Of a DNA stretch of 64,000 nt, positions 1 to 64,000 are shown one piece after another. Source of the DNA: Halolamina pelagica. Its GTDB lineage: Archaea > Halobacteriota > Halobacteria > Halobacteriales > Haloferacaceae. Every line of letters starts with the position of its first letter. Position 1 is the first letter of the stretch. The position numbers and the translations under genes are program-made. Under the pieces are notes generated by a model. It ran no database searches, had not been told where the DNA came from, and saw only the letters and a list, made by a program, of their open reading frames with translations. The DNA is taken from NCBI RefSeq assembly GCF_900115675.1, contig NZ_FOXI01000001.1, positions 434,001 to 498,000 of the forward strand, written 5' to 3'.

Positions 1-239
1 GGCTGATCGACATCAAGACTAACGAGCGAAACGGCGGCGTCACCGCGCTCCACGCCGTCGGGCCGGGCGACCACCTCGTGACGATGAGCGAGGCCGGCCA
101 GATCATGCGCTGTCCGGTCGAGGACCTCTCGATCGTCGGCCGGAACACGATGGGCGTGAAGGTGATGGAGCTGGAGGCCGACGACGGCGTCGCCGCCGTC
201 GACGTGATCGACGCCGAGCGAGTCGAGGACGAGGAGTAA
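1..239 (+). CDS. gyrA: DNA gyrase subunit A, C-terminal fragment
   Basis: The reading frame is open from base 3 to a TAA at 237-239, so only the last 78 residues are present. They contain the pattern of a GyrA C-terminal beta-pinwheel blade: [19 protein letters not shown], then [20 protein letters not shown] and an acidic end. In GyrA this domain wraps DNA and lets the A2B2 enzyme introduce negative supercoils. ParC is the other possible reading, but haloarchaea normally carry gyrase. The catalytic tyrosine lies upstream, outside the window. The gene runs towards the MFS gene on the opposite strand, with a 118-base gap holding a hairpin. Confidence 0.85.
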
Positions 240-311
240 GTCGCCCCACCGTTCTCCGTTTTCACTTCCCCCGCCGTCTGCACAGCCCGAACAGTACAGA
301 ATTTTTGAGAA

Positions 312-355
312 GTTCGAACGGTCCACCTGCGGTCGAGTGGTTCGACCGTCCGAAC
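312..355. terminator. Possible bidirectional terminator hairpin between gyrA and the MFS gene
   Basis: GTTCGAACGGTC at 312-323 pairs with GACCGTCCGAAC at 344-355 (11 of 12 positions) around a 20-base loop. A run of five T lies just before it at 302-306. It sits between the stop codons of two converging genes, where transcription must end from both sides. The termination role is inferred from position and fold only. Confidence 0.4.
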
Positions 356-357
356 CG

Positions 358-1596
358 TCACTCGGGGGTGCGAACGGAGCCGATCCGGATCAGCGGCGTT
401 GCGAGCCCGCTCGCGCCGGCGGCGACGACGATCGCGGCCATCCCGAGCAGCACCGCGACGGGGCCGAACGCCTCGACGAGCGGCCCCGCGAGCGCGATCC
501 CGATCGGCGCCGCGCCGGTGATCCCCAGTCGCATGACTGACAGCACCTTGCCGCGCTGCTCGTCGGGAACGGTCGCCTGGATGTACGTCGTCAGCGGGAC
601 GTTCAGGAACGGGTTCGCGCCGCCGGCAAGAGCCATCCCGGCACAGGCGGCCGCCAGCGGGAACGAGACGACCGTGGGGAGCCACGCAGCGAGCGCGAGA
701 CTACTGCCCGTGAACACCGTCGCCGAAACCATGACGGCGCCACGGCGGGCGTCGACGACCTCGCGAACCGGCCCGATCAGGAGGTTCCCGACGAGCGTCC
801 CCGCGAAGTACGACCCCAGCAGGAAGCCGTAGGTCACGCTCCCACCGCCGACCACGAGGGCGGCGAATATCGGGAGCACGACGACCAGCGGGACGAACGC
901 GAAGTCGACGAACACCCCCATCGCGATCACCGAGAGCAGCGCCGGGCTCGCCCGGACGAACTCGATCCCCTCACGGGCCTCCGCGAGCAGGGGCGGCGAA
1001 GCCTCGTCCGTCCCGCGCTCGGTCACGCCCGCCGTGGCGGGCACGGCGAGCAACACAAGCGCCGAGAGCAGGAACGTTCCGGCGTTGATGTAGAACGCGA
1101 GGAAGGAGCCGCCGACACCGACGATGACGCCGCCGAGCGCGTAGAACAGCCGGGAGGTCGACAGCGTGAGGTTGTTCAGCGAGTTCGCGGCGTCGAGGTC
1201 CGCCTGCGGGACCAGCCGCGGAATCATCGCCTGTTGGGCGGGCCCGAAGAACGTCTCCATCGTGCCCGCGATCAGCGCGACGGCGATGACGACCGGGACG
1301 AGGTACGGCCCGTCGCCAACGATCGGGATCGAGAGCGTGACCACTCCGCGGATGGCCTCGGTGGCGACGAGGAGGTACTTCCGGTTGACGCGGTCGACGA
1401 CGACGCCGGCCGGGATCGAGAGCAGCACTCCCGGCGTGAAACTCGCCAGCGCGACGAGCGTGACGAGTCGCGGGTCGCCGGTCACCTCGTACACGATCCA
1501 GATCAGCGCGATCTCGTGGATGCTGTCACCGATCCGGGTGATCAGTTGCGCGAGCCAGAGCGCCGCGAACCCCCGCTCCCGGAGGAGCGCGCGCAT
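358..1596 (-). CDS. MFS transporter, drug-exporter-like
   Basis: A 412-residue, very hydrophobic protein with about 12 predicted membrane segments, the usual length for a major facilitator. The N-terminal half shows an MFS loop 2-3 signature (GVVVDRVNRKYLL, about residues 63-75). The layout resembles the DHA3 / EntS-like group of proton-driven exporters. Its ATG overlaps the TGA of the TetR gene by one base (TGATG), so the two are co-transcribed and probably translationally coupled. The context suggests efflux of the compound the TetR protein senses; the substrate cannot be told. A permissive importer remains possible. Confidence 0.8.
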   Translation of the reverse strand: MRALLRERGFAALWLAQLITRIGDSIHEIALIWIVYEVTGDPRLVTLVALASFTPGVLLSIPAGVVVDRVNRKYLLVATEAIRGVVTLSIPIVGDGPYLVPVVIAVALIAGTMETFFGPAQQAMIPRLVPQADLDAANSLNNLTLSTSRLFYALGGVIVGVGGSFLAFYINAGTFLLSALVLLAVPATAGVTERGTDEASPPLLAEAREGIEFVRASPALLSVIAMGVFVDFAFVPLVVVLPIFAALVVGGGSVTYGFLLGSYFAGTLVGNLLIGPVREVVDARRGAVMVSATVFTGSSLALAAWLPTVVSFPLAAACAGMALAGGANPFLNVPLTTYIQATVPDEQRGKVLSVMRLGITGAAPIGIALAGPLVEAFGPVAVLLGMAAIVVAAGASGLATPLIRIGSVRTPE

Positions 1597-2198
1597 CAGT
1601 CCCTCTCGGCCAGAAGCATCCCCTCGACGTACGCGTCGACGGCCGCCTCCGTCTGGGGCTTCGCTTCCGGTTCGTCGAGAGTGAGGTCAGCTTGGACCGC
1701 TCCCTGGAGTGCGTACCGGAGGAACCGGGCGGTCGCTTCGGGGGACACCTGCCTGAACTCGCCCGCCTCGATCCCGTCCCGGACGATCCCGGCGAGGGTC
1801 GCCTGCAGTCGCTCGGAGAACGCCGTCAGCACCGCCCGGTAGCGCTCGTTGCGGGCCGCAGCGGCCGCCAGTTCGACGAACGCGACGTTGAACCGAGCGT
1901 GTTCGTCGTCCGCCGGGATCGAGAGCTGCGCGTCGACGAACCGCCGTAGTCGCCGTTCGGCGCTTCCGTCCCCCAGCGTCTCGAGCCACTCGGTCTCCTG
2001 CTCGTGAACCCACTCGAGGAAGGCGACGACGAGGTCGTCCTTGGTGTCGTAGTGGTAGTGGACGAGCGACTGGCTGCAGTCGGCCTCGTCGGCGACGCGC
2101 TGGGTGGTCAGGTTCGCGAACCCCCGCTCCGCGAGGACCCGGTAGGTCGCCGCCATCAACTGCTCGCGGGTGTCGGTGCCGGACGTATCGGAACTCAT
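1596..2198 (-). CDS. TetR/AcrR family transcriptional regulator
   Basis: A 200-residue protein of TetR length. Residues about 10-55 form the DNA-binding domain: TREQLMAATYRVLAERGF, then LTTQRVADEADCSQSLVHYH, where the second stretch is the recognition helix-turn-helix and its usual YYHF-like end reads VHYHYDTKDDL. The rest is a helical ligand-binding domain. It is first in an operon with the MFS exporter. A perfect inverted repeat starts six bases before its ATG, so the protein probably represses its own operon until ligand binds. The ATG at 2198 leaves almost no leader, in keeping with a leaderless transcript. Confidence 0.85.
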   Translation of the reverse strand: MSSDTSGTDTREQLMAATYRVLAERGFANLTTQRVADEADCSQSLVHYHYDTKDDLVVAFLEWVHEQETEWLETLGDGSAERRLRRFVDAQLSIPADDEHARFNVAFVELAAAAARNERYRAVLTAFSERLQATLAGIVRDGIEAGEFRQVSPEATARFLRYALQGAVQADLTLDEPEAKPQTEAAVDAYVEGMLLAERD

Positions 2199-2203
2199 AC
2201 TGT

Positions 2204-2219
2204 CTGAGTACTCACTCAG
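2204..2219. promoter_or_regulatory. Likely TetR operator
   Basis: CTGAGT, four bases, then ACTCAG: a perfect 6-base inverted repeat (CTGAGTACTCACTCAG) directly upstream of the TetR start codon. Its size and symmetry suit a TetR dimer. Bound repressor here would sit on the transcription start and block it. Confidence 0.6.
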
Positions 2220-2321
2220 TAACGATAAACGTACTGATCAGACATTTAGCCACCGCCGGCCCTCGGTCGAGCGACCCTTGTCGAGAAAGTTACTTCCCGT
2301 CGCCGCCAAAACCTCGCGCGT

Positions 2322-4328
2322 ATGGACGCGACCGAGGGGTTCGACGAGGTCGTTCACGAACCGGACCGGGAGTTCGTGGAGTCGACCAACGTCTGGCAGT
2401 TCATGCAGGCGTACGGTATCGACGACTACGAGGAACTGATCGAGCGAACGACGACCGAGGTCGAGGGGGAACCCGACTCCGGCGTCGACTGGTTCTGGGA
2501 CGAGATGGCCGACTACCTCGACGTGGAGTTCTACGAGGCGTACGACACCGTCCGTGACGACGGCGATGGGCCGCAGTTCACCGACTGGTACCCCGGCGGC
2601 GAGATCAACATCGCCCACAACACCCTGGATCGCTACGCCCAGGTCGACTCCCCCGAGCGCAACAAGGTCGCCTGCATCTGGGAGGGCGAGGACGGCGAGG
2701 TCGACGAACGGACGTTCCACGACCTCTACCGGCAGGCCAACCGCGTCGCGAACTACCTCGAGGACGCCGGCGTCGAGACCGGCGACACTGTCGGGCTGTA
2801 CATGCCGATGGTGCCGGAGGTCATCTCGATCCTCTACGGCTGTTTCAAGGTGGGCGCCATCGCGGTGCCGATCTTCTCCGGGTTCGGCGTCGAGGCGACC
2901 GCGACCCGCATCGACGACGCCGAGCCCGCGGTGCTGTTCACCGGCGACGGCTTCTACCGCCGGGGGAGTCCGATCCGCCTGAAGGAGGGCGCCGACGAGG
3001 CGATCGCGCAGGCCGGCCACGTCGAGAACGTCGTCGTCTACGACCGACTCGGGGACCGCGAGAACCCCGACGTGGACGTGCCGTGGGAGGACGAGCGCGA
3101 CGAGTGGTGGGACGACGCCGTTTCCCCCAAGTCCGGCGAGTACGACACCAAGTCCCTGCCGTCGGATCAGGAGTCGATGCTGCTGTACTCCTCCGGGACG
3201 ACCGGCGAGCCGAAGGGGATCGTCCACACCCACGCCGGCGTGCTCGTGCAGTGTGCGAAGGAGATCCACTTCGGCTTCGACCAGAAGGACCACGACCGCT
3301 TCTTCTGGGTCAGCGACATCGGCTGGATGATGGGCCCGTGGACGCTGATCGGCAACCACCACTTCGCCGGGACGACGTTCATGTACGAGGGCGCGCCCGA
3401 CCACCCGCACCCGGGCCGGTTCTGGGAGATGATCGAGGAACACGGCATCACCACCTTCGGCGTCTCGCCCACCGCGATCCGGGCGCTGCGCAAGCACGGG
3501 GACGACGTGGTCGAGCAGTACGACCTCTCCAGCCTGCGCCTGCTCGGGTCCACGGGCGAGCCGTGGGACCCCGAGTCGTGGATGTGGTTCTACGAGCAGG
3601 TCGGCGGCGGCGAGGCGCCGATCATCAACATCTCCGGCGGCACGGAGATCTGTGGCTGCTTCCTCATGCCCATGCCGATCAACGACCTCAAGCCCGGCAC
3701 GCTGGGCGGCCCCGGACTGGGGATGGACATCGACATCGTCGACGCCGACGGCGAGTCGGTGAAGGAGGCCCACGAGCGCGGCTTCCTCGTGGCGCGTGAC
3801 TCCTGCCCCTCGATGACCAAGAGCCTCTGGTCGGGCGACGAGCGCTACCTCGCGGAGTACTGGTCGACGTGGGAGGACCTCTGGGACCACGGCGACTTCG
3901 CCCAGAAGGACGAGGACGGGTTCTGGTTCCTCCACGGGCGCGCCGACGACGCGCTCAACGTCGCCGGCCGAAAGGTCGGCCCCGCCGAGATCGAGGCCGT
4001 GCTCGTGGAGCACGAGGCCGTGAACCAGGCCGCCGCCGTCGGCGTCCCCGACGAGACGACCGGGACGGCGGTCGTCGTCTACGTCGTGCCGGAGGCCGGC
4101 GTGACCCCCGACGACGACCTGGCCGACGAACTCCGCACGCTCGTGGGCGAGGAGCACGGCAAACCGTTCCGCCCCCGCGAGGTCATCTTCGTCGGGGAGT
4201 TCCCGAAAACGCAGTCCGGCAAGGTGATCCGCCGCGCGATCGAGGCGGCCTACCGCGGCGAGGACCCCGGCGACCTCTCCTCGATGGAGAACCCCGAGGC
4301 GTTCGAGCAGCTGAAAGACGCGTCGTAG
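2322..4328 (+). CDS. AMP-forming acyl-CoA synthetase (acetyl-CoA synthetase-like)
   Basis: A 668-residue member of the ANL adenylate-forming superfamily that joins a carboxylic acid to CoA through an acyl-AMP. The N-terminal part has the Acs signature WYPGGEINIAHNTLDRY (about residue 90). The phosphate-binding loop YSSGTTGEPKG lies at about residue 288, the hinge region LHGRADDALNVAGRKVG at about 540, and the catalytic lysine in KTQSGKVIRR at about 635. Where true acetyl-CoA synthetases read WWQTET this protein reads ISGGTEI, so the acyl pocket differs and acetate should not be assumed; propionate or a longer acid is possible. It is transcribed alone, divergent from the TetR operon. Confidence 0.85.
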   Translation: MDATEGFDEVVHEPDREFVESTNVWQFMQAYGIDDYEELIERTTTEVEGEPDSGVDWFWDEMADYLDVEFYEAYDTVRDDGDGPQFTDWYPGGEINIAHNTLDRYAQVDSPERNKVACIWEGEDGEVDERTFHDLYRQANRVANYLEDAGVETGDTVGLYMPMVPEVISILYGCFKVGAIAVPIFSGFGVEATATRIDDAEPAVLFTGDGFYRRGSPIRLKEGADEAIAQAGHVENVVVYDRLGDRENPDVDVPWEDERDEWWDDAVSPKSGEYDTKSLPSDQESMLLYSSGTTGEPKGIVHTHAGVLVQCAKEIHFGFDQKDHDRFFWVSDIGWMMGPWTLIGNHHFAGTTFMYEGAPDHPHPGRFWEMIEEHGITTFGVSPTAIRALRKHGDDVVEQYDLSSLRLLGSTGEPWDPESWMWFYEQVGGGEAPIINISGGTEICGCFLMPMPINDLKPGTLGGPGLGMDIDIVDADGESVKEAHERGFLVARDSCPSMTKSLWSGDERYLAEYWSTWEDLWDHGDFAQKDEDGFWFLHGRADDALNVAGRKVGPAEIEAVLVEHEAVNQAAAVGVPDETTGTAVVVYVVPEAGVTPDDDLADELRTLVGEEHGKPFRPREVIFVGEFPKTQSGKVIRRAIEAAYRGEDPGDLSSMENPEAFEQLKDAS

Positions 4329-4367
4329 ACCGGTCGGGGGGTTCCCCACCCAACTGTTTTTGCCGAC

Positions 4368-5669
4368 TCAGTCGTCAGCCGGCGCCGGGCCGCGCGGCTC
4401 ACCGACCCACGACCCGCTGGTGAAGTCGATAGCGTTGTTCCACTTGGCGACCACCGTCGTCACCGATAGGTCGCCGGAGATGTTGGTCATCGTCCGCATC
4501 CGGTCGAGGATCGGGTCGACGCCCGCGACGAACCCGACCACTTCGAGCGGCAGCCCGAGTTGGGTGAGCACCAGCGTCAGCATGATCAGCCCCGTCCCGG
4601 GCACGCCGGCGGCGCCGATGCTCGCCAGCACGGCGACGACGACGACGGTGAACTGTTCGGGGAGCGTCAGCGACACCCCGACCAAGTTCGCGGCGAAGAT
4701 GGCCGCGACCCCCTGGTAGAGCGCGGTGCCGTCCATGTTGATCGTCGCGCCCAGGGGGAGCGAGAAGCTGTAGACGCTCTCGTCGATCTTGAGGTTCTCG
4801 TCGGCGTCGCTCATCGTCACGGGTAGCGTCCCCGACGAGGACCGGATCGACAGCGCCGTGACCAGGGCGTCGCGCCCGCCGCGGAGGAACTTGATCGGCG
4901 ACTGGCCGGCCAGCAGCATCACCAGCCCGCCCAGGTGGACGACGGCGATGTGCAGGGTTACGGCCAGCAGGAGGGTCAGAATGAGCAGCGCGAACGGGAG
5001 GATGGCGTCGACGCCCGCCTGCCCGAACACGGCCGCCATCAGCGCGAACACGCCGAGCACGCCGTACTCCATCACGCCCCAGACGATCTTGAACATCGCC
5101 TCAGCACCGGCCTCCGCGAGGTTGTAGAAGCTCTCGATCCCCTCGTTGACCTGTTCGGAGACCTGATCGGATTCCTCGACAACAGCCAGTGCGTAGCCGA
5201 ACACGATGACGAAGAAGATGACCGGCAGGATGTCACCCGCAGCCATCGAGCCGATGACGTTGCCGGGCACGATGCCGAGGATCACATCGACGATGTCGGG
5301 GGCCTCGGCCTCCATCGCTTCACCGCCAGTCAGTTGGAGGTTCTCACCGGGGTTGATGACGTTCGCGACCAGCAGCCCGAAGGCGACGGCGAGCCCGGAC
5401 GTGATCGCGTACAGTCCGACGACCTGCCCGCCGATCCTGCCGAGTTTGCTCGGCGTCAACCGTCTGGCCCCCATCAGCAGCGTGAACACGATGATGGGGA
5501 TGATCAGCATGCTCAGCAGTTGGACGAAGAGATCACCGAGCGGCTGCAGCCTGGTCGCGGGCTGACCGACGACGAGCCCGAAGACCGAACCCAGGACGAA
5601 CGCCGTCCCGATCCGGTACACGATGGGAACCGATCGGTAGCGCGACCAGTACGTCGAGAGTGTACTCAT
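4368..5669 (-). CDS. Sodium:dicarboxylate / glutamate symporter (DAACS family)
   Basis: A 433-residue membrane protein of the GltPh/GltP fold, which carries acidic amino acids or C4-dicarboxylates into the cell with sodium or protons. Diagnostic motifs are the HP1 serine-rich tip RSSSGTLPVTM (about residue 275) and the TM7 sodium-site motif NMDGTALYQG (about 310). Near the C-terminus GAAGVPGTGLIMLTLVL matches HP2. The gene is single and converges with the acyl-CoA synthetase gene. The substrate (glutamate, aspartate or a dicarboxylate) cannot be fixed by eye. Confidence 0.85.
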   Translation of the reverse strand: MSTLSTYWSRYRSVPIVYRIGTAFVLGSVFGLVVGQPATRLQPLGDLFVQLLSMLIIPIIVFTLLMGARRLTPSKLGRIGGQVVGLYAITSGLAVAFGLLVANVINPGENLQLTGGEAMEAEAPDIVDVILGIVPGNVIGSMAAGDILPVIFFVIVFGYALAVVEESDQVSEQVNEGIESFYNLAEAGAEAMFKIVWGVMEYGVLGVFALMAAVFGQAGVDAILPFALLILTLLLAVTLHIAVVHLGGLVMLLAGQSPIKFLRGGRDALVTALSIRSSSGTLPVTMSDADENLKIDESVYSFSLPLGATINMDGTALYQGVAAIFAANLVGVSLTLPEQFTVVVVAVLASIGAAGVPGTGLIMLTLVLTQLGLPLEVVGFVAGVDPILDRMRTMTNISGDLSVTTVVAKWNNAIDFTSGSWVGEPRGPAPADD

Positions 5670-5697
5670 ACGTCAGTCGGTAATTCACCCGGGGGTA

Positions 5698-5703
5698 CTT
5701 AAG
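5698..5703 (-). promoter_or_regulatory. TATA-like box of the symporter gene
   Basis: CTTAAG centred about 31 bases before the ATG at 5669. An archaeal start about 25 bases downstream would leave a leader of only a few bases. Confidence 0.45.
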
Positions 5704-5752
5704 CGATAGCCCAATGGCGACCGTGGCCGCTAGCCACGACGCCGCTGCCGGC

Positions 5753-6490
5753 TCACTCGACCGATCGCAGGACGTCGTCGGGCGCCAGCGTCGCCGGTTC
5801 CGGTCCTCTCCCGCTCGTCACCGCGAGATCGCCGCGTGCGTCGCTCGCGGGCGCGGCCGGATCCGCCAGCACGGCACATCCCCCGACGAGTAACGGCGCG
5901 AGCAGGCCGGCGACGACGGCCCCCGGTTCCGCCAGGGAACTCCGGACGACGACGCGGCTGTCGGCGTCCAGCCGCCGCAGGTCCGCCACCTCCGCGGCTG
6001 CGGTGAGTGCGTCGCCGTGGCTCACCCGCCAGTCCTCGCCGACGAGCAACGGCGTCGCGGGATCGACGCTGGTCGGCGGGAAGGCGGGGTTCTCGCTCCA
6101 GACGGACTCCTCCCAGTCGACGGTGTCGGCGGCGTCGGCGTCGTCGCCGAAGACGGCGAGTTTGGTTCCGGGTCCGGGGTCGTACGCGGCCTGCTCGGCG
6201 CCGGGAACGAGCAGCAGTCGGTCGCCGGCGTCGGCGCCGGCCTCGGGATCGAACCGGGTCGCTGCGCCGAGTTGGGCGGCGCCGAGGAAGGCGAATACCG
6301 GCGGCAGGTCGGGCACGGGCGCGACGGCGACCGTCCGGCCCTCGCCGACGCCGTGGAAGCGCAGGACGTTGCCCGCCTTGTAGGCGTTCGTGATCAGTTC
6401 GTGGTAGCTCCGCTCGCGACCGTCACCGACGACGAGCGCGGGGCGGTCGCTGCGCCGGTCGCGGGCGAGCAGGTCGCCGACGGCGTCCAT
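5753..6490 (-). CDS. Shortened AMP-ligase-like protein (non-catalytic?)
   Basis: A 245-residue protein resembling the N-terminal half of an acyl-CoA synthetase: DRPALVVGDGRERSYHEL, then YKAGNVLRFHGVGEGRTVAV and FAFLGAAQLGAATRF. It then departs from the family. I see no phosphate loop (S/T-SGTTG-PKG), no hinge and no C-terminal lysine domain, so it cannot activate an acid by the known mechanism. The ORF is intact with normal haloarchaeal composition, so it is not an obvious frameshifted remnant. It lies on the same strand as the cupin gene but 56 bases downstream of it. It may be a regulatory or binding relic of an adenylate ligase. Confidence 0.6.
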   Translation of the reverse strand: MDAVGDLLARDRRSDRPALVVGDGRERSYHELITNAYKAGNVLRFHGVGEGRTVAVAPVPDLPPVFAFLGAAQLGAATRFDPEAGADAGDRLLLVPGAEQAAYDPGPGTKLAVFGDDADAADTVDWEESVWSENPAFPPTSVDPATPLLVGEDWRVSHGDALTAAAEVADLRRLDADSRVVVRSSLAEPGAVVAGLLAPLLVGGCAVLADPAAPASDARGDLAVTSGRGPEPATLAPDDVLRSVE

Positions 6491-6546
6491 ACGCCCACTC
6501 GCGGCGGGAGAACCAAGGCTCCGGCGGTCGGCGGTGGGGCCGGCGA

Positions 6547-6867
6547 TCAGGGAGCGCCGGCGATCACCATCCGGGAGTCGTCCGCCTCGAACATGAGCAT
6601 CCGGGAGTCTCCGGCGTCGACGCGCACGGCGTCGCCCGCGTCCATCGAGATGACCTCGTCCTCGACGGTGAGCTTCGCCGCACCCGAGAGCAGGAGGTAC
6701 ACCTCCTCCTGCCCGTCGCTCTCGTGGTCGTGCTCCATCCCCTCCCAGCCGGCGTCGGCCTCGACGACGGTGACGCCGAGGTTCTCGCAGTCGAGCGCGT
6801 CCCGGAGGAAGTACATCCCGGGCGCTTTCGGTTCCACGTCGTCGTAGGTGGCGGCGTCGTGACTCAT
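6547..6867 (-). CDS. Cupin-domain protein
   Basis: A 106-residue single beta-barrel cupin starting MSHDAATYD. Motif 1 reads GWEGMEHDHESDGQEEVYLL (two His, then a Glu) and motif 2 is AGDAVRVDAGDSRML, which lacks the usual His, so the metal site is incomplete. I chose the ATG at 6867 over one 30 bases upstream because the upstream residues are not cupin-like and would run close to the dnaJ end. It follows dnaJ on the same strand with a 52-base gap and could be read through from it. The function is unknown; small cupins of this type often sense or isomerise small molecules. Confidence 0.7.
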   Translation of the reverse strand: MSHDAATYDDVEPKAPGMYFLRDALDCENLGVTVVEADAGWEGMEHDHESDGQEEVYLLLSGAAKLTVEDEVISMDAGDAVRVDAGDSRMLMFEADDSRMVIAGAP

Positions 6868-6919
6868 TGCGCGTCGACTATCGGCCGCCCGCGCCAAAAA
6901 GCGACCGCCGCCGCCAGCC

Positions 6920-8086
6920 TCAGAACGAGTTCCGGAGCTTCTCGAAGAAGCCGCGGTCGACGTCGACCTCCTCGCCGCCGGCTTCCGCGAACCGTTCGAG
7001 GGCTTCGCGCTGTTCCTCGTTCAGGTCGTCCGGCGTGACGATCTGCACGTCGACGTAGAGGTTCCCCTGCCCGCGGCCGCGCAGGCGGGGCATCCCCTTC
7101 CCCCGGAGTCTGAACCGCTCGCCCGACTGCGTGCCCGCGGGAACGTCGAGTTCGACGGGGCCGTCGAGCGTGGGCACCTCGACGGTCGCGCCGAAGGTCG
7201 CCTGCGGGAACGAGATCGCGTGGCGGTGCTCCAGGTCGGCCCCGTCCCGTTCGAACTCGGGGTGGTCCTCGACCTCGACCTCGATGAGGAGGTCGCCCTT
7301 CGGGCCGCCGTTCTCGCCGGGGGCGCCCTCGCGCTCCATCCGGAGGCTCTGGCCGCTCTGGATCCCGGCGGGCACGTCGACCTGCAGGCTGGCCTCCTGC
7401 CGGACGACGCCGTCGCCCGAACAGGTCGAACACTCCTCGGAGTAGAGTTCGCCCTCGCCGCCACAGCGCCGACAGGTCTGGGTCTGCTGGACCCGGCCCA
7501 GCGGCGTCTGCTGGACCTGCGTGACCTGGCCCTGCCCGTTACACTCCGGACAGGTCTCCACGTCGGCGTCGTCGGGGTGGCCGGCGCCGCCGCAGTCCGG
7601 GCACTCCTCGGGGCGCTCGATGGTGAACTCCTTGCTGACGCCCTCGTAGGCCTCCTCGAGGGTGATCGACATCCCGGTGCGGATATCGCGGCCCTGTTGC
7701 GGGCGGTTGCCGCCGCCGCCACGGCCGCCCCCGCGACCGCCGCCGAAGAACTGCTCGAAGATGTCCTCGAAGCCGCCACCGCCGCCGCCGGCGCCGCCGA
7801 ACGGGCCGCCGCCCATCCCGCCGGCGCCGCCGGCGCCCTCGTCGAAGCCGCCGCGCTTCTCGGCCTGTTCGAAGCGCTCGTGGCCCATCTGGTCGTAGGC
7901 TTGGCGCTTCTCCTCGTCGGTGAGCACCTCCTTCGCCTTCTTGGCCTTGCGGAACTTCTCCTCGGCGTCGTCGTCGTCGCTCACGTCCGGGTGGTACTGG
8001 GAAGCCTTCTTGCGGAACGCCTGCTGGATCTCGTCCTCGTCGGCGTCCCGGGAGACCCCCAGCACCTCGTAGAAGTCCTCGCTCAT
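6920..8086 (-). CDS. dnaJ: Chaperone DnaJ (Hsp40)
   Basis: A full-length class I Hsp40 of 388 residues that stimulates DnaK ATP hydrolysis and delivers unfolded clients. The J domain occupies residues 1-70 with the HPD triad at 32-34. A Gly/Phe-rich linker follows (about 80-130), then four zinc-binding repeats (CPDCGGAG, CPECNGQG, CRRCGGEG, CSTCSGDG), then the two beta-rich client-binding domains ending in the C-terminal dimer region. It belongs to the grpE-dnaK-dnaJ chaperone locus but is separated from dnaK by a gene on the opposite strand, so it needs its own promoter. TTCAAATA about 35 bases before the ATG is a candidate. Confidence 0.97.
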   Translation of the reverse strand: MSEDFYEVLGVSRDADEDEIQQAFRKKASQYHPDVSDDDDAEEKFRKAKKAKEVLTDEEKRQAYDQMGHERFEQAEKRGGFDEGAGGAGGMGGGPFGGAGGGGGGFEDIFEQFFGGGRGGGRGGGGNRPQQGRDIRTGMSITLEEAYEGVSKEFTIERPEECPDCGGAGHPDDADVETCPECNGQGQVTQVQQTPLGRVQQTQTCRRCGGEGELYSEECSTCSGDGVVRQEASLQVDVPAGIQSGQSLRMEREGAPGENGGPKGDLLIEVEVEDHPEFERDGADLEHRHAISFPQATFGATVEVPTLDGPVELDVPAGTQSGERFRLRGKGMPRLRGRGQGNLYVDVQIVTPDDLNEEQREALERFAEAGGEEVDVDRGFFEKLRNSF

Positions 8087-8210
8087 TCGTTATCGGAACA
8101 AACTCGCTCGGCGTATTTGAATCGCGTGGCTCCGACCGCGGCGATCACTCGGTCGCGGTACCCTGTCGCGGCGATGGATTCATCGCCCCCGTCGTGCACC
8201 GTGTACACGA

Positions 8211-9383
8211 ATGCCATCGTTCACCGCCCGCGCCGAGTACGACCGTCTCAGCCACGTTCGCGCCCACCGACCGGGACTCGAACTCTGGCCCGGCGCGCTC
8301 GATCCCGAGACGAACCTCTTCGACGCCCCGCTGCCGCCAGCACAGGCCGCACGGGAGCACGAGCGCATGACCGACGCCCTCGCGGCCGCGGGCGTCGAGG
8401 TGCACCTCCTCGCGGACGACCTCGCCGCGGCGGGCGAGCTCGACGCTCTGGTCGACGAGTACGTCGACGTGCCGGAGGGCGTCGACGCCGCCGCGGCGAC
8501 TGCCGCGTTCAGCCCGCGGGAGACGCTGGAACTCGTCCTCTCGCGGGCCGAGCTCTCCGAGGCGAACGACCGGACGAGCGTCGAACTCCGCCAGCCCATC
8601 TCGAACACGCTGTTCCAGAGCGACACCGTCGTCGTCGGGGACGAGGGCCCCGTCCTGTGCGAGATGGGCGAGCCGGTCCGGCAGGACGAACTCCCGGTCG
8701 TCCGCCGGGCGTGGGAGGGTCTCGGCGCCGAGTTCGGCCACGAGATGCACCGGCCCCTGGAGGGCGGGGAGTTCCTGCCGGCCGACGAGTTCGCGCTGCT
8801 GGGCGTCTCGGCGGAAGTCGACGGCGAGGAGGAGGTGATCCGGACCACCTACGACGCGGGCCGGGAGTTCCTCGAGGCCGGCGCCGTCGGGTTCGAGGAG
8901 GTCGGCCTCGTGCGCGCGCCGCTCTCGGCGGACCGGCGCCACCGCGAGGAGCACGGGATCGGCTCCCGCGTGCTCCACCTGCTCGGCTGGTGCAACCTCG
9001 CCGCCGAGGGGCTCGCGGTGACCGACCCCACGCTGGCCGAGGCCGCGACGGTCGACGTGTTCCGGAAGACGAGCGACGGCTACGAGTTCGATCGGTCCAC
9101 GTCGGCGCTCGCGTACCTCCGCGATCGCGGCTACGACGTCGTCGAGACGGGGCCGACGGAGCGCTGGGCCGCGAACTTCCTCACCGTCGACGATGGCGTG
9201 GTCGTCCCGATGCACCGAACCGACGAGGACGGGAACTACGACCCTGGCCTGAACGCCACCATCGAGGGCCTGAAAGAGCGCGGCGTCGAGGTGCTCCCCG
9301 ACGGCGAGGGGATCCCGGAGGGCGTGCTGACCCGCGGCGCGGGCGGGATCAACTGCATGACCGTGCCGCTGGAGCGTCGGTGA
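8211..9383 (+). CDS. Arginine-deiminase / amidinotransferase family protein
   Basis: A 390-residue protein with the guanidino-group-modifying fold. The C-terminal third matches arginine deiminase well: ANFLTVDDGVVVPMHR, then RGAGGINCMTVPLERR with the nucleophile Cys at about 382. The EGGE motif (about residue 184) matches the substrate-binding EGGD of the family. At the catalytic His position the sequence reads HLLG instead of H-x-D-T, so a normally conserved Asp is missing. Arginine deiminase makes citrulline and ammonia; with this change the substrate may differ. The gene is alone on the plus strand between dnaK and dnaJ, with no arginine-pathway neighbours. Confidence 0.7.
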   Translation: MPSFTARAEYDRLSHVRAHRPGLELWPGALDPETNLFDAPLPPAQAAREHERMTDALAAAGVEVHLLADDLAAAGELDALVDEYVDVPEGVDAAAATAAFSPRETLELVLSRAELSEANDRTSVELRQPISNTLFQSDTVVVGDEGPVLCEMGEPVRQDELPVVRRAWEGLGAEFGHEMHRPLEGGEFLPADEFALLGVSAEVDGEEEVIRTTYDAGREFLEAGAVGFEEVGLVRAPLSADRRHREEHGIGSRVLHLLGWCNLAAEGLAVTDPTLAEAATVDVFRKTSDGYEFDRSTSALAYLRDRGYDVVETGPTERWAANFLTVDDGVVVPMHRTDEDGNYDPGLNATIEGLKERGVEVLPDGEGIPEGVLTRGAGGINCMTVPLERR

Positions 9384-9476
9384 GATTCGAACCGCACGAA
9401 AAGCTACGGCCCGTTCGGTTCGGAAAGCTCGCTCCGCTCGTTTTCGGGCCGACGGGAACGACCCCTCGGGCTCGCG

Positions 9477-11396
9477 TTACTCGTCCTCGTCGTCGTTCTC
9501 GTCGACGTCCTCGAAGTCGGCGTCGACGTACTCGTCGTCGCCGTCCGCGCCAGCACCGGCGTCGCCGCCCATGCCGCCCGGGCCGGCGCCGCCCATGCCG
9601 CCCGGACCGGCACCCGCGGCACCTGCGCCGCCGGGGCCGCCGGCAGCGGCCTCCTCCTGGTACATCTGCTTGCCGATCTCCTGGAGCTCGCCGCTGAGCT
9701 CCTCGGTGACTTCCTCGAGCTCCTCGGCCGTGGCGTCCTCGTCGTCCAGAACCTCCTCGACGTCCTCGATCGCGGCTTCCACGTCCTCGACGATCGCCTC
9801 GTCGACGTTCTCCTCGTTCTCCTCGAGCAGGGTCTCGGCGCGCTGGATCGCGCCCTCGGCCTCGTTGCGGGCCTCGATGCGCTGTCGGCGCTGCTTGTCC
9901 TCCTCGGCGTGCTGCTCGGCCTCCTGCTGCATCTCCTCGATCTCCTCGTCGGAGAGGCCGGCGCCGCCCTCGATGGTGATCGACTCGGCGTTACCCGAGC
10001 CCTGGTCCTCGGCTTCGACGTTGACGATACCGTTCTCGTCGATGTTGAACGTGACCTCGATCTGGGGGGTCCCGGCCGGCGCCGGCGGGATGCCGGTCAG
10101 CTGGAACTCGCCGAGCAGCTCGTTCTCCTCGGCGATCTCGCGCTCGCCCTGGAACACCCGGACCTGCACGGAGGTCTGGTTGTCCGCCGCGGTGGTGAAC
10201 ACCTTCGACTCCTCGGTCGGGATGGTGGTGTTCTTCTCGATCAGGCGCTCGAACAGGCCGCCCTTGACCTCGATCCCCAGCGAGAGCGGGGTCACGTCGA
10301 GCAGCACGAGGTCGTCCACGTCGCCGGAGAGGACGCCGCCCTGGATCGCCGCACCCAGCGCGACGGCCTCGTCGGGGTTGACGTTCTTCTTGGGCTCCTG
10401 GCCGACCAGGTCCTCGACCTGCTCGTGGACCTGGGGCATCCGGGTGGAGCCGCCGACGAGGATGACCTCGTCGATGTCGGTCTTGGTGTAGCCGGCGTCC
10501 TCGAGCGCCTGCTCGGTCGGCTCGACCGTGCGCCCGATCAGGTCCTCGGTCAGCGACTCGAACGTCGCTCGCGTGATCGACTGCTCGAGGTGGACCGGGC
10601 CGGAGTCCGTCGCCGTGATGAACGGGAGGTTGACCGTCGTCTCCTTCTTGTTCGAGAGCTCGATCTTGGCCTCCTCGGCGGCGTCCTTGAGCCGCTGGAG
10701 CGCCTGCCGGTCCTCGCGGAGGTCGATGCCGTGCTCGTTCTCGAACTCGTCGGCGAGGTGGTCCATCAGCGCCTCGTCCCAGTCGTCGCCGCCGAGGTCG
10801 TTGTCCCCGTTGGTCGCGACGACCTCGTAGACGCCGCCGCCGAGGTCGAGGATGGACACGTCGAACGTCCCCCCACCCAAGTCGTACACGAGGACTGTCT
10901 GGTCGGAGTCGTCGTCGAGCCCGTAGGCCATCGACGCCGCCGTCGGCTCGTTCACGATGCGGTCGACCTCGAAGCCGGCGATCTCGCCGGCGTCCTTGGT
11001 CGCCTGTCGCTGCTTGTCGTTGAAGTACGCCGGCACCGTGATGACCGCCTTCTCCACGTCGTCGCCGAGGTACTCCTCGGCGTCGCGTTTGAGCTTCTGG
11101 AGGATCATCGCCGAGATCTGCTCGGGCGTGTACTCCTCGCCCTCGGCCTCGACGGTGTAGTCCTCGTCGCCCATGTGGCGCTTGATCGAGGCGATCGTGT
11201 TCTCCGGGTTCTGGATCGCCTGGTTCTTGGCGGGCTTGCCGACGAGTCGCTCGCCGTCGTCGGAGAACGCGACGACGGACGGCGTGGTTCGATCGCCCTC
11301 GCTGTTGACGATGATCTCGGGGTCTCCACCCTCCATGACGGCCATCGCGGAGTTGGTGGTCCCCAGGTCGATTCCGAGGATCTTGTTGCTCGCCAT
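9477..11396 (-). CDS. dnaK: Chaperone DnaK (Hsp70)
   Basis: A 639-residue Hsp70. The actin-like ATPase domain starts [19 protein letters not shown], with [15 protein letters not shown] and [12 protein letters not shown] further in; the substrate domain follows from about residue 390 and a Gly/Met-rich acidic tail ends the protein. ATGs at 11405 and 11396 are both possible. I prefer 11396 because it gives the common haloarchaeal N-terminus [12 protein letters not shown] and places GGAAGG-like purines (GGAAGGT) about nine bases upstream. The protein refolds and holds clients with DnaJ and GrpE in the cytoplasm. A symmetric TATA region upstream is listed separately. Archaeal dnaK genes are thought to come from bacteria. 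Confidence 0.97.
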
Positions 11397-11423
11397 CTTG
11401 CTCATACCTTCCGGGTTGAGTCG

Positions 11424-11441
11424 GTTAAAGGTTGCTTTAAC
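11424..11441 (-). promoter_or_regulatory. dnaK promoter with symmetric TATA region
   Basis: GTTAAAG, four bases, then CTTTAAC: a perfect 7-base inverted repeat overlapping the expected TATA position, 28-45 bases before the preferred dnaK ATG. A start about 25 bases downstream would fall at about 11405, leaving a leader of about nine bases. It could be a plain promoter, or also an operator for a heat-shock regulator. Confidence 0.5.
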
Positions 11442-11530
11442 GCCCGGAGACAACCCCAACGCCCGCTTGCGGTTCTGCCACCCGGCGGCGGGGTACGGAG
11501 AAGGATTTATCCCGAACCGTCCACCGACCG

Positions 11531-12181
11531 CTACTCCTGGCTGACGGTGACCTGTGCGGTCCGGATGACGCGGTCGCCCATCTCGTAGCCGGGGCGGTAG
11601 AGCTCGTCGATGACGCCGGCGGGGCGGTCGCTCTCGACGCGCATCAGTACCTCGTGGCGCTCGGGGTCGGGCTCCTCGCCGACCTCGGGTTCGATGCGGT
11701 CGACGCCCTCGTCGTCGAGCACGCGGTCCAGTTCCCCGAGCGTCTTCTCGACGCCCTCGCGGATGTCGGCGTCGCCGTCCTGCGCCAGCGCGCGGGCGAG
11801 GTTGTCCCGGACCGGGAGCAGGCGCTCCACGAGGTCCTCGGTCGCGCGGGCGCGCTGCTGTTCGAGCTTCTTCTGCTGGCGCTTCTTGAAGTTCTGGAAG
11901 TCGGCCTGCTTGCGGGTGAGTTTGCTCTCGAGGTCGTCGACGCGCTCCTCGTAGTCGGCTCGCTCCGCTTCGAGTTCTTCGGCCAACGCCTCGTCGTGGT
12001 CGGCGACACGCTCGATCAGCGACCGGTCGAGTTCTTCCTGCTCGCGCTCCCCCTCCGCCGCGGAAGCCTCGGCACCGGCGTCAGCCTCGGGCGCCGTCTC
12101 GGCGTCCGTTTCCTCGGGCGCGTCGACGCCCGTCTCGGCTTCGGTCGGCTCCTCGGCTGCCGCGTCGGCGTCGTCGGTCAT
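11531..12181 (-). CDS. grpE: Nucleotide exchange factor GrpE
   Basis: A 216-residue GrpE that releases ADP from DnaK. The first 50 residues are an acidic Glu/Ala/Asp-rich extension typical of halophiles. A long coiled coil follows (about 60-110, including [20 protein letters not shown]), then the beta-domain with [19 protein letters not shown] and the signature end [19 protein letters not shown]. It lies 134 bases upstream of dnaK on the same strand, but each has its own TATA-like element, so they may be separate transcripts of one regulon. Confidence 0.95.
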
Positions 12182-12205
12182 AACCGAAGGAAGCGCCGCC
12201 GTGGG

Positions 12206-12211
12206 TTTAAG
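12206..12211 (-). promoter_or_regulatory. TATA-like box of grpE
   Basis: CTTAAA on the minus strand, 25-30 bases before the grpE ATG at 12181, consistent with a leaderless or near-leaderless transcript. Confidence 0.45.
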
Positions 12212-12244
12212 CGTTGCAAAACCGCCCCGCCAGTCGGCGCGGGA

Positions 12245-14581
12245 TCAGTCGCCGGTCAGCGCATCGAGCATGAACACCGCCTCGGGTTTCGAGAGCGGAT
12301 CGTTCGCGTTGCCGCAGTGGGGCGACTGCACGCAGGACGGACAGCCGTCGGCGCAGTCGCAGTCGTCGATCAGCCGGGCGGTTCGGCGCATGAGCTCCTC
12401 GATCCGGTCGTAGCCGCGCCTGACGAGGCCGACGCCGCCGGGGTGGCCGTCGTAGACGAAGACGGTCGACCGGTCGGTGTGGCCGTGATAGGGCGTCGAG
12501 AGCCCGCCGACGTCCGCCCGGTCACAGAGCAGGTACAGCGGGAACAGCGAGATGACGCCGTGCTCGGCCGCGTGGATGCCGCCGTTGAAGCCGTACTCCG
12601 GGTCGCCGTCCTCGGCCGCCATCGCCCGCATCTCGACTTCGACGGCCTCCGGGACGGTCCAGTAGAGCGCCTTCGTCCGGAGCGTCGTCTCGGGGAGGTC
12701 CAGCGACTCCCGACCTAGCGTGTCGCCCGACGCGGCGTCGCGACGCTCGAACCCCGTGACCCGCTCGGTGACGGAGACGTCCGCGAACCGAACCGTGGTC
12801 TCCGGTCGTGCCGAGAGGGGTTTCTCCCGCAGGTCCTCATGGACGGTCACGTCCTTCTCGGTCAGGACCCGCGTGTGGTAGTCGGCCCAGGTCGGCTCCA
12901 GCCGGGCCGTATCGCGGTCCAGATCCAACTCGGCCACCTCGTACCGCCGGCCCTGGTGGTGGTAGATCGCGCCGGGGTGGACGTCCCGGAGCGCGTCCGA
13001 GAACGACAGCGAAGCGACCACGTCGCCCGAGCGGGCGTCCCGGAGGTCGACCTCGCGGTCGTCGATGGTCCGGAGGTTCATGCCGTGCTGGGGGCTCTCG
13101 TCGCCGTCGTGGGTCCAGCGGAGTCCCCGTTCTGTGTTCCGGCGCTCCAGAACCCCCGTCGCTTCCAGCTCTGCGACCACGTCCGGGTACGGCTCGCCGA
13201 AGTGGCGGTCGTCGTCCCGGGAGAGCCAGTTCTCGGCGGCCGCCGAGGCGACGTGGTCCGGCAGGAGCTCCTCGTTCTCGGGGTTCGAGATCGCGTCCTC
13301 TGGCTCGCCCTCGAAGAACGTCTCCGGGTTCCGCATCAGGTACTGATCCAACTGGTCCTCGCCGGCGACGAGCACTACGAGAGCGGGGTCGTCGCCCCGG
13401 CCCGCGCGGCCGGCCTGCTGGAACGCCGCCATCCGGGTCCCCGGGTAGCCGTCGACGATCACCGCGTCCAGCCCGCCGACGTCGACGCCGAGTTCGAGCG
13501 CGGTCGTGCTCCAGACGCCGCGGAGGTCGCCGTCGTGGAGCTGCCCCTCCAACTCCCGCCGGCGTTCGTCCGTGAGCGAGCCCTGGTAGGCGCCGACTTT
13601 CCCGGCCAACTCGGTCGCGCCGCGACTCCGGAGTTCCTTCGCCGACTCCTCGGCGTATCGCTCGGCGGTCTGGCGGCTCCGGGTGAAGACGAGCGTCTGC
13701 TCGCCCGCCTCGACGAGGTCGGCGAACAGGCGCATCGACTCGGTGTGGCTGGAGCGTCGACGCCCGGTCCCGCGATCCTGCTCGTACTCCGGGGGGTTCC
13801 AGAGCACCCAGTCCCGCGGCCCGGTCGCGGAGGCGTCGTCGTCGACCAGCGTGAACCCCGATGGGTCCCGCCCGGTCACCGTCGCCGCGTGCTCGACTGG
13901 GTTGCCGATGGTGGCCGAACAGCAGACGTAGGTCGGGTCGGCGCCGTAGCGGTCACAGATCCGGTTGAGTCGCCGCAACAGCAGCGCGACCTGCGAACCG
14001 AACACGCCCCGGTAGCTGTGGATCTCGTCGATCACCACCCGTTCGAGGGAACTGAACAACCACTCCCAGAGCCGGTGGGCGTGCGGGAGGAGCGCGTAGT
14101 GGACCATGTCGGGGTTCGACAGCAGCACCGTCGGCCGGCGGTCACGCACGTCGCGCTTCTCCGACTTCGAGAGGCGACCGGTGTACTGCTCGACGGCGAC
14201 CCGGGACCCGAACCCCAGATCCCGAGCGAGTTCCGAGAGCGTCTCCAGTTGGTCGGCGATCAGCGCGTTCTGGGGGCCGATGTACAGCGTGCGGCCGCCG
14301 TGATCCATCGCGTTCTCGAACGCCGGCACGGTGTAGGCGAGGCTCTTCCCGCTCGCGGTTTCGGTCGCGATCACGGCGTCGTCGCCCGCCCGAACGGCCC
14401 GAACCGCGTCGGTCTGGTGGCGGAACGGCTGCTCGATGCCGCGCTCGGCCAGCGCGCTTTCGAGGCGCTGTTCGAGATCCAGCTCCGCGAACCGGGGGTC
14501 GCGTGGCGGGACGCGTCGATGGGCGGCCACCTGATCTCGGTAGTAGGGCCGCTCGCGGAGCCAGTCGAGCGGGTCGTGCAC
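12245..14581 (-). CDS. DEAD/DEAH-box DNA helicase, MrfA/YprA-like with C-terminal DUF1998
   Basis: A 778-residue superfamily 2 helicase. Visible motifs are the Q-like RHQTDAV, Walker A TETASGKSLAY, the DEIH box (VVIDEIHSYRGVFGSQ), SATIGNP, and the helicase C domain with QQAGRAGRGDDPALVVLV. The last 200 residues have the DUF1998 zinc region: DDCDCADGCPSCVQSPHCG near the C-terminus. This layout is that of MrfA/YprA and Hrq1-type helicases, which unwind DNA during repair of mitomycin-type damage. I place the start at a GTG (14581), giving VHDPLDWLRERPYYRDQ; the longer ATG form at 14674 would overlap the divergent nuclease gene. Confidence 0.85.
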   Translation of the reverse strand: MHDPLDWLRERPYYRDQVAAHRRVPPRDPRFAELDLEQRLESALAERGIEQPFRHQTDAVRAVRAGDDAVIATETASGKSLAYTVPAFENAMDHGGRTLYIGPQNALIADQLETLSELARDLGFGSRVAVEQYTGRLSKSEKRDVRDRRPTVLLSNPDMVHYALLPHAHRLWEWLFSSLERVVIDEIHSYRGVFGSQVALLLRRLNRICDRYGADPTYVCCSATIGNPVEHAATVTGRDPSGFTLVDDDASATGPRDWVLWNPPEYEQDRGTGRRRSSHTESMRLFADLVEAGEQTLVFTRSRQTAERYAEESAKELRSRGATELAGKVGAYQGSLTDERRRELEGQLHDGDLRGVWSTTALELGVDVGGLDAVIVDGYPGTRMAAFQQAGRAGRGDDPALVVLVAGEDQLDQYLMRNPETFFEGEPEDAISNPENEELLPDHVASAAAENWLSRDDDRHFGEPYPDVVAELEATGVLERRNTERGLRWTHDGDESPQHGMNLRTIDDREVDLRDARSGDVVASLSFSDALRDVHPGAIYHHQGRRYEVAELDLDRDTARLEPTWADYHTRVLTEKDVTVHEDLREKPLSARPETTVRFADVSVTERVTGFERRDAASGDTLGRESLDLPETTLRTKALYWTVPEAVEVEMRAMAAEDGDPEYGFNGGIHAAEHGVISLFPLYLLCDRADVGGLSTPYHGHTDRSTVFVYDGHPGGVGLVRRGYDRIEELMRRTARLIDDCDCADGCPSCVQSPHCGNANDPLSKPEAVFMLDALTGD

Positions 14582-14657
14582 GCCGTCTGTTCGGCGCGGG
14601 CGGAGTATGACGGTTCTGGTCCCGGCCGCTTTTGGGCGCCGACGCCGAGACGGGGAT

Positions 14658-15065
14658 ATGGCCGAGGGCGGCACTTACACGCTCGTGTTCGCGCTGCCGA
14701 ACGCCGCCGCTATCGAGGTCGGCGCACTGGGGACCCACCGGTTCCCCGCCGGCGGCTACTGCTACACCGGGAGCGCGCTCGGCAGCGGCGGCTTCTCCCG
14801 GATCGACCGCCACCGGCGCGTCGCCGCCGGCGAGCACGACGTCCGCCACTGGCACGTCGACTACTTCGGCGGCCACCCCGACGTGGAGCTGGTCGCCGTC
14901 GAGCGCACGCCCGAGCGGGACTGTGAGTGCGCGGTCGCGCAGGCGCTCGGGAGCGGCCCCGTGTCGGGCTTCGGCGCCTCCGACTGCGACTGCGAGACCC
15001 ACCTCGCGCGGTTCGACAGTATCGACGCCGCACGGGAGCGAGCGCGCGACGTCCACCGTGGTTGA
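14658..15065 (+). CDS. GIY-YIG family nuclease (DUF123-type)
   Basis: A 135-residue protein starting MAEGGTYTLVFALP. It has the form of the archaeal DUF123 group of GIY-YIG nucleases: GGYCYTGSALGSGGFSRIDR (the YIG-like strand and Arg helix), then VRHWHVDYF and a Cys-rich end (RDCECAVAQAL, SDCDCETHLARFDS). GIY-YIG enzymes cut DNA with a Tyr-Arg-Glu site. DUF123 proteins are found alone or fused to repair enzymes in archaea, and their role is not settled. The gene starts only 76 bases from the divergent helicase start, so the two may share a control region. Confidence 0.75.
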   Translation: MAEGGTYTLVFALPNAAAIEVGALGTHRFPAGGYCYTGSALGSGGFSRIDRHRRVAAGEHDVRHWHVDYFGGHPDVELVAVERTPERDCECAVAQALGSGPVSGFGASDCDCETHLARFDSIDAARERARDVHRG

Positions 15066-15125
15066 TCCCGGCAGCGCGGCCGGTGAGCCGGTGGCTCTTA
15101 GCCCCTCCACACCGATCCCCGAGCC

Positions 15126-16208
15126 ATGTACGAACCGATGCCGTATCTGGAGTGGATCCACGGCCGGCCCGAGACGGCGACACACGACCTCGGGTCGAGC
15201 GATCTCCGGACCGATCGCGCGCACGGGTCGGTCGTCCCGTCGCCGCTCGCGGGGCTCGACGACCCGGCCGACCCGCCGTCACTCGAAGCCGCCATCGCGG
15301 CGGAGTACGGCGTCGACGAGTCCCGGGTGCTGGTGACCGCGGGGGCGACCCACGCGAACTTCCTCGCCGCCGCGGCGGCGCTGTCGCTGGCCGAGGGCGA
15401 CGAGGTCCTCGTCGAGCGCCCGGGGTACGACCCGCTGATCCACACCCCGGCCGGCGTCGGCGGGGAGATCGAGCGCTTCGAACGCCCGGCGAGTTCCGGG
15501 TACCCGCTGCTCCCGGACACGATCACCGCCGCGACGTCCCCGGGGACGGCGCTGGTCACCGTCACGAACCGCCACAACCCGACTGGACGGCTCACGTCGC
15601 GCGGCGACCTGGCGTCGGTCGCCGAGGCGGTGGCCGACACGAACGCTCGCCTGCTCGTCGACGAGGTCTACGGCCCCTACACGGCGGACCCGGGCTCCGG
15701 AGGGGCGTTCGGAGGTGTCACGGCCGCGGGGCTGTCGAACACCGTCGTGACCGGTTCCTTCACCAAGTTTCACGGGCTCGGCGGGCTCCAGATCGGCTGG
15801 GTGATCGCCGACGAGTCGTTCGTCGACCGCGCCCGGGAGGTGTTCATGCACGTCCCGTCGGTCGCGGAGCCGTCCCGCGCGCTCGCTCGGCGCTTCTTCG
15901 CCCACCGGGACGAGCTCGTCGCGGACTCGCGGGCCCACCTGCGGCGGAACCACGAGCTGCTCGCGTCGTTCGTCGACGGCCGGGACGATCTCGACGGGCG
16001 GATCGCCGCCGGCTGTACGTTCGGGCTGGTCGAGCACGAACGCGTCGACGGCGACGCACTCACCGAGGCGGCGTGGGACGCGGGCGTACTCGTCGTCCCG
16101 GGGCGCTTCTTCGGGGCACCGTCGGGGATCCGACTCTCGGCGGGGCGGCGCCCGGCGGCCGTCGAGGCGGGACTGGCGGAACTGGGGCGGCTACTCGACG
16201 ACCTCTGA
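15126..16208 (+). CDS. PLP-dependent aminotransferase, class I/II
   Basis: A 360-residue fold-type I PLP enzyme. Landmarks are the phosphate-contact region TAGATHANFLAAAAAL (about residue 71), the cofactor Asn in TVTNRHNPTG (about 141), the Asp-Tyr pair in LLVDEVYGPYT (about 177) and the Schiff-base lysine in SFTKFHGLGG (about 214). A C-terminal Arg in SGIRLSAGRR would hold the substrate carboxylate. The enzyme moves an amino group between an amino acid and a 2-oxo acid; the specificity cannot be read. It is 60 bases after the nuclease gene on the same strand. A TCTTAG about 27 bases before the ATG suggests its own promoter. Confidence 0.8.
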   Translation: MYEPMPYLEWIHGRPETATHDLGSSDLRTDRAHGSVVPSPLAGLDDPADPPSLEAAIAAEYGVDESRVLVTAGATHANFLAAAAALSLAEGDEVLVERPGYDPLIHTPAGVGGEIERFERPASSGYPLLPDTITAATSPGTALVTVTNRHNPTGRLTSRGDLASVAEAVADTNARLLVDEVYGPYTADPGSGGAFGGVTAAGLSNTVVTGSFTKFHGLGGLQIGWVIADESFVDRAREVFMHVPSVAEPSRALARRFFAHRDELVADSRAHLRRNHELLASFVDGRDDLDGRIAAGCTFGLVEHERVDGDALTEAAWDAGVLVVPGRFFGAPSGIRLSAGRRPAAVEAGLAELGRLLDDL

Positions 16209-16361
16209 GGAGCGCGATCGCCGGCGAGTTGGCGAACAGGTGGCGGGTCGCTGGCGGGGCAGGTGCCACGCTACCGCTGCTGCCCCGCCGCAGTTCTCAG
16301 GTCACGGGGCGAGTGGTCGCGCTCTCGTACTTGAAAAGTGGGCCCGACCGGCCGGGCGCAG

Positions 16362-19300
16362 TCAGGCGTCGTCGACCGCGGCGGCGAGCTTCTCGACGGG
16401 ATGGGCCGGCTCGGCGTCGGCGCCCGGGCGGTCGCCGAGTTGGGTGCGACAGGAGGCGCCCGGCGCGACGACCTCCTCCGCGTCGGCGCGCTCGACCTGG
16501 TCGAACAGGAGCCGCCCGATCGCTTTGCTCATCGAGTAGTGCTCGGCCTCGTAGCCGAAGCTCCCGGCCATCCCACAGCAGGTGGAGTCGAGCGGTTCGA
16601 CCGCGAAGCCGGCACGGCGGAGGACGCCGACCGCGTGGTGGTCCTTCTTGGTCGCCTTCTGGTGACAGTGGCCGTGATAGACCAGCGACCCCTCGCCGGC
16701 GGCGTCGAGCTCCTCGTCGAGGTGGAACGAGTCAAGGTACTCGAACAGCCCGTAGGTCGCGTTCGAGACGGCCTCGACGCCGTCGCCCGTGAGCAGGTCG
16801 TGGTAGTCGGACTGGAGCATCACCGCGTCGGAGGGTTCGACGACGACCACGTCCCAGCCATCGCGGACTCGGGGGGCGAGCGCGTCGACGTTCTCTCGGG
16901 CGTGACCGCGGGCCTGCCCGACGAACCCCTTCGAGAGCGGCGGCCGGCCGCTCGGGCCGGCCGCCTCGGCGAGTCGGACGTGGACGCCGGCGGCTTCCAG
17001 CACGCGGACCGCGGCCTTCCCCTGCCCGGGGGCGTTGAAGTTCGTGTGCGTGTCCGGGAGGAGCAGGGCCTTCCGGTCGGCTTCCGCCTCGGAAACCGCG
17101 GGCTCGCGGTCGGCCATCCAGCCCTCGAAGCTCCGGCGGTGGAACGTCGGGAGCGATCGGTCGGCGGCGATGCCGACGGTCTTCTCCAGCAGCCAGCGCG
17201 CGCCCGGCAGGTTCGCGGCGGCGTTCGAGAGCGGCGCGAGCCGGCTCCCGACCCGCGAGAGGGCGTCGACGTTGGCGAACAGCGTCTCCCGCAAGCTGCT
17301 GCCCTCGCGCTGGTGGCGCGCGTGCTCGATCTCGGTCTTCATCTTCGCCATGTCCACCTCGCTCGGGCAGTCCTTCGCACAGCCCTTGCAGCCGATACAG
17401 AGGTCGAGTACCTCGTCCTCGAACTCCTCGGTGAAGACCTCCTCCTCGGGGAGGTCGCCGCTCATCGCCTGCCGGAGCAGGTTCGCCCGGCCGCGGGTGG
17501 CCTGGATCTCCTCGTCGGCGGCGCGGTAGGTGGGGCACATCACGCCGCCGGTGGTGTCCTGATCCCCACGGCAGCCGCCGCAGCCGTGACAGAGCTCGGC
17601 CATCCCCTGGAACCCGTTGTCGTTCTCCCACCTGAGTTCGGGGTCGAAGCCGGCCTCGAACTCGTACTCGGGGGAGAACCGCAGGTTCTCGGTCATCTCG
17701 ACGGCGTCGGCGCGCTCGGGGAACTGCTGGGGGCGCGCCTCGTCGGCCGCGTAGCCACAGACCTGGCCCGGGTTCAGCAGCCAGTCGGGGTCGAACGCGG
17801 CCTTGAGGTCGCGGAACGCCTCCCAGAGCTCCTGGCCGTACAGTTTCCGGTTCCACTGCGTGCGTGCGCGACCGTCGCCGTGTTCACCCGAGACGCTGCC
17901 GCCGAGTTCGACGACGAGGTCGCTGACGGCGTCGGCGATCGACTCGTAGCGCTCGACGCCGGCCTCGGTCTTGGTGCCGATCAGCGGCCGGACGTGGATC
18001 ACCCCCGGGCCGGCGTGGGCGTAGAAGGAGGCGAACGTGTCGTGGTCCGCGAGGATCTGCTGGAACCGCCGGGTGTACTCGGGGAGTTTCTCGGGAGGGA
18101 CGGCGCAGTCCTCGATGAAGGAGAGGTGTTTCTCGTCGGTGGTTCTGGAGAGCAGGATGGGCATCCCGGCCTTCCGCATCTTCCAGAACCGTCCCCGCGT
18201 CTCCTCGTCGTGGGCCTCCATCGCCGCCATCGCCCGGGGGGGATCGCCGGCGCTCGGCGGCGAGTCGCTCGGGTCGCCGGCGGTGTCGGTCCCCGGCCGA
18301 CGGTCCGCGAGCAGGTCGGCCACCTTCCGCCGCCCCTCGTCGTCGCTGTCGGCGTAGAACTCCACGAGCAGCGCCGAGTCGGTGCCCTCGGGGAGCATCC
18401 CCACCACGTCAGCGAACTCCTGGGTGTCCCGGGCGAGGTCGAGCAGGGTGTCGTCCATCACCTCGACGGCGGCGGGATCGTGTTCGAGCACCGCGCTCAC
18501 GTCCTCCATCGCCGCGATCAGGTCGTCGTAGGCCAGCAGCGCGACCGCCTTCGTAGCCGGGACCGGTTCGAGCGAGACGGTCGCCTCGGTGACGAACGCG
18601 AGCGTCCCCTCGCTCCCGGCGAGCAGGCGTGCCAGATTGACCGTTGCGTCCGCCGAAACCTCGCCGTCGACGGTCCCCTCGTCGACCAGCACGTCGAGGT
18701 TGTACCCCGAGACGTTGCGCTTGAGTTCGGGGTAGCGCTCGCGCACCTCCTCGGCGTGGCCGTCGAGTACGTCGACGACGCCCGCCGCGATACGCCGTTC
18801 GAGGTCGCCCTCGGGATCGGCGCGCTCACGGAGGTCGCCGACGCGTTCCTCGCCCAACTGCGTGACGGTGCCGTCGGCGAGTACGGCCTCGCAGGACTCG
18901 ACGTACACGTCGGTCTTGCCGTACTTCAGCGAGTGCGAGCCGGTGGAGTTGTTGCCGATCGCGCCGCCGAGGGCTGACTTGTCCCGCCACGCCGGGTCGG
19001 GCGCGAACTTCAGCCCGTGGGGCGCACAGGCGGCGTTGAGTTCGGCGACGATCGCGCCCGCCGCTGCGGTCGCCGTCGCCGCGTCGGGGTCGACCTCGCG
19101 CACGCCGTCCATCTCGGCGGTCAGGTCGAGCACGACCGCCTCGTTGACGGTCTGGCCGGCGAGGCTGGTGCCGCCGCCGCGGGGAAGGACGGGGATCTCC
19201 CGCTCGGCGCAGTACTCCACGACCGCGGCCACGTCGGCGGTCGATTCGGGGAGAACGACGCCGATGGGTGTGACCTCGTACGCCGAGGCGTCGGTCGCGT

Positions 19301-19439
19301 AGAGCTGGCGGGAGTAGCTGTCGAACCGAACCTCGCCGTCGACGAGGCGCTCGAGGTCCGCGACGAGCCCCGGCCGGGCCACGTCGCCGCCCTGGTAGTC
19401 GAAGTCTCCGTCGATCGACGGGTCGTGATCCGCTGCCAT
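16362..19439 (-). CDS. FAD-linked and (Fe-S)-binding oxidoreductase, D-lactate/glycolate dehydrogenase type
   Basis: A 1025-residue fusion of GlcD-like and GlpC-like parts. The N-terminal half is a PCMH-type FAD domain (RGGGTSLAGQTVNEAVVLDL at about 90, and NNSTGSHSLKYGKTDVYV), followed by an FAD-oxidase C domain with SGEHGDGRARTQWNRK. Then come two iron-sulfur motifs, CHGCGGCRGDQ with a later MCP and CIGCKGCAKDCPSEVDM, and a CCG-type domain with HGHCHQKATKKD and TCCGMAGSFGYEAEHYSM. Such proteins oxidise D-lactate, glycolate or D-2-hydroxy acids at the membrane and pass electrons to quinone or a heterodisulfide-type carrier. Single-gene; the substrate is undetermined. Confidence 0.85.
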   Translation of the reverse strand: MAADHDPSIDGDFDYQGGDVARPGLVADLERLVDGEVRFDSYSRQLYATDASAYEVTPIGVVLPESTADVAAVVEYCAEREIPVLPRGGGTSLAGQTVNEAVVLDLTAEMDGVREVDPDAATATAAAGAIVAELNAACAPHGLKFAPDPAWRDKSALGGAIGNNSTGSHSLKYGKTDVYVESCEAVLADGTVTQLGEERVGDLRERADPEGDLERRIAAGVVDVLDGHAEEVRERYPELKRNVSGYNLDVLVDEGTVDGEVSADATVNLARLLAGSEGTLAFVTEATVSLEPVPATKAVALLAYDDLIAAMEDVSAVLEHDPAAVEVMDDTLLDLARDTQEFADVVGMLPEGTDSALLVEFYADSDDEGRRKVADLLADRRPGTDTAGDPSDSPPSAGDPPRAMAAMEAHDEETRGRFWKMRKAGMPILLSRTTDEKHLSFIEDCAVPPEKLPEYTRRFQQILADHDTFASFYAHAGPGVIHVRPLIGTKTEAGVERYESIADAVSDLVVELGGSVSGEHGDGRARTQWNRKLYGQELWEAFRDLKAAFDPDWLLNPGQVCGYAADEARPQQFPERADAVEMTENLRFSPEYEFEAGFDPELRWENDNGFQGMAELCHGCGGCRGDQDTTGGVMCPTYRAADEEIQATRGRANLLRQAMSGDLPEEEVFTEEFEDEVLDLCIGCKGCAKDCPSEVDMAKMKTEIEHARHQREGSSLRETLFANVDALSRVGSRLAPLSNAAANLPGARWLLEKTVGIAADRSLPTFHRRSFEGWMADREPAVSEAEADRKALLLPDTHTNFNAPGQGKAAVRVLEAAGVHVRLAEAAGPSGRPPLSKGFVGQARGHARENVDALAPRVRDGWDVVVVEPSDAVMLQSDYHDLLTGDGVEAVSNATYGLFEYLDSFHLDEELDAAGEGSLVYHGHCHQKATKKDHHAVGVLRRAGFAVEPLDSTCCGMAGSFGYEAEHYSMSKAIGRLLFDQVERADAEEVVAPGASCRTQLGDRPGADAEPAHPVEKLAAAVDDA

Positions 19440-19596
19440 ACGTCATGGTTGCACGAGACCAAGGAAAAACACACGCCATCCAGGAGGGTAATCGTCGCCG
19501 CGGATCCGCGGGGGCTACGTCAGTCGGGTGGCGTCGACGTCGAGCGCGTTCGTGATAGTCGGAAGAGGTTTCACGTATGCGAACGATCACCAACCG

Positions 19597-19788
19597 ATGT
19601 CCGAGTCCAAAGCCACCTTCGAGCTGTTCGAGGACGAAGCCGGGCAGTACCGCTGGCGGCTCCGCCACGACAACGGCAACATCGTCGCCGACGGCGGCGA
19701 GGGGTACGCGAGCAAGCAGAAGGCGCGTCAGGGGATCGAGAGCGTCAAGAACAACGCGGCCGGCGCCGAGATCGAGGAGCACGACTGA
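19597..19788 (+). CDS. HVO_2922-type small protein (DUF1508/YegP-like)
   Basis: A 63-residue protein starting MSESKATFELFEDEAGQYRW. It is one copy of the DUF1508 fold, a beta-beta-beta-alpha unit: WRLRHDNGNIVADGGEGYAS, then the helix KQKARQGIESVKNNA. This small family is widespread in haloarchaea (the HVO_2922 group) and related to bacterial YegP; the molecular function is unknown. I chose the ATG at 19597 because the upstream in-frame extension is not family-like. The thioesterase gene follows 55 bases later on the same strand. Confidence 0.8.
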   Translation: MSESKATFELFEDEAGQYRWRLRHDNGNIVADGGEGYASKQKARQGIESVKNNAAGAEIEEHD

Positions 19789-19843
19789 GCCGTCGGTCCG
19801 GCCGGATCGGTGTCCCTTTTTCACTCGCCCGCCAGGTCGACCC

Positions 19844-20242
19844 ATGAGCTACGAGACGAGCCTGGACGTGCGGTTCCGGGACATCGACGCGATGGGACAC
19901 GTCAACAACGCCGTCTACGCAACGTACGCCGAGCAGGCCCGTGCGGACTACTTCGCCGACGTGCTCGATCAGGACCTCTCCGAGGTTTCCTCCGTGCTCG
20001 CCCGTATCGAGATCGACTACCACCGGCCGATCGAACTCGGCGACGGCCCCGTGACCGTCGCGGTGTCTGTCCCCCGGCTCGGGGAGTCCAGTCTGCCGAT
20101 GGAGTACGAGATCCGGACGGCCGAGGGCGAACTGGCGGCCAGCGTCGAGAGCGTCCAGGTCGCGTACGACCGGGAGGCCGGCGAGTCGGTGCCGCTCCCG
20201 GACGCGTGGCGCGAGGCGATCGCGGCGTACCACGAGCTCTGA
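19844..20242 (+). CDS. Acyl-CoA thioesterase, hotdog fold (4HBT)
   Basis: A 132-residue single hotdog domain. The catalytic loop reads RFRDIDAMGHVNNAVYATYA near the N-terminus, the 4HBT pattern with Asp and His-x-Asn. The family hydrolyses acyl-CoA thioesters to free acid and CoA. The ATG at 19844 starts the conserved strand directly (MSYETSLDVRF). It probably shares a transcript with the DUF1508 gene before it. The chain-length preference is unknown. Confidence 0.85.
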   Translation: MSYETSLDVRFRDIDAMGHVNNAVYATYAEQARADYFADVLDQDLSEVSSVLARIEIDYHRPIELGDGPVTVAVSVPRLGESSLPMEYEIRTAEGELAASVESVQVAYDREAGESVPLPDAWREAIAAYHEL

Positions 20243-20251
20243 GCCCGGAGG

Positions 20252-20257
20252 TTTATT
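20252..20257 (+). promoter_or_regulatory. TATA-like box of the TFB-like gene
   Basis: TTTATT, 24-29 bases before the GTG at 20281. This spacing supports the GTG as a leaderless start. Confidence 0.5.
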
Positions 20258-20280
20258 CTGCCGCGCGCTAACGCTCACCC

Positions 20281-20589
20281 GTGTACAGCGCGCGTGACCG
20301 GGTCGAAGAGGAAGAGTGGCTCGCGGAGATGGACCGCGGCGCCGACAGCCTCGGACTGAGCGCCGAGGCGCGGTCCACCGCCGAGGACCTGTTTCTGAAC
20401 AACGTGCCCGAGAGCGACCGGTCCAAGCCGGCGGTCGCGGCGGCCGCCCTCTATGCGGCGACGCTGCTGTCCGGCGAGGAGCGGGCCCAGACCGAGGTTG
20501 CCGACGCGATGGAGGTCTCCCGGCTCTCGGTCCAGCAGCGCTGGAAGCCGCTGCTCGAGGCGGCCGGGTTCCGTCCCCCGTCGTGGTAA
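20281..20589 (+). CDS. Single-repeat TFB/cyclin-like protein
   Basis: A 102-residue protein, GTG start. The segment KPAVAAAALYAATLLSGEE followed by TEVADAMEVSRLSVQQRWKP matches the second cyclin repeat of TFB (TFIIB), including its DNA-contacting helix-turn-helix. There is no zinc ribbon, no B-finger and no first repeat, so it cannot replace TFB in recruiting polymerase. It might bind a BRE-like site or interfere with TFB. Haloarchaea carry many full-length TFB paralogues, so it may derive from one. Its TAA touches the stop codon of coaD on the other strand with no base between. Confidence 0.7.
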   Translation: MYSARDRVEEEEWLAEMDRGADSLGLSAEARSTAEDLFLNNVPESDRSKPAVAAAALYAATLLSGEERAQTEVADAMEVSRLSVQQRWKPLLEAAGFRPPSW

Positions 20590-21117
20590 CTACTCGGAGT
20601 CGCAGGCGGAGGTCGACTTCGGGCTCTCGGGCGGGAACTTCCCGCGTCCGTCGCGCTCCGGCGTTCGGTTGCCGTGGCGGTCGATCTCGCCGGTGACGAT
20701 CCGCGTCGAGGAGATGCGCTCGCCGTCCTCGGCCGGCACGTGGTCGACGACCTCGATCCGGAGCGGGTCGTGGCCGCGCTGCTCCCGGATCTCGTTGATC
20801 CGCTCGCCGCCCTCGCGCGTCTCCGGCGAGACGATCAGGGCGTCGAACTGGGGTTCGACCGCGATCCCGGTCGGCTCGTCCAGCCGGCGGATCTCGAACT
20901 CACGGCCGTACTCCTCGGCCAGGGGCTCCAGTTCCGCCTCGAGGTCCCGTTTGCGGTCCTCCCAGGGACGGACGTACCGCTCGACGTGACGGGTCTCCGG
21001 GGCGAGTTCGTCGGACGTGAGACCGACGGTCAGATCGCCGAGTTCGAACGCTCGGCGGAACAGCTTGCGGTGACCGTCGTGGACGGGGTCGAACGTCCCC
21101 CCGATGGCGACCTGCAT
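20590..21117 (-). CDS. coaD: Phosphopantetheine adenylyltransferase, archaeal type
   Basis: A 175-residue nucleotidyltransferase that makes dephospho-CoA from 4'-phosphopantetheine and ATP, the fourth of the five steps to CoA. The N-terminus MQVAIGGTFDPVHDGH carries the T/HxGH site (His13, His16), and ISSTRIVTGEIDRHG near residue 140 is the ISSTxI motif. An extra C-terminal tail of about 20 polar residues is dispensable in appearance. It is preceded by the winged-helix regulator on the same strand, 35 bases away. Confidence 0.92.
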   Translation of the reverse strand: MQVAIGGTFDPVHDGHRKLFRRAFELGDLTVGLTSDELAPETRHVERYVRPWEDRKRDLEAELEPLAEEYGREFEIRRLDEPTGIAVEPQFDALIVSPETREGGERINEIREQRGHDPLRIEVVDHVPAEDGERISSTRIVTGEIDRHGNRTPERDGRGKFPPESPKSTSACDSE

Positions 21118-21152
21118 ACCCCGGCTTCCGCGCGCCGGGGGTTAAAGCGCGG

Positions 21153-21743
21153 TCATTCGGTCTCGGGTTCGGCCACGTCGTCCCCGTCGGCGTCGCTGGG
21201 GTCGGCATCCACGTCGGCGTCGGTGGCGTCGTCGTCGCGCGAGTCGTCGGTGTCACTGGCCCCCTCGTCGGCGTCTCGGACCGAGATCGTCACGGGTCCG
21301 TCCTCGTCGCCGTCGTCGTCCCGGGTCAGCTTCTCGTCGAGGTTGAACACCGCGTTGAGCTGGCTCTGGACCTGTCCGACCGCCCCCGAGACGAGTTCGC
21401 TGGGGGAGATGGCCTCGTACTCGTAGGGGTTGTTGCCGGCGCCCTCGCTCTCGCGTTTCCCGCGGGAGACGGTGTCCTCGTCGTGGAGCTCCGCCAGCGC
21501 CTCGCGAACCGTACTCGGGTAGAGTCCCGTCCCCTCGGCGACTTCCTCGCTGGTGCTGTTCGGGTGCTGTCGCAGGTAGACGTAGATCCGCGCGCGGGTC
21601 TCGGTGTCGAGCAGCCACGCGAGCAGATCGACGACGCCCTGGTCGAACTCGCCGATGGCCTTGTCGGCGCCCTCTTCGAGCCGTTCCCGCGCCGAGTTGA
21701 GTTCGGAGTCCCCGGTCGTGTCGTCTTCGGGCTTTCCAGACAT
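21153..21743 (-). CDS. Winged-helix transcriptional regulator with acidic tail
   Basis: A 196-residue protein. Residues about 35-105 form a winged helix: LLDTETRARIYVYLRQHPNS, TSEEVAEGTGLYPSTVREAL (recognition helix) and a wing. The pattern resembles TrmB/ArsR-type haloarchaeal regulators. The C-terminal 60 residues are almost only Asp, Ala, Glu, Ser and Val. It is transcribed towards coaD and may be co-transcribed with it. Ligand and targets are unknown; a pilus-locus regulator is possible because it lies just beyond the pilin genes on the same strand. Confidence 0.7.
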   Translation of the reverse strand: MSGKPEDDTTGDSELNSARERLEEGADKAIGEFDQGVVDLLAWLLDTETRARIYVYLRQHPNSTSEEVAEGTGLYPSTVREALAELHDEDTVSRGKRESEGAGNNPYEYEAISPSELVSGAVGQVQSQLNAVFNLDEKLTRDDDGDEDGPVTISVRDADEGASDTDDSRDDDATDADVDADPSDADGDDVAEPETE

Positions 21744-21869
21744 GTGTGTTCGTACAAAGGTCAGAACTCCGCGCCCAAAAACGTTTGCCGACGCACAGAA
21801 CGGCGCCGGTGGTCGGACGGTGTCAGTCCGCGGTGGGCGATCGCGGAGGGAAAGCCGTACTGCGTGGCG

Positions 21870-23375
21870 TCAATCCAGTTCGACTTGGATCTCGTTCTCG
21901 GTCACGTGGAGGTAGGTGATGTAGGTGCCGCCGGCGCCGGGGTCGTAGTCGAGGACCCCCTTCGACGCGGCGTGGTCGAGGTGGACCCCTCCCCCGGATC
22001 CCCCGGTGGTACCGTGGGCGTTCACGGTGAACTCGTCACCCAACTTCGCGACGTAGTGTCGGGTGAGGAGGTACGTCGTCGCCGAGTCGTTCTCCACGAA
22101 CGTTCTCGGCTCACCGTCGGCCGTGTGGTTGAAATCGATGTCGGTGGCGAATGGCTGGTTCCAGTCGAGTTCCGTGCCGTCGGGGCTTGCGTCTTGGTAC
22201 GTGAGGTTCAAGCCGTTCGTCGCGTCGCCCGCGGTGAGGTCGACGACGAGCCGGGAGGCGCCGTTGCTCTCCTCGATCCGGACCGGGCCGGTGTCAGCGT
22301 CGACGCTCTTGTTCGCCCACACGTGCTGTTCGTTGGTTTCCGTGTTCCGGTAGAACATGTACAGTTCGAGGTGGTCCGGATTCCCACCCGAGGGCACGTG
22401 CACGAGATACTCGAACTGGTGCTGGTCGGACTCCAGGTAGAAGCCGCCGTCGTAGTTGTTGAAGCCGCTCCCCTGGCTCTCGGTCTGGAAAGTGACGTTG
22501 AAGTCGGTGAGACTGTGGCCCGGCGCCTGCCCGCGAGCGGTGAGTCGGTCGTTGGAGATCACGTCGTTGAGCGTGAACTCGCCGATCGAGGCGACCGTTA
22601 CCAGTTCCACGCTCGCGCGGTTGCGGTCGTGGTCGACGGAGACCTCGCCGGTCGTCCGGGTACGGAAGTACTCGGCCCACGCCTGGTAGAACTGGCTCTT
22701 GACCGTGACGGTCACGTTCCCGGAGGTGACCGGGTTCTCGTACGCGGTGTTGTCGCCGTACGGCGCACCCTCGTCGCTCCAGTTCTCGTCGGCGTCGCTC
22801 GCGGACGCGTTCGGGAACACCTGTCGGGAGTCGTTCTGCCGCGTGACGAGCGCGGTCGTCGGTCCGGAGGCCCGCGAGTCGGAGGTCACTCGCATCACCG
22901 GCAGCGTCAGCGTCGCGCCGCGGTAGTTGAACTCCGGCGGCGAGCGCATCACGCTGCCGTTATCGCGGCGCTCCCAGACCCCGCCGCCCTGGTAGCCGAT
23001 CACCACGTCGTCGTTCCGGTAGCTCACCGAGCCCAGCGAGGCGTTGTAGATCGTCTCGTTCTGGCCGGAGCCGGTCGCGTTCTGGTGGACGATCCGGAGC
23101 CACCCGGCGTCCCCGTCGGTGACGAACTCGCCGTTACCGGAGGGCCCCAGATCGACACGCTGGGAGCTACTCTCCCCCAGGGCGACGATCGCCGCCTTGG
23201 AGTCGAACTGCGTCAGCGAGTGCCCCGCCTGTGACACCGTCGCCCCGCGCTCGGCGTCGGCGAAGGCCTGCGAACCGAGGCCGACGACGACCCCGGTACC
23301 GAGGATGGTGATGCCCAGGAGCAACACCACCCCGACGACGCTCGAGACGGCACGGTCGGTATCCGATCCCATCAT
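21870..23375 (-). CDS. Large pilin-like protein, type IV N-terminus (probably DUF7289 family)
   Basis: A 501-residue protein with a class III (pilin) signal: MMGSDTDRAVSSVVGVVLLL, where cleavage by PibD would follow Arg-Ala and leave the hydrophobic assembly helix. The remaining 460 residues are rich in Asp, Ser, Thr and Asn-x-Ser/Thr sequons, so the mature domain is likely extracellular, beta-rich and perhaps N-glycosylated. It is far larger than a normal major pilin, which suggests a tip adhesin or minor pilin. It is the last gene of the pilB-pilC locus, 79 bases after the preceding gene. The DUF number is from memory. Confidence 0.7.
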   Translation of the reverse strand: MMGSDTDRAVSSVVGVVLLLGITILGTGVVVGLGSQAFADAERGATVSQAGHSLTQFDSKAAIVALGESSSQRVDLGPSGNGEFVTDGDAGWLRIVHQNATGSGQNETIYNASLGSVSYRNDDVVIGYQGGGVWERRDNGSVMRSPPEFNYRGATLTLPVMRVTSDSRASGPTTALVTRQNDSRQVFPNASASDADENWSDEGAPYGDNTAYENPVTSGNVTVTVKSQFYQAWAEYFRTRTTGEVSVDHDRNRASVELVTVASIGEFTLNDVISNDRLTARGQAPGHSLTDFNVTFQTESQGSGFNNYDGGFYLESDQHQFEYLVHVPSGGNPDHLELYMFYRNTETNEQHVWANKSVDADTGPVRIEESNGASRLVVDLTAGDATNGLNLTYQDASPDGTELDWNQPFATDIDFNHTADGEPRTFVENDSATTYLLTRHYVAKLGDEFTVNAHGTTGGSGGGVHLDHAASKGVLDYDPGAGGTYITYLHVTENEIQVELD

Positions 23376-23454
23376 CTATCGCTACGGCCTCCACAGTGAT
23401 AGGTGCACTCCTCCACACCGGTTAGATCAACGTCACGACGACGTGCACGATCGC

Positions 23455-23988
23455 TCACGGTGCCTCACCCTCCTCGTACACAACGAGTTCCGGGTCGCCG
23501 TCGCCGTCGTCGTCGGCGACGACGATCGTCACCGGGCCGCCCGAAAGCGTCCCGTTCGCGACCGGGTTCTCGGTCCGGAAGCTGACGTTCCGGGTCACGT
23601 CGACGGATTCGGCGCTGACGACGACGGTCCCCCGAGCGGGCTGATCAGCCGGTGTCGGGTGGTTCACCAACCGGAGCCTGTACTCCCCGCCCGCCCCGAC
23701 GTCCGCGGGGAGCCAGACGTCGACCTCGACGGTGCCGTTCTCCGCAGCGCCCGCGAGCCTGTCGGCGTCCTCGAGGCCGCCGGCGAGCTGCTGGCCCGAG
23801 ACGGACAGTTCGTCCGCCGTGATCGCTTGTCGCTGGTCCTCGATCAGTCCCCCGCCGGCGATCAGGAGGCCCGAGACCAGCACCGCGGAGATCGAGAGCG
23901 TGAGCGTGTACGCGAGCGTCGTCGAGACGGCGCGCTCGTCGCCGAGCAGGGGCCGATCGGATCCCGCCGTCGTGGGCCCGTCAGTCAT
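23455..23988 (-). CDS. Pilin-like protein (probably DUF7266 family)
   Basis: A 177-residue membrane-anchored protein. After 18 polar residues comes ERAVSTTLAYTLTLSISAVL, a pilin-type signal with predicted cleavage after Arg19-Ala20 and a hydrophobic helix. The mature part is acidic with beta character (VEVDVWLPADVGAGGEYRLR) and ends in an Asp-rich region. It overlaps the preceding gene by 8 bases, so translation is coupled. It is probably a minor pilin assembled by the upstream PilB/PilC. Confidence 0.7.
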   Translation of the reverse strand: MTDGPTTAGSDRPLLGDERAVSTTLAYTLTLSISAVLVSGLLIAGGGLIEDQRQAITADELSVSGQQLAGGLEDADRLAGAAENGTVEVDVWLPADVGAGGEYRLRLVNHPTPADQPARGTVVVSAESVDVTRNVSFRTENPVANGTLSGGPVTIVVADDDGDGDPELVVYEEGEAP

Positions 23989-24925
23989 CGTCGCCGGCCT
24001 CCCCGGGGGCGACCCGGAACTCCGACTGGTAGAGGAGATCTGCGGCCCGGTAGGTGACGCTGAGGTCGGCGCTGTACAGCGCGGGGGCGACCGTCGGGGC
24101 GCCGGCGTCCTCGTCGGCCCCGGTCACGAGACTGCCCTGCTGTCGATCGACGACCAGCGAGTAGGTCCCGTTGACCTGTTCGTTCCCGCTCCCGTTGAGG
24201 GCGTCAACGTAGCCGATCGTGTACGCACCCGAGAGGTTCTCGAAGAACTGCATCTCGGGGCACTCCTGTCCGGCGAGCGTGCCGCCGGTGACGTCGACGA
24301 TCGCTCGGTCGTCGGTTCCGGGATCGACCGTACAGCCGTCGCCGACCTCGGTATCCGTCTCGTCTTCGACGGTGATCGACACGTTCCCCCCGTCCTGGTA
24401 GAGGTAGATCCCCCACTCGTCGGTGCCGTCGTCGAAAGTCACCTGGAACGCGTCCGTCGCACCCGTCCTCAGCGAGCCCTGCGTCACGTTCATCCGGAAC
24501 GCCCGCGCGTGGCTGTCCCCGGCGACGGTCCAGTTCGAGTTCCCGTTGTCGTCGGTGAAGTTCCGATCCGACTGCTGGGCGATCCGGCTCCCGTTGGTCA
24601 GGTCCACAGTCGTCAGGTTCGTGGCCGCCAGCGACGCTCCCGAGTGCGTGTGTGCGAGCTCGCTCCACCCCTGGACGCTGTCGGTGAAGTTCCCCCGGAC
24701 CTCGGAGTAGTTGCTCCCCTCGGCGGCGTCGATGCTCGACTGCGCCATCGTCGTGGCCTCGTTCTCGTACTCGATGGCCTCGCCAGCCCCGGTGCCGGCG
24801 TCGCGGGTCGCCACGTTCCCGGTGTAGATGGCGGCGTTGAGCAACACCGCGAGCGCGACCAGCATCACCGCCAGCGTGAGCGCGCCCACGAGGAGCAACT
24901 GCCCGCGATCGTCTACATCCGCCAT
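23981..24925 (-). CDS. Pilin-like protein (probably DUF7261 family)
   Basis: A 314-residue protein starting MADVDDRGQLLLVGALTLAV: Arg7-Gly8 then Gln9 at the predicted PibD cut, followed by a long hydrophobic helix. The mature domain has many Asn-x-Ser/Thr sites and resembles an extracellular beta-rich domain. The start ATG at 24925 lies 13 bases inside the gene before it, and its end overlaps the next gene by 8 bases. The long upstream extension of the same frame is antisense-like noise and is not part of the protein. Confidence 0.7.
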   Translation of the reverse strand: MADVDDRGQLLLVGALTLAVMLVALAVLLNAAIYTGNVATRDAGTGAGEAIEYENEATTMAQSSIDAAEGSNYSEVRGNFTDSVQGWSELAHTHSGASLAATNLTTVDLTNGSRIAQQSDRNFTDDNGNSNWTVAGDSHARAFRMNVTQGSLRTGATDAFQVTFDDGTDEWGIYLYQDGGNVSITVEDETDTEVGDGCTVDPGTDDRAIVDVTGGTLAGQECPEMQFFENLSGAYTIGYVDALNGSGNEQVNGTYSLVVDRQQGSLVTGADEDAGAPTVAPALYSADLSVTYRAADLLYQSEFRVAPGEAGDDD

Positions 24926-25524
24926 ACGACCACCTCCACCTCCAGCACGTTGTACACCCGGCTCTCGTCCGCGTCGGGGGCGAAGAAGTTCGCCTCCGTG
25001 AGCGTCGTGTTCGTGCGTTCGGTCGACTCCGTGGACTCGTTGGTCTCGCGGAGCACGTCGTCGTCGTACACCGTGAACGACCGGGTGGCCGTCGACGCGT
25101 GATCCGAGGGCGACCCGAGATCGACCAGCTGTACCGGGTGGCGGCTCCGTTCCCCGCCGTCGGTGATGAAGTACACGTTCACGTTGAACGCGATGTTGCG
25201 CTCCCGCAGCGTCCGGTCGAGGGCGTTCCCGAACGCGGTCGGGGGGCCACCGCCGTGGAACCCTCCCGATTCGGCCCGGGAGAAGTGGCCGCTCTCGTTC
25301 CAACTGAGCAGCGTCGGTACGACCGTCCCGCTCTCGGCCTCCGTGGCCAGCACCCCCTCGGCGAGTTTCGCCTGTTGGTTCTCGATGTGCTGGCTCGACG
25401 TACTCCCGGTCAGCGGCGTTACGGCGGTGACCTGCAGCGCGAACAGCAGGCTCGCGAGTAGCAGCATCCCCGCCGTGATCGCCTCCAGGGCGTGGGCCTG
25501 CCCGCGATCGCCGCCCGTCACCAC
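24913..25524 (-). CDS. Pilin-like protein (probably DUF7288 family)
   Basis: A 203-residue protein with N-terminus VTGGDRGQAHALEAITAGML: the Arg-Gly-Gln cleavage motif and hydrophobic helix of the same group as its neighbours. The body includes NVNVYFITDGGERSRHPVQL and several Thr/Ser-rich stretches. Two adjacent GTG codons (25524 and 25521) can start it; both overlap the TGA of the previous gene. The overlaps at both ends mean it is translated as part of the operon. Confidence 0.7.
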   Translation of the reverse strand: MVTGGDRGQAHALEAITAGMLLLASLLFALQVTAVTPLTGSTSSQHIENQQAKLAEGVLATEAESGTVVPTLLSWNESGHFSRAESGGFHGGGPPTAFGNALDRTLRERNIAFNVNVYFITDGGERSRHPVQLVDLGSPSDHASTATRSFTVYDDDVLRETNESTESTERTNTTLTEANFFAPDADESRVYNVLEVEVVVWRM

Positions 25525-26018
25525 GCACGCACCTCCAGCCAGTAGGTCGTCCCGTCGATGGCGACCGTCCGGCGGGCCGTGGTCACCGAGACGCCGCTCG
25601 GTGGATCGCTCCCGGCCGCGAGGGTCGTGCCGTCGACGACGGCGGCGCCGCCGCCCGTGTTCTCGATCCGGATCTGCATCGCCTGTCCGGGCTCGAGGGC
25701 GAACATCCCCTGTATCGTGGTCGCGTCCGTGTCGAACCGGCAGTCCGACGGGACCGTGGTCCCGCCGTCCAACTGGTCGAAGAAGGCGACCGTGCAGTTG
25801 CGATCGAGCAGGTACGGCTCGTCGGGGGCGCCCAGCCGCTCGGTCGCCACCGAGGTCGCGACGCGGTCCGCGATCTGGGCGTCGCCGGCGCCGACGAACG
25901 GCGCGAACATCCCCGGGATGGTGGCGACGACGAACGTGACCGCGACGAGGAAGATCCCCACGCCGATGGCGTAGTCGAGCACGGTCTGCCCGCGTTCGTC
26001 GTCGACGGGGCGGCTCAC
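25518..26018 (-). CDS. Pilin-like protein (probably DUF7287 family)
   Basis: A 166-residue protein, GTG start, N-terminus VSRPVDDERGQTVLDYAIGV. The cut after Arg9-Gly10 would place Gln at +1 and Asp at +5, the place where type IV pilins carry Glu. A hydrophobic helix follows. The mature domain contains two Cys (NCTVAF and SDCRF) that could form an extracellular disulfide. It overlaps the pilC stop in a GTGA arrangement. Of the five pilin-like proteins it is the closest to a classical pilin. Confidence 0.72.
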   Translation of the reverse strand: MSRPVDDERGQTVLDYAIGVGIFLVAVTFVVATIPGMFAPFVGAGDAQIADRVATSVATERLGAPDEPYLLDRNCTVAFFDQLDGGTTVPSDCRFDTDATTIQGMFALEPGQAMQIRIENTGGGAAVVDGTTLAAGSDPPSGVSVTTARRTVAIDGTTYWLEVRAW

Positions 26019-28036
26019 ACTACCACCACCCAGACCGCCAGCGCCAGCGTCTGCAGGATCACGACGAACTTCACGCCGGAGATGATCTGGGCGTCGCGGA
26101 TGTAGCCCGAGATGAACCCCGAGAGCACCGCCTGCAGCGTCACCGCGTGCAGGAACAGCAGCGAGAGCAGTTGGGTGTCGATGCTGGCGCCGAAGCTCAG
26201 CCCGCCGGCGCTGCCGCCCCCACCGCCGCCCATCCCCGCCATCGTGTCGAGGAACTGCACCTTCAGGATCGCCATCACCGCGAGCAGCGTGATGTACGTC
26301 ATCAGGATGATCGCGACCTGCATCCGCGTCCGCGACTTCCGCTCGCGCTCGATGTCGTCCTGGTTCTCCGAGGACTGCGCGGCCGTCGAGAGCACGTCGG
26401 TGATCTGGCTCGACGCCTCCTGGGCCTCCGCGATCAGCTTGATCGTCCGGGCCAGCCGGGGGATGTGGTACTTGTTGTTGAACTCGACCATCGCCCCCCG
26501 CAGGCTCATCCCGTAGTTCACCTTCGCGTACATCACCTCGAACTCGTCGGCGAGTTTCCCCGTCGACGTGTCGGCGACGGTCTCGATCGACTCGAGCAGC
26601 GTCTGGCCCGTGTCGTTGGCCGAGGAGAGCTTCCGGAGGTTCTCGGAGAGTTTCCCGGTGATCGACCGCCGCGTCATCCCGTTCCACTCGTAGAAGAACG
26701 CCAGCGGCACGAGCGTCATGTAGGAGGGGACGTAGAACCAGACGACCGTTCCCCAGATCGGGTTCGCGATCATCCCGTCCCACGTCGTCGGCATCGAGCC
26801 GTCGACGAACAGCACGCCCATCACGGCCAGCGCCGTCGGCACCGTGAGCGCCAGCGTGAACAGCGGGTTGTCCCGGAAGAAGAGCTGGGGCGCCGAAAGC
26901 AGCTGCTTGGTCTTGTAGTTCCCCTCGCGGGACTTGATGCGGTTGAAGACGCTGAACCCCCCCGTGAACGACTCGATCAGCCCGAGGTGGAACAGCCCCT
27001 CGTCCTGGCTGGCCTCGAGTCGCTCGTTGCCCGTCCCCGGCGAGAGGTAGCCGTCGCCGGTCTCGTCCTGCTTCACCGTCGAGATCAGCACCAGAAAGCC
27101 CACCCCGATCAGCGGGATCAGGGCGTAGACGGTGCCGTAGATCAGCTGCTCCCGGCCGCTGCCCATCATGCTCATCACGACGAGGATGATGATGAGCAGC
27201 AGGGGGAACAGCGAGAGGGTCATGTACATCTCGCCGAACAGCTCCAGGGTCTCCAGCGTGGTCTCCTGCTCCTGTTTGGCGGTGCGCATGTGCTTCTCCT
27301 TCTTGTCGTAGAGGAACTGCTCCATGTCGCCCCCGGAGTTGATGATCGAGAGCATGTCCGTGAGGAACTGGGAGAGTTCGTCGCTGGGCGTCTCCATCGA
27401 CTGCTTGCGCACCGCGTTCCGGTAGTCGGTGCCGAAGTACTCCGTCTCGTTGACGATGCTCTGGAACTCCTTCGCCACCTCGCCGTACGTGTCGTCGGCC
27501 TCGGCCATCGACTCGAGGATCTCGAGTTGGTTCAGTCCCCCGACGGAGAGCGCGTACATGTAGGAGACGGAGTCCGAGAGCAGCATGTTGATCTCCCGCT
27601 TGCGCGTCGAGGCCCGGGAGTAGGGGATCGCCACGATCGTCCCGAACCCCATCCCGAAGCCGATGCTGCCGAACACGAGCCCCGACAGCAGGATCACCGC
27701 CGGCACCGTCGCCGCCTTCAGCGCCGCCGCCATCTCGGCGCTCCCGACGGGGATTCCGAGACTGAGAGCCTCGGGGGAGATCAGCCCGAACTCGAACACG
27801 GCCCACCCGAGCAGGCTCCCGACCAGCCAGAGCGCGCCGCCGACGAACATGCCGACGGCGAGCGCCCGCGAGAGGTAGAGTTCGACCGCCTGGTTCATCC
27901 GGGCCTCGGTCAGTTTCCCCTCGACGTCGCTGACGAAGTCCCCCTCCGAGTTGAACAGGAGCTCGTACAGCGGGTAGAACGCGTCCGCCAGCGCACCCGA
28001 GTCGCCGTCGCGGCCCTCGCCGAGTTCGAGGCTCAT
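26015..28036 (-). CDS. pilC: Pilus assembly membrane protein, PilC/TadC type
   Basis: A 673-residue polytopic protein, the platform of the archaeal type IV pilus machine. It holds two T2SSF (GspF-type) domains: the first around residues 130-260 (MLLSDSVSYMYALSVGGLNQ, then GEVAKEFQSIVNET), the second around 470-570 (SANDTGQTLLESIETVADTS). Each is followed by membrane segments such as LFPLLLIIILVVMSMMG. The doubled arrangement is usual for archaeal PilC/FlaJ relatives of this length. Its ATG directly follows the pilB TAG, and its end overlaps the first pilin-like gene. Confidence 0.88.
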   Translation of the reverse strand: MSLELGEGRDGDSGALADAFYPLYELLFNSEGDFVSDVEGKLTEARMNQAVELYLSRALAVGMFVGGALWLVGSLLGWAVFEFGLISPEALSLGIPVGSAEMAAALKAATVPAVILLSGLVFGSIGFGMGFGTIVAIPYSRASTRKREINMLLSDSVSYMYALSVGGLNQLEILESMAEADDTYGEVAKEFQSIVNETEYFGTDYRNAVRKQSMETPSDELSQFLTDMLSIINSGGDMEQFLYDKKEKHMRTAKQEQETTLETLELFGEMYMTLSLFPLLLIIILVVMSMMGSGREQLIYGTVYALIPLIGVGFLVLISTVKQDETGDGYLSPGTGNERLEASQDEGLFHLGLIESFTGGFSVFNRIKSREGNYKTKQLLSAPQLFFRDNPLFTLALTVPTALAVMGVLFVDGSMPTTWDGMIANPIWGTVVWFYVPSYMTLVPLAFFYEWNGMTRRSITGKLSENLRKLSSANDTGQTLLESIETVADTSTGKLADEFEVMYAKVNYGMSLRGAMVEFNNKYHIPRLARTIKLIAEAQEASSQITDVLSTAAQSSENQDDIERERKSRTRMQVAIILMTYITLLAVMAILKVQFLDTMAGMGGGGGGSAGGLSFGASIDTQLLSLLFLHAVTLQAVLSGFISGYIRDAQIISGVKFVVILQTLALAVWVVVV

Positions 28037-31000
28037 CTACTCTTCGCCCTCCTCGTCGAGTGACCACGAGTCGATATCGACGCCGTCGTCCGAGCCGTCG
28101 CTGGGGTCGTCGTCCTCGTCATCGTCCTCCTCGGGCACGCCAAGGAACAGGTCGTCGGGGTCGTCGGCGTCGTCCGACTCGAACAGCGGCTCGTCGTCGT
28201 CGGAGCCGAAGGTCAGATCGCTCGGATCGTCCCGCTCGTCGGACGGGTCTTCCTCCCACTGGATCGCCGGCTCGTCGGACTCGAGGTCCGCCGAGTCCGT
28301 GTCGTCGGACTCCTCCCCGAACTGGATGGGGGGCTGGCTCGGGTCGTCGTCGCCGGGGTCGTCCCACCCGAGCGGCTCGCCGTCCGACCGATCGCCAGGT
28401 GACTCCCCGTCGTCGAACCGGTCGGTGGCCGACCCGTTCCCGAACGTCTCCTCGGCGGCCGGTTCCTCGTCGAAGGGATCGTCGGTGGCCGGTTCGTCCT
28501 CGGACGGTTCGTTCGGGTCCGGGGCGTCCACGGACTGCGTGTCGGTGGCCAGTTCGTCGTCCGGCCGTTCGTCCAGCGCGGGTTCGGACCCGCTGTCCGC
28601 GGGCGACTCCGCAGCGAACGGGTCCTCGATCGGTCCGTCCCCGTCGAACTGCTCGTCGGCGGGCGTCCGGTCGCCGAATACGTCGCCGTTCGCCCGCTCG
28701 TCGTCGGGGCGGTCGCCGGCGGGCGTCTGATCCGCGACCCCGTCGTCGGAGTCGTGGACCTCGAACCCGTCGTCGGCAGGGGCGGCATCACCGGGCCCAC
28801 CGTCGACGGGCCGATCGGCCGCGGAGTGTCCCTCAGCACTCGGCTCCCCGTCCGACGTTCCGCCGGCGCCGTTGTCGTCGACGGACTGCGAAGCCGTGTC
28901 GTCGGGCGCCTGATCCGGTTCCGTACGGTCCGACGGCCCCTCGGCGGGTGCTTCGTCGTCCGCCGCGGCGGCGGCGTCGGAGTCCGGCAGTTGGTCGTCG
29001 CCGGGTTCGAGTTCGGGCGTCGGGTCGTCGTCCGCCTCGTCGATCGCGTTTCGCTCGTCGCTTCCCCCGTCGATCGCGTCGCGATCGGGGCCGTCGTCGA
29101 CGTCGACGCCTTCGTCGGCCCCGGCGGGCAGTTCGCCGGCGGCGTCGGGAGTCGCCTCGACGTTCCCCTGGGGCTGGGTGTCGACCAGGGCGTCGGCCAC
29201 CTCGTCCGGGGTCTCGCCGTAGTACTGCTCGAACAGCTCCTCCTCCGCCCGCTCGAGGATCTCCTCGGTCTCGGCGAGGATCTCGTCGTTGGGTTCGGGC
29301 CGGGGGACCATCTCCTCCTTCTCGGGGTCGATGTCGATCAGCACGGACTCCATCTCCCGGAGGTCTTCGAGGGAGGCCTCGAGCTGATCGTTGGCCATCA
29401 GCGAGAGGATCGTCTCGGGGTCGTTGATGAACGCCTGGAACGTCGCCGCCACCTGCGTGTAGGTGTTGAGCCCCTCGTGGATCAGGTAGGCCAGCACCGT
29501 CCGGCGTTTGAACATCTCCAGATCCAGCTTCTCGCGGTCCCACCCGCGATCGAACATGATCTCGTCCAGCGTGTTCGAGTCGCCCATCTTCAGGAACTCG
29601 TCGGTCTCGGCCTGCCACTGGTAGACGTCCTGGACGTTGATCTCGTCGTTCTCGGCGTCGTAGTGGTTGATCTCGGTCAGCGACTTGTTCCGGCGCACCT
29701 TCTGGCCCTGCACCCGGGTTGAGGTCTGGACCGACACCAGGTCCAGCGCCGTGAACATCGTCTTCGAGACGTTGATCGGTTCGGTGGTGAAGCGCTTCAG
29801 CACCTCGCCGACGTTGTCGGCGTGGAACGTCGTGTACGTCGTGTGCCCCGTGGACATGACCTGGAACAGCGTCCGTCCCTCCTCGCCACGGATCTCGCCC
29901 ATCACGATGTAGTCCGGACGCTGGCGGAGCGCGGCCTCCAGCAGGTCGAACTCGTCCACGTCGCCCTTGTCGTCGTCGCTGAAGGAGGGTCGGGTCACCG
30001 ACGCGATCCAGTTGCGCTGGGGCAGTTCGACCTCGCGGGTGTCCTCGATGGAGACGATCTTCGTGTTCGACGGGATGAACAGCGAAACCGCGTTCAGCGA
30101 GGTCGTCTTCCCGGACGCCGTCCCGCCCGCGAAGATGAGCGACTTGTGGTTCTCGATACAGAGCCAGAGGAACGCCATCTCGCCGAGGCTGAACGTCTGC
30201 CAGTTGATGAGATCCACCGGCGTGAACGGCACGTCCTTGAACTGCCGGATCGTGTAGTTCGTCCCGTGGTCCGACACTTCCCGCCCGAGGGTCAGTTGGG
30301 CACGCGAGCCGTCGGGGAGCGTGGCGTCGACCTGTGGCCGGCGTTTGGAGATCCCCTTCCCGGAGCGCTGGGCGAGTTTGACGACGAAGTCGTCGAGTTC
30401 GTCCTCGCCGTGGTAGACGTTGGTGATGATCTGCTCGTAGTCGGAGTGGTAGACGAAGACGGGCGAGTTGTACCCGTCACACGAGATGTCCTCGACGTTG
30501 ATGTCGTGTTTGATGCCGTCGATGCGCTCGTAGCCGATGAAGTCCCGTTCGAGGTAGTACAGCAGCTTCTCGACCTGGTACTCGTTGAGGATGTCGGCGT
30601 CCTCCTCGAGCAGCACCGGCTCGGGCCGGACCTCGATCCCCTGGAGCTGTCTGACGCCGTCGACGGGCTCCTGGTACCCCAGCAGGTCGACGACGCGCCC
30701 GGCGACGCCGCTCTCGGGATCGAGCCCGAACGTGTCGGCGACGCGGTTACCGAGCCCGTCGCCCTCGCCGTCGTCGTTCGGTTCCTCGTAGAGATCGTAG
30801 CGGTCGAGTAGCTCCCGCGTCTTGTTCTCGATCACCGATCGGCGGTGGTCCTCGTCGCCGGCGGTCCCGCCCTCGTCCTCGTACTTGATCGACGCCCGGA
30901 GCTTGTCGGTCAGGTACTCCGAGAGCTCGGACTCGATCTCGGTCAGGTGGGGCTGGACGACGTAGTACTTGATCTCGTTCTCCTTCGTGGAGTGGAAGAT

Positions 31001-31744
31001 CACCACGAAGGAGAATGGTTTGTTCACCCAGTAGCGGTCCCGCTCCTCGAAGTGGTGTTTCTTCGCGAGCGGGACGGTCTTCTCCAGGTCGTAGCGGTTG
31101 GCGACGGTGGTTCGCCCCTGCGGGTCCGAGAAGAAGGCGTCCTCGTCGACCTCCCCGTCGACGTTCACCGTCCGCTCGTCGATCAGCTCCTGTAGTTCTT
31201 CGCCGGCCCGCTCGCAGTCGGCCATCGTCGCGTCGAGCGACTCCGGCGGGACCCCCAACGCCGCCTCGGCGTCGAACGCCTCGGGTTCGCCCTCGGCGTC
31301 GGTCGGCGGGTCGCCGTTCTCGTCGTAGAAGTACTCCCGCTTGTAGTCCTCCCAGCCGTAGATGTCCTTGATGACCGGCGTTTCGTCGTAGCCGATCAGC
31401 TCCGAGTAGTCGGTGATGTCCTGTGCCACCATTCCCGCGGCGCCGATGCGCGCCTCGATCTCCCACGGCGGGAACCCCAGGTACTCGCCGGGGTCGACGT
31501 CGGTCCGGTCCCAGTCCTCGCGAGTGAGCGTCCGCTCCTTCTCGCCCCAGCGGTCGCTGCCGGGGGTCTCGTCGAAGCGCTGGTAGAGCGTCCGTGCCGC
31601 CTCCGGTTCCCCGTGCTCCCGAAGGAAATCGTCCCACGTGTACGACCCGACGACGGCGTCCGGTCCGTCGTCGGTGGGTTCGGCCGGCTCCTGGACCTCG
31701 CCGTCAAGCGGGCTCGGAGTGGAGTCACCCTCGTCGGTAGCCAT
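28037..31744 (-). CDS. pilB: Type IV pilus assembly ATPase PilB with very long acidic tail
   Basis: A 1235-residue secretion ATPase that drives pilus assembly at the cytoplasmic face. After a haloarchaeal N-terminal region come Walker A AGGTASGKTTSL (about 539-550), the Asp-box region KIVSIEDTREVELPQRNW, Walker B with VMGEIRGEEGRTLFQVMSTG, and the His box GHTTYTTFHADN. The enzyme core ends at about 850. A tail of about 380 residues follows, nearly all Asp, Glu, Ser, Pro, Gly and Ala, with small aromatic patches near the end (PIQFGEESDD, AIQWEEDPSD, PLFESDD, DLFLGVPEE). It is first in the operon. TATA elements are not obvious before its ATG. Confidence 0.88.
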   Translation of the reverse strand: MATDEGDSTPSPLDGEVQEPAEPTDDGPDAVVGSYTWDDFLREHGEPEAARTLYQRFDETPGSDRWGEKERTLTREDWDRTDVDPGEYLGFPPWEIEARIGAAGMVAQDITDYSELIGYDETPVIKDIYGWEDYKREYFYDENGDPPTDAEGEPEAFDAEAALGVPPESLDATMADCERAGEELQELIDERTVNVDGEVDEDAFFSDPQGRTTVANRYDLEKTVPLAKKHHFEERDRYWVNKPFSFVVIFHSTKENEIKYYVVQPHLTEIESELSEYLTDKLRASIKYEDEGGTAGDEDHRRSVIENKTRELLDRYDLYEEPNDDGEGDGLGNRVADTFGLDPESGVAGRVVDLLGYQEPVDGVRQLQGIEVRPEPVLLEEDADILNEYQVEKLLYYLERDFIGYERIDGIKHDINVEDISCDGYNSPVFVYHSDYEQIITNVYHGEDELDDFVVKLAQRSGKGISKRRPQVDATLPDGSRAQLTLGREVSDHGTNYTIRQFKDVPFTPVDLINWQTFSLGEMAFLWLCIENHKSLIFAGGTASGKTTSLNAVSLFIPSNTKIVSIEDTREVELPQRNWIASVTRPSFSDDDKGDVDEFDLLEAALRQRPDYIVMGEIRGEEGRTLFQVMSTGHTTYTTFHADNVGEVLKRFTTEPINVSKTMFTALDLVSVQTSTRVQGQKVRRNKSLTEINHYDAENDEINVQDVYQWQAETDEFLKMGDSNTLDEIMFDRGWDREKLDLEMFKRRTVLAYLIHEGLNTYTQVAATFQAFINDPETILSLMANDQLEASLEDLREMESVLIDIDPEKEEMVPRPEPNDEILAETEEILERAEEELFEQYYGETPDEVADALVDTQPQGNVEATPDAAGELPAGADEGVDVDDGPDRDAIDGGSDERNAIDEADDDPTPELEPGDDQLPDSDAAAAADDEAPAEGPSDRTEPDQAPDDTASQSVDDNGAGGTSDGEPSAEGHSAADRPVDGGPGDAAPADDGFEVHDSDDGVADQTPAGDRPDDERANGDVFGDRTPADEQFDGDGPIEDPFAAESPADSGSEPALDERPDDELATDTQSVDAPDPNEPSEDEPATDDPFDEEPAAEETFGNGSATDRFDDGESPGDRSDGEPLGWDDPGDDDPSQPPIQFGEESDDTDSADLESDEPAIQWEEDPSDERDDPSDLTFGSDDDEPLFESDDADDPDDLFLGVPEEDDDEDDDPSDGSDDGVDIDSWSLDEEGEE

Positions 31745-31851
31745 TGACTACAGGCTGAAGCCCCGAACGCAAAAAGTCACCCCTGGGAGTATCAACTCGG
31801 AGAACGACGCCGCCACCGAAGCCATTTCCTTCCGGTCGCCGTAGCCCGGGT

Positions 31852-32442
31852 ATGCGCGATCTCGACGAGACGGACCTCCGGATCATCGAACTGCTCGCGG
31901 CGGACGCCCGTCAGCCGTACAGCGACATCGGCGACGACGTGGGGCTGTCTGGGCCTGCAGTCTCGGACCGCGTCAAGCGCCTGCAGGACTCCGGCGTCCT
32001 GAAGCGGTTCACCGTCGACGTGGACCGTTCCCAGTTGCGCGCCGGCGTCCCGGTGTTCGTCCGCCTCACCGTCGACAGCGGGATGGCGGGGCTCCGCGAG
32101 CGCGTCTCGTCGGCGAGCGCCGTGGAACACCTGTTCGTGACGGCCGACGGGGAGCTGTTGTTCTACGGTCGCGCGCAGGCCGACGGCGTCCGCGATTGGC
32201 TGGCGGACCTGATCGGCGACGCCGACGTTCGCGAACGGGAGGTCTCGGTCGTCGACGACATGGAGTGGACGCCCGCCCTCGGGGGCGTCGAGTTCGCGCT
32301 CACCTGCGCCGAGTGTGGCAACACGGTCGACAGCGAGGGCGAAACCGAACGGCTCGGCGGCGACGTGTACCACTTCTGTTGCCCCTCGTGTCGCTCCCGG
32401 TTCGTGGAGCGCTACGAACGGATGGAGGCGGGTGCGGAGTAG
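31852..32442 (+). CDS. Lrp/AsnC-type regulator with C-terminal TRASH domain
   Basis: A 196-residue protein. Residues 1-60 are an AsnC winged helix (DLDETDLRIIELLAADARQP, then SDIGDDVGLSGPAVSDRVKR). The middle is an RAM-like effector domain. The last 50 residues are a TRASH metal-binding domain: CAECGNTVDSEGE, then YHFCCPSCRSRFVERYE. In Halobacterium a protein of this architecture controls copper export genes, so a copper or other soft-metal sensor is the best guess. No copper ATPase is visible here. It is divergent from pilB. Confidence 0.82.
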   Translation: MRDLDETDLRIIELLAADARQPYSDIGDDVGLSGPAVSDRVKRLQDSGVLKRFTVDVDRSQLRAGVPVFVRLTVDSGMAGLRERVSSASAVEHLFVTADGELLFYGRAQADGVRDWLADLIGDADVREREVSVVDDMEWTPALGGVEFALTCAECGNTVDSEGETERLGGDVYHFCCPSCRSRFVERYERMEAGAE

Positions 32443-32611
32443 ACGGGCGTGAACGACTGGAGGCCGTGACCGGACGTGGTGGCGGTCGATTCACGGTCGG
32501 ACGTGCCCGCTCACTCCGATCGCATCGAGCGACCTCCCTGTTTCGAATCGGGAGAGTTTGAGTTTTAGGTAGGATCTACGAGGAGAAGCCGTCCCCGAGT
32601 TTTCACCGACG

Positions 32612-32622
32612 ATATTAAATAT
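32612..32622 (+). promoter_or_regulatory. AT-rich promoter of the histidine kinase gene
   Basis: ATATTAAATAT, an 11-base palindrome within a very A/T-rich stretch (about 32609-32642), 32-42 bases before the GTG. It stands out from the GC-rich surroundings. Confidence 0.45.
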
Positions 32623-32653
32623 GAGTATAATAAATGATATGTTGTGAGCACGT

Positions 32654-34135
32654 GTGACAGATACTGCCAACCCTGACGAGGGAATCCAAGCGGTACACGG
32701 GGGACAGGAGTTCCTCGATCACGCTCTTGATGTGCTGGACGACGTCTTCTACGTTCTCGGACCGGACGGTGAACTGCTCCAGTGGAACGACCGAGCGGCT
32801 GAGGTCACGGGATATTCCGAGGACGAAATCGCCGAGATGAACGCTGTCGATTTTCTGGCCGATGACGAGCTGGCCCTCGAAGCGATGGAGGAGACGCTGC
32901 GGACCGGCGAGGGAGTTGTCGAGTCGGACCTCCTCACTGCTGACGGCAGACGGATCCCGTACGAGTTCACCGGCGCACGACTGACCGATGAGCGGGGGGA
33001 AACGGTCGGTATCGCCGGCATCGGCAGGGACATCTCCCGACGTAAGGAGTACGAACACCAACTCACTGCCCTTCACGAGTTCGCAGACGAACTCACGCAG
33101 GTCGATTCGGCCGAAGAAGTCTATCGGCGAACGATCGAAGCGAGCGAAGACATCCTCGAGTTCGACTTGAGTCTCATCAGTATCGAGGAGGACCGGGTAC
33201 TCGATCCAGTCGCCACGTCGTCGGGAATCACCCCCGAGGGGGTAATCGAGATGTCCGTCGATGAGGGAATCGGGGGAAAGACCTATCGAACGGGGCAGAC
33301 GTTCGTCATTGACGACCTTCCAGCCCATCCCGATTCTAAGCCGCAAGGACCCTACGGATCCCTGATTAGCGTTCCGATCGGGGACTACGGTAACTTTCAG
33401 GCCGTTTCGGGAGTGACCGGTGCGTTCGCCGAATCCGATCGGAAACTGGCCGAACTGCTGATCACTCACACCGAAAACGCGTTGGCGCGGCTTTCACGCG
33501 AGACGCAACTCGAACGGCAAGCCGAACAGCTCGAAAAGTTCGCGAAAGTCGCCTCACACGACCTTCGGAACCCGCTGAACGTGGCGCAGGGGCGAATCGA
33601 ACTCGCACAAGAGGGATCCGATACTGAGCATCTGGCGGCGGCCGACAGGGCGGTTGACCGAAGCCTGTGTCTGGTCGAAGACTTGTTGACGTTAGCTCGC
33701 GAGGGAAAGCAGGTTAAGACGCTCGAATCGGTCGATTTAGCGGGGGTAGCGAGAAGGTGTTGGAAGAACGTGGCCACGGACGACGGGGTGCTCGTAGTGG
33801 AGTCCGAACGGACGGTTCGGGCGGATCCCGGCCGGCTGAAACAGCTATTGGAGAATCTGATGCGAAACGCCGTGGAGCACGGTGGGAGCAGTGTCACCGT
33901 CACGATCGGGGACCTGCAGGACGGGTTCTACGTTGCTGATACTGGCCCGGGGATCCCCGAGGCCGACCGTGAGAACGTGTTCGAACCCGGGTACTCGACA
34001 ACCAGTGGTGGAACGGGGTTCGGGTTGAACATCGTCCGGGAGATCTCCGATGCGCATGAGTGGGAGGTCCGGATTCGGGACGCCGACGGGGGAGGGGCAC
34101 GGTTCGAGTTTACGAACGTCGAGGCCGGCTATTGA
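32654..34135 (+). CDS. PAS-GAF sensor histidine kinase
   Basis: A 493-residue soluble kinase with GTG start. A PAS domain spans about 20-135 (LDVLDDVFYVLGPDGELLQW, and GIAGIGRDISRRKEYEHQ as its end), a GAF domain about 150-290 (EEVYRRTIEASEDILEF, then SLISVPIGDYGNFQAVSG). The phospho-acceptor is in KVASHDLRNPLNVAQGR (His at about 302). The ATPase domain has the N box MRNAVEHGG, G1 DTGPGIPEADREN and G2 GTGFGLNIVREISDAHEW. There is no membrane segment and no response regulator nearby. The gene is less GC-rich than its neighbours and lies in a region that looks acquired. Confidence 0.88.
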   Translation: MTDTANPDEGIQAVHGGQEFLDHALDVLDDVFYVLGPDGELLQWNDRAAEVTGYSEDEIAEMNAVDFLADDELALEAMEETLRTGEGVVESDLLTADGRRIPYEFTGARLTDERGETVGIAGIGRDISRRKEYEHQLTALHEFADELTQVDSAEEVYRRTIEASEDILEFDLSLISIEEDRVLDPVATSSGITPEGVIEMSVDEGIGGKTYRTGQTFVIDDLPAHPDSKPQGPYGSLISVPIGDYGNFQAVSGVTGAFAESDRKLAELLITHTENALARLSRETQLERQAEQLEKFAKVASHDLRNPLNVAQGRIELAQEGSDTEHLAAADRAVDRSLCLVEDLLTLAREGKQVKTLESVDLAGVARRCWKNVATDDGVLVVESERTVRADPGRLKQLLENLMRNAVEHGGSSVTVTIGDLQDGFYVADTGPGIPEADRENVFEPGYSTTSGGTGFGLNIVREISDAHEWEVRIRDADGGGARFEFTNVEAGY

Positions 34136-34318
34136 GGGATCCATACCCGCTTCGGGAAAAGTTCAGTCTTTAACCAGGCCCGATAAATATGCAGATCGTC
34201 GTTACGCAACCCCGCTCACCAGTTGTTCCTCACCCAATTCGGTGGTGAGAAATCCGTCTCGATGTGGTAAGTCGCTCCGGTAAATCCAGGAGAGAGTTAC
34301 CGAACGGTCCGCTTCATC

Positions 34319-34471
34319 TCAGAACCGGGAACCAACTTCCATTTTCGTTACCGTGAGGAGGTAGTACGACTCACAGTCACACGAAACTGATGTATCGACA
34401 GCGTTCTGCTGTTCGTCGGGATATACCGAAAGCTCACTGCCACACGAACAGGTGAGAGCGATTCGATCCAT
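34319..34471 (-). CDS. Putative 50-residue double-CxC protein
   Basis: The ORF starts MDRIALTCSCGSELSVY and contains CSC (Cys8, Cys10) and CDC (Cys31, Cys33), two knuckles spaced to bind one zinc, ending in a hydrophobic strand. Many small haloarchaeal zinc proteins look like this and are missed by gene finders. An ATTTATG-like TATA lies about 30-37 bases before the ATG, which supports expression. An upstream in-frame start would add ten residues. No homologue can be confirmed by eye and no function is proposed. Confidence 0.45.
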   Translation of the reverse strand: MDRIALTCSCGSELSVYPDEQQNAVDTSVSCDCESYYLLTVTKMEVGSRF

Positions 34472-34524
34472 GTTAATGAGACAACGGATTCGAACCGCCA
34501 TAAATGTTGGTGAGTATATAGGAA

Positions 34525-34542
34525 GTCGGGTCGCTACCCGAC
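34525..34542. repeat. Perfect 7-base hairpin
   Basis: GTCGGGT, loop CGCT, ACCCGAC. It lies upstream of the double-CxC ORF in the gene-poor stretch. A role as terminator or structured RNA cannot be judged. Confidence 0.4.
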
Positions 34543-34970
34543 CTGCCGGCCGTTTCCCCCCGATTAGCGGACGAGGTCCCGCTGTGGTGCGGTAGGGACA
34601 CGGATAAGTACGGACAAACGACTTGCCGATCGACGAACTCGGGACCCGGATCAGTGAGCTCCGAGATGGAGAATCGGTGAAGCTTCACCCCAATGGTTTC
34701 GGCATCGGAACGTGTCGAAGTGCCGAAACTGTCCTCTGCACCTCACAGGGGGAGTTAACGCGGTCAGTGGCATCCCGTCCGTGGTTCCTTCGGACGCCCT
34801 TCGACGGAATCCGGTTTCACGTGCGAAGACTTCGAATCTCGGGTGAATCGCAGACGGCGTCGACCCCCGTCCAGAGATGGGTTCGAATCACCCTCGATTC
34901 AGGTGCGAAATAAAGTCTGTCGTGCCGCTGTACGGCGGTTTCGGCGGTAGCTGTGCGGTATGCGGTGCAG

Positions 34971-35043
34971 CGGGCGTGGTGGGATTCGAACCCACGCTCG
35001 AGGAGTTAGGAACCCCTCGCCTTGTCCGCTAGGCCACACGCCC
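34971..35043 (-). tRNA. tRNA-Arg (anticodon CCT)
   Basis: A complete cloverleaf reads on the minus strand. The acceptor GGGCGTG pairs with CACGCCC, the D stem is GCCT/AGGC, the anticodon stem is AGGGG/CTCCT with loop TTCCTAA (anticodon CCT), and the T arm is GTGGG-TTCGAAT-CCCAC. The discriminator base is G and no CCA is encoded. It decodes AGG. It lies just after tatA on the same strand. Its 3' end faces the gene-poor stretch, the usual side for element integration. Confidence 0.96.
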
Positions 35044-35068
35044 TACCGGCCGCTACCGGGTCGGGGGA

Positions 35069-35076
35069 CAAAAGAA
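35069..35076 (-). promoter_or_regulatory. Possible tRNA-Arg promoter
   Basis: TTCTTTTG on the minus strand, about 26-33 bases before the tRNA 5' end, in the gap after the tatA stop codon. Confidence 0.35.
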
Positions 35077-35088
35077 CACGCTTCCGCG

Positions 35089-35370
35089 CTACTGGGTCGT
35101 CGAACTCTCGGTCTCCGTTTCCTCCTCGTCGGCGTCGTCGGTCGCCGTCGACGAGGTCGTGCTGTCGTCCGCCTCCGGCCCCTCCTTCATCTCTTCGAGC
35201 TCCTGGTTCAGCTCCTGTCGGCCCTTCTGGAACTCACCCATCGCCTGCCCGGTCGAGCGGGCCAGCTTCGGGATCTTGTTCGCGCCGAACAGCAACACGA
35301 GAACGAGGAGGATGATGACGAGCTCTGGTCCCCCGGGAATCGGTACTTGAAGCGGCGCAGTCTGGAACAT
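35089..35370 (-). CDS. tatA: Twin-arginine translocase subunit TatA
   Basis: A 93-residue TatA-type protein. The N-terminal membrane helix is PGGPELVIILLVLVLLFG, followed by ANKIPKLARSTGQAMGEFQK, the amphipathic helix, and a polar acidic tail rich in Thr, Ser, Glu and Asp. The start at 35370 (MFQTAPLQ) matches haloarchaeal TatA; an upstream GTG would add seven non-family residues. TatA forms the pore for folded Tat substrates, and haloarchaea export most secreted proteins this way. TatC is not in the window. Confidence 0.9.
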   Translation of the reverse strand: MFQTAPLQVPIPGGPELVIILLVLVLLFGANKIPKLARSTGQAMGEFQKGRQELNQELEEMKEGPEADDSTTSSTATDDADEEETETESSTTQ

Positions 35371-35464
35371 CTCTATGGTGATATACCCCACAATCGACTA
35401 TAGGCCTTTTGGAAATTCGGACCGCGGGAGAGTCCTTTTTCCCGCGGCCGGCAGACGTACCCAC

Positions 35465-35962
35465 ATGGACGACACCGTGCCCGCAGTCGGTACCGACGCC
35501 CCGGCGTTCACCGCTCCCGTCGCCGACGACGACGGCATCACCCCCCGCCCCCTCGACGCGTACCTGGACGAGACGCCGACGGTGCTCGCGTTCTTCCCGG
35601 CGGCGTTCTCGGGCACCTGCACGACCGAGTTCTGTACGTTCCGCGACAGTCTCGGCCCACTGGCGACCGAGGAGGCCACCGTGCTGGGAATCAGCACCGA
35701 CCTCCCGTGGGCACTCGCCGAGTTCCGCGCGGCGGAGTCGCTCCCGTTTCCCCTCGTCGCCGACAACGACGGCTCGGTCTGCCGGGCCTACGGCGTCCGG
35801 ACGAAGTACGAACAGCTCGGCATCGACGGCGTCGCCCGGCGCTCCGTGTTCGTCGTCGACGCGAACGGGACCGTCACCTACCGGTGGCTGGCCGACGATC
35901 CGGGCACGGAACCCGATTACGGGGCCGTCTCGGCGGCCGTCGAGGCGGCTGGCGAGGACTGA
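35465..35962 (+). CDS. Peroxiredoxin, BCP/PrxQ-like
   Basis: A 165-residue AhpC/TSA protein. The peroxidatic site reads FFPAAFSGTCTTEFCTFRD, with Cys52 as the peroxidatic residue and Cys57 five positions later, the C-x4-C pattern of the PrxQ/BCP group, which closes an internal disulfide. The Thr and Phe around it match the family. It reduces hydrogen peroxide and organic peroxides in the cytoplasm with electrons from a thioredoxin system; a thioredoxin-reductase-like gene is at 43.6 kb. Starts at the ATG 35465. Confidence 0.87.
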   Translation: MDDTVPAVGTDAPAFTAPVADDDGITPRPLDAYLDETPTVLAFFPAAFSGTCTTEFCTFRDSLGPLATEEATVLGISTDLPWALAEFRAAESLPFPLVADNDGSVCRAYGVRTKYEQLGIDGVARRSVFVVDANGTVTYRWLADDPGTEPDYGAVSAAVEAAGED

Positions 35963-35998
35963 CGACCTTTTTTCCGTCCGCTTCGCCATTGGTAGCCC

Positions 35999-36799
35999 AT
36001 GGCCAGCGAGAGTGGCGACTACAAGTACGACCCTTCGGAGGACCACGCCTTCCCGGACGAGCGACTCAACGAGGTGTTGCCCGAACTGGTCGACCACCCC
36101 GAAGTCGAGGCCTACCTCGACGCCCAGAACGTCAACGCCGTCACCCGGAAGGGGTACAACGACCACGGGAGCAAGCACATCGAGATCGTCCGGAACCGCG
36201 CGCTCCGGCTTTACGACCTGTTGAAGGCGGGGGACGTGGCGTTCAACGGCGCCACCGAGCAAGGGCTCGACGAGGCCGAGGAACCCGTCATCATCGCGCT
36301 CGCGGCGACGCTCCACGACGTCGGCCACGTCGTCCACCGCGACGATCACGTCTACTACTCGATCCCGTTAGCCGCGGACTTCCTCGACCGGTTCCTCGAC
36401 CGGTTCTACGAGATCCCCGAACGGGTCCGGATCAAGGCGGAGGTGCTCCACGCGATCCTCTGTCACCACACCGCGGAGACGCCGCTGACCCGTGAAGCCG
36501 GGGTCATCCGCGTTTCCGACGCGCTCGACATGGAGCGGGGCCGCTCGCGCATCCCCTACGAGGAGGGCGGACGGGGGATCAACACCCTCTCCAGCCAGGC
36601 GATCGACCGGGTGAGCCTCCAACCCGGCAACGGGACGCCGGTGATGGTCGAGATCGAGATGGTCAACGCCGCCGGCGTCTACCAGGTCGACAACCTCCTC
36701 AAGTCGAAGCTCGAGGACTCGATGATCGAGGACGCGGTCCGCATCGTCGCCGTCAACACCAAGAGCGACGCGGGACTGGTCGAACGGATCGAACTCTGA
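35999..36799 (+). CDS. HD-domain phosphohydrolase
   Basis: A 266-residue protein. The metal site is built from KGYNDHGSKHIE (His56, His60), AATLHDVGHVVHR (the HD pair His106-Asp107), AILCHHTAE and RVSDALDMERG. Such HD enzymes hydrolyse nucleotides or phosphoesters with a divalent metal. The C-terminal 80 residues (EIEMVNAAGVYQVDNLL) form an additional archaeal domain. It follows the peroxiredoxin 36 bases later and may be co-transcribed. The substrate is unknown. Confidence 0.8.
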   Translation: MASESGDYKYDPSEDHAFPDERLNEVLPELVDHPEVEAYLDAQNVNAVTRKGYNDHGSKHIEIVRNRALRLYDLLKAGDVAFNGATEQGLDEAEEPVIIALAATLHDVGHVVHRDDHVYYSIPLAADFLDRFLDRFYEIPERVRIKAEVLHAILCHHTAETPLTREAGVIRVSDALDMERGRSRIPYEEGGRGINTLSSQAIDRVSLQPGNGTPVMVEIEMVNAAGVYQVDNLLKSKLEDSMIEDAVRIVAVNTKSDAGLVERIEL

Positions 36800-36844
36800 G
36801 CGCCGGGCGCTCCGAGTAGTGATCGCGGTCGGCGGAACCGCCTC

Positions 36845-38458
36845 TCAGTCGTCGGACGCCTGTCCCGACTGCTGGGTCGTCCACCTCGACTCCTCCAAGT
36901 GGTTCTCCGTGAGGATGGGGAACTCGCGTTCGAGTTCGACGAGCATCCCCGTCATCGCGATCAGACAGAGGATCGCGGTCGGCAGCCCGACCAGGATGGT
37001 GAACGACTGGAGCACGGGCATCCCGCCGGCGAGGCTGAGCGCGATGGTGAGTAGCACCATCATCACGCCCCACACGAGCCGGTTGATCGTCGACGGCGAC
37101 TCCTCGCCGTTGGCGGCCATCATCGCGATGCTGAGCGTCGACGAGTCGAGCGTGGTGATCAGGAAACTGACAACCAGCAGCAGGAGGACGGCCGAGAACA
37201 CGCCGGGGTAGGGGAGCAGCTGTTCGAACAGCGCGAACCCGACGGCCTCCAGCCCCGAACTGTCGTAGACGCCGAGCAGGTCGGCGGCGCCGGACGTCTG
37301 GAGTAGGAGCGCGGAGCCGCCGGTCGCGGCGTACCAGGGCACCGTCAGCGCGAACGAGCCGAACAGCCCCGCGAAGACGAGTTCGCGGAGCGTCCGCCCC
37401 TTGGAGATCCGGGCCATGAAGACCCCGATCATCGGCGCGAACGTGAGCCACCACGGCCAGAAGAAGAGCGTCCACGAGCCGAGCCAACTCGTCGCCGCAC
37501 CGTTCGGGGCGAAGAAGAGGCTCATCCCGACGAAGTCGGTGGCGTAGCCGATCAACGCCTGCGTCGTGAGGTTGACGAGCGTCGTCGCCTGCCCGAACGC
37601 GAACATGGCCGCCATCAGCCCGATCAACAGCACGACGTTGAGGTCGGCGAAGCGTTTGATCCCCTTCTGGATGCCGGCGATCACCGAGAGCAGGAACAGC
37701 ATGCCGACGAGGAGGATCAGGCCGATCCGGCCCGCCTCGCCGAGGCCGACCCCCCACTTGAACGCGAGCCCGGAGACGAACTGGCTGATCCCGAGCCCGA
37801 AGGAGACGGTGATCCCGCTGACGGTGACGACGACCGCCAGCGTGTCGACGAGCTTGCCCAGCGGGCCGTCGAGGTCGTCGACGCCGACGAACGGCGCGAG
37901 GATGACCGCCGGTCGGAACGGCGCGTCCTTCCGGTAGACGAAGTAGGAGATGGCGACCGCGAACACGAGGTAGGTCGCCCACGCCGACAGCCCGTAGTGG
38001 TAGATCGCGTACTGGAGCGCGTCGGCCATCCGCGCCCACGTCCCGACCTCGCCGCCGAAGTACGGCGGCCGCGTGTCGTAGTGGATCAGCGGCTCGACGG
38101 GGCCCCAGAACTCCAACCCGCCCGAGGAGAGCCCCGCGGTGAACGTCATCACGAGGTACTGCCAGAACGTGAACTCCGGTTCCGCGTCGGGACCGCCGAG
38201 TTTGATCCGCCCCCACGGGCCGACCATGACGTACAGGACGAACACGAACGAGAGGAACACGACCCAGAGGTAGAGCCACCCCAGGTTCGTGATGATGAAC
38301 TCGTTCGCGGCCGCCAGCGTCGACGCGACCACGTCGGAGAACGCCACGATGGCGACGATGATCGCCAGCAACGCGGCGACCGACAGCGAGAAGACTGTCC
38401 CGTCTGATTTCTCTCGGAACGACTCGACTCCGCCCGCGAGTTGTGAGGGTACACTCAC
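36845..38458 (-). CDS. BCCT family betaine/choline/carnitine-type transporter
   Basis: A 537-residue transporter with 12 membrane segments, GTG start. The family signature is in the eighth segment: TLFFWPWWLTFAPMIGVFMA, followed by RISKGRTLRE. Other family pieces are SSGGLEFWGPVEPLIHY and HYGLSAWATYLVFAVA. BCCT carriers import quaternary ammonium compounds such as glycine betaine with sodium, a common osmolyte strategy in haloarchaea that supplements salt-in adaptation. A polar 20-residue C-terminal tail could sense osmolarity. It converges on the HD gene. Confidence 0.88.
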   Translation of the reverse strand: MSVPSQLAGGVESFREKSDGTVFSLSVAALLAIIVAIVAFSDVVASTLAAANEFIITNLGWLYLWVVFLSFVFVLYVMVGPWGRIKLGGPDAEPEFTFWQYLVMTFTAGLSSGGLEFWGPVEPLIHYDTRPPYFGGEVGTWARMADALQYAIYHYGLSAWATYLVFAVAISYFVYRKDAPFRPAVILAPFVGVDDLDGPLGKLVDTLAVVVTVSGITVSFGLGISQFVSGLAFKWGVGLGEAGRIGLILLVGMLFLLSVIAGIQKGIKRFADLNVVLLIGLMAAMFAFGQATTLVNLTTQALIGYATDFVGMSLFFAPNGAATSWLGSWTLFFWPWWLTFAPMIGVFMARISKGRTLRELVFAGLFGSFALTVPWYAATGGSALLLQTSGAADLLGVYDSSGLEAVGFALFEQLLPYPGVFSAVLLLLVVSFLITTLDSSTLSIAMMAANGEESPSTINRLVWGVMMVLLTIALSLAGGMPVLQSFTILVGLPTAILCLIAMTGMLVELEREFPILTENHLEESRWTTQQSGQASDD

Positions 38459-38564
38459 GAGTGCGGTGTCGATGTCCGTGCCACAGCGGATCGTTCGACA
38501 CTGTTCGCCGACGGTATCGTCGCAGGATCGTACGAATTCACGCCGATTGCGTGCATCTGACCGG

Positions 38565-38582
38565 TTCCCAGTGAAGTGGGAA
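38565..38582. promoter_or_regulatory. Inverted repeat in the BCCT/MFS divergent gap
   Basis: TTCCCA, six bases, TGGGAA. It lies 107 bases before the BCCT start and 127 before the MFS start. The same arms with a 5-base spacer occur upstream of the CBS gene at 44905-44921. Confidence 0.35.
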
Positions 38583-38673
38583 GGATGTATCTGTTGAACC
38601 GGACTCGTTCGCTCGCCTTTCTGATACGTCGTCGCCGCCAGCCGTCCCGGAAACGCCTGCAGAGATGAATTCC

Positions 38674-38680
38674 TTTATGA
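38674..38680 (+). promoter_or_regulatory. TATA-like box of the second MFS gene
   Basis: CTTTATG, 29-35 bases before the GTG at 38709. It favours this GTG over another one at 38685. Confidence 0.45.
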
Positions 38681-38708
38681 GGCGGTGTCGTGTTCGATCC
38701 GACGAAAC

Positions 38709-40013
38709 GTGGCCCGTTTCGGAAACTCGGTCGCCCTGCTTCGGAACCGCGAGTTCCTCTCGCTCGCGGGCACGGCGTTCGCAAGGAGCCAGGCGTACTC
38801 GACCATCATCATCGCGCTCGCCCTCTACGCCGACGCCTTCGGTACGACGGGGTTCATCGAGGGGCTGTGGGGAACCGCCTTCGCGACCGTCCAACTGCTG
38901 ATCGTGCTCCCGCTGGGTCGGAAGATCGACACCGGGAACGCCAAGCGCTGGCTGCTCGGTGGCCTGCTGATCAACGTGCTGGTGTTCGTGGGCTACATGC
39001 TGGTCTCCAGCTCCGTCGACGTGATCTTCGTCCGGATGCTGCAGGGGATCGGCGCCAGCATCCTCTGGATCACCGGCTCGACCGTCGTAGGGCAGATCTC
39101 GCCCGACGACGAGAGCGGCCGCTGGCTCGGCTCGTACAACCAGGTCGCGGCGTTCTCCTCGCTGGCGGGCGACATCGTCGGCGGGCTCCTGCTCTCGATG
39201 TACGACCCCCTGCAGTCACGGGTCGTGTACGCGATCCTCGCGCTGGTGACGCTGGTCGCGTTCGTACTCGTTTACACCAACCTGCGTGACGACCCCGGCG
39301 GCGGCGTCGACGACCCGGAGGCCCAGTCCGGATTCGGGACGATCAAGAAACTGCTCAAGCTCCCGATGCTGCGCTCGCTCGTGCTGTTCCGACTGTCGTT
39401 CTCGGTTGGGAAGATGGCGGTCATCATCTTCCTCCCCATCCTCGCGCGCACGGAGTTCGGGATCAACGCCTTCGCGATCGGCTGGATCCTCGCCGGCGGG
39501 AAGATCACCAAATCCCTGTTGCAGGGGTACGTCGGCGACCTCACCGACCGGATCGGCGACCGCGCGAAGTTCGTCGCCGTCGGCGCGCTGGTGTACGGCC
39601 TCGGGATCGCGCTCATCCCGCTATCACTGCCAGCGGAGGAGGTGGTTGGGCGGTTCTACCTCGGGTACTTCGGGCACGGACAGGAGTTGGGCGGCGGCTT
39701 CCTCGTGCTCTTTCTCGCCTACGCGGTACTGGGGGTCGGCGACTCGATCCGCCTGCCGGCGAGCATGGCGCTGTTCGTCGAGGAGGGGGAGAAGTACGAC
39801 TCCGTCGCCAGCGCGATGTCGCTTCGCTCGATCTCCTGGAAGATCGGCCAGACCGCCGGCCCGGTCGGGGTCGGGCTGATCAAGGACTTCGTCGGGACCG
39901 TCGAGGCCTTCCTCACCGCGTCGGCGTTCGTGATCTTCGCCACGGGCCTGTTCTGGCTCACGCACACGCTGTCCCGCGATCCCGACGCCGTCGATCCCGT
40001 TCCGGACGGGTAG
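38709..40013 (+). CDS. MFS transporter
   Basis: A 434-residue major facilitator with 12 predicted segments. The loop 2-3 motif region is LPLGRKIDTGNAKRWLLGGL, and the middle loop (RDDPGGGVDDPEAQSG) is acidic. The second half has GYVGDLTDRIGDRAKFV, the mirror motif. GTG at 38709 fits the TATA spacing and starts the hydrophobic part directly (VARFGNSVALL). It may be an importer or exporter; no neighbour gives a hint. Confidence 0.8.
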   Translation: MARFGNSVALLRNREFLSLAGTAFARSQAYSTIIIALALYADAFGTTGFIEGLWGTAFATVQLLIVLPLGRKIDTGNAKRWLLGGLLINVLVFVGYMLVSSSVDVIFVRMLQGIGASILWITGSTVVGQISPDDESGRWLGSYNQVAAFSSLAGDIVGGLLLSMYDPLQSRVVYAILALVTLVAFVLVYTNLRDDPGGGVDDPEAQSGFGTIKKLLKLPMLRSLVLFRLSFSVGKMAVIIFLPILARTEFGINAFAIGWILAGGKITKSLLQGYVGDLTDRIGDRAKFVAVGALVYGLGIALIPLSLPAEEVVGRFYLGYFGHGQELGGGFLVLFLAYAVLGVGDSIRLPASMALFVEEGEKYDSVASAMSLRSISWKIGQTAGPVGVGLIKDFVGTVEAFLTASAFVIFATGLFWLTHTLSRDPDAVDPVPDG

Positions 40014-40045
40014 CTGCCGGGGCCGGCCGAGCGGTGCCGGCCCGA

Positions 40046-40549
40046 TCAGTTCTCGATCGTCTCGACGTCGACCGCCGAGCGCTCCACGGCGAGCCGGAAC
40101 GTCGGGACCGTCCGGTACTCGACCTCCACGACGTTCTTCCGGCGGAGGCTCCCCAGCGCGTCCCGGACCGACTCGACGTCCGGGTCGACGTCGAACGACG
40201 CACGGAGCTTCTGGAGCACGCTCACGACGCTCTCGGATCGCTCCTCGGGCCCCGCGAGTACGTCGAGGATCTGCGCGTGGAGTTCGTGAACCCGGATGCG
40301 TTCAGGTACCCCGCCGGCCTCCTCGGGCGGCACACTCGGCTCGACGTCGACCAGGTCGACGCCCTCCTCGGTCGCCCGGATCAGGCTGTCGTCGTCGCGG
40401 TAGTAGTAGTCGCCCAACTCGTTTTCGAGATACTGGTGGACCTCGCTCCCCGACTCCATCCCCCAGCGGTCCTGTAGCTCCTTGTTCTTCGTCGGCTGGA
40501 GGGTGACGATGTCGGCGAGGCGTGATCTGGCCTCGTCGCTGAGACTCAT
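40046..40549 (-). CDS. DUF5797-like winged-helix protein
   Basis: A 167-residue haloarchaea-specific protein. The N-terminal 60 residues look like a winged helix (SDEARSRLADIVTLQPTKNK, then ELQDRWGMESGSEVHQYLEN), followed by YYYRDDDSLIRATEEG. The second half is another helical unit (HELHAQILDVLAGPEERSES) and ends VDVETIEN. The match to DUF5797 is from memory. A DNA-binding regulator is a fair inference. It converges with the MFS gene. Confidence 0.65.
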   Translation of the reverse strand: MSLSDEARSRLADIVTLQPTKNKELQDRWGMESGSEVHQYLENELGDYYYRDDDSLIRATEEGVDLVDVEPSVPPEEAGGVPERIRVHELHAQILDVLAGPEERSESVVSVLQKLRASFDVDPDVESVRDALGSLRRKNVVEVEYRTVPTFRLAVERSAVDVETIEN

Positions 40550-40642
40550 CGGCCGAGGCTGGGGCGTCGGGCCGTATGGCTATTCCGGTCCCGGCGGGCC
40601 GGAACCACGGTAGCTAAGCCTCCCAACCCGCTACGGGACGAC

Positions 40643-41278
40643 GTGCGAAACGTCACCGACCGGGTGTCGAACCCCTTCGGCATGGAGCCGCCCTGCGATC
40701 GTTTCGTCCCCGGCTACGGCGACGCCAACGCGGACTTCCACGTCGTCGGCGACCACCCCGGCGTCCACGGCGGCGCCGACACCGGCGTCCCGTTCACGGG
40801 GTCGGCGGCCGCGGAGCGACTGCAGGACGCGCTCCTGAACGGCGGCCTGCTCCAGCGCGTCGACGACGAGCCCGAGGTCGAGGGGACGTTCCTCTCGTAC
40901 CTCCACATGTGCGTCCCCGAGGGCGACGACACCCCGACCGACGGCGAGTACGCGGAGATGGAGCGCTACTTCGACGCCGAACTCCGGGCCATCGCCGCCC
41001 ACGTGCTCCTGCCCGTCGGCGAGCGCGCGACGCGGCACGTCCTCGAGACCTACACCGCACAGGCCTACCGGACCGAGGCGGAGATGGACCGACTCCACGG
41101 CACGGAACTCCTCGGCAGCGGGTGGCTGGTGCTCCCGATCAAGGATCCGGCCGACTGGGCGGACGGTGACGACGAGGAACTGGTCGAGGCACTGCGAACG
41201 CTACAGTCGACGGATTACCGGCGCGAGAGCGACCTCGGCCGGTTCCTCCCGGGCGGCGAGTCCTACCACGTCCGGTAG
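40643..41278 (+). CDS. Uracil-DNA-glycosylase-family protein without the usual Fe-S cysteines
   Basis: A 211-residue protein with a GTG start. The core resembles family 4/5 glycosylases: NADFHVVGDHPGVHGGADTG replaces the family motif G-E-A-P-G-x-x-E, and TGVPFTGSAAAERL follows as in the normal enzymes. Only two cysteines are visible (FGMEPPCDRF and LHMCVPE), too few for a 4Fe-4S cluster. The fold may keep DNA-base binding without excision of uracil. Its stop lies one base before the stop of the converging J-protein gene. Confidence 0.65.
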   Translation: MRNVTDRVSNPFGMEPPCDRFVPGYGDANADFHVVGDHPGVHGGADTGVPFTGSAAAERLQDALLNGGLLQRVDDEPEVEGTFLSYLHMCVPEGDDTPTDGEYAEMERYFDAELRAIAAHVLLPVGERATRHVLETYTAQAYRTEAEMDRLHGTELLGSGWLVLPIKDPADWADGDDEELVEALRTLQSTDYRRESDLGRFLPGGESYHVR

Positions 41279-41279
41279 C

Positions 41280-42440
41280 TCACCGCGTCGCCCGGAGGTA
41301 CCGCCCCACGTCGACGAGGAACCCGCCGCCGCTCAGCACCGGCAGCACGATCAGCCCCAAAAGCGCCGCCCACGTCGGCACGGCGACGACGGGCCAGACC
41401 GCCAACGTGACCGCGGGCCCCAGCGAGGGGATCGCGTAGGTCCACGCGGCGCCGCGGCCGAACCGCCCGACGGTGGTCAGCACGACCAGCGGGAGGAGGA
41501 TCGTTCCCGCGAGCAGTACGGCCCCGAGCGTCGGCGTCCCCGCTTGCAAGGTCCGCGCTGCCGTGAGTAGGTACGCCGTGGGCGACGCGAGCGGGAACGG
41601 GCCGAGGAGCGTCGACGCGGGCGCCGTCATTGCGTCGGCGACGGCGCCGCGGAGGGCCGCCTGGCGCGGCAGCGCGTAGACGACGAGCCCACCGAGGTAG
41701 ACGAGCAGGGAGAGCGCAACGACGCCGTACCACCGTTTCAGCCCTCGCCGCCGGCGGACGCCCGCCGGGACCGACGAGGACGAGGACGTTGCGGACTGTG
41801 CGGAACTCGTCGCCGCGTCCCAGCTGCTGGCGTCCGATCCGGCGCTCGACGAGTTCCGGTCGGCCGTCTGGCTGGCGGCGTCGGCCGTCGTCGCACTGCC
41901 CCCACCGGCCGTCGACGCATCGGCTGACGAGTCACCGCTCCCCCTGGTCCCGTTCGTTTCCGTGCTCCCGTAGCCGCGCCCGTTCGAGGAGCGGTCGGTA
42001 CGCGTGTCCGTCCCAGTACGCGTGTCGGATCCGGACCCAGTGGACCGGCCGGTGGTCGTGCTCGTGCTGGAAGCCGACGTGCCGGTCGTCGAGGTCGTCC
42101 CCGCTGTCGCACTGGCCGTCGACGACTCGGTGCCCGCCCCGGTGTCGTTCGCCGACACGCCGTCGGGCAGGTCCTCGTCGGGGAACACGGATACGGGCGG
42201 GAGGTCGTCGAGGTTCCGCTCGACGTACTCGCGGTGGCCCAGCCGGTCGTAGGTCTTGCGCTCGGCCGGGTTCGAGAGCACGTCGTGTGCGGTTCGGATC
42301 AGTTTGAACTGGGCGTCGCCGTCAGGGTGGTCGTTCACGTCGGGGTGGTACTCCCGGACGCGCTCCCGGTAGGCGCGTTTGATCTCCTCGGCGGGGGCGT
42401 CGTCGGGCGCGCCGAGAACGTCGTAGAGGTCCGCCGGCAT
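41280..42440 (-). CDS. Membrane-anchored J-domain protein
   Basis: A 386-residue protein: a J domain at 1-70 with HPD at residues 32-34, then about 150 residues almost entirely Ser, Thr, Gly, Ala and Asp, then about four membrane segments at the C-terminus (LKRWYGVVALSLLVYLGGLV, PLVVLTTVGRF, AVTLAVWPVVAVPTWAALL). I chose ATG 42440 because it opens the J domain (MPADLYDVLG); upstream sequence runs into the divergent gene. It could tether an Hsp70 to the membrane, with the linker as a spacer. Confidence 0.8.
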   Translation of the reverse strand: MPADLYDVLGAPDDAPAEEIKRAYRERVREYHPDVNDHPDGDAQFKLIRTAHDVLSNPAERKTYDRLGHREYVERNLDDLPPVSVFPDEDLPDGVSANDTGAGTESSTASATAGTTSTTGTSASSTSTTTGRSTGSGSDTRTGTDTRTDRSSNGRGYGSTETNGTRGSGDSSADASTAGGGSATTADAASQTADRNSSSAGSDASSWDAATSSAQSATSSSSSVPAGVRRRRGLKRWYGVVALSLLVYLGGLVVYALPRQAALRGAVADAMTAPASTLLGPFPLASPTAYLLTAARTLQAGTPTLGAVLLAGTILLPLVVLTTVGRFGRGAAWTYAIPSLGPAVTLAVWPVVAVPTWAALLGLIVLPVLSGGGFLVDVGRYLRATR

Positions 42441-42566
42441 GGTTTCCGTTACACCCAGTCCGTGTTTGAATCTACCGCCCGACGGCCACCCGTCTCGCAG
42501 GTGGGTGACTCCCGAGGGTCGCACCGAAGTGGGAACCCTCTTTGGCGGCGCCCGACCACTCCGAGT

Positions 42567-43541
42567 ATGGAGCGGATTCAACTCGGGAACACCGTTTTCG
42601 AGGGGGCGAACAACGTCTACCTGCTGCAGGGCGACGAGACGGTACTCGTCGACGCCGGCGTCGCCACCGAACCGACCCGCGGGGAGTTCGTCGACGGGTT
42701 GGCGTCGTTCGGCGTCACGCCCGAAGACGTCGACCGCGTGTTCCTGACCCACTGGCACTACGACCACGCCGGCCTGGCGGGGATGATCCAGCAGGCCGGC
42801 GGCGCGACCGTCCACGTCCACGAGGCGGACGCGGAGCTCGTTTCCGGCGAGGAGGCGTCGCTGATCGAGGACCGAACGCTCCAGCAGGAGACGTTCGAGG
42901 CGTGGCAGCTGCCCGACGGCCCTCGCGAGGAGCTCCTCTCGTTCCTCGAGGGCCACGCCGAACTCGCCGGCGAGGACGTCGACGTGACGCCGTTCTCCGG
43001 CGGCGACCGGTTCGCGGTGAACGGGTTCGAACTCGAAGCGGTCCACCTGCCCGGTCACTCCGCCGGCCTCTCCGCGTTCGCGTTCGAGGACGACGGGGAG
43101 CGACAGGCGTTCGTCGGCGACGCCATCCTGCCGAAGTACACGCCCAACGTCGGCGGCGCCGACGTGCGGGTCGAGTCGCCGCTGGCGAAGTACGTCGACA
43201 GCCTGGTCGAAGTCGTCGAGCGGGACTGGGACCGAGCGCTGCCGGGGCACCGCGACACGATCGAGGAGCCCGCCGAGCGCGCGCGTGAGATCATCGGCCA
43301 CCACCGCGAGCGGACCGAACGCGTCGTCGACGTCCTCGACCGCCACGGCGCCTGTGACGTGTGGACCGTGAGCCACCACCTGTTCGGGGAGTTGGACACG
43401 ATCCACATCCTCCACGGGCCGGGCGAGGCGTTCGCCCACCTCGACCACCTCGCGCGACACGGCGTCGTCGAGCGCGAGGCGACCGACTACCGGCTCGCCG
43501 TCGACGAGCCGGACGTCGGCGCGCTGTTCCCCGATCCATAG
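42567..43541 (+). CDS. Metallo-beta-lactamase-fold hydrolase
   Basis: A 324-residue protein with the metal site HWHYDHAGL (H-x-H-x-D-H, residues 62-67), then VHLPGHSAGLSAFAF, FVGDAILP and ALPGHRDTIEEP. The C-terminal 90 residues resemble a winged helix (VVDVLDRHGACDVWTVSHHL), as in the MBL-fold thioester hydrolases of the LACTB2-like group. It probably hydrolyses an ester or thioester with two zinc ions. The ATG at 42567 is chosen by the start of the first strand. The promoter gap to the divergent J-protein gene is 126 bases. Confidence 0.82.
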   Translation: MERIQLGNTVFEGANNVYLLQGDETVLVDAGVATEPTRGEFVDGLASFGVTPEDVDRVFLTHWHYDHAGLAGMIQQAGGATVHVHEADAELVSGEEASLIEDRTLQQETFEAWQLPDGPREELLSFLEGHAELAGEDVDVTPFSGGDRFAVNGFELEAVHLPGHSAGLSAFAFEDDGERQAFVGDAILPKYTPNVGGADVRVESPLAKYVDSLVEVVERDWDRALPGHRDTIEEPAERAREIIGHHRERTERVVDVLDRHGACDVWTVSHHLFGELDTIHILHGPGEAFAHLDHLARHGVVEREATDYRLAVDEPDVGALFPDP

Positions 43542-43614
43542 GCGTCCTCGCCGGCGCGTTCGGGAACGATGCCACGAGTGGTGTGCTTTTAGGTCGGAAG
43601 TCCGGAGTAGGGGT

Positions 43615-44640
43615 ATGACGGAAGCCGACCCCCAGTACCAGGTCGCCGTCGTCGGCGGCGGCCCGGCGGGACTGACGACCGCACTCTACACGACCCGACT
43701 CGGCCACGACACGGTGCTGATCGACCGCGGCGGCGGCCGGGCGGCGATGATGCAGGAGACCCACAACGTCATCGGCATCACCGAGGAGACCTCCGGCAAC
43801 GAACTGCTCCGGACCGCCAAACGCCAGATCGAGTCCTACGGCGCCGACACCGTCCGCGGGATGGTCTCGGCCATCGACGGCGAGGTCGGCGGGTTCGAAC
43901 TCGCCGTCGGCGACGACAGCTACACCGCCGAGCGGGTGGTGCTCGCGACGGGGTTCTCCGACCAGCGTCCGGACCCGCCGCTGCCCCGCACCGGCCGCGG
44001 CCTCCACTACTGCCTGCACTGTGACGCCTACATGTTCATCGACGAGTCGGTGTACGTGATGGGCCACTCCGAGAGCGCCGCCCAGGTCGCGATGATCATG
44101 CTCAACTTCACCGCCGAGGTGGACGTGCTGCTGCGCGGCGAGGAACCGGAGTGGAGCGAGGAGACCGACCGCCAGCTCCGTGCGCACCCGATCGACGTGA
44201 TCGACGAGGAGATCACGGGGATGAACCGCGGCGAGGACGGCTGGCTGGAGTCGTTCGAGTTCGCGGACGGGACGGTCCGGGAGTACCGCGGCGGGTTCCC
44301 CATGTACGGCTCGGACTACAACGCCGACCTGGTGGATGCACTCGGCGTCGAGCGGACCGACGGCGGCGCCGTCGCCGTCGACGACCACGGGCGCACCTCC
44401 GTCAAGGGCGTCTCGGCGGTCGGCGACCTCACGCCCGGCCACAACCAGATCCCGGTCGCGATGGGCGAGGGCGCGAAGGCGGGGATCGGACTGCACTACG
44501 ACCTGCGCGAGTTCCCCAAGTCGCTCGAGGAACTCGACGGCGGGTCGGTGGACCCGGCGTCGACGCCCGCGGTGTCGGCGGAGATCCGTGAGGCTGCCCG
44601 CCGCCGGGACGAGTCCGAAGCGCCGACAGCCGACGACTGA
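43615..44640 (+). CDS. Thioredoxin-reductase-like FAD/NAD(P) oxidoreductase
   Basis: A 341-residue flavoprotein. FAD binding starts VAVVGGGPAGLTTALYTTRL (residues 10-29). The redox pair is Cys133-Leu-His-Cys136 in GLHYCLHCDAYM. The NAD(P) region is VYVMGHSESAAQVA. The C-terminal FAD motif is VKGVSAVGDLTPGHNQIPVA. Classic thioredoxin reductase uses CATC; CLHC is a family variation. It may reduce a thioredoxin, glutaredoxin or another disulfide carrier, and might supply the peroxiredoxin at 35.5 kb. It follows the MBL gene 73 bases later on the same strand. Confidence 0.82.
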   Translation: MTEADPQYQVAVVGGGPAGLTTALYTTRLGHDTVLIDRGGGRAAMMQETHNVIGITEETSGNELLRTAKRQIESYGADTVRGMVSAIDGEVGGFELAVGDDSYTAERVVLATGFSDQRPDPPLPRTGRGLHYCLHCDAYMFIDESVYVMGHSESAAQVAMIMLNFTAEVDVLLRGEEPEWSEETDRQLRAHPIDVIDEEITGMNRGEDGWLESFEFADGTVREYRGGFPMYGSDYNADLVDALGVERTDGGAVAVDDHGRTSVKGVSAVGDLTPGHNQIPVAMGEGAKAGIGLHYDLREFPKSLEELDGGSVDPASTPAVSAEIREAARRRDESEAPTADD

Positions 44641-44676
44641 TCGCGCCCGGGGGCAGTCGACGCGAAGGGGAACGCC

Positions 44677-44683
44677 CTTATTT
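44677..44683 (+). promoter_or_regulatory. TATA-like box of tRNA-Gly
   Basis: CTTATTT, 24-30 bases before the tRNA 5' end. Confidence 0.45.
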
Positions 44684-44706
44684 CTGCGTGTGGTTACTCC
44701 GAGTGC

Positions 44707-44777
44707 GCACCGATGGTCTAGTGGCAGGACCTGAGCCTTCCAAGCTCATGGCCCGGGTTCAAATCCCGGTCGGTGCA
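44707..44777 (+). tRNA. tRNA-Gly (anticodon TCC)
   Basis: A complete 71-base cloverleaf. The acceptor GCACCGA pairs with TCGGTGC, the anticodon stem TGAGC/GCTCA encloses CTTCCAA with anticodon TCC, and the T arm is CCGGG-TTCAAAT-CCCGG. The discriminator base is A, and no CCA is encoded. It decodes GGA and GGG. A palindrome TCCGCTAGCGGA at 44794-44805 just beyond it may help end transcription. Confidence 0.96.
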
Positions 44778-44904
44778 TCTGTCACGTGCTGAGTCCGCTA
44801 GCGGATTCTCCGTTCCGAAGTGAAGCAACACAACGCTGTATCCGTGGTTGAACACGCTCGAGGTTCATCACGGCAGTCCCCGACTTCTGAGGACGACGGT
44901 CGAC

Positions 44905-44933
44905 TTCCCATATTGTGGGAATTCTGAAAATTC
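44905..44933. promoter_or_regulatory. Two overlapping inverted repeats before the CBS gene
   Basis: TTCCCA-TATTG-TGGGAA (44905-44921) and GAATT-CTGAA-AATTC (44919-44933) share three bases. They lie 42-70 bases before the ATG, covering the likely TATA and BRE region. A repressor or activator site is likely. Confidence 0.45.
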
Positions 44934-44974
44934 ATTTGGGAGTTCCGGTGCTACCCCCATGTGGGTGTAAACCA

Positions 44975-45394
44975 ATGCCAATCGAAGACCTCGCCCGAAG
45001 CGATACCGTCATGGCCGACCCCGGGACTCCCGTCACCGACCTTGCAGCGACCATGGACGAGGAGAACGTCGGGAGTATCGTGATCACGACCGACGAGACG
45101 CCGGTCGGTATCGTCACTGACCGAGATCTGACTGTCCGCGTCCTCGCGGCGGGAACTGAGCCGACCGAGCAAACCGCCGAGGACGTGATGACCACCGATC
45201 TCTGTACGGTCGACCCCGATACCGGGTTCTACGAGGCAGCCACGCTGATGGCTGACAACGGGATCCGACGGCTCCCCGTCTGTGAGGGTGATTCGCTCGT
45301 CGGGATCATCACTGCCGACGACATAGCGGAACTGATCGCCGACGAGCAACAGCTGCTCGGAGACATCATCCGAGCTCAGCGACCTGAGTACTGA
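44975..45394 (+). CDS. CBS-domain pair protein
   Basis: A 139-residue protein made of two CBS repeats: VTDLAATMDEENVGSIVITT, IVTDRDLTVRVLA, then the second repeat GFYEAATLMADNGIRRLPVC, IITADDIAELIADEQQ. Paired CBS domains bind adenosine nucleotides or S-adenosyl compounds and signal energy state. It stands alone without an effector domain, so it probably acts on a partner protein. The ATG at 44975 fits the first repeat; an earlier ATG would add 20 non-family residues. Its inverted-repeat control region is unusual for this kind of gene. Confidence 0.85.
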   Translation: MPIEDLARSDTVMADPGTPVTDLAATMDEENVGSIVITTDETPVGIVTDRDLTVRVLAAGTEPTEQTAEDVMTTDLCTVDPDTGFYEAATLMADNGIRRLPVCEGDSLVGIITADDIAELIADEQQLLGDIIRAQRPEY

Positions 45395-45547
45395 CTCAAT
45401 CCGGGTGGAGTCCCGTTCGAAACCGAAGAGTAAGGGGAACGAGGATCGGCGAGACCGTGCTTGAGGCGATGAACGACCACTTCAGCCCCGACATGGCCGA
45501 TTTTCCGGTTGAAGTCGGGGCGGGACCGAGTCGGCCGACGCCGACAG

Positions 45548-46588
45548 TTAGCGGTCGCGGGCCCGTTCGCGCCGACGTTCCAGCAGCGTCCGCACACCTT
45601 GCCCCGGTCCGCCCTCGATCGGCCACCCCTTCGTCCGCCACTGGGGCGGCTCCGGCTCGAACGAGTCACAGCGACTGCCGCACTCGCTCTCCGTCTGACA
45701 GCGGCCCTTGGCGCCACACACGGGTACGACTCCGCGACCCGCCCGCGCGACCTCGAACTTCCGACAGTCCGGCCGCATCGTCTCCGTGATCGAGCGCCAC
45801 CCCTTGCCGTAAGCTCGCTCGGCGATCAGACGCCGGCGCCGTGCTTTCTCCTCGGCGTCGAACTGATCGCTCGGCGCCCCGACCTCGAGTTCCGATGGGA
45901 GCCAGTCGACCGTCGCCGCGTCGGCGCCGACGCCGACGCCGTCGGCCGTCCCGAAGTCGAACGTCAGCACCCCCGCCTCGACCGGGAACTGTCGTAACAG
46001 GGCCGGCTCCACGCGGTCGCCGGTTCGACCGGTCGCGAGCCACACCTCGTCGGCCAGCGCGGTTTCTACGTCGTGTTCCAGCTGGTCCGAGAGCGCGGCG
46101 GCGGCGCTGGCGTCCAGGTCCGGTTTGTTCTCGACGGCGACGATTCGCTCGACCCAGTCGGGGTAAGGACGCTTCCGGCGGATCTCGATCCGGTTGCCGC
46201 TCTTGCGCTCGTCGACCAGCCCCCGCGATGCCGCGCGGTGGATCGCTTCCCGAACGTAGCGCCAGGGGTAGCCCGGGTCCGGGAGCGCGTCCCGGTAGTA
46301 GGCCCACTCAGCGGGGGCGTGGCGGACGATCGGGAGCAGGTCGCCGTCGATCGCGCGGTCGCCGAACGATCGACGGGCGGCGAACCCCGCCGGGTCGCAC
46401 TCGATCACGATGGTGTCCCAGCGGCGCCGCTGGGTGCCGAGTTGGCGCGAGACGATCACCGGCGTCCCGTCGGCGGAAGCGCCGCTGGCGTCGCCGCCAC
46501 CCGCCTCGGTGGGGCGCCAGTCGAGTTCGGCCCAGCGACAGACCAACAGCTCGAAGCTGAACTCCGAACCGACGGTGGGGGTCGGCAC
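45548..46588 (-). CDS. DUF5787-like protein, possible Fe-S PD-(D/E)XK nuclease
   Basis: A 346-residue protein with a GTG start. Its layout resembles Cas4/RecB-type iron-sulfur nucleases: one N-terminal Cys (Cys17, FELLVCRWAELDW), an acidic strand WDTIVIECD (Asp58, Glu63), an E-x-K strand IVAVENKPDLD (Glu153, Lys155) with Gln169 in the following helix, then a C-terminal Cys group: Cys275, Cys291, Cys297, Cys303 and Cys307 (VCGAKGRC, SECGSRCDSF). Basic residues follow. A nuclease role is my inference; the DUF5787 label is from memory. It is 3 bases downstream of the Nudix gene, in one operon. Confidence 0.6.
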   Translation of the reverse strand: MPTPTVGSEFSFELLVCRWAELDWRPTEAGGGDASGASADGTPVIVSRQLGTQRRRWDTIVIECDPAGFAARRSFGDRAIDGDLLPIVRHAPAEWAYYRDALPDPGYPWRYVREAIHRAASRGLVDERKSGNRIEIRRKRPYPDWVERIVAVENKPDLDASAAAALSDQLEHDVETALADEVWLATGRTGDRVEPALLRQFPVEAGVLTFDFGTADGVGVGADAATVDWLPSELEVGAPSDQFDAEEKARRRRLIAERAYGKGWRSITETMRPDCRKFEVARAGRGVVPVCGAKGRCQTESECGSRCDSFEPEPPQWRTKGWPIEGGPGQGVRTLLERRRERARDR

Positions 46589-46591
46589 CGC

Positions 46592-47050
46592 TTACGCCGG
46601 CGTACCGACGTATCCCTCGCCCTCGGCCTCCTTCACGTCGTCGAGGTACTCGTGGGCCTCCTCGAGGATGTCGCGGGGGCCGTCCTGCGTGATCGTGTTG
46701 AGGGCCTGATCGTAGTCCCGCCACTGCATGTCGCGGTGTTCGGCCGAGAGTTCGGCGCTGGCCTCGAACGACCGGGCGATGAACAGGTGGACCGTCTTGT
46801 GGATCGTGTTCCCGTTGGCCTCGAACACGTAGTTGTACTCCCTGCGAAAGCCGTCGATGAGTCTGAAGTCCTCGATGCCGGCTTCCTCCGTCACTTCTCT
46901 GATCGCGGTCTGTTGGAGCTCCTCTTCCCCCTCGACCCCGCCCTTGGGGAACTCCCAGTCCCCGGGTCGGCTCTTCAGGAGCAGGTACTCCCGTTCGCCG
47001 CGGGTGTCGCGGAAGAGGATGGCTCCGGCAGACGTCGCTTCGACCGTCAT
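46592..47050 (-). CDS. Nudix hydrolase, Ap4A-hydrolase-like
   Basis: A 152-residue protein with a perfect Nudix box from Gly37 to Ile59 (GGVEGEEELQQTAIREVTEE, then AGI), which binds the metal and the diphosphate. The surrounding sequence (LLLKSRPGDWEFPKGGVEG, then HLFIARSF) is like diadenosine tetraphosphate hydrolases and MutT-type pyrophosphatases. It cuts nucleoside diphosphates linked to another group; Ap4A is the best guess. It is transcribed before the DUF5787-like gene. Confidence 0.85.
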   Translation of the reverse strand: MTVEATSAGAILFRDTRGEREYLLLKSRPGDWEFPKGGVEGEEELQQTAIREVTEEAGIEDFRLIDGFRREYNYVFEANGNTIHKTVHLFIARSFEASAELSAEHRDMQWRDYDQALNTITQDGPRDILEEAHEYLDDVKEAEGEGYVGTPA

Positions 47051-47169
47051 TAGGTCTCGGTACGCGTCGTGCTCTTAAATTGGCTTCGGTGGGCCAAAAC
47101 CCCGGTTCAGCATCCGTCCTGTCAGCCACCGGTAGATGCGCTTTTCACGCTCGAACCCAACCTCCGAGT

Positions 47170-47496
47170 ATGACCTTCGTCACGACGCTGACGTTCCGGA
47201 GCGGGGACCGGGCCGTCCTCGACGACACCGTCACGGGGCTCAAAGACCGCGTCGAGCGCAAGGGCGCCGAGTGCAAAGGCCCCCACCAGGAACAGCCCGA
47301 ACACCACACCGTCCCGCTGTTCAGCCGCTGTCAGCCGGGCGAGCAGTGCGACCCCTGGAACTACACCGTCTACACGCGCTGGCTGGAGATCCACGGCTCC
47401 GACCACATCGCCCGCGAGGTCGTCGCGACCGACCTGCCGGACTCGATCCGGGTCGAAGTCGACGTGGAGCGCCGCGCGAGTCAGGCCTACCGCTGA
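47170..47496 (+). CDS. Ribosomal protein S10 (uS10)-like paralogue
   Basis: A 108-residue protein. The pattern TFRSGDRAVLDDTVTGLKDR, VERKGAECKGPHQE, HHTVPLFSRC and TRWLEIHGSD follows the uS10/NusE ferredoxin-like fold. It differs from true S10 by having three extra cysteines (ECKG, SRCQPGEQC). True rpsJ normally sits in the S10 operon, so this is a second copy with an unknown role, perhaps in transcription antitermination or in RNA processing. The ATG at 47170 starts the first strand. Confidence 0.65.
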   Translation: MTFVTTLTFRSGDRAVLDDTVTGLKDRVERKGAECKGPHQEQPEHHTVPLFSRCQPGEQCDPWNYTVYTRWLEIHGSDHIAREVVATDLPDSIRVEVDVERRASQAYR

Positions 47497-47554
47497 CGGA
47501 TCGTCTCTCCGATCGAGCAGTCTCCTTCTCCCCCGGAAAAACGCCGACGCCGAC

Positions 47555-47794
47555 TCAGACGAGCTCGGCTTCGCCAGTCGACCTGTCGGCGTCGAACGCC
47601 GTCACGCGGATGCGTACCTCCTCGTCGACGGCCACGTCCGTGTCCGGCAGGCGGAGTCGCGTATCCCCGATCCGAACCAGCGCGTCGTCGCCGTCGCGAC
47701 CCGTGACGATTACGGGGAGTTCGTCGCCCGGTTGGTACTGCGGCGTCGCCGTTCGGAACTCGAGCCCCGCCAAGAACGCGTCGAGTCGGCTCAT
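47555..47794 (-). CDS. Small OB/TRAM-like protein (probably DUF7513 family)
   Basis: A 79-residue protein: LDAFLAGLEFRTATPQYQPG, then ELPVIVTGRDGDDALVRIGD and the beta strands VRIRVTAFDADRSTGEAEL. The strand pattern is that of a TRAM/OB fold, which binds RNA or nucleic acid in archaea. The ATG overlaps the nhaC stop by four bases (ATGA), so it is translated from the antiporter message. The DUF label is from memory. Confidence 0.6.
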   Translation of the reverse strand: MSRLDAFLAGLEFRTATPQYQPGDELPVIVTGRDGDDALVRIGDTRLRLPDTDVAVDEEVRIRVTAFDADRSTGEAELV

Positions 47795-49338
47795 ACGCGA
47801 CTCACCTCCTCGCTCTCGCGGTCGCTAACGTACTCGCGACCGAACCCGGTCACCGCCGCGAACAGGAACACTGCCACGAGGAACCAGCCGTGGAACACGT
47901 ACGGGAACACCGCGGCCGGGTTGACGATCATGTCGGCCGTGAACCACGCGTACTCGTCGGGGAGCGTCTGCATCGCGGAGTAGCCAGCGAGCACGCCGCC
48001 GCCCCACGGGAAGATGTAGCCCAGCGCGGAGGTGTTGGCGTCGAGGATGTTGGCCCGGCGGTAGCCGTTGATGTTGAACCGCCGGCCGAGCGTCCGGACG
48101 TACGGCGCGATCGCGATCTCGGCGGCGGTGTTGATGGTGACCATCGCGTTGACCATCGCGGTCCCGAGCACCATCGTCACCTCCGCGCGCCGGACCGTCG
48201 TCGCGACCCGCTCGAGCAGCCAGTTCTGGAGCGCCTCGAACCCGCCGCCCCGGCGCATGATCTGTGCGCCGGCGACGATCAGCAGCGTGAGGACGATCAG
48301 CGGGAAGAAGCCCACCGCACCGTTGTAGAGGCTGCCGCCGATCCCGGCCTCACCAGCCGGGACTGTCTCGACGACCGCCCCGATCAGCGGCGCCGTGTCG
48401 AAGGTGGCTGCGAGCCCGGAGCTCTCCGGCGCCATGAACACGAGCACGTCGCTGACTCCCACCTCGACCAGGTCGAAGTAGCCGAGCAGGACGTTGAGCA
48501 CGAACGCGGTGGCCAGCCCCCACGAGACCGCCTCGACGATGTGGCGACCCCGGATGGCCGTGCCGATGACGATCGCGACCGGGATCAGGTGGAGCAGCCC
48601 CCACGCGGCGCCCGCAGTCACGCCCGACCCGGTGGCCGGAGCGGTCGTCGCCATCGTCGTCCCGGCGATCAGGAAGGCGAAAAACGCCGGTACCGCGGCG
48701 GCGACGGCGTACTTCACGCGCGAGGCGACCACGCCGCCGATGTCGGCGTTCTGTGTCACCGCGCTCACGATGGTCGTGTCGGAGACCGGTGCGAGGTTGT
48801 CCCCGAACACGGCGCCGGAGAGGATCGCCCCGAACAGGAGGATCGGGTTCGTCCCGAGCAGGAGCCCCGCCGGGAATACGAGCGTCACGAAGGCGATGGT
48901 CGTCCCGTACCCCGTTCCGATCCCGGTCGCGAGCACCCCCGCGAGCAGGAACGTCACTGCCGGGAACAGCGTCGCCCCGACCTCGGCGGCGTTCGCGGCC
49001 CAGACCAGCCCGTCGACGAAGCCGCCGGCCTGGATGGTGTTCGCGAACATCCCCGCCCAGAGCCACGCGACGGCGGCCGTCGCCGCCACCTTCTGGGTCA
49101 TCCCCTCGAAGATGGCGTCCGCGTACGCCTTCCAGTCGCCCCGGACGAAGGGGAGCCCCGCGATGAGGCCGACCAGCATCCCGACGACGAGCCCCGAGGT
49201 GTCGCCGATGCCCAGCACGCCGGACTGGAACACGGCCCAGACGATGAACACTCCGATCGGGATGGCGCTGATCGCTGGCCCACCGTGGAACTCGAGGCTC
49301 CGACCTCGCTCTGCGTCGATCGTTGGCTCCTCTTCCAT
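47791..49338 (-). CDS. NhaC-type Na+/H+ antiporter
   Basis: A 515-residue membrane protein with 12-14 predicted segments. NhaC-family signature pieces are GDWKAYADAIFEGMTQ, FGDNLAPVSDTTIVSAVTQN (the ion-binding region with Asp and Thr), and INTAAEIAIAPYVRTL. It exchanges internal sodium for external protons, or carries organic counterparts such as malate-lactate in relatives. Sodium export is basic to haloarchaea. ATTTATT about 28 bases before the ATG is a plausible TATA box. Confidence 0.88.
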   Translation of the reverse strand: MEEEPTIDAERGRSLEFHGGPAISAIPIGVFIVWAVFQSGVLGIGDTSGLVVGMLVGLIAGLPFVRGDWKAYADAIFEGMTQKVAATAAVAWLWAGMFANTIQAGGFVDGLVWAANAAEVGATLFPAVTFLLAGVLATGIGTGYGTTIAFVTLVFPAGLLLGTNPILLFGAILSGAVFGDNLAPVSDTTIVSAVTQNADIGGVVASRVKYAVAAAVPAFFAFLIAGTTMATTAPATGSGVTAGAAWGLLHLIPVAIVIGTAIRGRHIVEAVSWGLATAFVLNVLLGYFDLVEVGVSDVLVFMAPESSGLAATFDTAPLIGAVVETVPAGEAGIGGSLYNGAVGFFPLIVLTLLIVAGAQIMRRGGGFEALQNWLLERVATTVRRAEVTMVLGTAMVNAMVTINTAAEIAIAPYVRTLGRRFNINGYRRANILDANTSALGYIFPWGGGVLAGYSAMQTLPDEYAWFTADMIVNPAAVFPYVFHGWFLVAVFLFAAVTGFGREYVSDRESEEVSRV

Positions 49339-49363
49339 ACACTATGGTGGCGGCACGGGCTGG

Positions 49364-49370
49364 AATAAAT
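49364..49370 (-). promoter_or_regulatory. TATA-like box of nhaC
   Basis: ATTTATT on the minus strand, 26-32 bases before the ATG at 49338. Confidence 0.45.
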
Positions 49371-49426
49371 CATACGTCACAGCGATCCCCCTCGTCCACG
49401 GGGCACTCGCTGCCGCCACGCCGGGG

Positions 49427-49432
49427 TTTAAG
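49427..49432 (+). promoter_or_regulatory. TATA-like box of the M20 gene
   Basis: TTTAAG, 25-30 bases before the GTG at 49457. It supports this start as leaderless. Confidence 0.5.
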
Positions 49433-49456
49433 CGCCTGCCGGCCGACCGATCCGGC

Positions 49457-50740
49457 GTGACCGTAGACGCCGACGCGCTGACCGAACTCCGCCGAGATCT
49501 CCACCGCCATCCCGAGCCGGCGTGGTGTGAGTTCTACACCACCGCGCGCATCGTCGAGGAACTCCGGGCTCGCGACGTGGACGAACTCCACGTCGGCCCG
49601 GACGCGCTCGAAGACGACGACGAGCCGCGGATGTCCCTCCCCGACCAGGCTACCCGCGACGAGTGGAAGGCGCGCGCCGAGGAAGCGGGCGCCGACGCCG
49701 ACCTCGTCGACCGTCTCGACGGCGGCAACACCGGCGTCGTCGCGGTCGTCGAACGGGGCGAGGGACCGACGATCGGCCTCCGGGTCGACATCGACGGCCT
49801 CCCGATCCCCGAGTCCGACGACGCGGACCACGTCCCCGCGGCCGAGGGGTTCCGTTCGGAGAACGAGGGGTACATGCACGCCTGCGGGCACGACGCCCAC
49901 GCGACCGTCGGGTTGGGCGTGCTCGACGCGGTGCGACACAGCGACTTCTCGGGCACGCTGAAGGTGTTCTTCCAGCCCGCGGAGGAGCGCGTCGCCGGCG
50001 GCGGCCCGATGTCCCGCTCGGGCCACTTGGACGACGTGGACTCCCTCTACGCGGTCCACATCGGGCTCGACCACCCGACCGGCGAGATCGTCGCCGGCGT
50101 CGGCGGCTTCCTCGCCGTCTCCGGGTTCGAAGCCGAGTTCACGGGCACGCCGGCCCACGCCGGCGCCCACCCCGAGGAGGGCGACAACGCGATCCAGGCG
50201 ATGGCCGAAGCCATCACCGGCATGTACGCCGTCCCGCGCCACGCCGACGGGCCGACCCGAGTGAACGCCGGCGTCGTCGACGGCGGAACGGCCTCGAACA
50301 TCATCGCCGAGGAGGCCCGGATGGAGTGTGAGGTTCGCGGCCAGACCACCGAACTGATGGAGTACATGTGGGAGGAGACGGGCCGAGTCGTCGACGCCGC
50401 CGCCGACATGCACGACGTGGACGCGGAGCGCACCCGGAACTCCCGCGCGCCCTCCGCCGAGAGCGACGAGGAACTCGCCGCGGTCGTCGCCGACGTGGCC
50501 GAGGGCGTCGAGGGCGTCGACTCGATCATGGACCACGACGACCTCGGCGGCAGCGAGGACGCGACCTTCCTGATGAACCGCGTGCAGGAGAACGGCGGGA
50601 ACGCCTGCTACGTCGGCCTCGGCACCGATCACCCCGGCGGCCACCACACGTCGACGTTCGACGTCGACGAGGAATCGCTCCGTATCGGTGTGAAGACGCT
50701 GGCGGGGGCGATCGAGGCACTCGGCGAGCAGGCGGACTGA
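49457..50740 (+). CDS. M20-family amidohydrolase (AbgB/HipO-like)
   Basis: A 427-residue zinc hydrolase. The metal ligands and catalytic Glu are in GYMHACGHDAHATVG and FFQPAEERVAGGGPM. The inserted dimerisation domain runs at about 220-330 (SGFEAEFTGTPAHAGAHPEE). The GTG start gives VTVDADALTELRRDLHRHPE, the usual N-terminus of aminoacylase-type M20 enzymes. It cuts an N-acyl or amide bond of an amino acid conjugate; which one cannot be told. It is divergent from nhaC, with a 118-base gap holding both TATA boxes. Confidence 0.85.
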   Translation: MTVDADALTELRRDLHRHPEPAWCEFYTTARIVEELRARDVDELHVGPDALEDDDEPRMSLPDQATRDEWKARAEEAGADADLVDRLDGGNTGVVAVVERGEGPTIGLRVDIDGLPIPESDDADHVPAAEGFRSENEGYMHACGHDAHATVGLGVLDAVRHSDFSGTLKVFFQPAEERVAGGGPMSRSGHLDDVDSLYAVHIGLDHPTGEIVAGVGGFLAVSGFEAEFTGTPAHAGAHPEEGDNAIQAMAEAITGMYAVPRHADGPTRVNAGVVDGGTASNIIAEEARMECEVRGQTTELMEYMWEETGRVVDAAADMHDVDAERTRNSRAPSAESDEELAAVVADVAEGVEGVDSIMDHDDLGGSEDATFLMNRVQENGGNACYVGLGTDHPGGHHTSTFDVDEESLRIGVKTLAGAIEALGEQAD

Positions 50741-50826
50741 TAGATCGGCACTCCCCACGAACGACCGGAGGGAGTGAGTGGGCCAAGGAGACCCCGGAGT
50801 TCCCGCGAGGGTACCGAGCGGGAACA

Positions 50827-50847
50827 CGAGAGAGCGGAGCTCTCTCG
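50827..50847. repeat. Perfect 9-base hairpin
   Basis: CGAGAGAGC, loop GGA, GCTCTCTCG. It lies 87 bases after the M20 stop in the converging gap and may be part of the repeat described next. Confidence 0.5.
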
Positions 50848-50875
50848 GAGGGGTCGACGCAGGCTTTTGGTCGAG

Positions 50876-50910
50876 CTTTTGCAAGGGCCCTCCGGGGCCC
50901 GCAGCAAAAG
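50876..50910. repeat. GC-rich composite hairpin, probable dispersed haloarchaeal repeat
   Basis: CTTTTGC pairs with GCAAAAG and GGGCCC with GGGCCC, around the loop TCCG; AA and GCA form a small bulge. The flanks carry copies of GGTCGAG (50869-50875, 50910-50916, 50925-50931), so the whole has both inverted and direct symmetry. I recall similar sequences (CTTTTGCaaGGG...) after genes of other haloarchaea. It may act as a terminator for both converging genes. Confidence 0.5.
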
Positions 50911-50933
50911 GTCGAGTAGCAAACGGTCGAGTT

Positions 50934-52298
50934 CTAGTACTTCGGATCGGCGCCGGTCTGCTCGTAGACGCGCTCCATGATCGAGTCGCGCTGGTCCTGC
51001 CAGCGCGGGAGCGCCGACGGGCGATCCGGGTAGCTCTCGTAGTGGGCAAGCAGTTCCTCGGCGAGGTTCCGGACTTGGTAGATCTCCCAGAGCTGGCCGA
51101 GGTGGCCGATCGCGCCGCGAACGGTCTTGAGCGCGACGCCGGGGCTGATCGAGGTCTTACCGGAGTAGAGCGCCTCGGCGATGGGCTCGCCCGGCAGCGA
51201 GGCCAGCATCGACGTGAGTTCGTCCACCTCGACGGCCGTCGAGAGCACGTTGTACACGTCGAGCGCGGCGTAGCGCGCGCCGAAGTGGTCCATGATCCGC
51301 TCGTTGTACCGCCAGAGCTCCTCGTCCGTCCGCCCGTTCGAGATGGCCGCGATGGCTTCTTCGGCGGCGTACTGGCCGGAGTAGGCTGCGCCGGCGATCC
51401 CGCCGCCGGTGGTGGGGTTGACCAGCCCGGCGGCGTCGCCGACCGCGACGAGGCCGGGGGCCGTCGCGGAGTCGTACGGTCGCCGGGTCGGGAGCGCGGC
51501 GCCGAGCTTGTCGACGACCTCCGCGCCCTCGAACTCGGGGCGGCTCCGGAGGTCGTTCCGGAGGTCCTGGACGAGCTTCATCGGCTCCTCGGTCATCTGG
51601 AAGCCGAGGCCGACGTTGATCGTCGTCGGCGTGCGCGGGAAGTACCAGAGGTAGCCGGAGGCGCGGTCGGTCGGCTTGAACACGAGCGCGTCGTCCCACT
51701 CGACCGGCTCGGGGACCTCGACGATCTCGCGGTAGGCCGAGCAGAACTGGGAGTAGGAGACGTTCGTGTCGAAGGTCGCGTCCGAGAAGTCGGTGTTGTC
51801 CTGGAGCACCGAGAGCGCGCCGGCGGCGTCGACGGTGATCCCGGCGCGGAACTCCTCGACCTCGCCCTCGCGCTTGCCGCGGACGCCCTCGACGCGGCCG
51901 TTCTCCTGGATCACGTCGTTGACGACCGTGTCGTAGTGGAACTCGGCGCCGGCCTCGTCGGCGCCGTCGATGATCTTGCGGCCGTACTCCCAGCGGTCGA
52001 TGACCGCGAGTTCGCCCGGGACGGGGATGTCGAGCACCGTGTCCTCGGAGGGGATCTCGAAGCGCCCGTGGTCGACCGCGGTGTTGGTGAAGGAGGACTC
52101 GATCTTCGACTTCGGGATCGCGTCGGGGAACGAGTCCGCACCCTTCAGCGCGTCGCCGCAGGCGATGTGGCCCGCCTCCGCCTCGCTCTTGCGCTCGACG
52201 ACCGCCACGTCGAGCCCCTCGCGGGCGGCCGTCGCCGCCGCGTAGCAGCCGGACGTGCCGGAACCGACGACGACGATGTCGTACTCGTGTGTACTCAT
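50934..52298 (-). CDS. Geranylgeranyl reductase family FAD-dependent enzyme
   Basis: A 454-residue flavoprotein. It begins IVVVGSGTSGCYAAATAARE (FAD binding) with the VVERKSEAEAGHIACGDAL region (Cys-Gly) next, and the second motif GLVAVGDAAGLVNPTTGGGI at about 300. Archaeal relatives saturate the geranylgeranyl chains of membrane diether lipids. Haloarchaea carry several paralogues, and some act on menaquinone or carotenoids, so lipid is the best but not the only guess. The gene converges with the M20 gene. Confidence 0.82.
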   Translation of the reverse strand: MSTHEYDIVVVGSGTSGCYAAATAAREGLDVAVVERKSEAEAGHIACGDALKGADSFPDAIPKSKIESSFTNTAVDHGRFEIPSEDTVLDIPVPGELAVIDRWEYGRKIIDGADEAGAEFHYDTVVNDVIQENGRVEGVRGKREGEVEEFRAGITVDAAGALSVLQDNTDFSDATFDTNVSYSQFCSAYREIVEVPEPVEWDDALVFKPTDRASGYLWYFPRTPTTINVGLGFQMTEEPMKLVQDLRNDLRSRPEFEGAEVVDKLGAALPTRRPYDSATAPGLVAVGDAAGLVNPTTGGGIAGAAYSGQYAAEEAIAAISNGRTDEELWRYNERIMDHFGARYAALDVYNVLSTAVEVDELTSMLASLPGEPIAEALYSGKTSISPGVALKTVRGAIGHLGQLWEIYQVRNLAEELLAHYESYPDRPSALPRWQDQRDSIMERVYEQTGADPKY

Positions 52299-52367
52299 TT
52301 GCCAACCCTCGGGTGGGAGGGTGCAAAACTCTTTATCACGAAGGTGGGGGCGGTCGCGCGTGCTCGG

Positions 52368-52811
52368 TCAGTCGTCGCCGATCTCGGAGAGCCACGTCGC
52401 GACGCGCTCTCGGAACCCCGCGAACAGTCCGTCGGTCGACGCCTCGCCGTCGAGGCGCCATCCCGCCTTCTCGGCGGCGTCAGTGACGTGGACGAACTCC
52501 CAGCCCAGTTGGATCGCCACGCGGCGGTCCGCCGCGGTCGCGCCGACGTAGACGTGCCGCGGCGTCGCCGTCGATGCCCGGATCCGCTCCATAGCGAGCC
52601 AGATGTCCTCGTCGTCGGCCAGATCGAACTCCTGCCGGAGGTCGTGGTCGGCGACGGCCGCCTCGAGCCCCTCGCGGTCATTGTCGACGACACCGATGTG
52701 TCGACACCAGGTTTCCGCGTCACCGAACGCCGCCGCTGGGTCGGCGAGCCGGCCGAGGGCCGACAGCGAGAACGCGAGCGTCATCTCGCCGGTGGCGTCG
52801 TCGCTGTCCAT
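52368..52811 (-). CDS. Haloarchaeal conserved protein (probably DUF7124)
   Basis: A 147-residue protein starting MDSDDATGEMTLAFSLSALG. The pattern MTLAFSLSALGRLADPAAAF, then TWCRHIGVVDNDREGL matches a family I recall as DUF7124. There is no catalytic motif that I can name. The start at 52811 is preferred over one 57 bases earlier, which would overlap the cysteine synthase gene by 13 bases. It is transcribed after that gene. Confidence 0.6.
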   Translation of the reverse strand: MDSDDATGEMTLAFSLSALGRLADPAAAFGDAETWCRHIGVVDNDREGLEAAVADHDLRQEFDLADDEDIWLAMERIRASTATPRHVYVGATAADRRVAIQLGWEFVHVTDAAEKAGWRLDGEASTDGLFAGFRERVATWLSEIGDD

Positions 52812-52855
52812 AGCTCGTGAATCAATCGCACGCGTGAAAACGACTGGGTGGGAGA

Positions 52856-53836
52856 CTACCCCTCCCACTCCTCGTAGTCGCCGTAGATCCCCTTCGAGAG
52901 GTAGCGCTCGCTGGAGTCGGCGAACACCGTCACCACCGCGTCGTAGGGTGCGTCGATCTCGCCGTCGGCGATCCGTCGGGCCACCCGCTTCGCCGCCACC
53001 GCGTTCGCGCCGGAGCTGGAGGCCACGAGGTGGCTCTCCTCGGCGGCGAGGCGCTGGACCTCCGCGTGGGACTCCTCGTCCGGGACGGCGTGGACCTCGT
53101 CGACGAGTTCCGGCTCGAACAGCTCGTTGGTCGACGTGTCGTGGGTACCGATCCCCTCGGTCTTGTACTCGCTTTCCTCCCGCTCCTCGCCGAGGAGGGT
53201 GCCGTAGAGCGACCCCTCGGGCTCGACGGCGGCGACGTGGGTATTCGCGTGCTGTTCGCGCCCGTAGCGCGCGAGTCCCATCAGGGTGCCCGCCGTCCCA
53301 CAGCCGGCGACGAGCGCGCCGACCTCGCCGTCGAGCGCGTCGTAGACCTCCGGCGCGGTGGTCTCGTAGTGGGCCTCGGCGTTGAGCGGGTTCGAGAACT
53401 GCTGGGGGACCGCGGCGTTGTCCAGTTCGTCCGCGAGTTCGTGGGCGCGCTCGATCGCACGGGGCATCCCGTCCTCGCTGGGCGTGTTGATCACTTCGGC
53501 GCCCAGCGCGCGCATCAGCGTCTGTTTCTCGACGGAGAACCGTTCGGGGACGACGAACACCGCGTCGAGGTCGAGCTGGCGGGCGGCGACCGCGATGCCG
53601 ATGCCCGTGTTGCCCGCCGTGGGTTCGATGATCGTGCCGCCGGGGTCGACGTCGCCCTGCTCCAGCATCCCTTCGAGCATGTACTTCCCGATGCGGTCCT
53701 TGATGCTGGCGCCGGGGTTGAACGACTCCAGTTTCGCGTAGACGGGGACGGCGTCGGGGCTGTCGTGGACGCGGACCAGCGGCGTCTCGCCGATGGTGTC
53801 GAGAACCGAGTCCAGAGGTTCCCGATGAGTGGTCAT
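52856..53836 (-). CDS. Cysteine synthase family PLP enzyme
   Basis: A 326-residue fold-type II PLP enzyme. The Schiff-base lysine is Lys46 in NPGASIKDRIGKYM; the Asn loop is EPTAGNTGIGIAVA; the phosphate clamp is AGCGTAGTLMGLARY; SSSGANAVAA is the C-terminal cofactor motif. O-acetylserine sulfhydrylase and cystathionine beta-synthase share this core. It probably makes cysteine from activated serine and sulfide. Single promoter with an inverted repeat over the TATA. The next genes downstream are not metabolic. Confidence 0.88.
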   Translation of the reverse strand: MTTHREPLDSVLDTIGETPLVRVHDSPDAVPVYAKLESFNPGASIKDRIGKYMLEGMLEQGDVDPGGTIIEPTAGNTGIGIAVAARQLDLDAVFVVPERFSVEKQTLMRALGAEVINTPSEDGMPRAIERAHELADELDNAAVPQQFSNPLNAEAHYETTAPEVYDALDGEVGALVAGCGTAGTLMGLARYGREQHANTHVAAVEPEGSLYGTLLGEEREESEYKTEGIGTHDTSTNELFEPELVDEVHAVPDEESHAEVQRLAAEESHLVASSSGANAVAAKRVARRIADGEIDAPYDAVVTVFADSSERYLSKGIYGDYEEWEG

Positions 53837-53850
53837 ACGGGGACGTGGAG

Positions 53851-53872
53851 GGTAACCGTTGTGTAGTTTACC
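53851..53872 (-). promoter_or_regulatory. Cysteine synthase promoter with inverted repeat
   Basis: GGTAA, twelve bases, TTACC. The minus-strand TATA (TAAACTA, 53864-53870) lies inside, about 31 bases before the ATG at 53836. The symmetry suggests an operator over the TATA. Confidence 0.4.
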
Positions 53873-53903
53873 ATCTCCGAGGGCGGTCAGCGACCCGTGC
53901 CGC

Positions 53904-54200
53904 TCAGTCGTCGGTGGTCGCCGTGTCCTCGTTGGGTGCCGGCTCGTCCTCGGCCTCGCTGATGTGGGCCTCGGCGGCGACGGCGTCGACGTCGATGTCG
54001 TACTCCGCGGCGATGGCGTCGAGGACGGCGCGCTGTTCGGCCAGTTCGTCCTCGACGGTGCCGACGCGCTCCTTGGTCTCGTCGACGGTCTGTTGAGTCT
54101 CCTCGACCTCCTCGCGGAGCTTGTTCATCCGCTCGTACACCTTCTCGGCCTTCTCCGCGACGGTCTGCAGCTTCTGTGCGGTGCTTCCGAGTCCGACCAT
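53904..54200 (-). CDS. DUF5798-like coiled-coil protein
   Basis: A 98-residue protein that is mostly a long coiled coil: TAQKLQTVAEKAEKVYERMN, then KLREEVEETQQTVDETKERV and DELAEQRAVLDAIAAEYDI. The end is acidic (EAEDEPAPNEDTATTDD). It probably forms a helical oligomer and may be an adaptor. The DUF5798 label is from memory. It is upstream of the cysteine synthase gene on the same strand, 67 bases away. Confidence 0.65.
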   Translation of the reverse strand: MVGLGSTAQKLQTVAEKAEKVYERMNKLREEVEETQQTVDETKERVGTVEDELAEQRAVLDAIAAEYDIDVDAVAAEAHISEAEDEPAPNEDTATTDD

Positions 54201-54248
54201 ACTCGAGGGGTAGGGGCGGAGGCTTGTGTCGCTTCCGGTGGCTCGAAC

Positions 54249-55175
54249 TCAGACGACCCCGTTCGCCAGCCGTTCGCCGTCGTCGATGCGCCGGAGGTTC
54301 TCCCGGACCAGCGCGGCCATGCGGTCGGGGTACTCGCGGTGAGCGGCCGCGCTGTGGGGCGTCACGATCACGTCGTCCATGTCCCAGAGCGGCGAGTCCG
54401 CGGGCAGCGGCTCGGTCTCGAACACGTCGAGCGCGGCGCCGCCGAGATCGTCCGCCCTGAGCGCGTCGGCGAGCGCGGACTGGTCGACGACGCCGCCCCG
54501 GGCGACGTTCACGAGCACGGCGTCCGCACGCATCCGCGCCAACTCCTCGGCGCCGATCAGCCCCTCGGTCTCGTCGGTTAGCGGGACGGCCAGCGCGACG
54601 AACTTCGCGCCCCCGATCGCCTCGTGGAGCTCCGAACTCGGGTGGACCGTGTCGACGTGGTCCACCGGCGTCGGCGTCCGTTTGACCCCCGTCACGTCCA
54701 TGCCCAGCGCGTCCGCGCGGGCGGCGATCCCGCGGCCGAGGGTGCCCAATCCGACAACACAGAGGGAACTCCCCGAGAGCGTGAACGGCGCGTCCCACTC
54801 GGCCCACGCCCACTCCTTCCGCTCCTGCTTGCTCCGGAACTCGTGGAGCCGGCGGGCGAACGCCAGCATGTAGCCCGCGACGGTCTCGCCGACGCTGTCG
54901 CCGTGGGTGCCGGTGCTGTTGGTCAGGTTGATCCCTGCCGCCTCGAACTCCTCGAGCGGGAACCGGTCGATGCCGGCCTGGACGGAGTGGATCCAGTCGA
55001 GGCCGGCGTCGAGGAAGGCGTCCTCGTACGCGAACGTCACCAGCGCGTCGACGGCGTCGACCTCGTCGGTGTCGACCACGACCACCTCGGGATCGACGGC
55101 TGCGAGTCGGTCCCGGAGCACTTCCGGCGGGAACAGCGCCTCGATGGAGGCGTGGATGCCGATTCGTGTCACCAT
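54249..55175 (-). CDS. D-2-hydroxyacid dehydrogenase
   Basis: A 308-residue NAD(P)-dependent dehydrogenase of the D-isomer-specific group. The dinucleotide loop is CVVGLGTLGRGIAARADALG, followed by the specificity loop and TDETEGLIGAEELARM. The catalytic Arg, Glu and His lie in VNVARGGVVDQSALADAL, LDVFETEPLP and IVTPHSAAAHRE. It interconverts a 2-oxo acid and a D-2-hydroxy acid. The natural substrate in haloarchaea is not fixed by sequence. Start at 55175; upstream codons in the same frame are not family-like. Confidence 0.88.
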   Translation of the reverse strand: MVTRIGIHASIEALFPPEVLRDRLAAVDPEVVVVDTDEVDAVDALVTFAYEDAFLDAGLDWIHSVQAGIDRFPLEEFEAAGINLTNSTGTHGDSVGETVAGYMLAFARRLHEFRSKQERKEWAWAEWDAPFTLSGSSLCVVGLGTLGRGIAARADALGMDVTGVKRTPTPVDHVDTVHPSSELHEAIGGAKFVALAVPLTDETEGLIGAEELARMRADAVLVNVARGGVVDQSALADALRADDLGGAALDVFETEPLPADSPLWDMDDVIVTPHSAAAHREYPDRMAALVRENLRRIDDGERLANGVV

Positions 55176-55252
55176 GGGCGGGGGGTTTCGGGCACGGCCT
55201 CTACAGTGTGTCGGATCCACGCACGACCGCCGGTGTTGGCGACGCTCGTCGA

Positions 55253-55483
55253 CTACCGGACCGACATCAGGTACGCGGCGGTGAAGATGACGACCGCTGC
55301 CGTCGCCACGTTGACGAGCGTGAACGAGACGCTCCCGACGAAGTCGAGCCCCCAGACGATCGTGACCGCGAACAGCGTCGACAGTATCAGGTTCAGCCCG
55401 TGGACCACCCACGGGTTCCCCGCGGAGCGCTCCGTCGCCGTCTCGAACCCGTCCCGACCCGTCGGGCCGTCGTCGTCGCTCAT
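55253..55483 (-). CDS. Small membrane protein, two helices
   Basis: A 76-residue protein: a polar N-terminus (MSDDDGPTGRDGFETATERS), then two hydrophobic helices, NLILSTLFAVTIVWGLDFVG and VNVATAAVVIFTAAYLM. It is probably integral to the cell membrane. I recognise no family, and no neighbour indicates a task. It is divergent from the zinc-ribbon gene with an 80-base gap. Confidence 0.6.
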   Translation of the reverse strand: MSDDDGPTGRDGFETATERSAGNPWVVHGLNLILSTLFAVTIVWGLDFVGSVSFTLVNVATAAVVIFTAAYLMSVR

Positions 55484-55563
55484 ACCCGGTAACCCCGGGA
55501 CCGGGGCACTTAGCTGTTGGTCGCCGGCGGGAGTGCTAAGTCGGTCGAGCCGATACGTCCACT

Positions 55564-55800
55564 ATGGGTATCGTTAGCACGATTCAGGACGCGTTGACGA
55601 CCGAGTCGGCGTCGCCGAGCACGGAACCGGAGTCGAAATCGACCGGCGCGTACTGGTGTGACGACTGCGACGTGCGGGTTCGGGACGTCGACGTGGAGCC
55701 CGAGGGGCTGGACCGCGACGACGAAGGGACGCCGGAGTGTCCGGACTGCGGGTCGGCGATGCGCTTCGAGCGCTCCCACGCCGACGGCTGTGCCTGCTGA
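55564..55800 (+). CDS. Small zinc-ribbon protein
   Basis: A 78-residue protein. Two CxxC knuckles are visible, YWCDDCDVRV and PECPDCGSAM, which should bind one zinc, and a CAC tail end (DGCAC). The N-terminus is a short helix (MGIVSTIQDALT). Such ribbons often bind nucleic acid or a protein partner. The stop lies two bases before the stop of the converging CobW gene, itself metal-linked; co-regulation is not shown. Confidence 0.6.
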   Translation: MGIVSTIQDALTTESASPSTEPESKSTGAYWCDDCDVRVRDVDVEPEGLDRDDEGTPECPDCGSAMRFERSHADGCAC

Positions 55801-55802
55801 GG

Positions 55803-57056
55803 CTACTCGGCCGGCGCGGGCGTCGGCTCCCGCAGGGCGGTCTCGGCTTCGTTCTCCGTCGGGAAGGGCCCCGCGGGGAGATCGTCGAGTCGGTCCCACT
55901 CCTCGTCCGTGACCAGCGCGTCGTCGAGGCGCTGCCGGAGCGCGCCCTCGTCGAACTCCGTCCCGATGACGACGTACTCCGTGCGCCGGTCGCCGTGCTC
56001 GTCGTCCCACTCCAGGTTCGGTCGGTTCGACCGGTAGAGGTCCTGCTCGATCTCGGGGAGCGACGCGATCCACGGGCCGCGTGCCTCCACGCGCACGGAC
56101 GACCCCGCCTGCCCGACTGTCTGGCGGAGGTCGTTGCCCGCGACCCAGACCGTCCCCTTCGAGCGCACCACGCCCGCGGGCAGGTCACGGAGCACCGCGG
56201 CGATCCGCTCGGGGTGGAACGGGCGTCGACGCCGGTAGGTGAACGAGGAGACGCCGTACACCTCGTCCGGGTGGCGGTGGCCGTGGCGGGCGTCGGCGGG
56301 TTCGTGATCCCCGTCGTGTTCGTGGTCATCCTCGCCGTGCTCCGCGTCGTCCAGCGCTCGCTTCCAGCCCGGGAGGTCACTGACCTCGTGCTCCTCGAAC
56401 CGCTCCTCGTCGAGCAGCCAGGCAGGATCGACCGCCGAGAACGACGTGCGCACGGTGTCGGCGTCCGGCTGGAGCGCCGCGACTAGCGCCTCGGCCTCGT
56501 CGAGTTCGTCGTCGGTACAGAGGTCGGCCTTGTTGAGCACGACCGCGTTCGACACCTCGATCTGTTCGACGAGGAGGTCCGACAGCGGGCGGTCGTCCTC
56601 CTCGGCGGCCGTGCGCTCGGGCGTCCCCTTGCCGCCGAACGTGTCGACGAACAGCCGGGCGTCGACGACGGTCACCAGCCCGTTCACGCGGTAGCGCGCG
56701 GCCGCGGCGGACTCGGTGGTGAACAGCCGCGCGACCGGCGCGGGCTCGGAGATGCCCGAGGACTCCACGACCAGGTGGTCGAACTCGCGGTCGCGGGCGA
56801 GGCGGACGACGGCGGTCTCGAGGTCGTCCTGCAGTTCACAGCAGATGCAGCCGTTCGAGAGCTCCTCGACGCCGCCGGCGACGTCGGTCTCCGACCCCTC
56901 GGCGACGAGTTCGGCGTCGACGTTCACGTCGCCCATGTCGTTGACGAGGACGGCGATGTCGCGGTCGCCGGCGTTTGTCAACAGGTGGTTCAGCAGCGTG
57001 GTCTTCCCGGCGCCGAGGCTCCCCGAGAGCACCGTGACCGGGATGCGATCGCTCAT
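55803..57056 (-). CDS. CobW/COG0523 GTPase, metallochaperone-like
   Basis: A 417-residue G3E GTPase. The N-terminus holds Walker A VLSGSLGAGKTTLLNHLL, then DMGDVNVDAEL, the metal site SNGCICCELQDDL (C-x-C-C), ESSGISEPAPVAR, and the guanine motif NKAD. A His/Asp/Glu-rich loop follows at about 235-260 (HGEDDHEHDGDHEP and RHGHRHPDE). The C-terminal CobW domain ends near residue 400. These GTPases insert or distribute metals such as zinc, cobalt or nickel; the His loop favours a metal-storage role. Start at 57056; an upstream ATG adds ten residues. Confidence 0.85.
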   Translation of the reverse strand: MSDRIPVTVLSGSLGAGKTTLLNHLLTNAGDRDIAVLVNDMGDVNVDAELVAEGSETDVAGGVEELSNGCICCELQDDLETAVVRLARDREFDHLVVESSGISEPAPVARLFTTESAAAARYRVNGLVTVVDARLFVDTFGGKGTPERTAAEEDDRPLSDLLVEQIEVSNAVVLNKADLCTDDELDEAEALVAALQPDADTVRTSFSAVDPAWLLDEERFEEHEVSDLPGWKRALDDAEHGEDDHEHDGDHEPADARHGHRHPDEVYGVSSFTYRRRRPFHPERIAAVLRDLPAGVVRSKGTVWVAGNDLRQTVGQAGSSVRVEARGPWIASLPEIEQDLYRSNRPNLEWDDEHGDRRTEYVVIGTEFDEGALRQRLDDALVTDEEWDRLDDLPAGPFPTENEAETALREPTPAPAE

Positions 57057-57189
57057 GCGTGTGGGTGGGTGCCACTCGCCTTTCAACCCCTCGGCAGCGG
57101 CCGGCGCCGCCCACAGCGTCGACGCGGCGCCGAACTGGCCACCGCGGCTACGACAGCTTTTACCGCGCGAACCCCTACCACCAGAGACG

Positions 57190-57486
57190 ATGGATCTCTC
57201 CGAACGGATCGACGCCTACCTCGACACCCTGGAGGAGTGGCTCAGGGGGCTCTACCACGGGATGATCAGCCACCCGGCCTACGAGAAGATCGAGAAGGAG
57301 GCCGAGGACTTGGAGGACGCGTTCATGCTCGCCTGCTTCCCCGACGCCTTCGGCATCCCTTCGCCGGTGTCGTACTACACCGCCGAAATCCTCCCCTACA
57401 TCGAGGACGAGTTCAAGGCGTGGGAGCGACGGCTCTGGGACCGGAACACGATGATCGAACGCAAGGGCCAGCAGTACCACTTCTGA
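57190..57486 (+). CDS. 98-residue protein coupled to the Get3/ArsA-like ATPase
   Basis: A 98-residue mostly helical protein: DAYLDTLEEWLRGLYHGMIS, then PAYEKIEKEAEDLEDAFML and EILPYIEDEFKAWERRLWD. It has no Cys pair and no membrane helix. Its TGA overlaps the ATG of the next gene (TGATG), a strong sign of functional linkage to the ATPase. I recognise no family by name. It may be a partner of the ATPase or a substrate-handling subunit. Confidence 0.65.
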   Translation: MDLSERIDAYLDTLEEWLRGLYHGMISHPAYEKIEKEAEDLEDAFMLACFPDAFGIPSPVSYYTAEILPYIEDEFKAWERRLWDRNTMIERKGQQYHF

Positions 57487-58460
57487 TGGAGCCGTTCGTC
57501 TTCTTCGGCGGGAAGGGCGGCGTCGGCAAGACGACCGTCTCGTGTGCGTACGCCCGCAAGTGCGCCGACGCGGGCGTGGACACGCTGGTGGTCTCGACCG
57601 ACCCCGCGCACTCCGTCTCGGACGTGTTCGACCAGCAGTTCGGCGACACCTCGGAGCCCGTGGACGGCGTCGACGGCCTCGACGCGCTGGAGATCGACCC
57701 CGACGAGGAGGTGACCGCCCACCTCGACGACATCCGGAACCGGCTCTCGGACCAGGTGTCGGCGTCGATGGTCAACGAGATCAACAAGCAGTTGGAGATG
57801 GCACACCAGACGCCGGGGGCCTACGAGTCGGCGCTGTTCGATCGGTTCGTGGAGGTGATGAGGCAGAGCGACCCCTACGACCGCGTCGTGTTCGACACCG
57901 CGCCCACGGGGTCGACGCTGCGCCTGCTCGGGCTCCCGGAGTTCCTCGAGGACTGGGTCGACCGCCTGATGTACAAGCGCCGCCAGAGCATCGACCTGTT
58001 CGAGAAAGCCGCCATCGGCAACAACGAGCCGCGGCGCGTGATGGACGGCGATCCCGTCCTCGAACGCCTGCAGGACCGCAAGGAGTTCTTCGAGTTCGCG
58101 GGCGGCGCACTCCGGAACGACGCCGCCTTCTTCCTCGTGTTGAACCCCGATCAGCTCTCTGTCAACGAGACCACCCGGGCCATCGACGACATGGACGCCG
58201 AGGGGCTCGGCGTCGACGGCCTGATCGCGAACAAGCTCACCCCCGCGCCCGACGACGACGAGAACGGCCGCGGGGCGCGCTACCTCCGCGACCGGATCGA
58301 GACGGAGACGGACCGACTGGATCAGGTCCGGGGGTCGCTGGACCCGCCGATCCTGGCGGAGATCGAGACCCGAACCCGGGAGATCCGGGGGGACCTGTTG
58401 GCCGAGGTGGCCGCCGAACTCGACGTGCCGGTCGGCGTCGAGGAACCGACGTTCGTGTGA
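57486..58460 (+). CDS. Get3/ArsA-like ATPase
   Basis: A 324-residue single-copy P-loop ATPase. The loop is FFGGKGGVGKTTVSCAYARK (Gly9 to Thr17), with STDPAHSVSDVFDQQF as switch I and FDTAPTGSTLRLLGLPEF as switch II. Length is that of Get3, half of the bacterial ArsA dimer. Cysteines are only those of the N-terminal helix, so no CxxC zinc clasp is visible. Archaeal Get3 relatives can bind tail-anchored membrane proteins; an arsenite pump is less likely because no ArsB is nearby. Confidence 0.85.
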   Translation: MEPFVFFGGKGGVGKTTVSCAYARKCADAGVDTLVVSTDPAHSVSDVFDQQFGDTSEPVDGVDGLDALEIDPDEEVTAHLDDIRNRLSDQVSASMVNEINKQLEMAHQTPGAYESALFDRFVEVMRQSDPYDRVVFDTAPTGSTLRLLGLPEFLEDWVDRLMYKRRQSIDLFEKAAIGNNEPRRVMDGDPVLERLQDRKEFFEFAGGALRNDAAFFLVLNPDQLSVNETTRAIDDMDAEGLGVDGLIANKLTPAPDDDENGRGARYLRDRIETETDRLDQVRGSLDPPILAEIETRTREIRGDLLAEVAAELDVPVGVEEPTFV

Positions 58461-58571
58461 TTCGCGACCGTTGAGGGGCCGTGCCCTTTTAACAGCGGTC
58501 GGAGCTGGCGTAACGATTGGCCAACGCTTAAGTCCTGCACACCAATCTCTATCACGAAGGTACGTGACACA

Positions 58572-60446
58572 ATGACTCAGGTAATTTGGATCGTGGCGGC
58601 GGTGTTGATCACGTTCTCGGTCGGGTACGTCGGGTACTCGAAGTACCTCTCGCGGTTCGTCGACCTCGACGACTCGCGTGAGACACCGGCCCACAAGTAC
58701 GAAGACGGGCAGGAGTACGTTCCATCGAAGAAACCAGTGCTGCTCGGGCACCACTTCTCGAGCATCGCGGGCGGCGCGCCGATCGTCGGCCCGATCACGG
58801 CCGGCGCCATCTGGGGCTGGGTGCCCGCCCTCGCGTGGGTGGCCATCGGGAACCCCCTGATGGGCGCGGTCCACGACTTCGTCTCGCTGTCGGGGTCGAT
58901 GCGGCACGAGGGGAAGTCGATCGGCTACATCATCGGCGAGTACGTGGGTGAACGGGGCAAGAACCTGCTGCTGTGGTTCGCGTTCCTCACCATCATCCTG
59001 GTCGTCGCCGTGTTCGCGCTCGTCGTGGGGATCGTGCTGAACGCGTTCCCGTCGGCGGCGACCGCGAGCTTCGTGTACATCGCGCTGGCGGTGGTGTTCG
59101 GCGTCTACCTCTACCAGCTCGACGGCCCGTTCATCCCCGGGACGATCGTGTTCGTCGCGGGCGTGTTCGCGGGCGTCTGGTTCGGTATCAACAACCCGAT
59201 CGCGCTGTTCCCGGCCGTCGAAGCCGGGGCCTACCCCGACGGGACGATCATCCTGCTGGGGTTCCTCGGCAACGGGGCCTGGCTCCCGGGTGCGGTGCTG
59301 GAGTCGAGCGCCATCCTCACGCCGAACGTTGCGGCGTGGGTGCCGACGATCCTGATCTACGCGGCGGTCGCGAGCGCGCTCCCGGTGTGGACGCTGCTCC
59401 AGCCGCGTGACTACCTGTCGTCGTTCCTCCTGTACGCGGGGGTCGGCGGCGCGCTGATCGCGATCATCGCCGGCACGCTGCTCGGCACGTCGTCCGAGCC
59501 GCTGGTGGTAGACAGCAGCATCGCCGCCTACGAAGGGTTCCTGGGCGTCGACGCGGTCTCGCCGTTCCCGCTGTTCCCGATGCTGTTCGTGACCATCGCC
59601 TGCGGGACGATCAGCGGGTTCCACTCGCTGGTCTCCTCCGGGACGACCGCGAAACAGCTCAACAAGGAGAGCGACGCCCGCCTCATCGGCTACGGCGGGA
59701 TGCTCGGTGAGGGGCTGCTCGCCGCGGTGGCGCTGTCGACGCTCGCGATCGCTGGCGGGGCCCAAGCGGCCGCCGGCGGCGGGATCGGCGGCGCGCTGCC
59801 GAACTTCGCGAGCGGCGGCGGGATCATCCTCACCAGTCTGGGGATCCCCGCGAGCTTCGGCGCGCCGTTCATGGCGCTCGTCCTCGTGAGCTTCCTGCTC
59901 ACGTCGACGGACACGGCCGCCCGACTCGGCCGGTACATGATGGAAGAGATCATCGGCACGCCCGGTAGCGGGACCGACACCGGGCTGTCCGCCGACCCCG
60001 CCTCGATCGCTCGCGGCCGCTACACCAACCCGCTCATCCAGTGTGGCCTCGGATACGTGCTGGTCATCTCGGGCGAGTGGGCGACGCTGTGGACGCTGTT
60101 CGGCGGCGCGAACCAGCTGCTCGCGGCGCTCGCGCTGCTGACCGCGACAGTCTGGCTCGCCAACTGGGACGAGTCCAAGCAGCTGATCAGCACTGGCGTC
60201 CCGATGGCGCTGATGGTGACGATCACGGTGCTCGGCCTCTCGTGGGTCGCGTTCAAGGAGCAGCTGTACGACCAGCTGATCATGGGCGGCGCGAGCGGGC
60301 TCGGTGCCCAGATCTCGGCGTCGGTCCGGATCGTGTTGGCGCTGGTACTGATCTACCTGGCGCTCTCGCTGGTCAAGATCGGCTACGACAACATCAGCAA
60401 CGTCCGCGGCGGCAGCGGTATGACGCCGGAACCGGGCGACGACTGA
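58572..60446 (+). CDS. cstA: Carbon starvation protein CstA, peptide/pyruvate transporter family
   Basis: A 624-residue membrane protein with many predicted helices. Family motifs are YVPSKKPVLLGHHFSSIAGG, PIVGPITAGAIWGWVPALA, and SGTTAKQLNKESDARLIGYG; ADTAARLGRYMMEEI reads here as STDTAARLGRYMMEEIIG. CstA was first linked to peptide use in starved bacteria, and relatives carry pyruvate. The gene has its own promoter region (111-base gap after the ATPase gene) with CTTAAG about 40-45 bases before its ATG. Confidence 0.9.
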   Translation: MTQVIWIVAAVLITFSVGYVGYSKYLSRFVDLDDSRETPAHKYEDGQEYVPSKKPVLLGHHFSSIAGGAPIVGPITAGAIWGWVPALAWVAIGNPLMGAVHDFVSLSGSMRHEGKSIGYIIGEYVGERGKNLLLWFAFLTIILVVAVFALVVGIVLNAFPSAATASFVYIALAVVFGVYLYQLDGPFIPGTIVFVAGVFAGVWFGINNPIALFPAVEAGAYPDGTIILLGFLGNGAWLPGAVLESSAILTPNVAAWVPTILIYAAVASALPVWTLLQPRDYLSSFLLYAGVGGALIAIIAGTLLGTSSEPLVVDSSIAAYEGFLGVDAVSPFPLFPMLFVTIACGTISGFHSLVSSGTTAKQLNKESDARLIGYGGMLGEGLLAAVALSTLAIAGGAQAAAGGGIGGALPNFASGGGIILTSLGIPASFGAPFMALVLVSFLLTSTDTAARLGRYMMEEIIGTPGSGTDTGLSADPASIARGRYTNPLIQCGLGYVLVISGEWATLWTLFGGANQLLAALALLTATVWLANWDESKQLISTGVPMALMVTITVLGLSWVAFKEQLYDQLIMGGASGLGAQISASVRIVLALVLIYLALSLVKIGYDNISNVRGGSGMTPEPGDD

Positions 60447-60598
60447 CCGTCGTCGTCACCCCGGCGAACGCCGCGCACGCTGACCGTCGTGGCGAAGTGT
60501 CGGCCGCGACGGACGCTGCGACACCGGTCGGCCGCACCGGGCGGTCGGACCGTCACGGTCCCCATTACCTTCCCTCCGCCGGAACGCCCGAGCGACAG

Positions 60599-61213
60599 CT
60601 ACGTCCAGAAGCGTTTGGCGAACCGCGAGAGGAAGCTCTCGCTCGGGCGGTCGACGTCGCCCCAGAGCGCGAACGCCTCGGCGGTGTCGGCCTCGGTGCT
60701 CGCGATCACGGTCTCGGTGTCGGGGGCGACGACGACGAGGTTGATCTCGTAGTGGCCGTAGTAGCCGTAGGCGAGCAGTTCCCGCTCGCGGAACCCCTCG
60801 ACGAACTCCCGGACCGGGTCGGTGAGCTCGTCGGCGACGACGACGAACGTGAACTCCGTCCCGAAGTGTTCCTCGCTGGGGACGATCCAGTCGTCTGCCA
60901 GGTCGTGGCCCAACTCGACCAGCGACTCGAGGTCGGCGACGGCCGGGCGGGCGGTCCGACGGGCGAACAGGTACTCCGCGCGGTCGTGGTCGGCGTAGCT
61001 CAGCGCGGGGTGGAAGAACTGCTTCTGGGTGCGCACCCGGAACTCGCCGTAGAGGTCGAACGACTCCCCCCTGACGCGGTGGTTCCGTTCGAGGTCGTAG
61101 CTGAACATCAGGCGGTCGCCCACCCGATCGAAGTACTCGTCGTCCCACGTCGGCACCTCCTCGCGGATCTCCGCGGGGAGCTCCTCCGGGTCGCGCGCGT
61201 CGGCCTCGGTCAT
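60599..61213 (-). CDS. Haloarchaeal conserved protein of unknown function
   Basis: A 204-residue soluble protein: EIREEVPTWDDEYFDRVGD, RLMFSYDLERNHRVRGESF, DLYGEFRVRTQKQFFHPAL, then TEFTFVVVADELTDPV and HYEINLVVVAPDTETVI. No catalytic motif is apparent. The even mix of strands and helices and the Tyr/Phe content suggest a folded single domain. It converges with cstA. I do not recognise a family by name. Confidence 0.6.
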   Translation of the reverse strand: MTEADARDPEELPAEIREEVPTWDDEYFDRVGDRLMFSYDLERNHRVRGESFDLYGEFRVRTQKQFFHPALSYADHDRAEYLFARRTARPAVADLESLVELGHDLADDWIVPSEEHFGTEFTFVVVADELTDPVREFVEGFRERELLAYGYYGHYEINLVVVAPDTETVIASTEADTAEAFALWGDVDRPSESFLSRFAKRFWT

Positions 61214-61352
61214 CGGCGCCCCCCGACGACCCAGTCGCGGTCACCCGTGGCGGTTCGGAGAGTCATGCACGACTGTGGCACACGGCGGCTCAAAAGCCCG
61301 TCGCGTGGCCGCCGGCGGCAAACCTATCACTGTGGAACTGTAACACACGTTC

Positions 61353-61574
61353 ATGAGCGACGAACAGCCGACGGAGGCTTGCGGGCGCTGTTCGATGACC
61401 ACCGTCGTCGACGCCGTCGACGCCAACAGCGACGGGCCGACACGTGACCCGTTCGGCGACGAGCGCATCGAGGTCGACGAGTCGTCGATCCGCCGGGTGT
61501 CGCCGGTCGCGTGGATGGGCAACGTCACCGCGCGGTTGAACGCCGCCGTGAAGCGGCTGACGTACGGCAAGTAG
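61353..61574 (+). CDS. Small protein with N-terminal Cys pair
   Basis: A 73-residue protein: CGRCSMTTVVDAVDANSDG (one CxxC), then RIEVDESSIRRVSPVAW and a basic end (RLNAAVKRLTYGK). The single CxxC is too little for a full zinc site, so it may dimerise around a metal or be redox-active. I do not recognise a family. It is divergent from the unknown gene at 60.6-61.2 kb and converges with the monooxygenase-like gene. Confidence 0.55.
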   Translation: MSDEQPTEACGRCSMTTVVDAVDANSDGPTRDPFGDERIEVDESSIRRVSPVAWMGNVTARLNAAVKRLTYGK

Positions 61575-61601
61575 TTCTCGGAGCCGGTCGTCGACGCCGC
61601 C

Positions 61602-61970
61602 TCAGCGGCGCTCGCTCGCCCGGTGGTCGTAATGTGTCGCTTCCGCGTCCCAGCGAGCGAGTAGCTCGCGGGCTTCCTCGGGCACGTGCGCCCGCCCGTA
61701 GTTCTCGCCCGCGAACGCGGCGACGGCGTCGTAGTTCGCAAACCGGATCTGGGTGACGAACTCGACCTCGTCGCCGGCCTCCCTGCGCAGCAGGTCGTAG
61801 CCGCGGTAGCCGTCGCCCGAGAGGTTCTCCAGCAGTCCGTCGTCGGGGTCGACGAGGAACCGCTCGTACTCGTCGGCGTCCTCGGGGTCCGTCCAGCCGT
61901 GCCAGACCCGGACGATCGCGCCGCCCCCGTCCGCGGTCGGGCCGCCCGCCGGATCGGCATCCCCGCTCAC
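61602..61970 (-). CDS. Antibiotic-biosynthesis-monooxygenase-like (ABM) domain protein
   Basis: A 122-residue protein with a GTG start: IVRVWHGWTDPEDADEYERF, then GYDLLRREAGDEVEFVTQIR and FANYDAVAAFAGENYGRAHV. This is the ferredoxin-like ABM/DUF pattern of small cofactor-free oxygenases or dimeric adaptors. The GTG overlaps the stop of the upstream gene (GTGA), so the two are in one operon. Many such domains have no oxygenase activity; a role with the hydrolase upstream is possible. Confidence 0.65.
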   Translation of the reverse strand: MSGDADPAGGPTADGGGAIVRVWHGWTDPEDADEYERFLVDPDDGLLENLSGDGYRGYDLLRREAGDEVEFVTQIRFANYDAVAAFAGENYGRAHVPEEARELLARWDAEATHYDHRASERR

Positions 61971-62695
61971 CGAGTGACCTCGTGTTCGAGGGTGCCCACG
62001 CCCTCGATCTCGATCTCGACGCGGTCGCCGTCCTCGAAGGGGCCGACGCCCTCCGGCGTGCCGGTGGCGATCACGTCGCCCGGTTCGAGCGTCATGTACT
62101 GGGTCGCCTCCTCGATCAGGGCCGGCACGTCGAACACCAGCTGGTCGATGGTGGCGTCCTGTTCGACCTCGCCGTTGACGCGGGTCTGGATCGTCGCGTC
62201 CGCCGGGACGTGCTCGGGGTCGGCGACGCAGGGGCCGATCGGGGCGGCGCCGTCGAACGCCTTCCCGCGGACCCACTGGGACTCGCTGCGCTGGTCGTCG
62301 CGGTTCGACACGTCGTCGACGCAGGTGTAGCCCGCGACGTACTCCATCGCCTCGTCGGCATCGACGTGTTTGGCCTGCTCACCGATGACGACGCCGAGTT
62401 CGGCCTCCCACTCGACGCGCTCCTTGCCGGCCGGGAGCGTCACGGTGTCGCCGTGGCCGGCAACGGTGTTCGGGCCCTTCAGGAACAGGAGCGGGCGGTC
62501 CGGCACGTCGGCGTCGTGTTCCTCGGCGTGGGCGACGTAGTTGCGCCCGACACAGACCACCTTGCTCGGCTCGCTGGGCGCGAGCAGGTCGACCTCGTCG
62601 AGGTCGTACTCGTCGCCGGCGAAGCTGACCGCGTCGCCGTGCCACTCGCCGCGCCGTACCGCGCCACTCGGATCCCGGAAGCGTGCGTGTCGCAT
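61967..62695 (-). CDS. Fumarylacetoacetate hydrolase family protein
   Basis: A 242-residue enzyme of the FAH fold. Motifs are KVVCVGRNYVAHAEEH, PLLFLKGPNTVAGHGDTV, VEWEAELGVVIGEQ (metal Glu residues), VRGKAFDGAAPIGPCV, and IATGTPEGVGPFEDGD. It hydrolyses or decarboxylates beta-diketo acids in aromatic acid breakdown (for example acylpyruvates). The ATG at 62695 is preferred to the GTG just before it. The next gene, an ABM-domain protein, overlaps it. Confidence 0.87.
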   Translation of the reverse strand: MRHARFRDPSGAVRRGEWHGDAVSFAGDEYDLDEVDLLAPSEPSKVVCVGRNYVAHAEEHDADVPDRPLLFLKGPNTVAGHGDTVTLPAGKERVEWEAELGVVIGEQAKHVDADEAMEYVAGYTCVDDVSNRDDQRSESQWVRGKAFDGAAPIGPCVADPEHVPADATIQTRVNGEVEQDATIDQLVFDVPALIEEATQYMTLEPGDVIATGTPEGVGPFEDGDRVEIEIEGVGTLEHEVTR

Positions 62696-62767
62696 CACCG
62701 TGTGCGTCGCCCGCCCGTGGCTAAGTCGTTCCGACTGCGGCGAGCGTGGCTGGGGAGCCGGCGGCGG

Positions 62768-63058
62768 TCACCCGGACCAGCGCACGTCGAACCCGTCGAC
62801 GCCCTGGGGCTCCTCGTATGCCACCTCGACGCCGTCGACGGTCGCCCGCGGGCTGCCGGTGTGACACCAGCCGATCATCGACTCGACGGACCGGGGGTCG
62901 CCCTCGAACACCGCCTCGACCCGGCCGTCCGCCAGGTTGCGAACCCATCCACTCACCCCGCGTCGCGTGGCAGTCTCCTCGGTGTTGGCCCGGTAGCCGA
63001 CGCCCTGTACGTTCCCGCTGACGTGGACGTGTACCCGGACGTGGTCAGCATCGCTCAT
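62768..63058 (-). CDS. acyP: Acylphosphatase
   Basis: A 96-residue enzyme that hydrolyses acyl phosphates. The phosphate loop is HVSGNVQGVGYRANTEETAT with the catalytic Arg23, and Asn41 lies in SGWVRNLADGRVEAVFEGD, the second conserved part. The length fits the family. GTTAAG about 28 bases before the ATG is a good TATA candidate. Divergent from the glmM-type gene. Confidence 0.92.
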   Translation of the reverse strand: MSDADHVRVHVHVSGNVQGVGYRANTEETATRRGVSGWVRNLADGRVEAVFEGDPRSVESMIGWCHTGSPRATVDGVEVAYEEPQGVDGFDVRWSG

Positions 63059-63082
63059 GCCCGGTAGATCGGCTGAGCGACA

Positions 63083-63088
63083 CTTAAC
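63083..63088 (-). promoter_or_regulatory. TATA-like box of acyP
   Basis: GTTAAG on the minus strand, 25-30 bases before the ATG at 63058. Confidence 0.45.
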
Positions 63089-63151
63089 TCCGGTGTCGCG
63101 TGGCGCTCGCGAACCGGGCAGGCAAAGTAGCCCCACGCCGACTCGTCGACC

Positions 63152-64000
63152 ATGGAACTGTTCGGAACGGCGGGGATCCGCGGCGACGCTCGGGAACGGG
63201 TGACGCCGTCGCTGGCCCTCCAGGTGGGGCAGGCGGCAGCGGCCGACGCGCTGGAACAGGCTGGTGACGACGAGTCGGTCGAGTTCGCGGTCGCCCGCGA
63301 CGGCCGCGAGACGGGGCAGGCGCTCGTCGACGCGATGGCCTCGGGGCTCGCCTCGGCCGGCGCTGACGTGGTCGAGATCGGCCAGGCGCCGACCCCCGCG
63401 CTTGCGTACGCGAGTCAGGGTCGCTACGGCGTCGCCCTCACCGCCTCGCACAACCCGCCCGAGGACAACGGGATCAAGCTGTTCGACGACGGCGTGGAGT
63501 ACAGCGGCGAGGCCGAGGCCCGCATCGAGGGCCGGATCGAGGGCGGCACCGAGCCAACGCAGTGGGACGCGTGGGGCACCCGCGAACGGGCCGAGGTACT
63601 CGACGACTACCGCGACGCAGTCGTCGCCTACGCCCGGCAGTTCGGCGCCGACCTCGACGGGCTCCGGGTGGTCGTCGACTGCGGCAACGGGATGGCGTCG
63701 CTGGCGACGCCGCAGGTGCTCCGCGAACTCGGCGCGGAGGTCGTCACGCTCAACGGCAACGTCGACGGCCACTTCCCAGGCCGCGGGAGCAAGCCCACCG
63801 AGGGGACGCTGGGCGACTGCATCCGCTTCCTCCAAGACGGGGAGTTCGACCTCGGCATCGCCCACGACGGCGACGCCGACCGGATCGTCGTGCTCACGGG
63901 CGACGGCGAGGTGGTCCACGAGGACACCGTGCTCGCGATGCTCGCCGAGGAGTACGTCGCCGCCGCGAGCTCGGAGGATCCGACGGTCGTGACGACGCCG
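63152..64000 (+). CDS. glmM: Phosphoglucosamine mutase / phosphohexomutase, N-terminal part
   Basis: The frame is open from the ATG at 63152 to the window end, 283 residues. It is an alpha-D-phosphohexomutase: FGTAGIRGDARERVTPSLAL (substrate loop), TASHNPPEDNGIKLF with the phosphoserine at Ser99, and DGDADR at about 239-244, the metal loop. The enzyme moves phosphate between C6 and C1 of a sugar. GlmM and phosphomannomutase are both possible; the symbol is a best guess. The C-terminal domain is missing only because the window ends. Confidence 0.85.
   Translation, partial: MELFGTAGIRGDARERVTPSLALQVGQAAAADALEQAGDDESVEFAVARDGRETGQALVDAMASGLASAGADVVEIGQAPTPALAYASQGRYGVALTASHNPPEDNGIKLFDDGVEYSGEAEARIEGRIEGGTEPTQWDAWGTRERAEVLDDYRDAVVAYARQFGADLDGLRVVVDCGNGMASLATPQVLRELGAEVVTLNGNVDGHFPGRGSKPTEGTLGDCIRFLQDGEFDLGIAHDGDADRIVVLTGDGEVVHEDTVLAMLAEEYVAAASSEDPTVVTTP

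Follow-up and report, generated by a model that had tools for sequence, protein, structure and literature searches.

The minus strand of the DNA analyzed here probably encodes a pilus of the PilB4 type that is assembled from a dedicated, heteromeric set of pilins, that includes a long pilin with a lectin-like domain, and that descends from a six-pilin array whose terminal genes were later exchanged. The window, by which we mean the whole stretch of DNA analyzed, comprises 64,000 nucleotides of the Halolamina pelagica genome (contig NZ_FOXI01000001.1, positions 434,001 to 498,000), and coordinates refer to it unless another contig is named. Judged by the architecture of its ATPase and by its pilin set, the locus appears to match the published PilB4-type (clade 2) euryarchaeal pilus, and thus the system itself is already known. 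What is contributed here is a proposed six-gene ancestral array, the repeated exchange of its terminal genes, the apparent relocation of the short pilin gene in Halolamina, and a lectin-like reading of DUF7308. PilB4 pili are encoded in most haloarchaea, and neither a function nor a filament is established for them in the papers examined.

Gene order and junctions of the pilus locus

In a row on the minus strand lie pilB, pilC, and five genes for proteins with class-III (PibD-type) signal peptides, arranged as follows.

28037-31744, minus strand: pilB, PilB4-type assembly ATPase of 1235 aa (Pfam T2SSE, 1.8e-31; PilB3_C at threshold, PilB3_N below threshold)
26015-28036, minus strand: pilC, membrane platform protein of 673 aa (T2SSF in two stretches, 2.2e-27)
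25518-26018, minus strand: pilin 1, DUF7287, GTG start (Pfam 3.4e-47)
24913-25524, minus strand: pilin 2, DUF7288, GTG start (Pfam 2e-61)
23981-24925, minus strand: pilin 3, DUF7261 plus an extra region (Pfam 6.1e-9 over aa 5-124)
23455-23988, minus strand: pilin 4, DUF7266 (Pfam 1.6e-23)
23376-23454, minus strand: 79-nt gap separating pilins 4 and 5 (in most relatives these two genes overlap instead)
21870-23375, minus strand: pilin 5, long type, DUF7289 plus DUF7308 (Pfam DUF7308 7.6e-50, DUF7289 1.9e-19; Pilin_N 4e-4, under its cut-off)

A sequence-only reading had recognized a type IV pilus locus in which five consecutive pilin-like genes follow pilB and pilC. The Pfam families and the PilB and PilC domains bear out this description, and its coordinates are exact. 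The PilB protein consists of an N-terminal extension, a T2SSE/VirB11 core (aa 465-685 of 1235), and a C-terminal tail of ∼420 aa. This tail (28037-29300, minus strand) is acidic, with a median of 34% Asp and Glu among the tails of its relatives, and is probably disordered. A WGFG motif occurs in 19 of 47 PilB tails. The T2SSF gene directly abuts pilB (0 nt at the pilB/pilC junction), in keeping with the TadC-like platform gene that adjoins the ATPase gene in PilB4-type loci.

The second euryarchaeal clade 2 pilus was described by Makarova et al. (2016; PMC4858521), with the PilB4 locus of Haloferax volcanii as its type example. The ATPase of this pilus bears extra N- and C-terminal regions, and the system has its own pilin set, consisting of a predicted dedicated major pilin and a minor pilin of variable length (250-550 aa). 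The system was judged unlikely to depend on PilA, and its pilins were assigned to arCOG02911 and arCOG03926 (PMC4858521). Variable length and duplication are the only features by which DUF7289 fits arCOG02911. The names DUF7287, DUF7288, DUF7261, DUF7266, DUF7289, and DUF7308 were not found in the literature searched, where the system is described under arCOG numbers.

Other assembly ATPases are encoded in the same genome. A PilB3-type ATPase, distinct from the PilB of the window, is encoded elsewhere, and another pilB locus of the genome (C22) contains a DUF7289-type pilin; DUF7287 and DUF7288 were not found there. This locus is possibly of the PilB1-C1/pil-2 (subclade 4C) type. Five T2SSE matches are present in the genome, one of which is a PINA-type ATPase. 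None of the five scores above the archaellum FlaI cut-off, and the organism may be without an archaellum.

The gene junctions define a chain of overlapping frames that holds four of the five pilins. The overlaps measure 4 nt between pilC and pilin 1, 7 nt between pilins 1 and 2, 13 nt between pilins 2 and 3, and 8 nt between pilins 3 and 4. If pilin 2 started instead at an alternative GTG at position 25521, its overlap with pilin 1 would be 4 nt. The sizes of these four overlaps had been read exactly, but the coupling drawn from them does not extend to the fifth pilin, which lies 79 nt downstream.

In Haloferax, coupling requires that the genes overlap: Overlaps of -8 to -1 nt are the usual case, and termination-reinitiation is nearly lost at a distance of ∼20 nt (PMC10666635). 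Pilins 1 to 4 are likely to be translationally coupled to pilC, with the 13-nt overlap being unusual. Because a gap of 79 nt is too long for coupling by the standard of Haloferax, pilin 5 is predicted to be uncoupled. The locus differs in this respect from those of most other genera, where the fifth gene does overlap pilin 4 (33 of 41 loci). It had also been proposed that the proteins are made in fixed order and amount. A fixed amount could apply at most to pilins 1 to 4, and coupling alone does not fix equal amounts.

Several neighboring genes are also of interest. Divergent from pilB is a gene (31852-32442, plus strand) for an Lrp/AsnC-type protein with a C-terminal TRASH metal-binding domain (PF24273), which is a possible regulator of the pilus operon. 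Directly downstream from the cassette, a TrmB/Lrs14-like winged-helix protein is encoded (21153-21743, minus strand); such a gene accompanies the cassette at only 3 of 41 loci, and these all belong to Halolamina. A gene for a TatA-like protein (35089-35391, minus strand) adjoins a tRNA-Arg(CCT) gene (34970-35043).

Features and predicted assembly of the pilins

The N-terminal signals of pilins 1 to 5 read DDERGQ, GGDRGQ, DVDDRGQ, GDERAV, and DTDRAV, respectively, and each is followed by ∼18 mostly hydrophobic residues. The class-III motif ([KR][GA] plus a hydrophobic stretch) is matched by all five pilins, by 0.4% of shuffled window proteins, and by none of the three flanking genes tested. This agrees with the earlier assignment of PibD-type signals, three with R-G-Q and two with R-A-V. 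The five pilins are predicted to be PibD substrates with cleavage at RG/Q or RA/V. Their mature lengths would be ∼156, 195, 306, 157, and 493 aa, in line with the range of about 150 to 490 residues estimated before. No prepilin peptidase gene lies beside the locus, as had been noted: The whole genome has one Peptidase_A24 match, and it is located on a different contig.

The residues that follow the predicted cleavage site differ among the pilins. In pilin 1 (DUF7287), R9, Q11, and D15 are invariant in 62 sequences, which places Gln at +1 and Asp at +5. Pilin 2 (DUF7288) has Glu at +6 in all 41 N-termini listed, and pilins 3 to 5 have no acid near +5. Acidic residues in the vicinity of +5 are reminiscent of Glu5 in bacterial pilins and of the archaeal QxSxE class. 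These positions were taken from the DUF7287 alignment and the list of N-termini, because an automatic residue count around the cleavage site was out of register in many sequences. The N-terminus of pilin 5 is similar to archaeal Pilin_N, with the match falling below the cut-off, and a sequence search of solved structures with this N-terminus returned weak archaeal pilin matches only.

Asn-x-Ser/Thr sites number 11 in pilin 3 (3.5 per 100 aa) and 13 in pilin 5 (2.6 per 100 aa), and both values are above those of shuffled sequences. The enrichment in such sites that had been ascribed to one large protein is therefore real, but it is found in two proteins rather than one.

Structure predictions give the pilins further character. 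In the AF2 model of DUF7287 (pLDDT 92), a small beta domain or sheet comes after a long N-terminal helix, and the modeled protein follows the usual pilin plan. Foldseek gave no match to this model better than E 0.1, no solved structure matched it clearly, and a DUF7287 sequence search of solved structures returned unrelated helical proteins only. The AF2 model of pilin 5 has a pLDDT of 86 overall and of less than 50 at the N-terminus. The nearest fold matches to its C-terminal domain (aa 263-481) are galectins, legume lectins, CBM40, and the C-terminal domains of GH32/GH43, all with Z values of 5.2-6.6, below 8. These proteins share the concanavalin A-like jelly roll. The jelly-roll-like region is weakly consistent with an adhesive domain, and the Z values below 8 may reflect a common arrangement. 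As modeled, pilin 5 may carry a sugar-binding-type domain. The suggestion that the large pilin is a tip adhesin gains modest support from this lectin-like match, but its role is something we infer rather than observe.

In the mechanism that we favor, PilB4 and PilC4 would polymerize the dedicated pilins once the one prepilin peptidase of the genome, encoded in trans, has processed them. DUF7287, DUF7288, DUF7261, and DUF7266 would be made in comparable amounts from their overlapping frames, and these coupled pilins would together form a single heteromeric pilus or the complex that initiates it. The long pilin (DUF7289 plus DUF7308) would be initiated separately and would display its jelly roll for attachment, with the filament tip or the length of the filament as the most likely site. 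In this lineage, the gene of the long pilin takes the place in the operon that belongs to the short DUF7289 gene in other genomes. We infer the heteromeric assembly, the adhesive role, and the position in the filament. Our best guess for the major pilin of the published model is DUF7266 (pilin 4), which has a PilA-like N-terminus and a typical size.

Another explanation is that all of the co-encoded pilins are minor pilins that prime the filament or form its tip, as in bacterial type II secretion systems and type IVa pili, and that PilA-type pilins encoded elsewhere might form the shaft. Such an arrangement would fit several features of the locus. The overlaps between frames point to similar amounts of the proteins, as would suit a small complex better than a shaft, and the invariant acid at +5 of DUF7287 takes the place of bacterial Glu5. 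Moreover, haloarchaeal PilB3 uses pilins that are encoded in trans (PMC4858521). However, to regard all five proteins as minor pilins, as the sequence-only reading did, conflicts with the published model, which predicts that the set has a major pilin of its own and makes dependence on PilA unlikely (PMC4858521). In addition, PilB4-C4 make no PilA pili when PilB3-C3 are missing (PMC4371748). As to the proposed resemblance to bacterial minor-pilin and type II secretion arrays, neither Pfam nor NCBIfam gave a match to GspH/I/J/K or FimU/PilV/W/X/E, and no fold match to them was found for DUF7287. We regard an entirely minor set as unlikely.

An improbable alternative is that the locus builds a short pseudopilus, used for secretion or for holding surface proteins, rather than an extended pilus. 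The mature domains are large and diverse, with the long proteins of the set reaching 500 to >1000 aa in relatives, and no filament of the PilB4 system is reported in the papers examined. Against this possibility, we noticed neither secretin-like nor cargo genes in the stretch read, and archaea of this kind are not known to have an outer membrane. Furthermore, related loci (pil-2, PilB1) have been linked to filaments or adhesion (PMC4858521, PMC6491452). An extended PilB4-type pilus with its own heteromeric pilin set is the reading that we prefer.

Conservation of the set and the exchange of short and long pilins

DUF7287 is present in 272 of the 292 genomes of the class and in 73 of its 77 genera, and DUF7288 reaches beyond the class (261 of 393 genomes of the phylum). 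When one genome was taken from each of 40 genera (Halolamina was sampled more than once), the pilin order DUF7287-7288-7261-7266-7289 was found to be kept in 40 of 40, with one locus (L050) being without DUF7261. The junction between pilins 2 and 3 overlaps in all 40 genera, and that between pilins 3 and 4 overlaps in 39. In four loci (L052, L059, L064, and L074), pilBC is not directly upstream of the pilins. The idea of a single pilin set had been staked on the five proteins keeping together in other genomes, and they do so except for the one loss of DUF7261. These comparisons support the view that the pilins are one co-inherited set.

Some lineages depart from the common pattern. All eight sampled genomes of one genus (g39, family f8) are without DUF7287, which makes this genus a candidate for having lost the PilB4 pilin set throughout the lineage. 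Tandem duplication of the cassette is seen at three loci (L111, L125, and L167), and a second, partial cassette lies on the opposite strand in Salinibaculum (L163). At three non-haloarchaeal loci (L128, L129, and L131), the third or fourth pilin frame reaches 600 to >900 aa, and thus large display domains do not seem to be confined to the terminal gene.

The end of the array is its most variable part. In other classes of the phylum (L117-L131), the genes run DUF7287-7288-7261-7266-short DUF7289-long DUF7289/DUF7308 on one strand and often overlap; DUF7261 is unrecognized in some of these loci, and some are cut by contig ends. In most haloarchaea (63 loci, with some genomes counted twice), the operon has the short gene as its fifth pilin gene, and the long gene follows in convergent orientation. 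The pair is exchanged in Halobellus, Halogeometricum, Halopenitus, and one further genus, where the long gene is in the operon and the short gene is convergent. In Halolamina, the long gene is the only one of the pair at the locus. An iterated DUF7308 profile also caught the short paralogs, and short and long proteins were therefore told apart by length and later by separate profiles.

In a tree of 140 sequences, the short and long types separate at 99% SH-aLRT regardless of their position. Because the tree makes this split wherever the genes are located, the genes appear to have moved with their identity unchanged. The short and long types are best read as old paralogs. A tree of PilC and three pilins calls for two separate changes to the long-in-operon state. 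One falls in the common ancestor of Halolamina, Halobellus, Halogeometricum, and the further genus (a clade with a support of only 81%), and the other falls in Halopenitus. By this reconstruction, the long gene entered the operon position at least twice. As judged from these relatives, the conserved, ancestral set is six pilins, not five. The five-pilin set first described is indeed conserved, but relatives have six pilins, and gene 5 of Halolamina is most simply viewed as a swapped-in paralog.

The short DUF7289 gene of this genome stands alone between hydantoinase-like and elongation-factor genes (C21; L076:7348-8100). Relatives of the short gene are found away from the cassette in five of six other Halolamina genomes searched, and in one they are split over three fragments. 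The short pilin has apparently moved out of the pilus locus in this genus.

A phase-variable DNA-inversion switch that chooses which pilin is joined to the operon is very improbable: The terminal pair is arranged tail to tail, occurs in both orientations among genera, and has undergone at least two independent exchanges, but the orientation is constant within each well-sampled genus (e.g., 8 of 8 Halobellus [g3] genomes), the five longest inverted repeats at each of seven loci include none that bounds the pair, and the N-termini keep their type after exchange. It would be a long shot to propose that the short and long pilins serve the same pilus as alternative caps and that the exchange in the operon is adaptive, possibly with rare switching within populations. 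If this were true, the gene in the operon position would determine the surface-binding protein that is produced in concert with the PilB4 machine.

For the PilB4-type pilus that we favor, the six pilin families, whose order is the same in Halobacteria and in other classes of the phylum, provide a defined set for single-gene dissection. Likewise, the exchange of the short pilin for the long, lectin-like pilin in some genera is a natural experiment on which pilin governs attachment.

Comparison with known systems

The bacterial arrays GspHIJK and FimU-PilVWXE likewise have several class-III pilins in a row, with a large one last. In contrast to those arrays, the mature domains of the Halolamina set are without detectable homology to them, and pilins 3 to 5 are without an acid near +5.

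The PilB3-C3/PilA1-6 adhesion pili of Haloferax have the ATPase and platform families and PibD processing in common with the Halolamina system, and pilin 5 shares the Pilin_N-type N-terminus. However, the PilB3 locus of Haloferax is without pilin genes, unlike the PilB4-type locus of Halolamina. The PilB1-C1/pil-2 loci (subclade 4C) have overlapping pilBC and pilin genes, as is the case here, whereas their ATPase is of different origin according to the literature.

The closest counterpart is the PilB4 system. According to a 2015 review, H. volcanii expresses PilB4-C4, which likely form a structure containing two co-encoded pilins of relatively large size (PMC4371748). The PilB4 protein was detected in H. 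volcanii cells in one medium only, GMM (PMC7305310), and pilB4-C4 transcripts drop during HFTV1 infection of H. gibbonsii (PMC12542753). Like the PilB4 locus of H. volcanii (the HVO_1160 system), the Halolamina locus encodes an ATPase extended at both its N- and C-termini, a TadC-like platform, and co-encoded pilins that include one of variable length. The difference between the genera is found at the end of the array. In the Haloferax species examined (H. volcanii itself not among them), the short pilin is in the operon and the long pilin is convergent, whereas in Halolamina the long DUF7289-DUF7308 pilin is in the operon.
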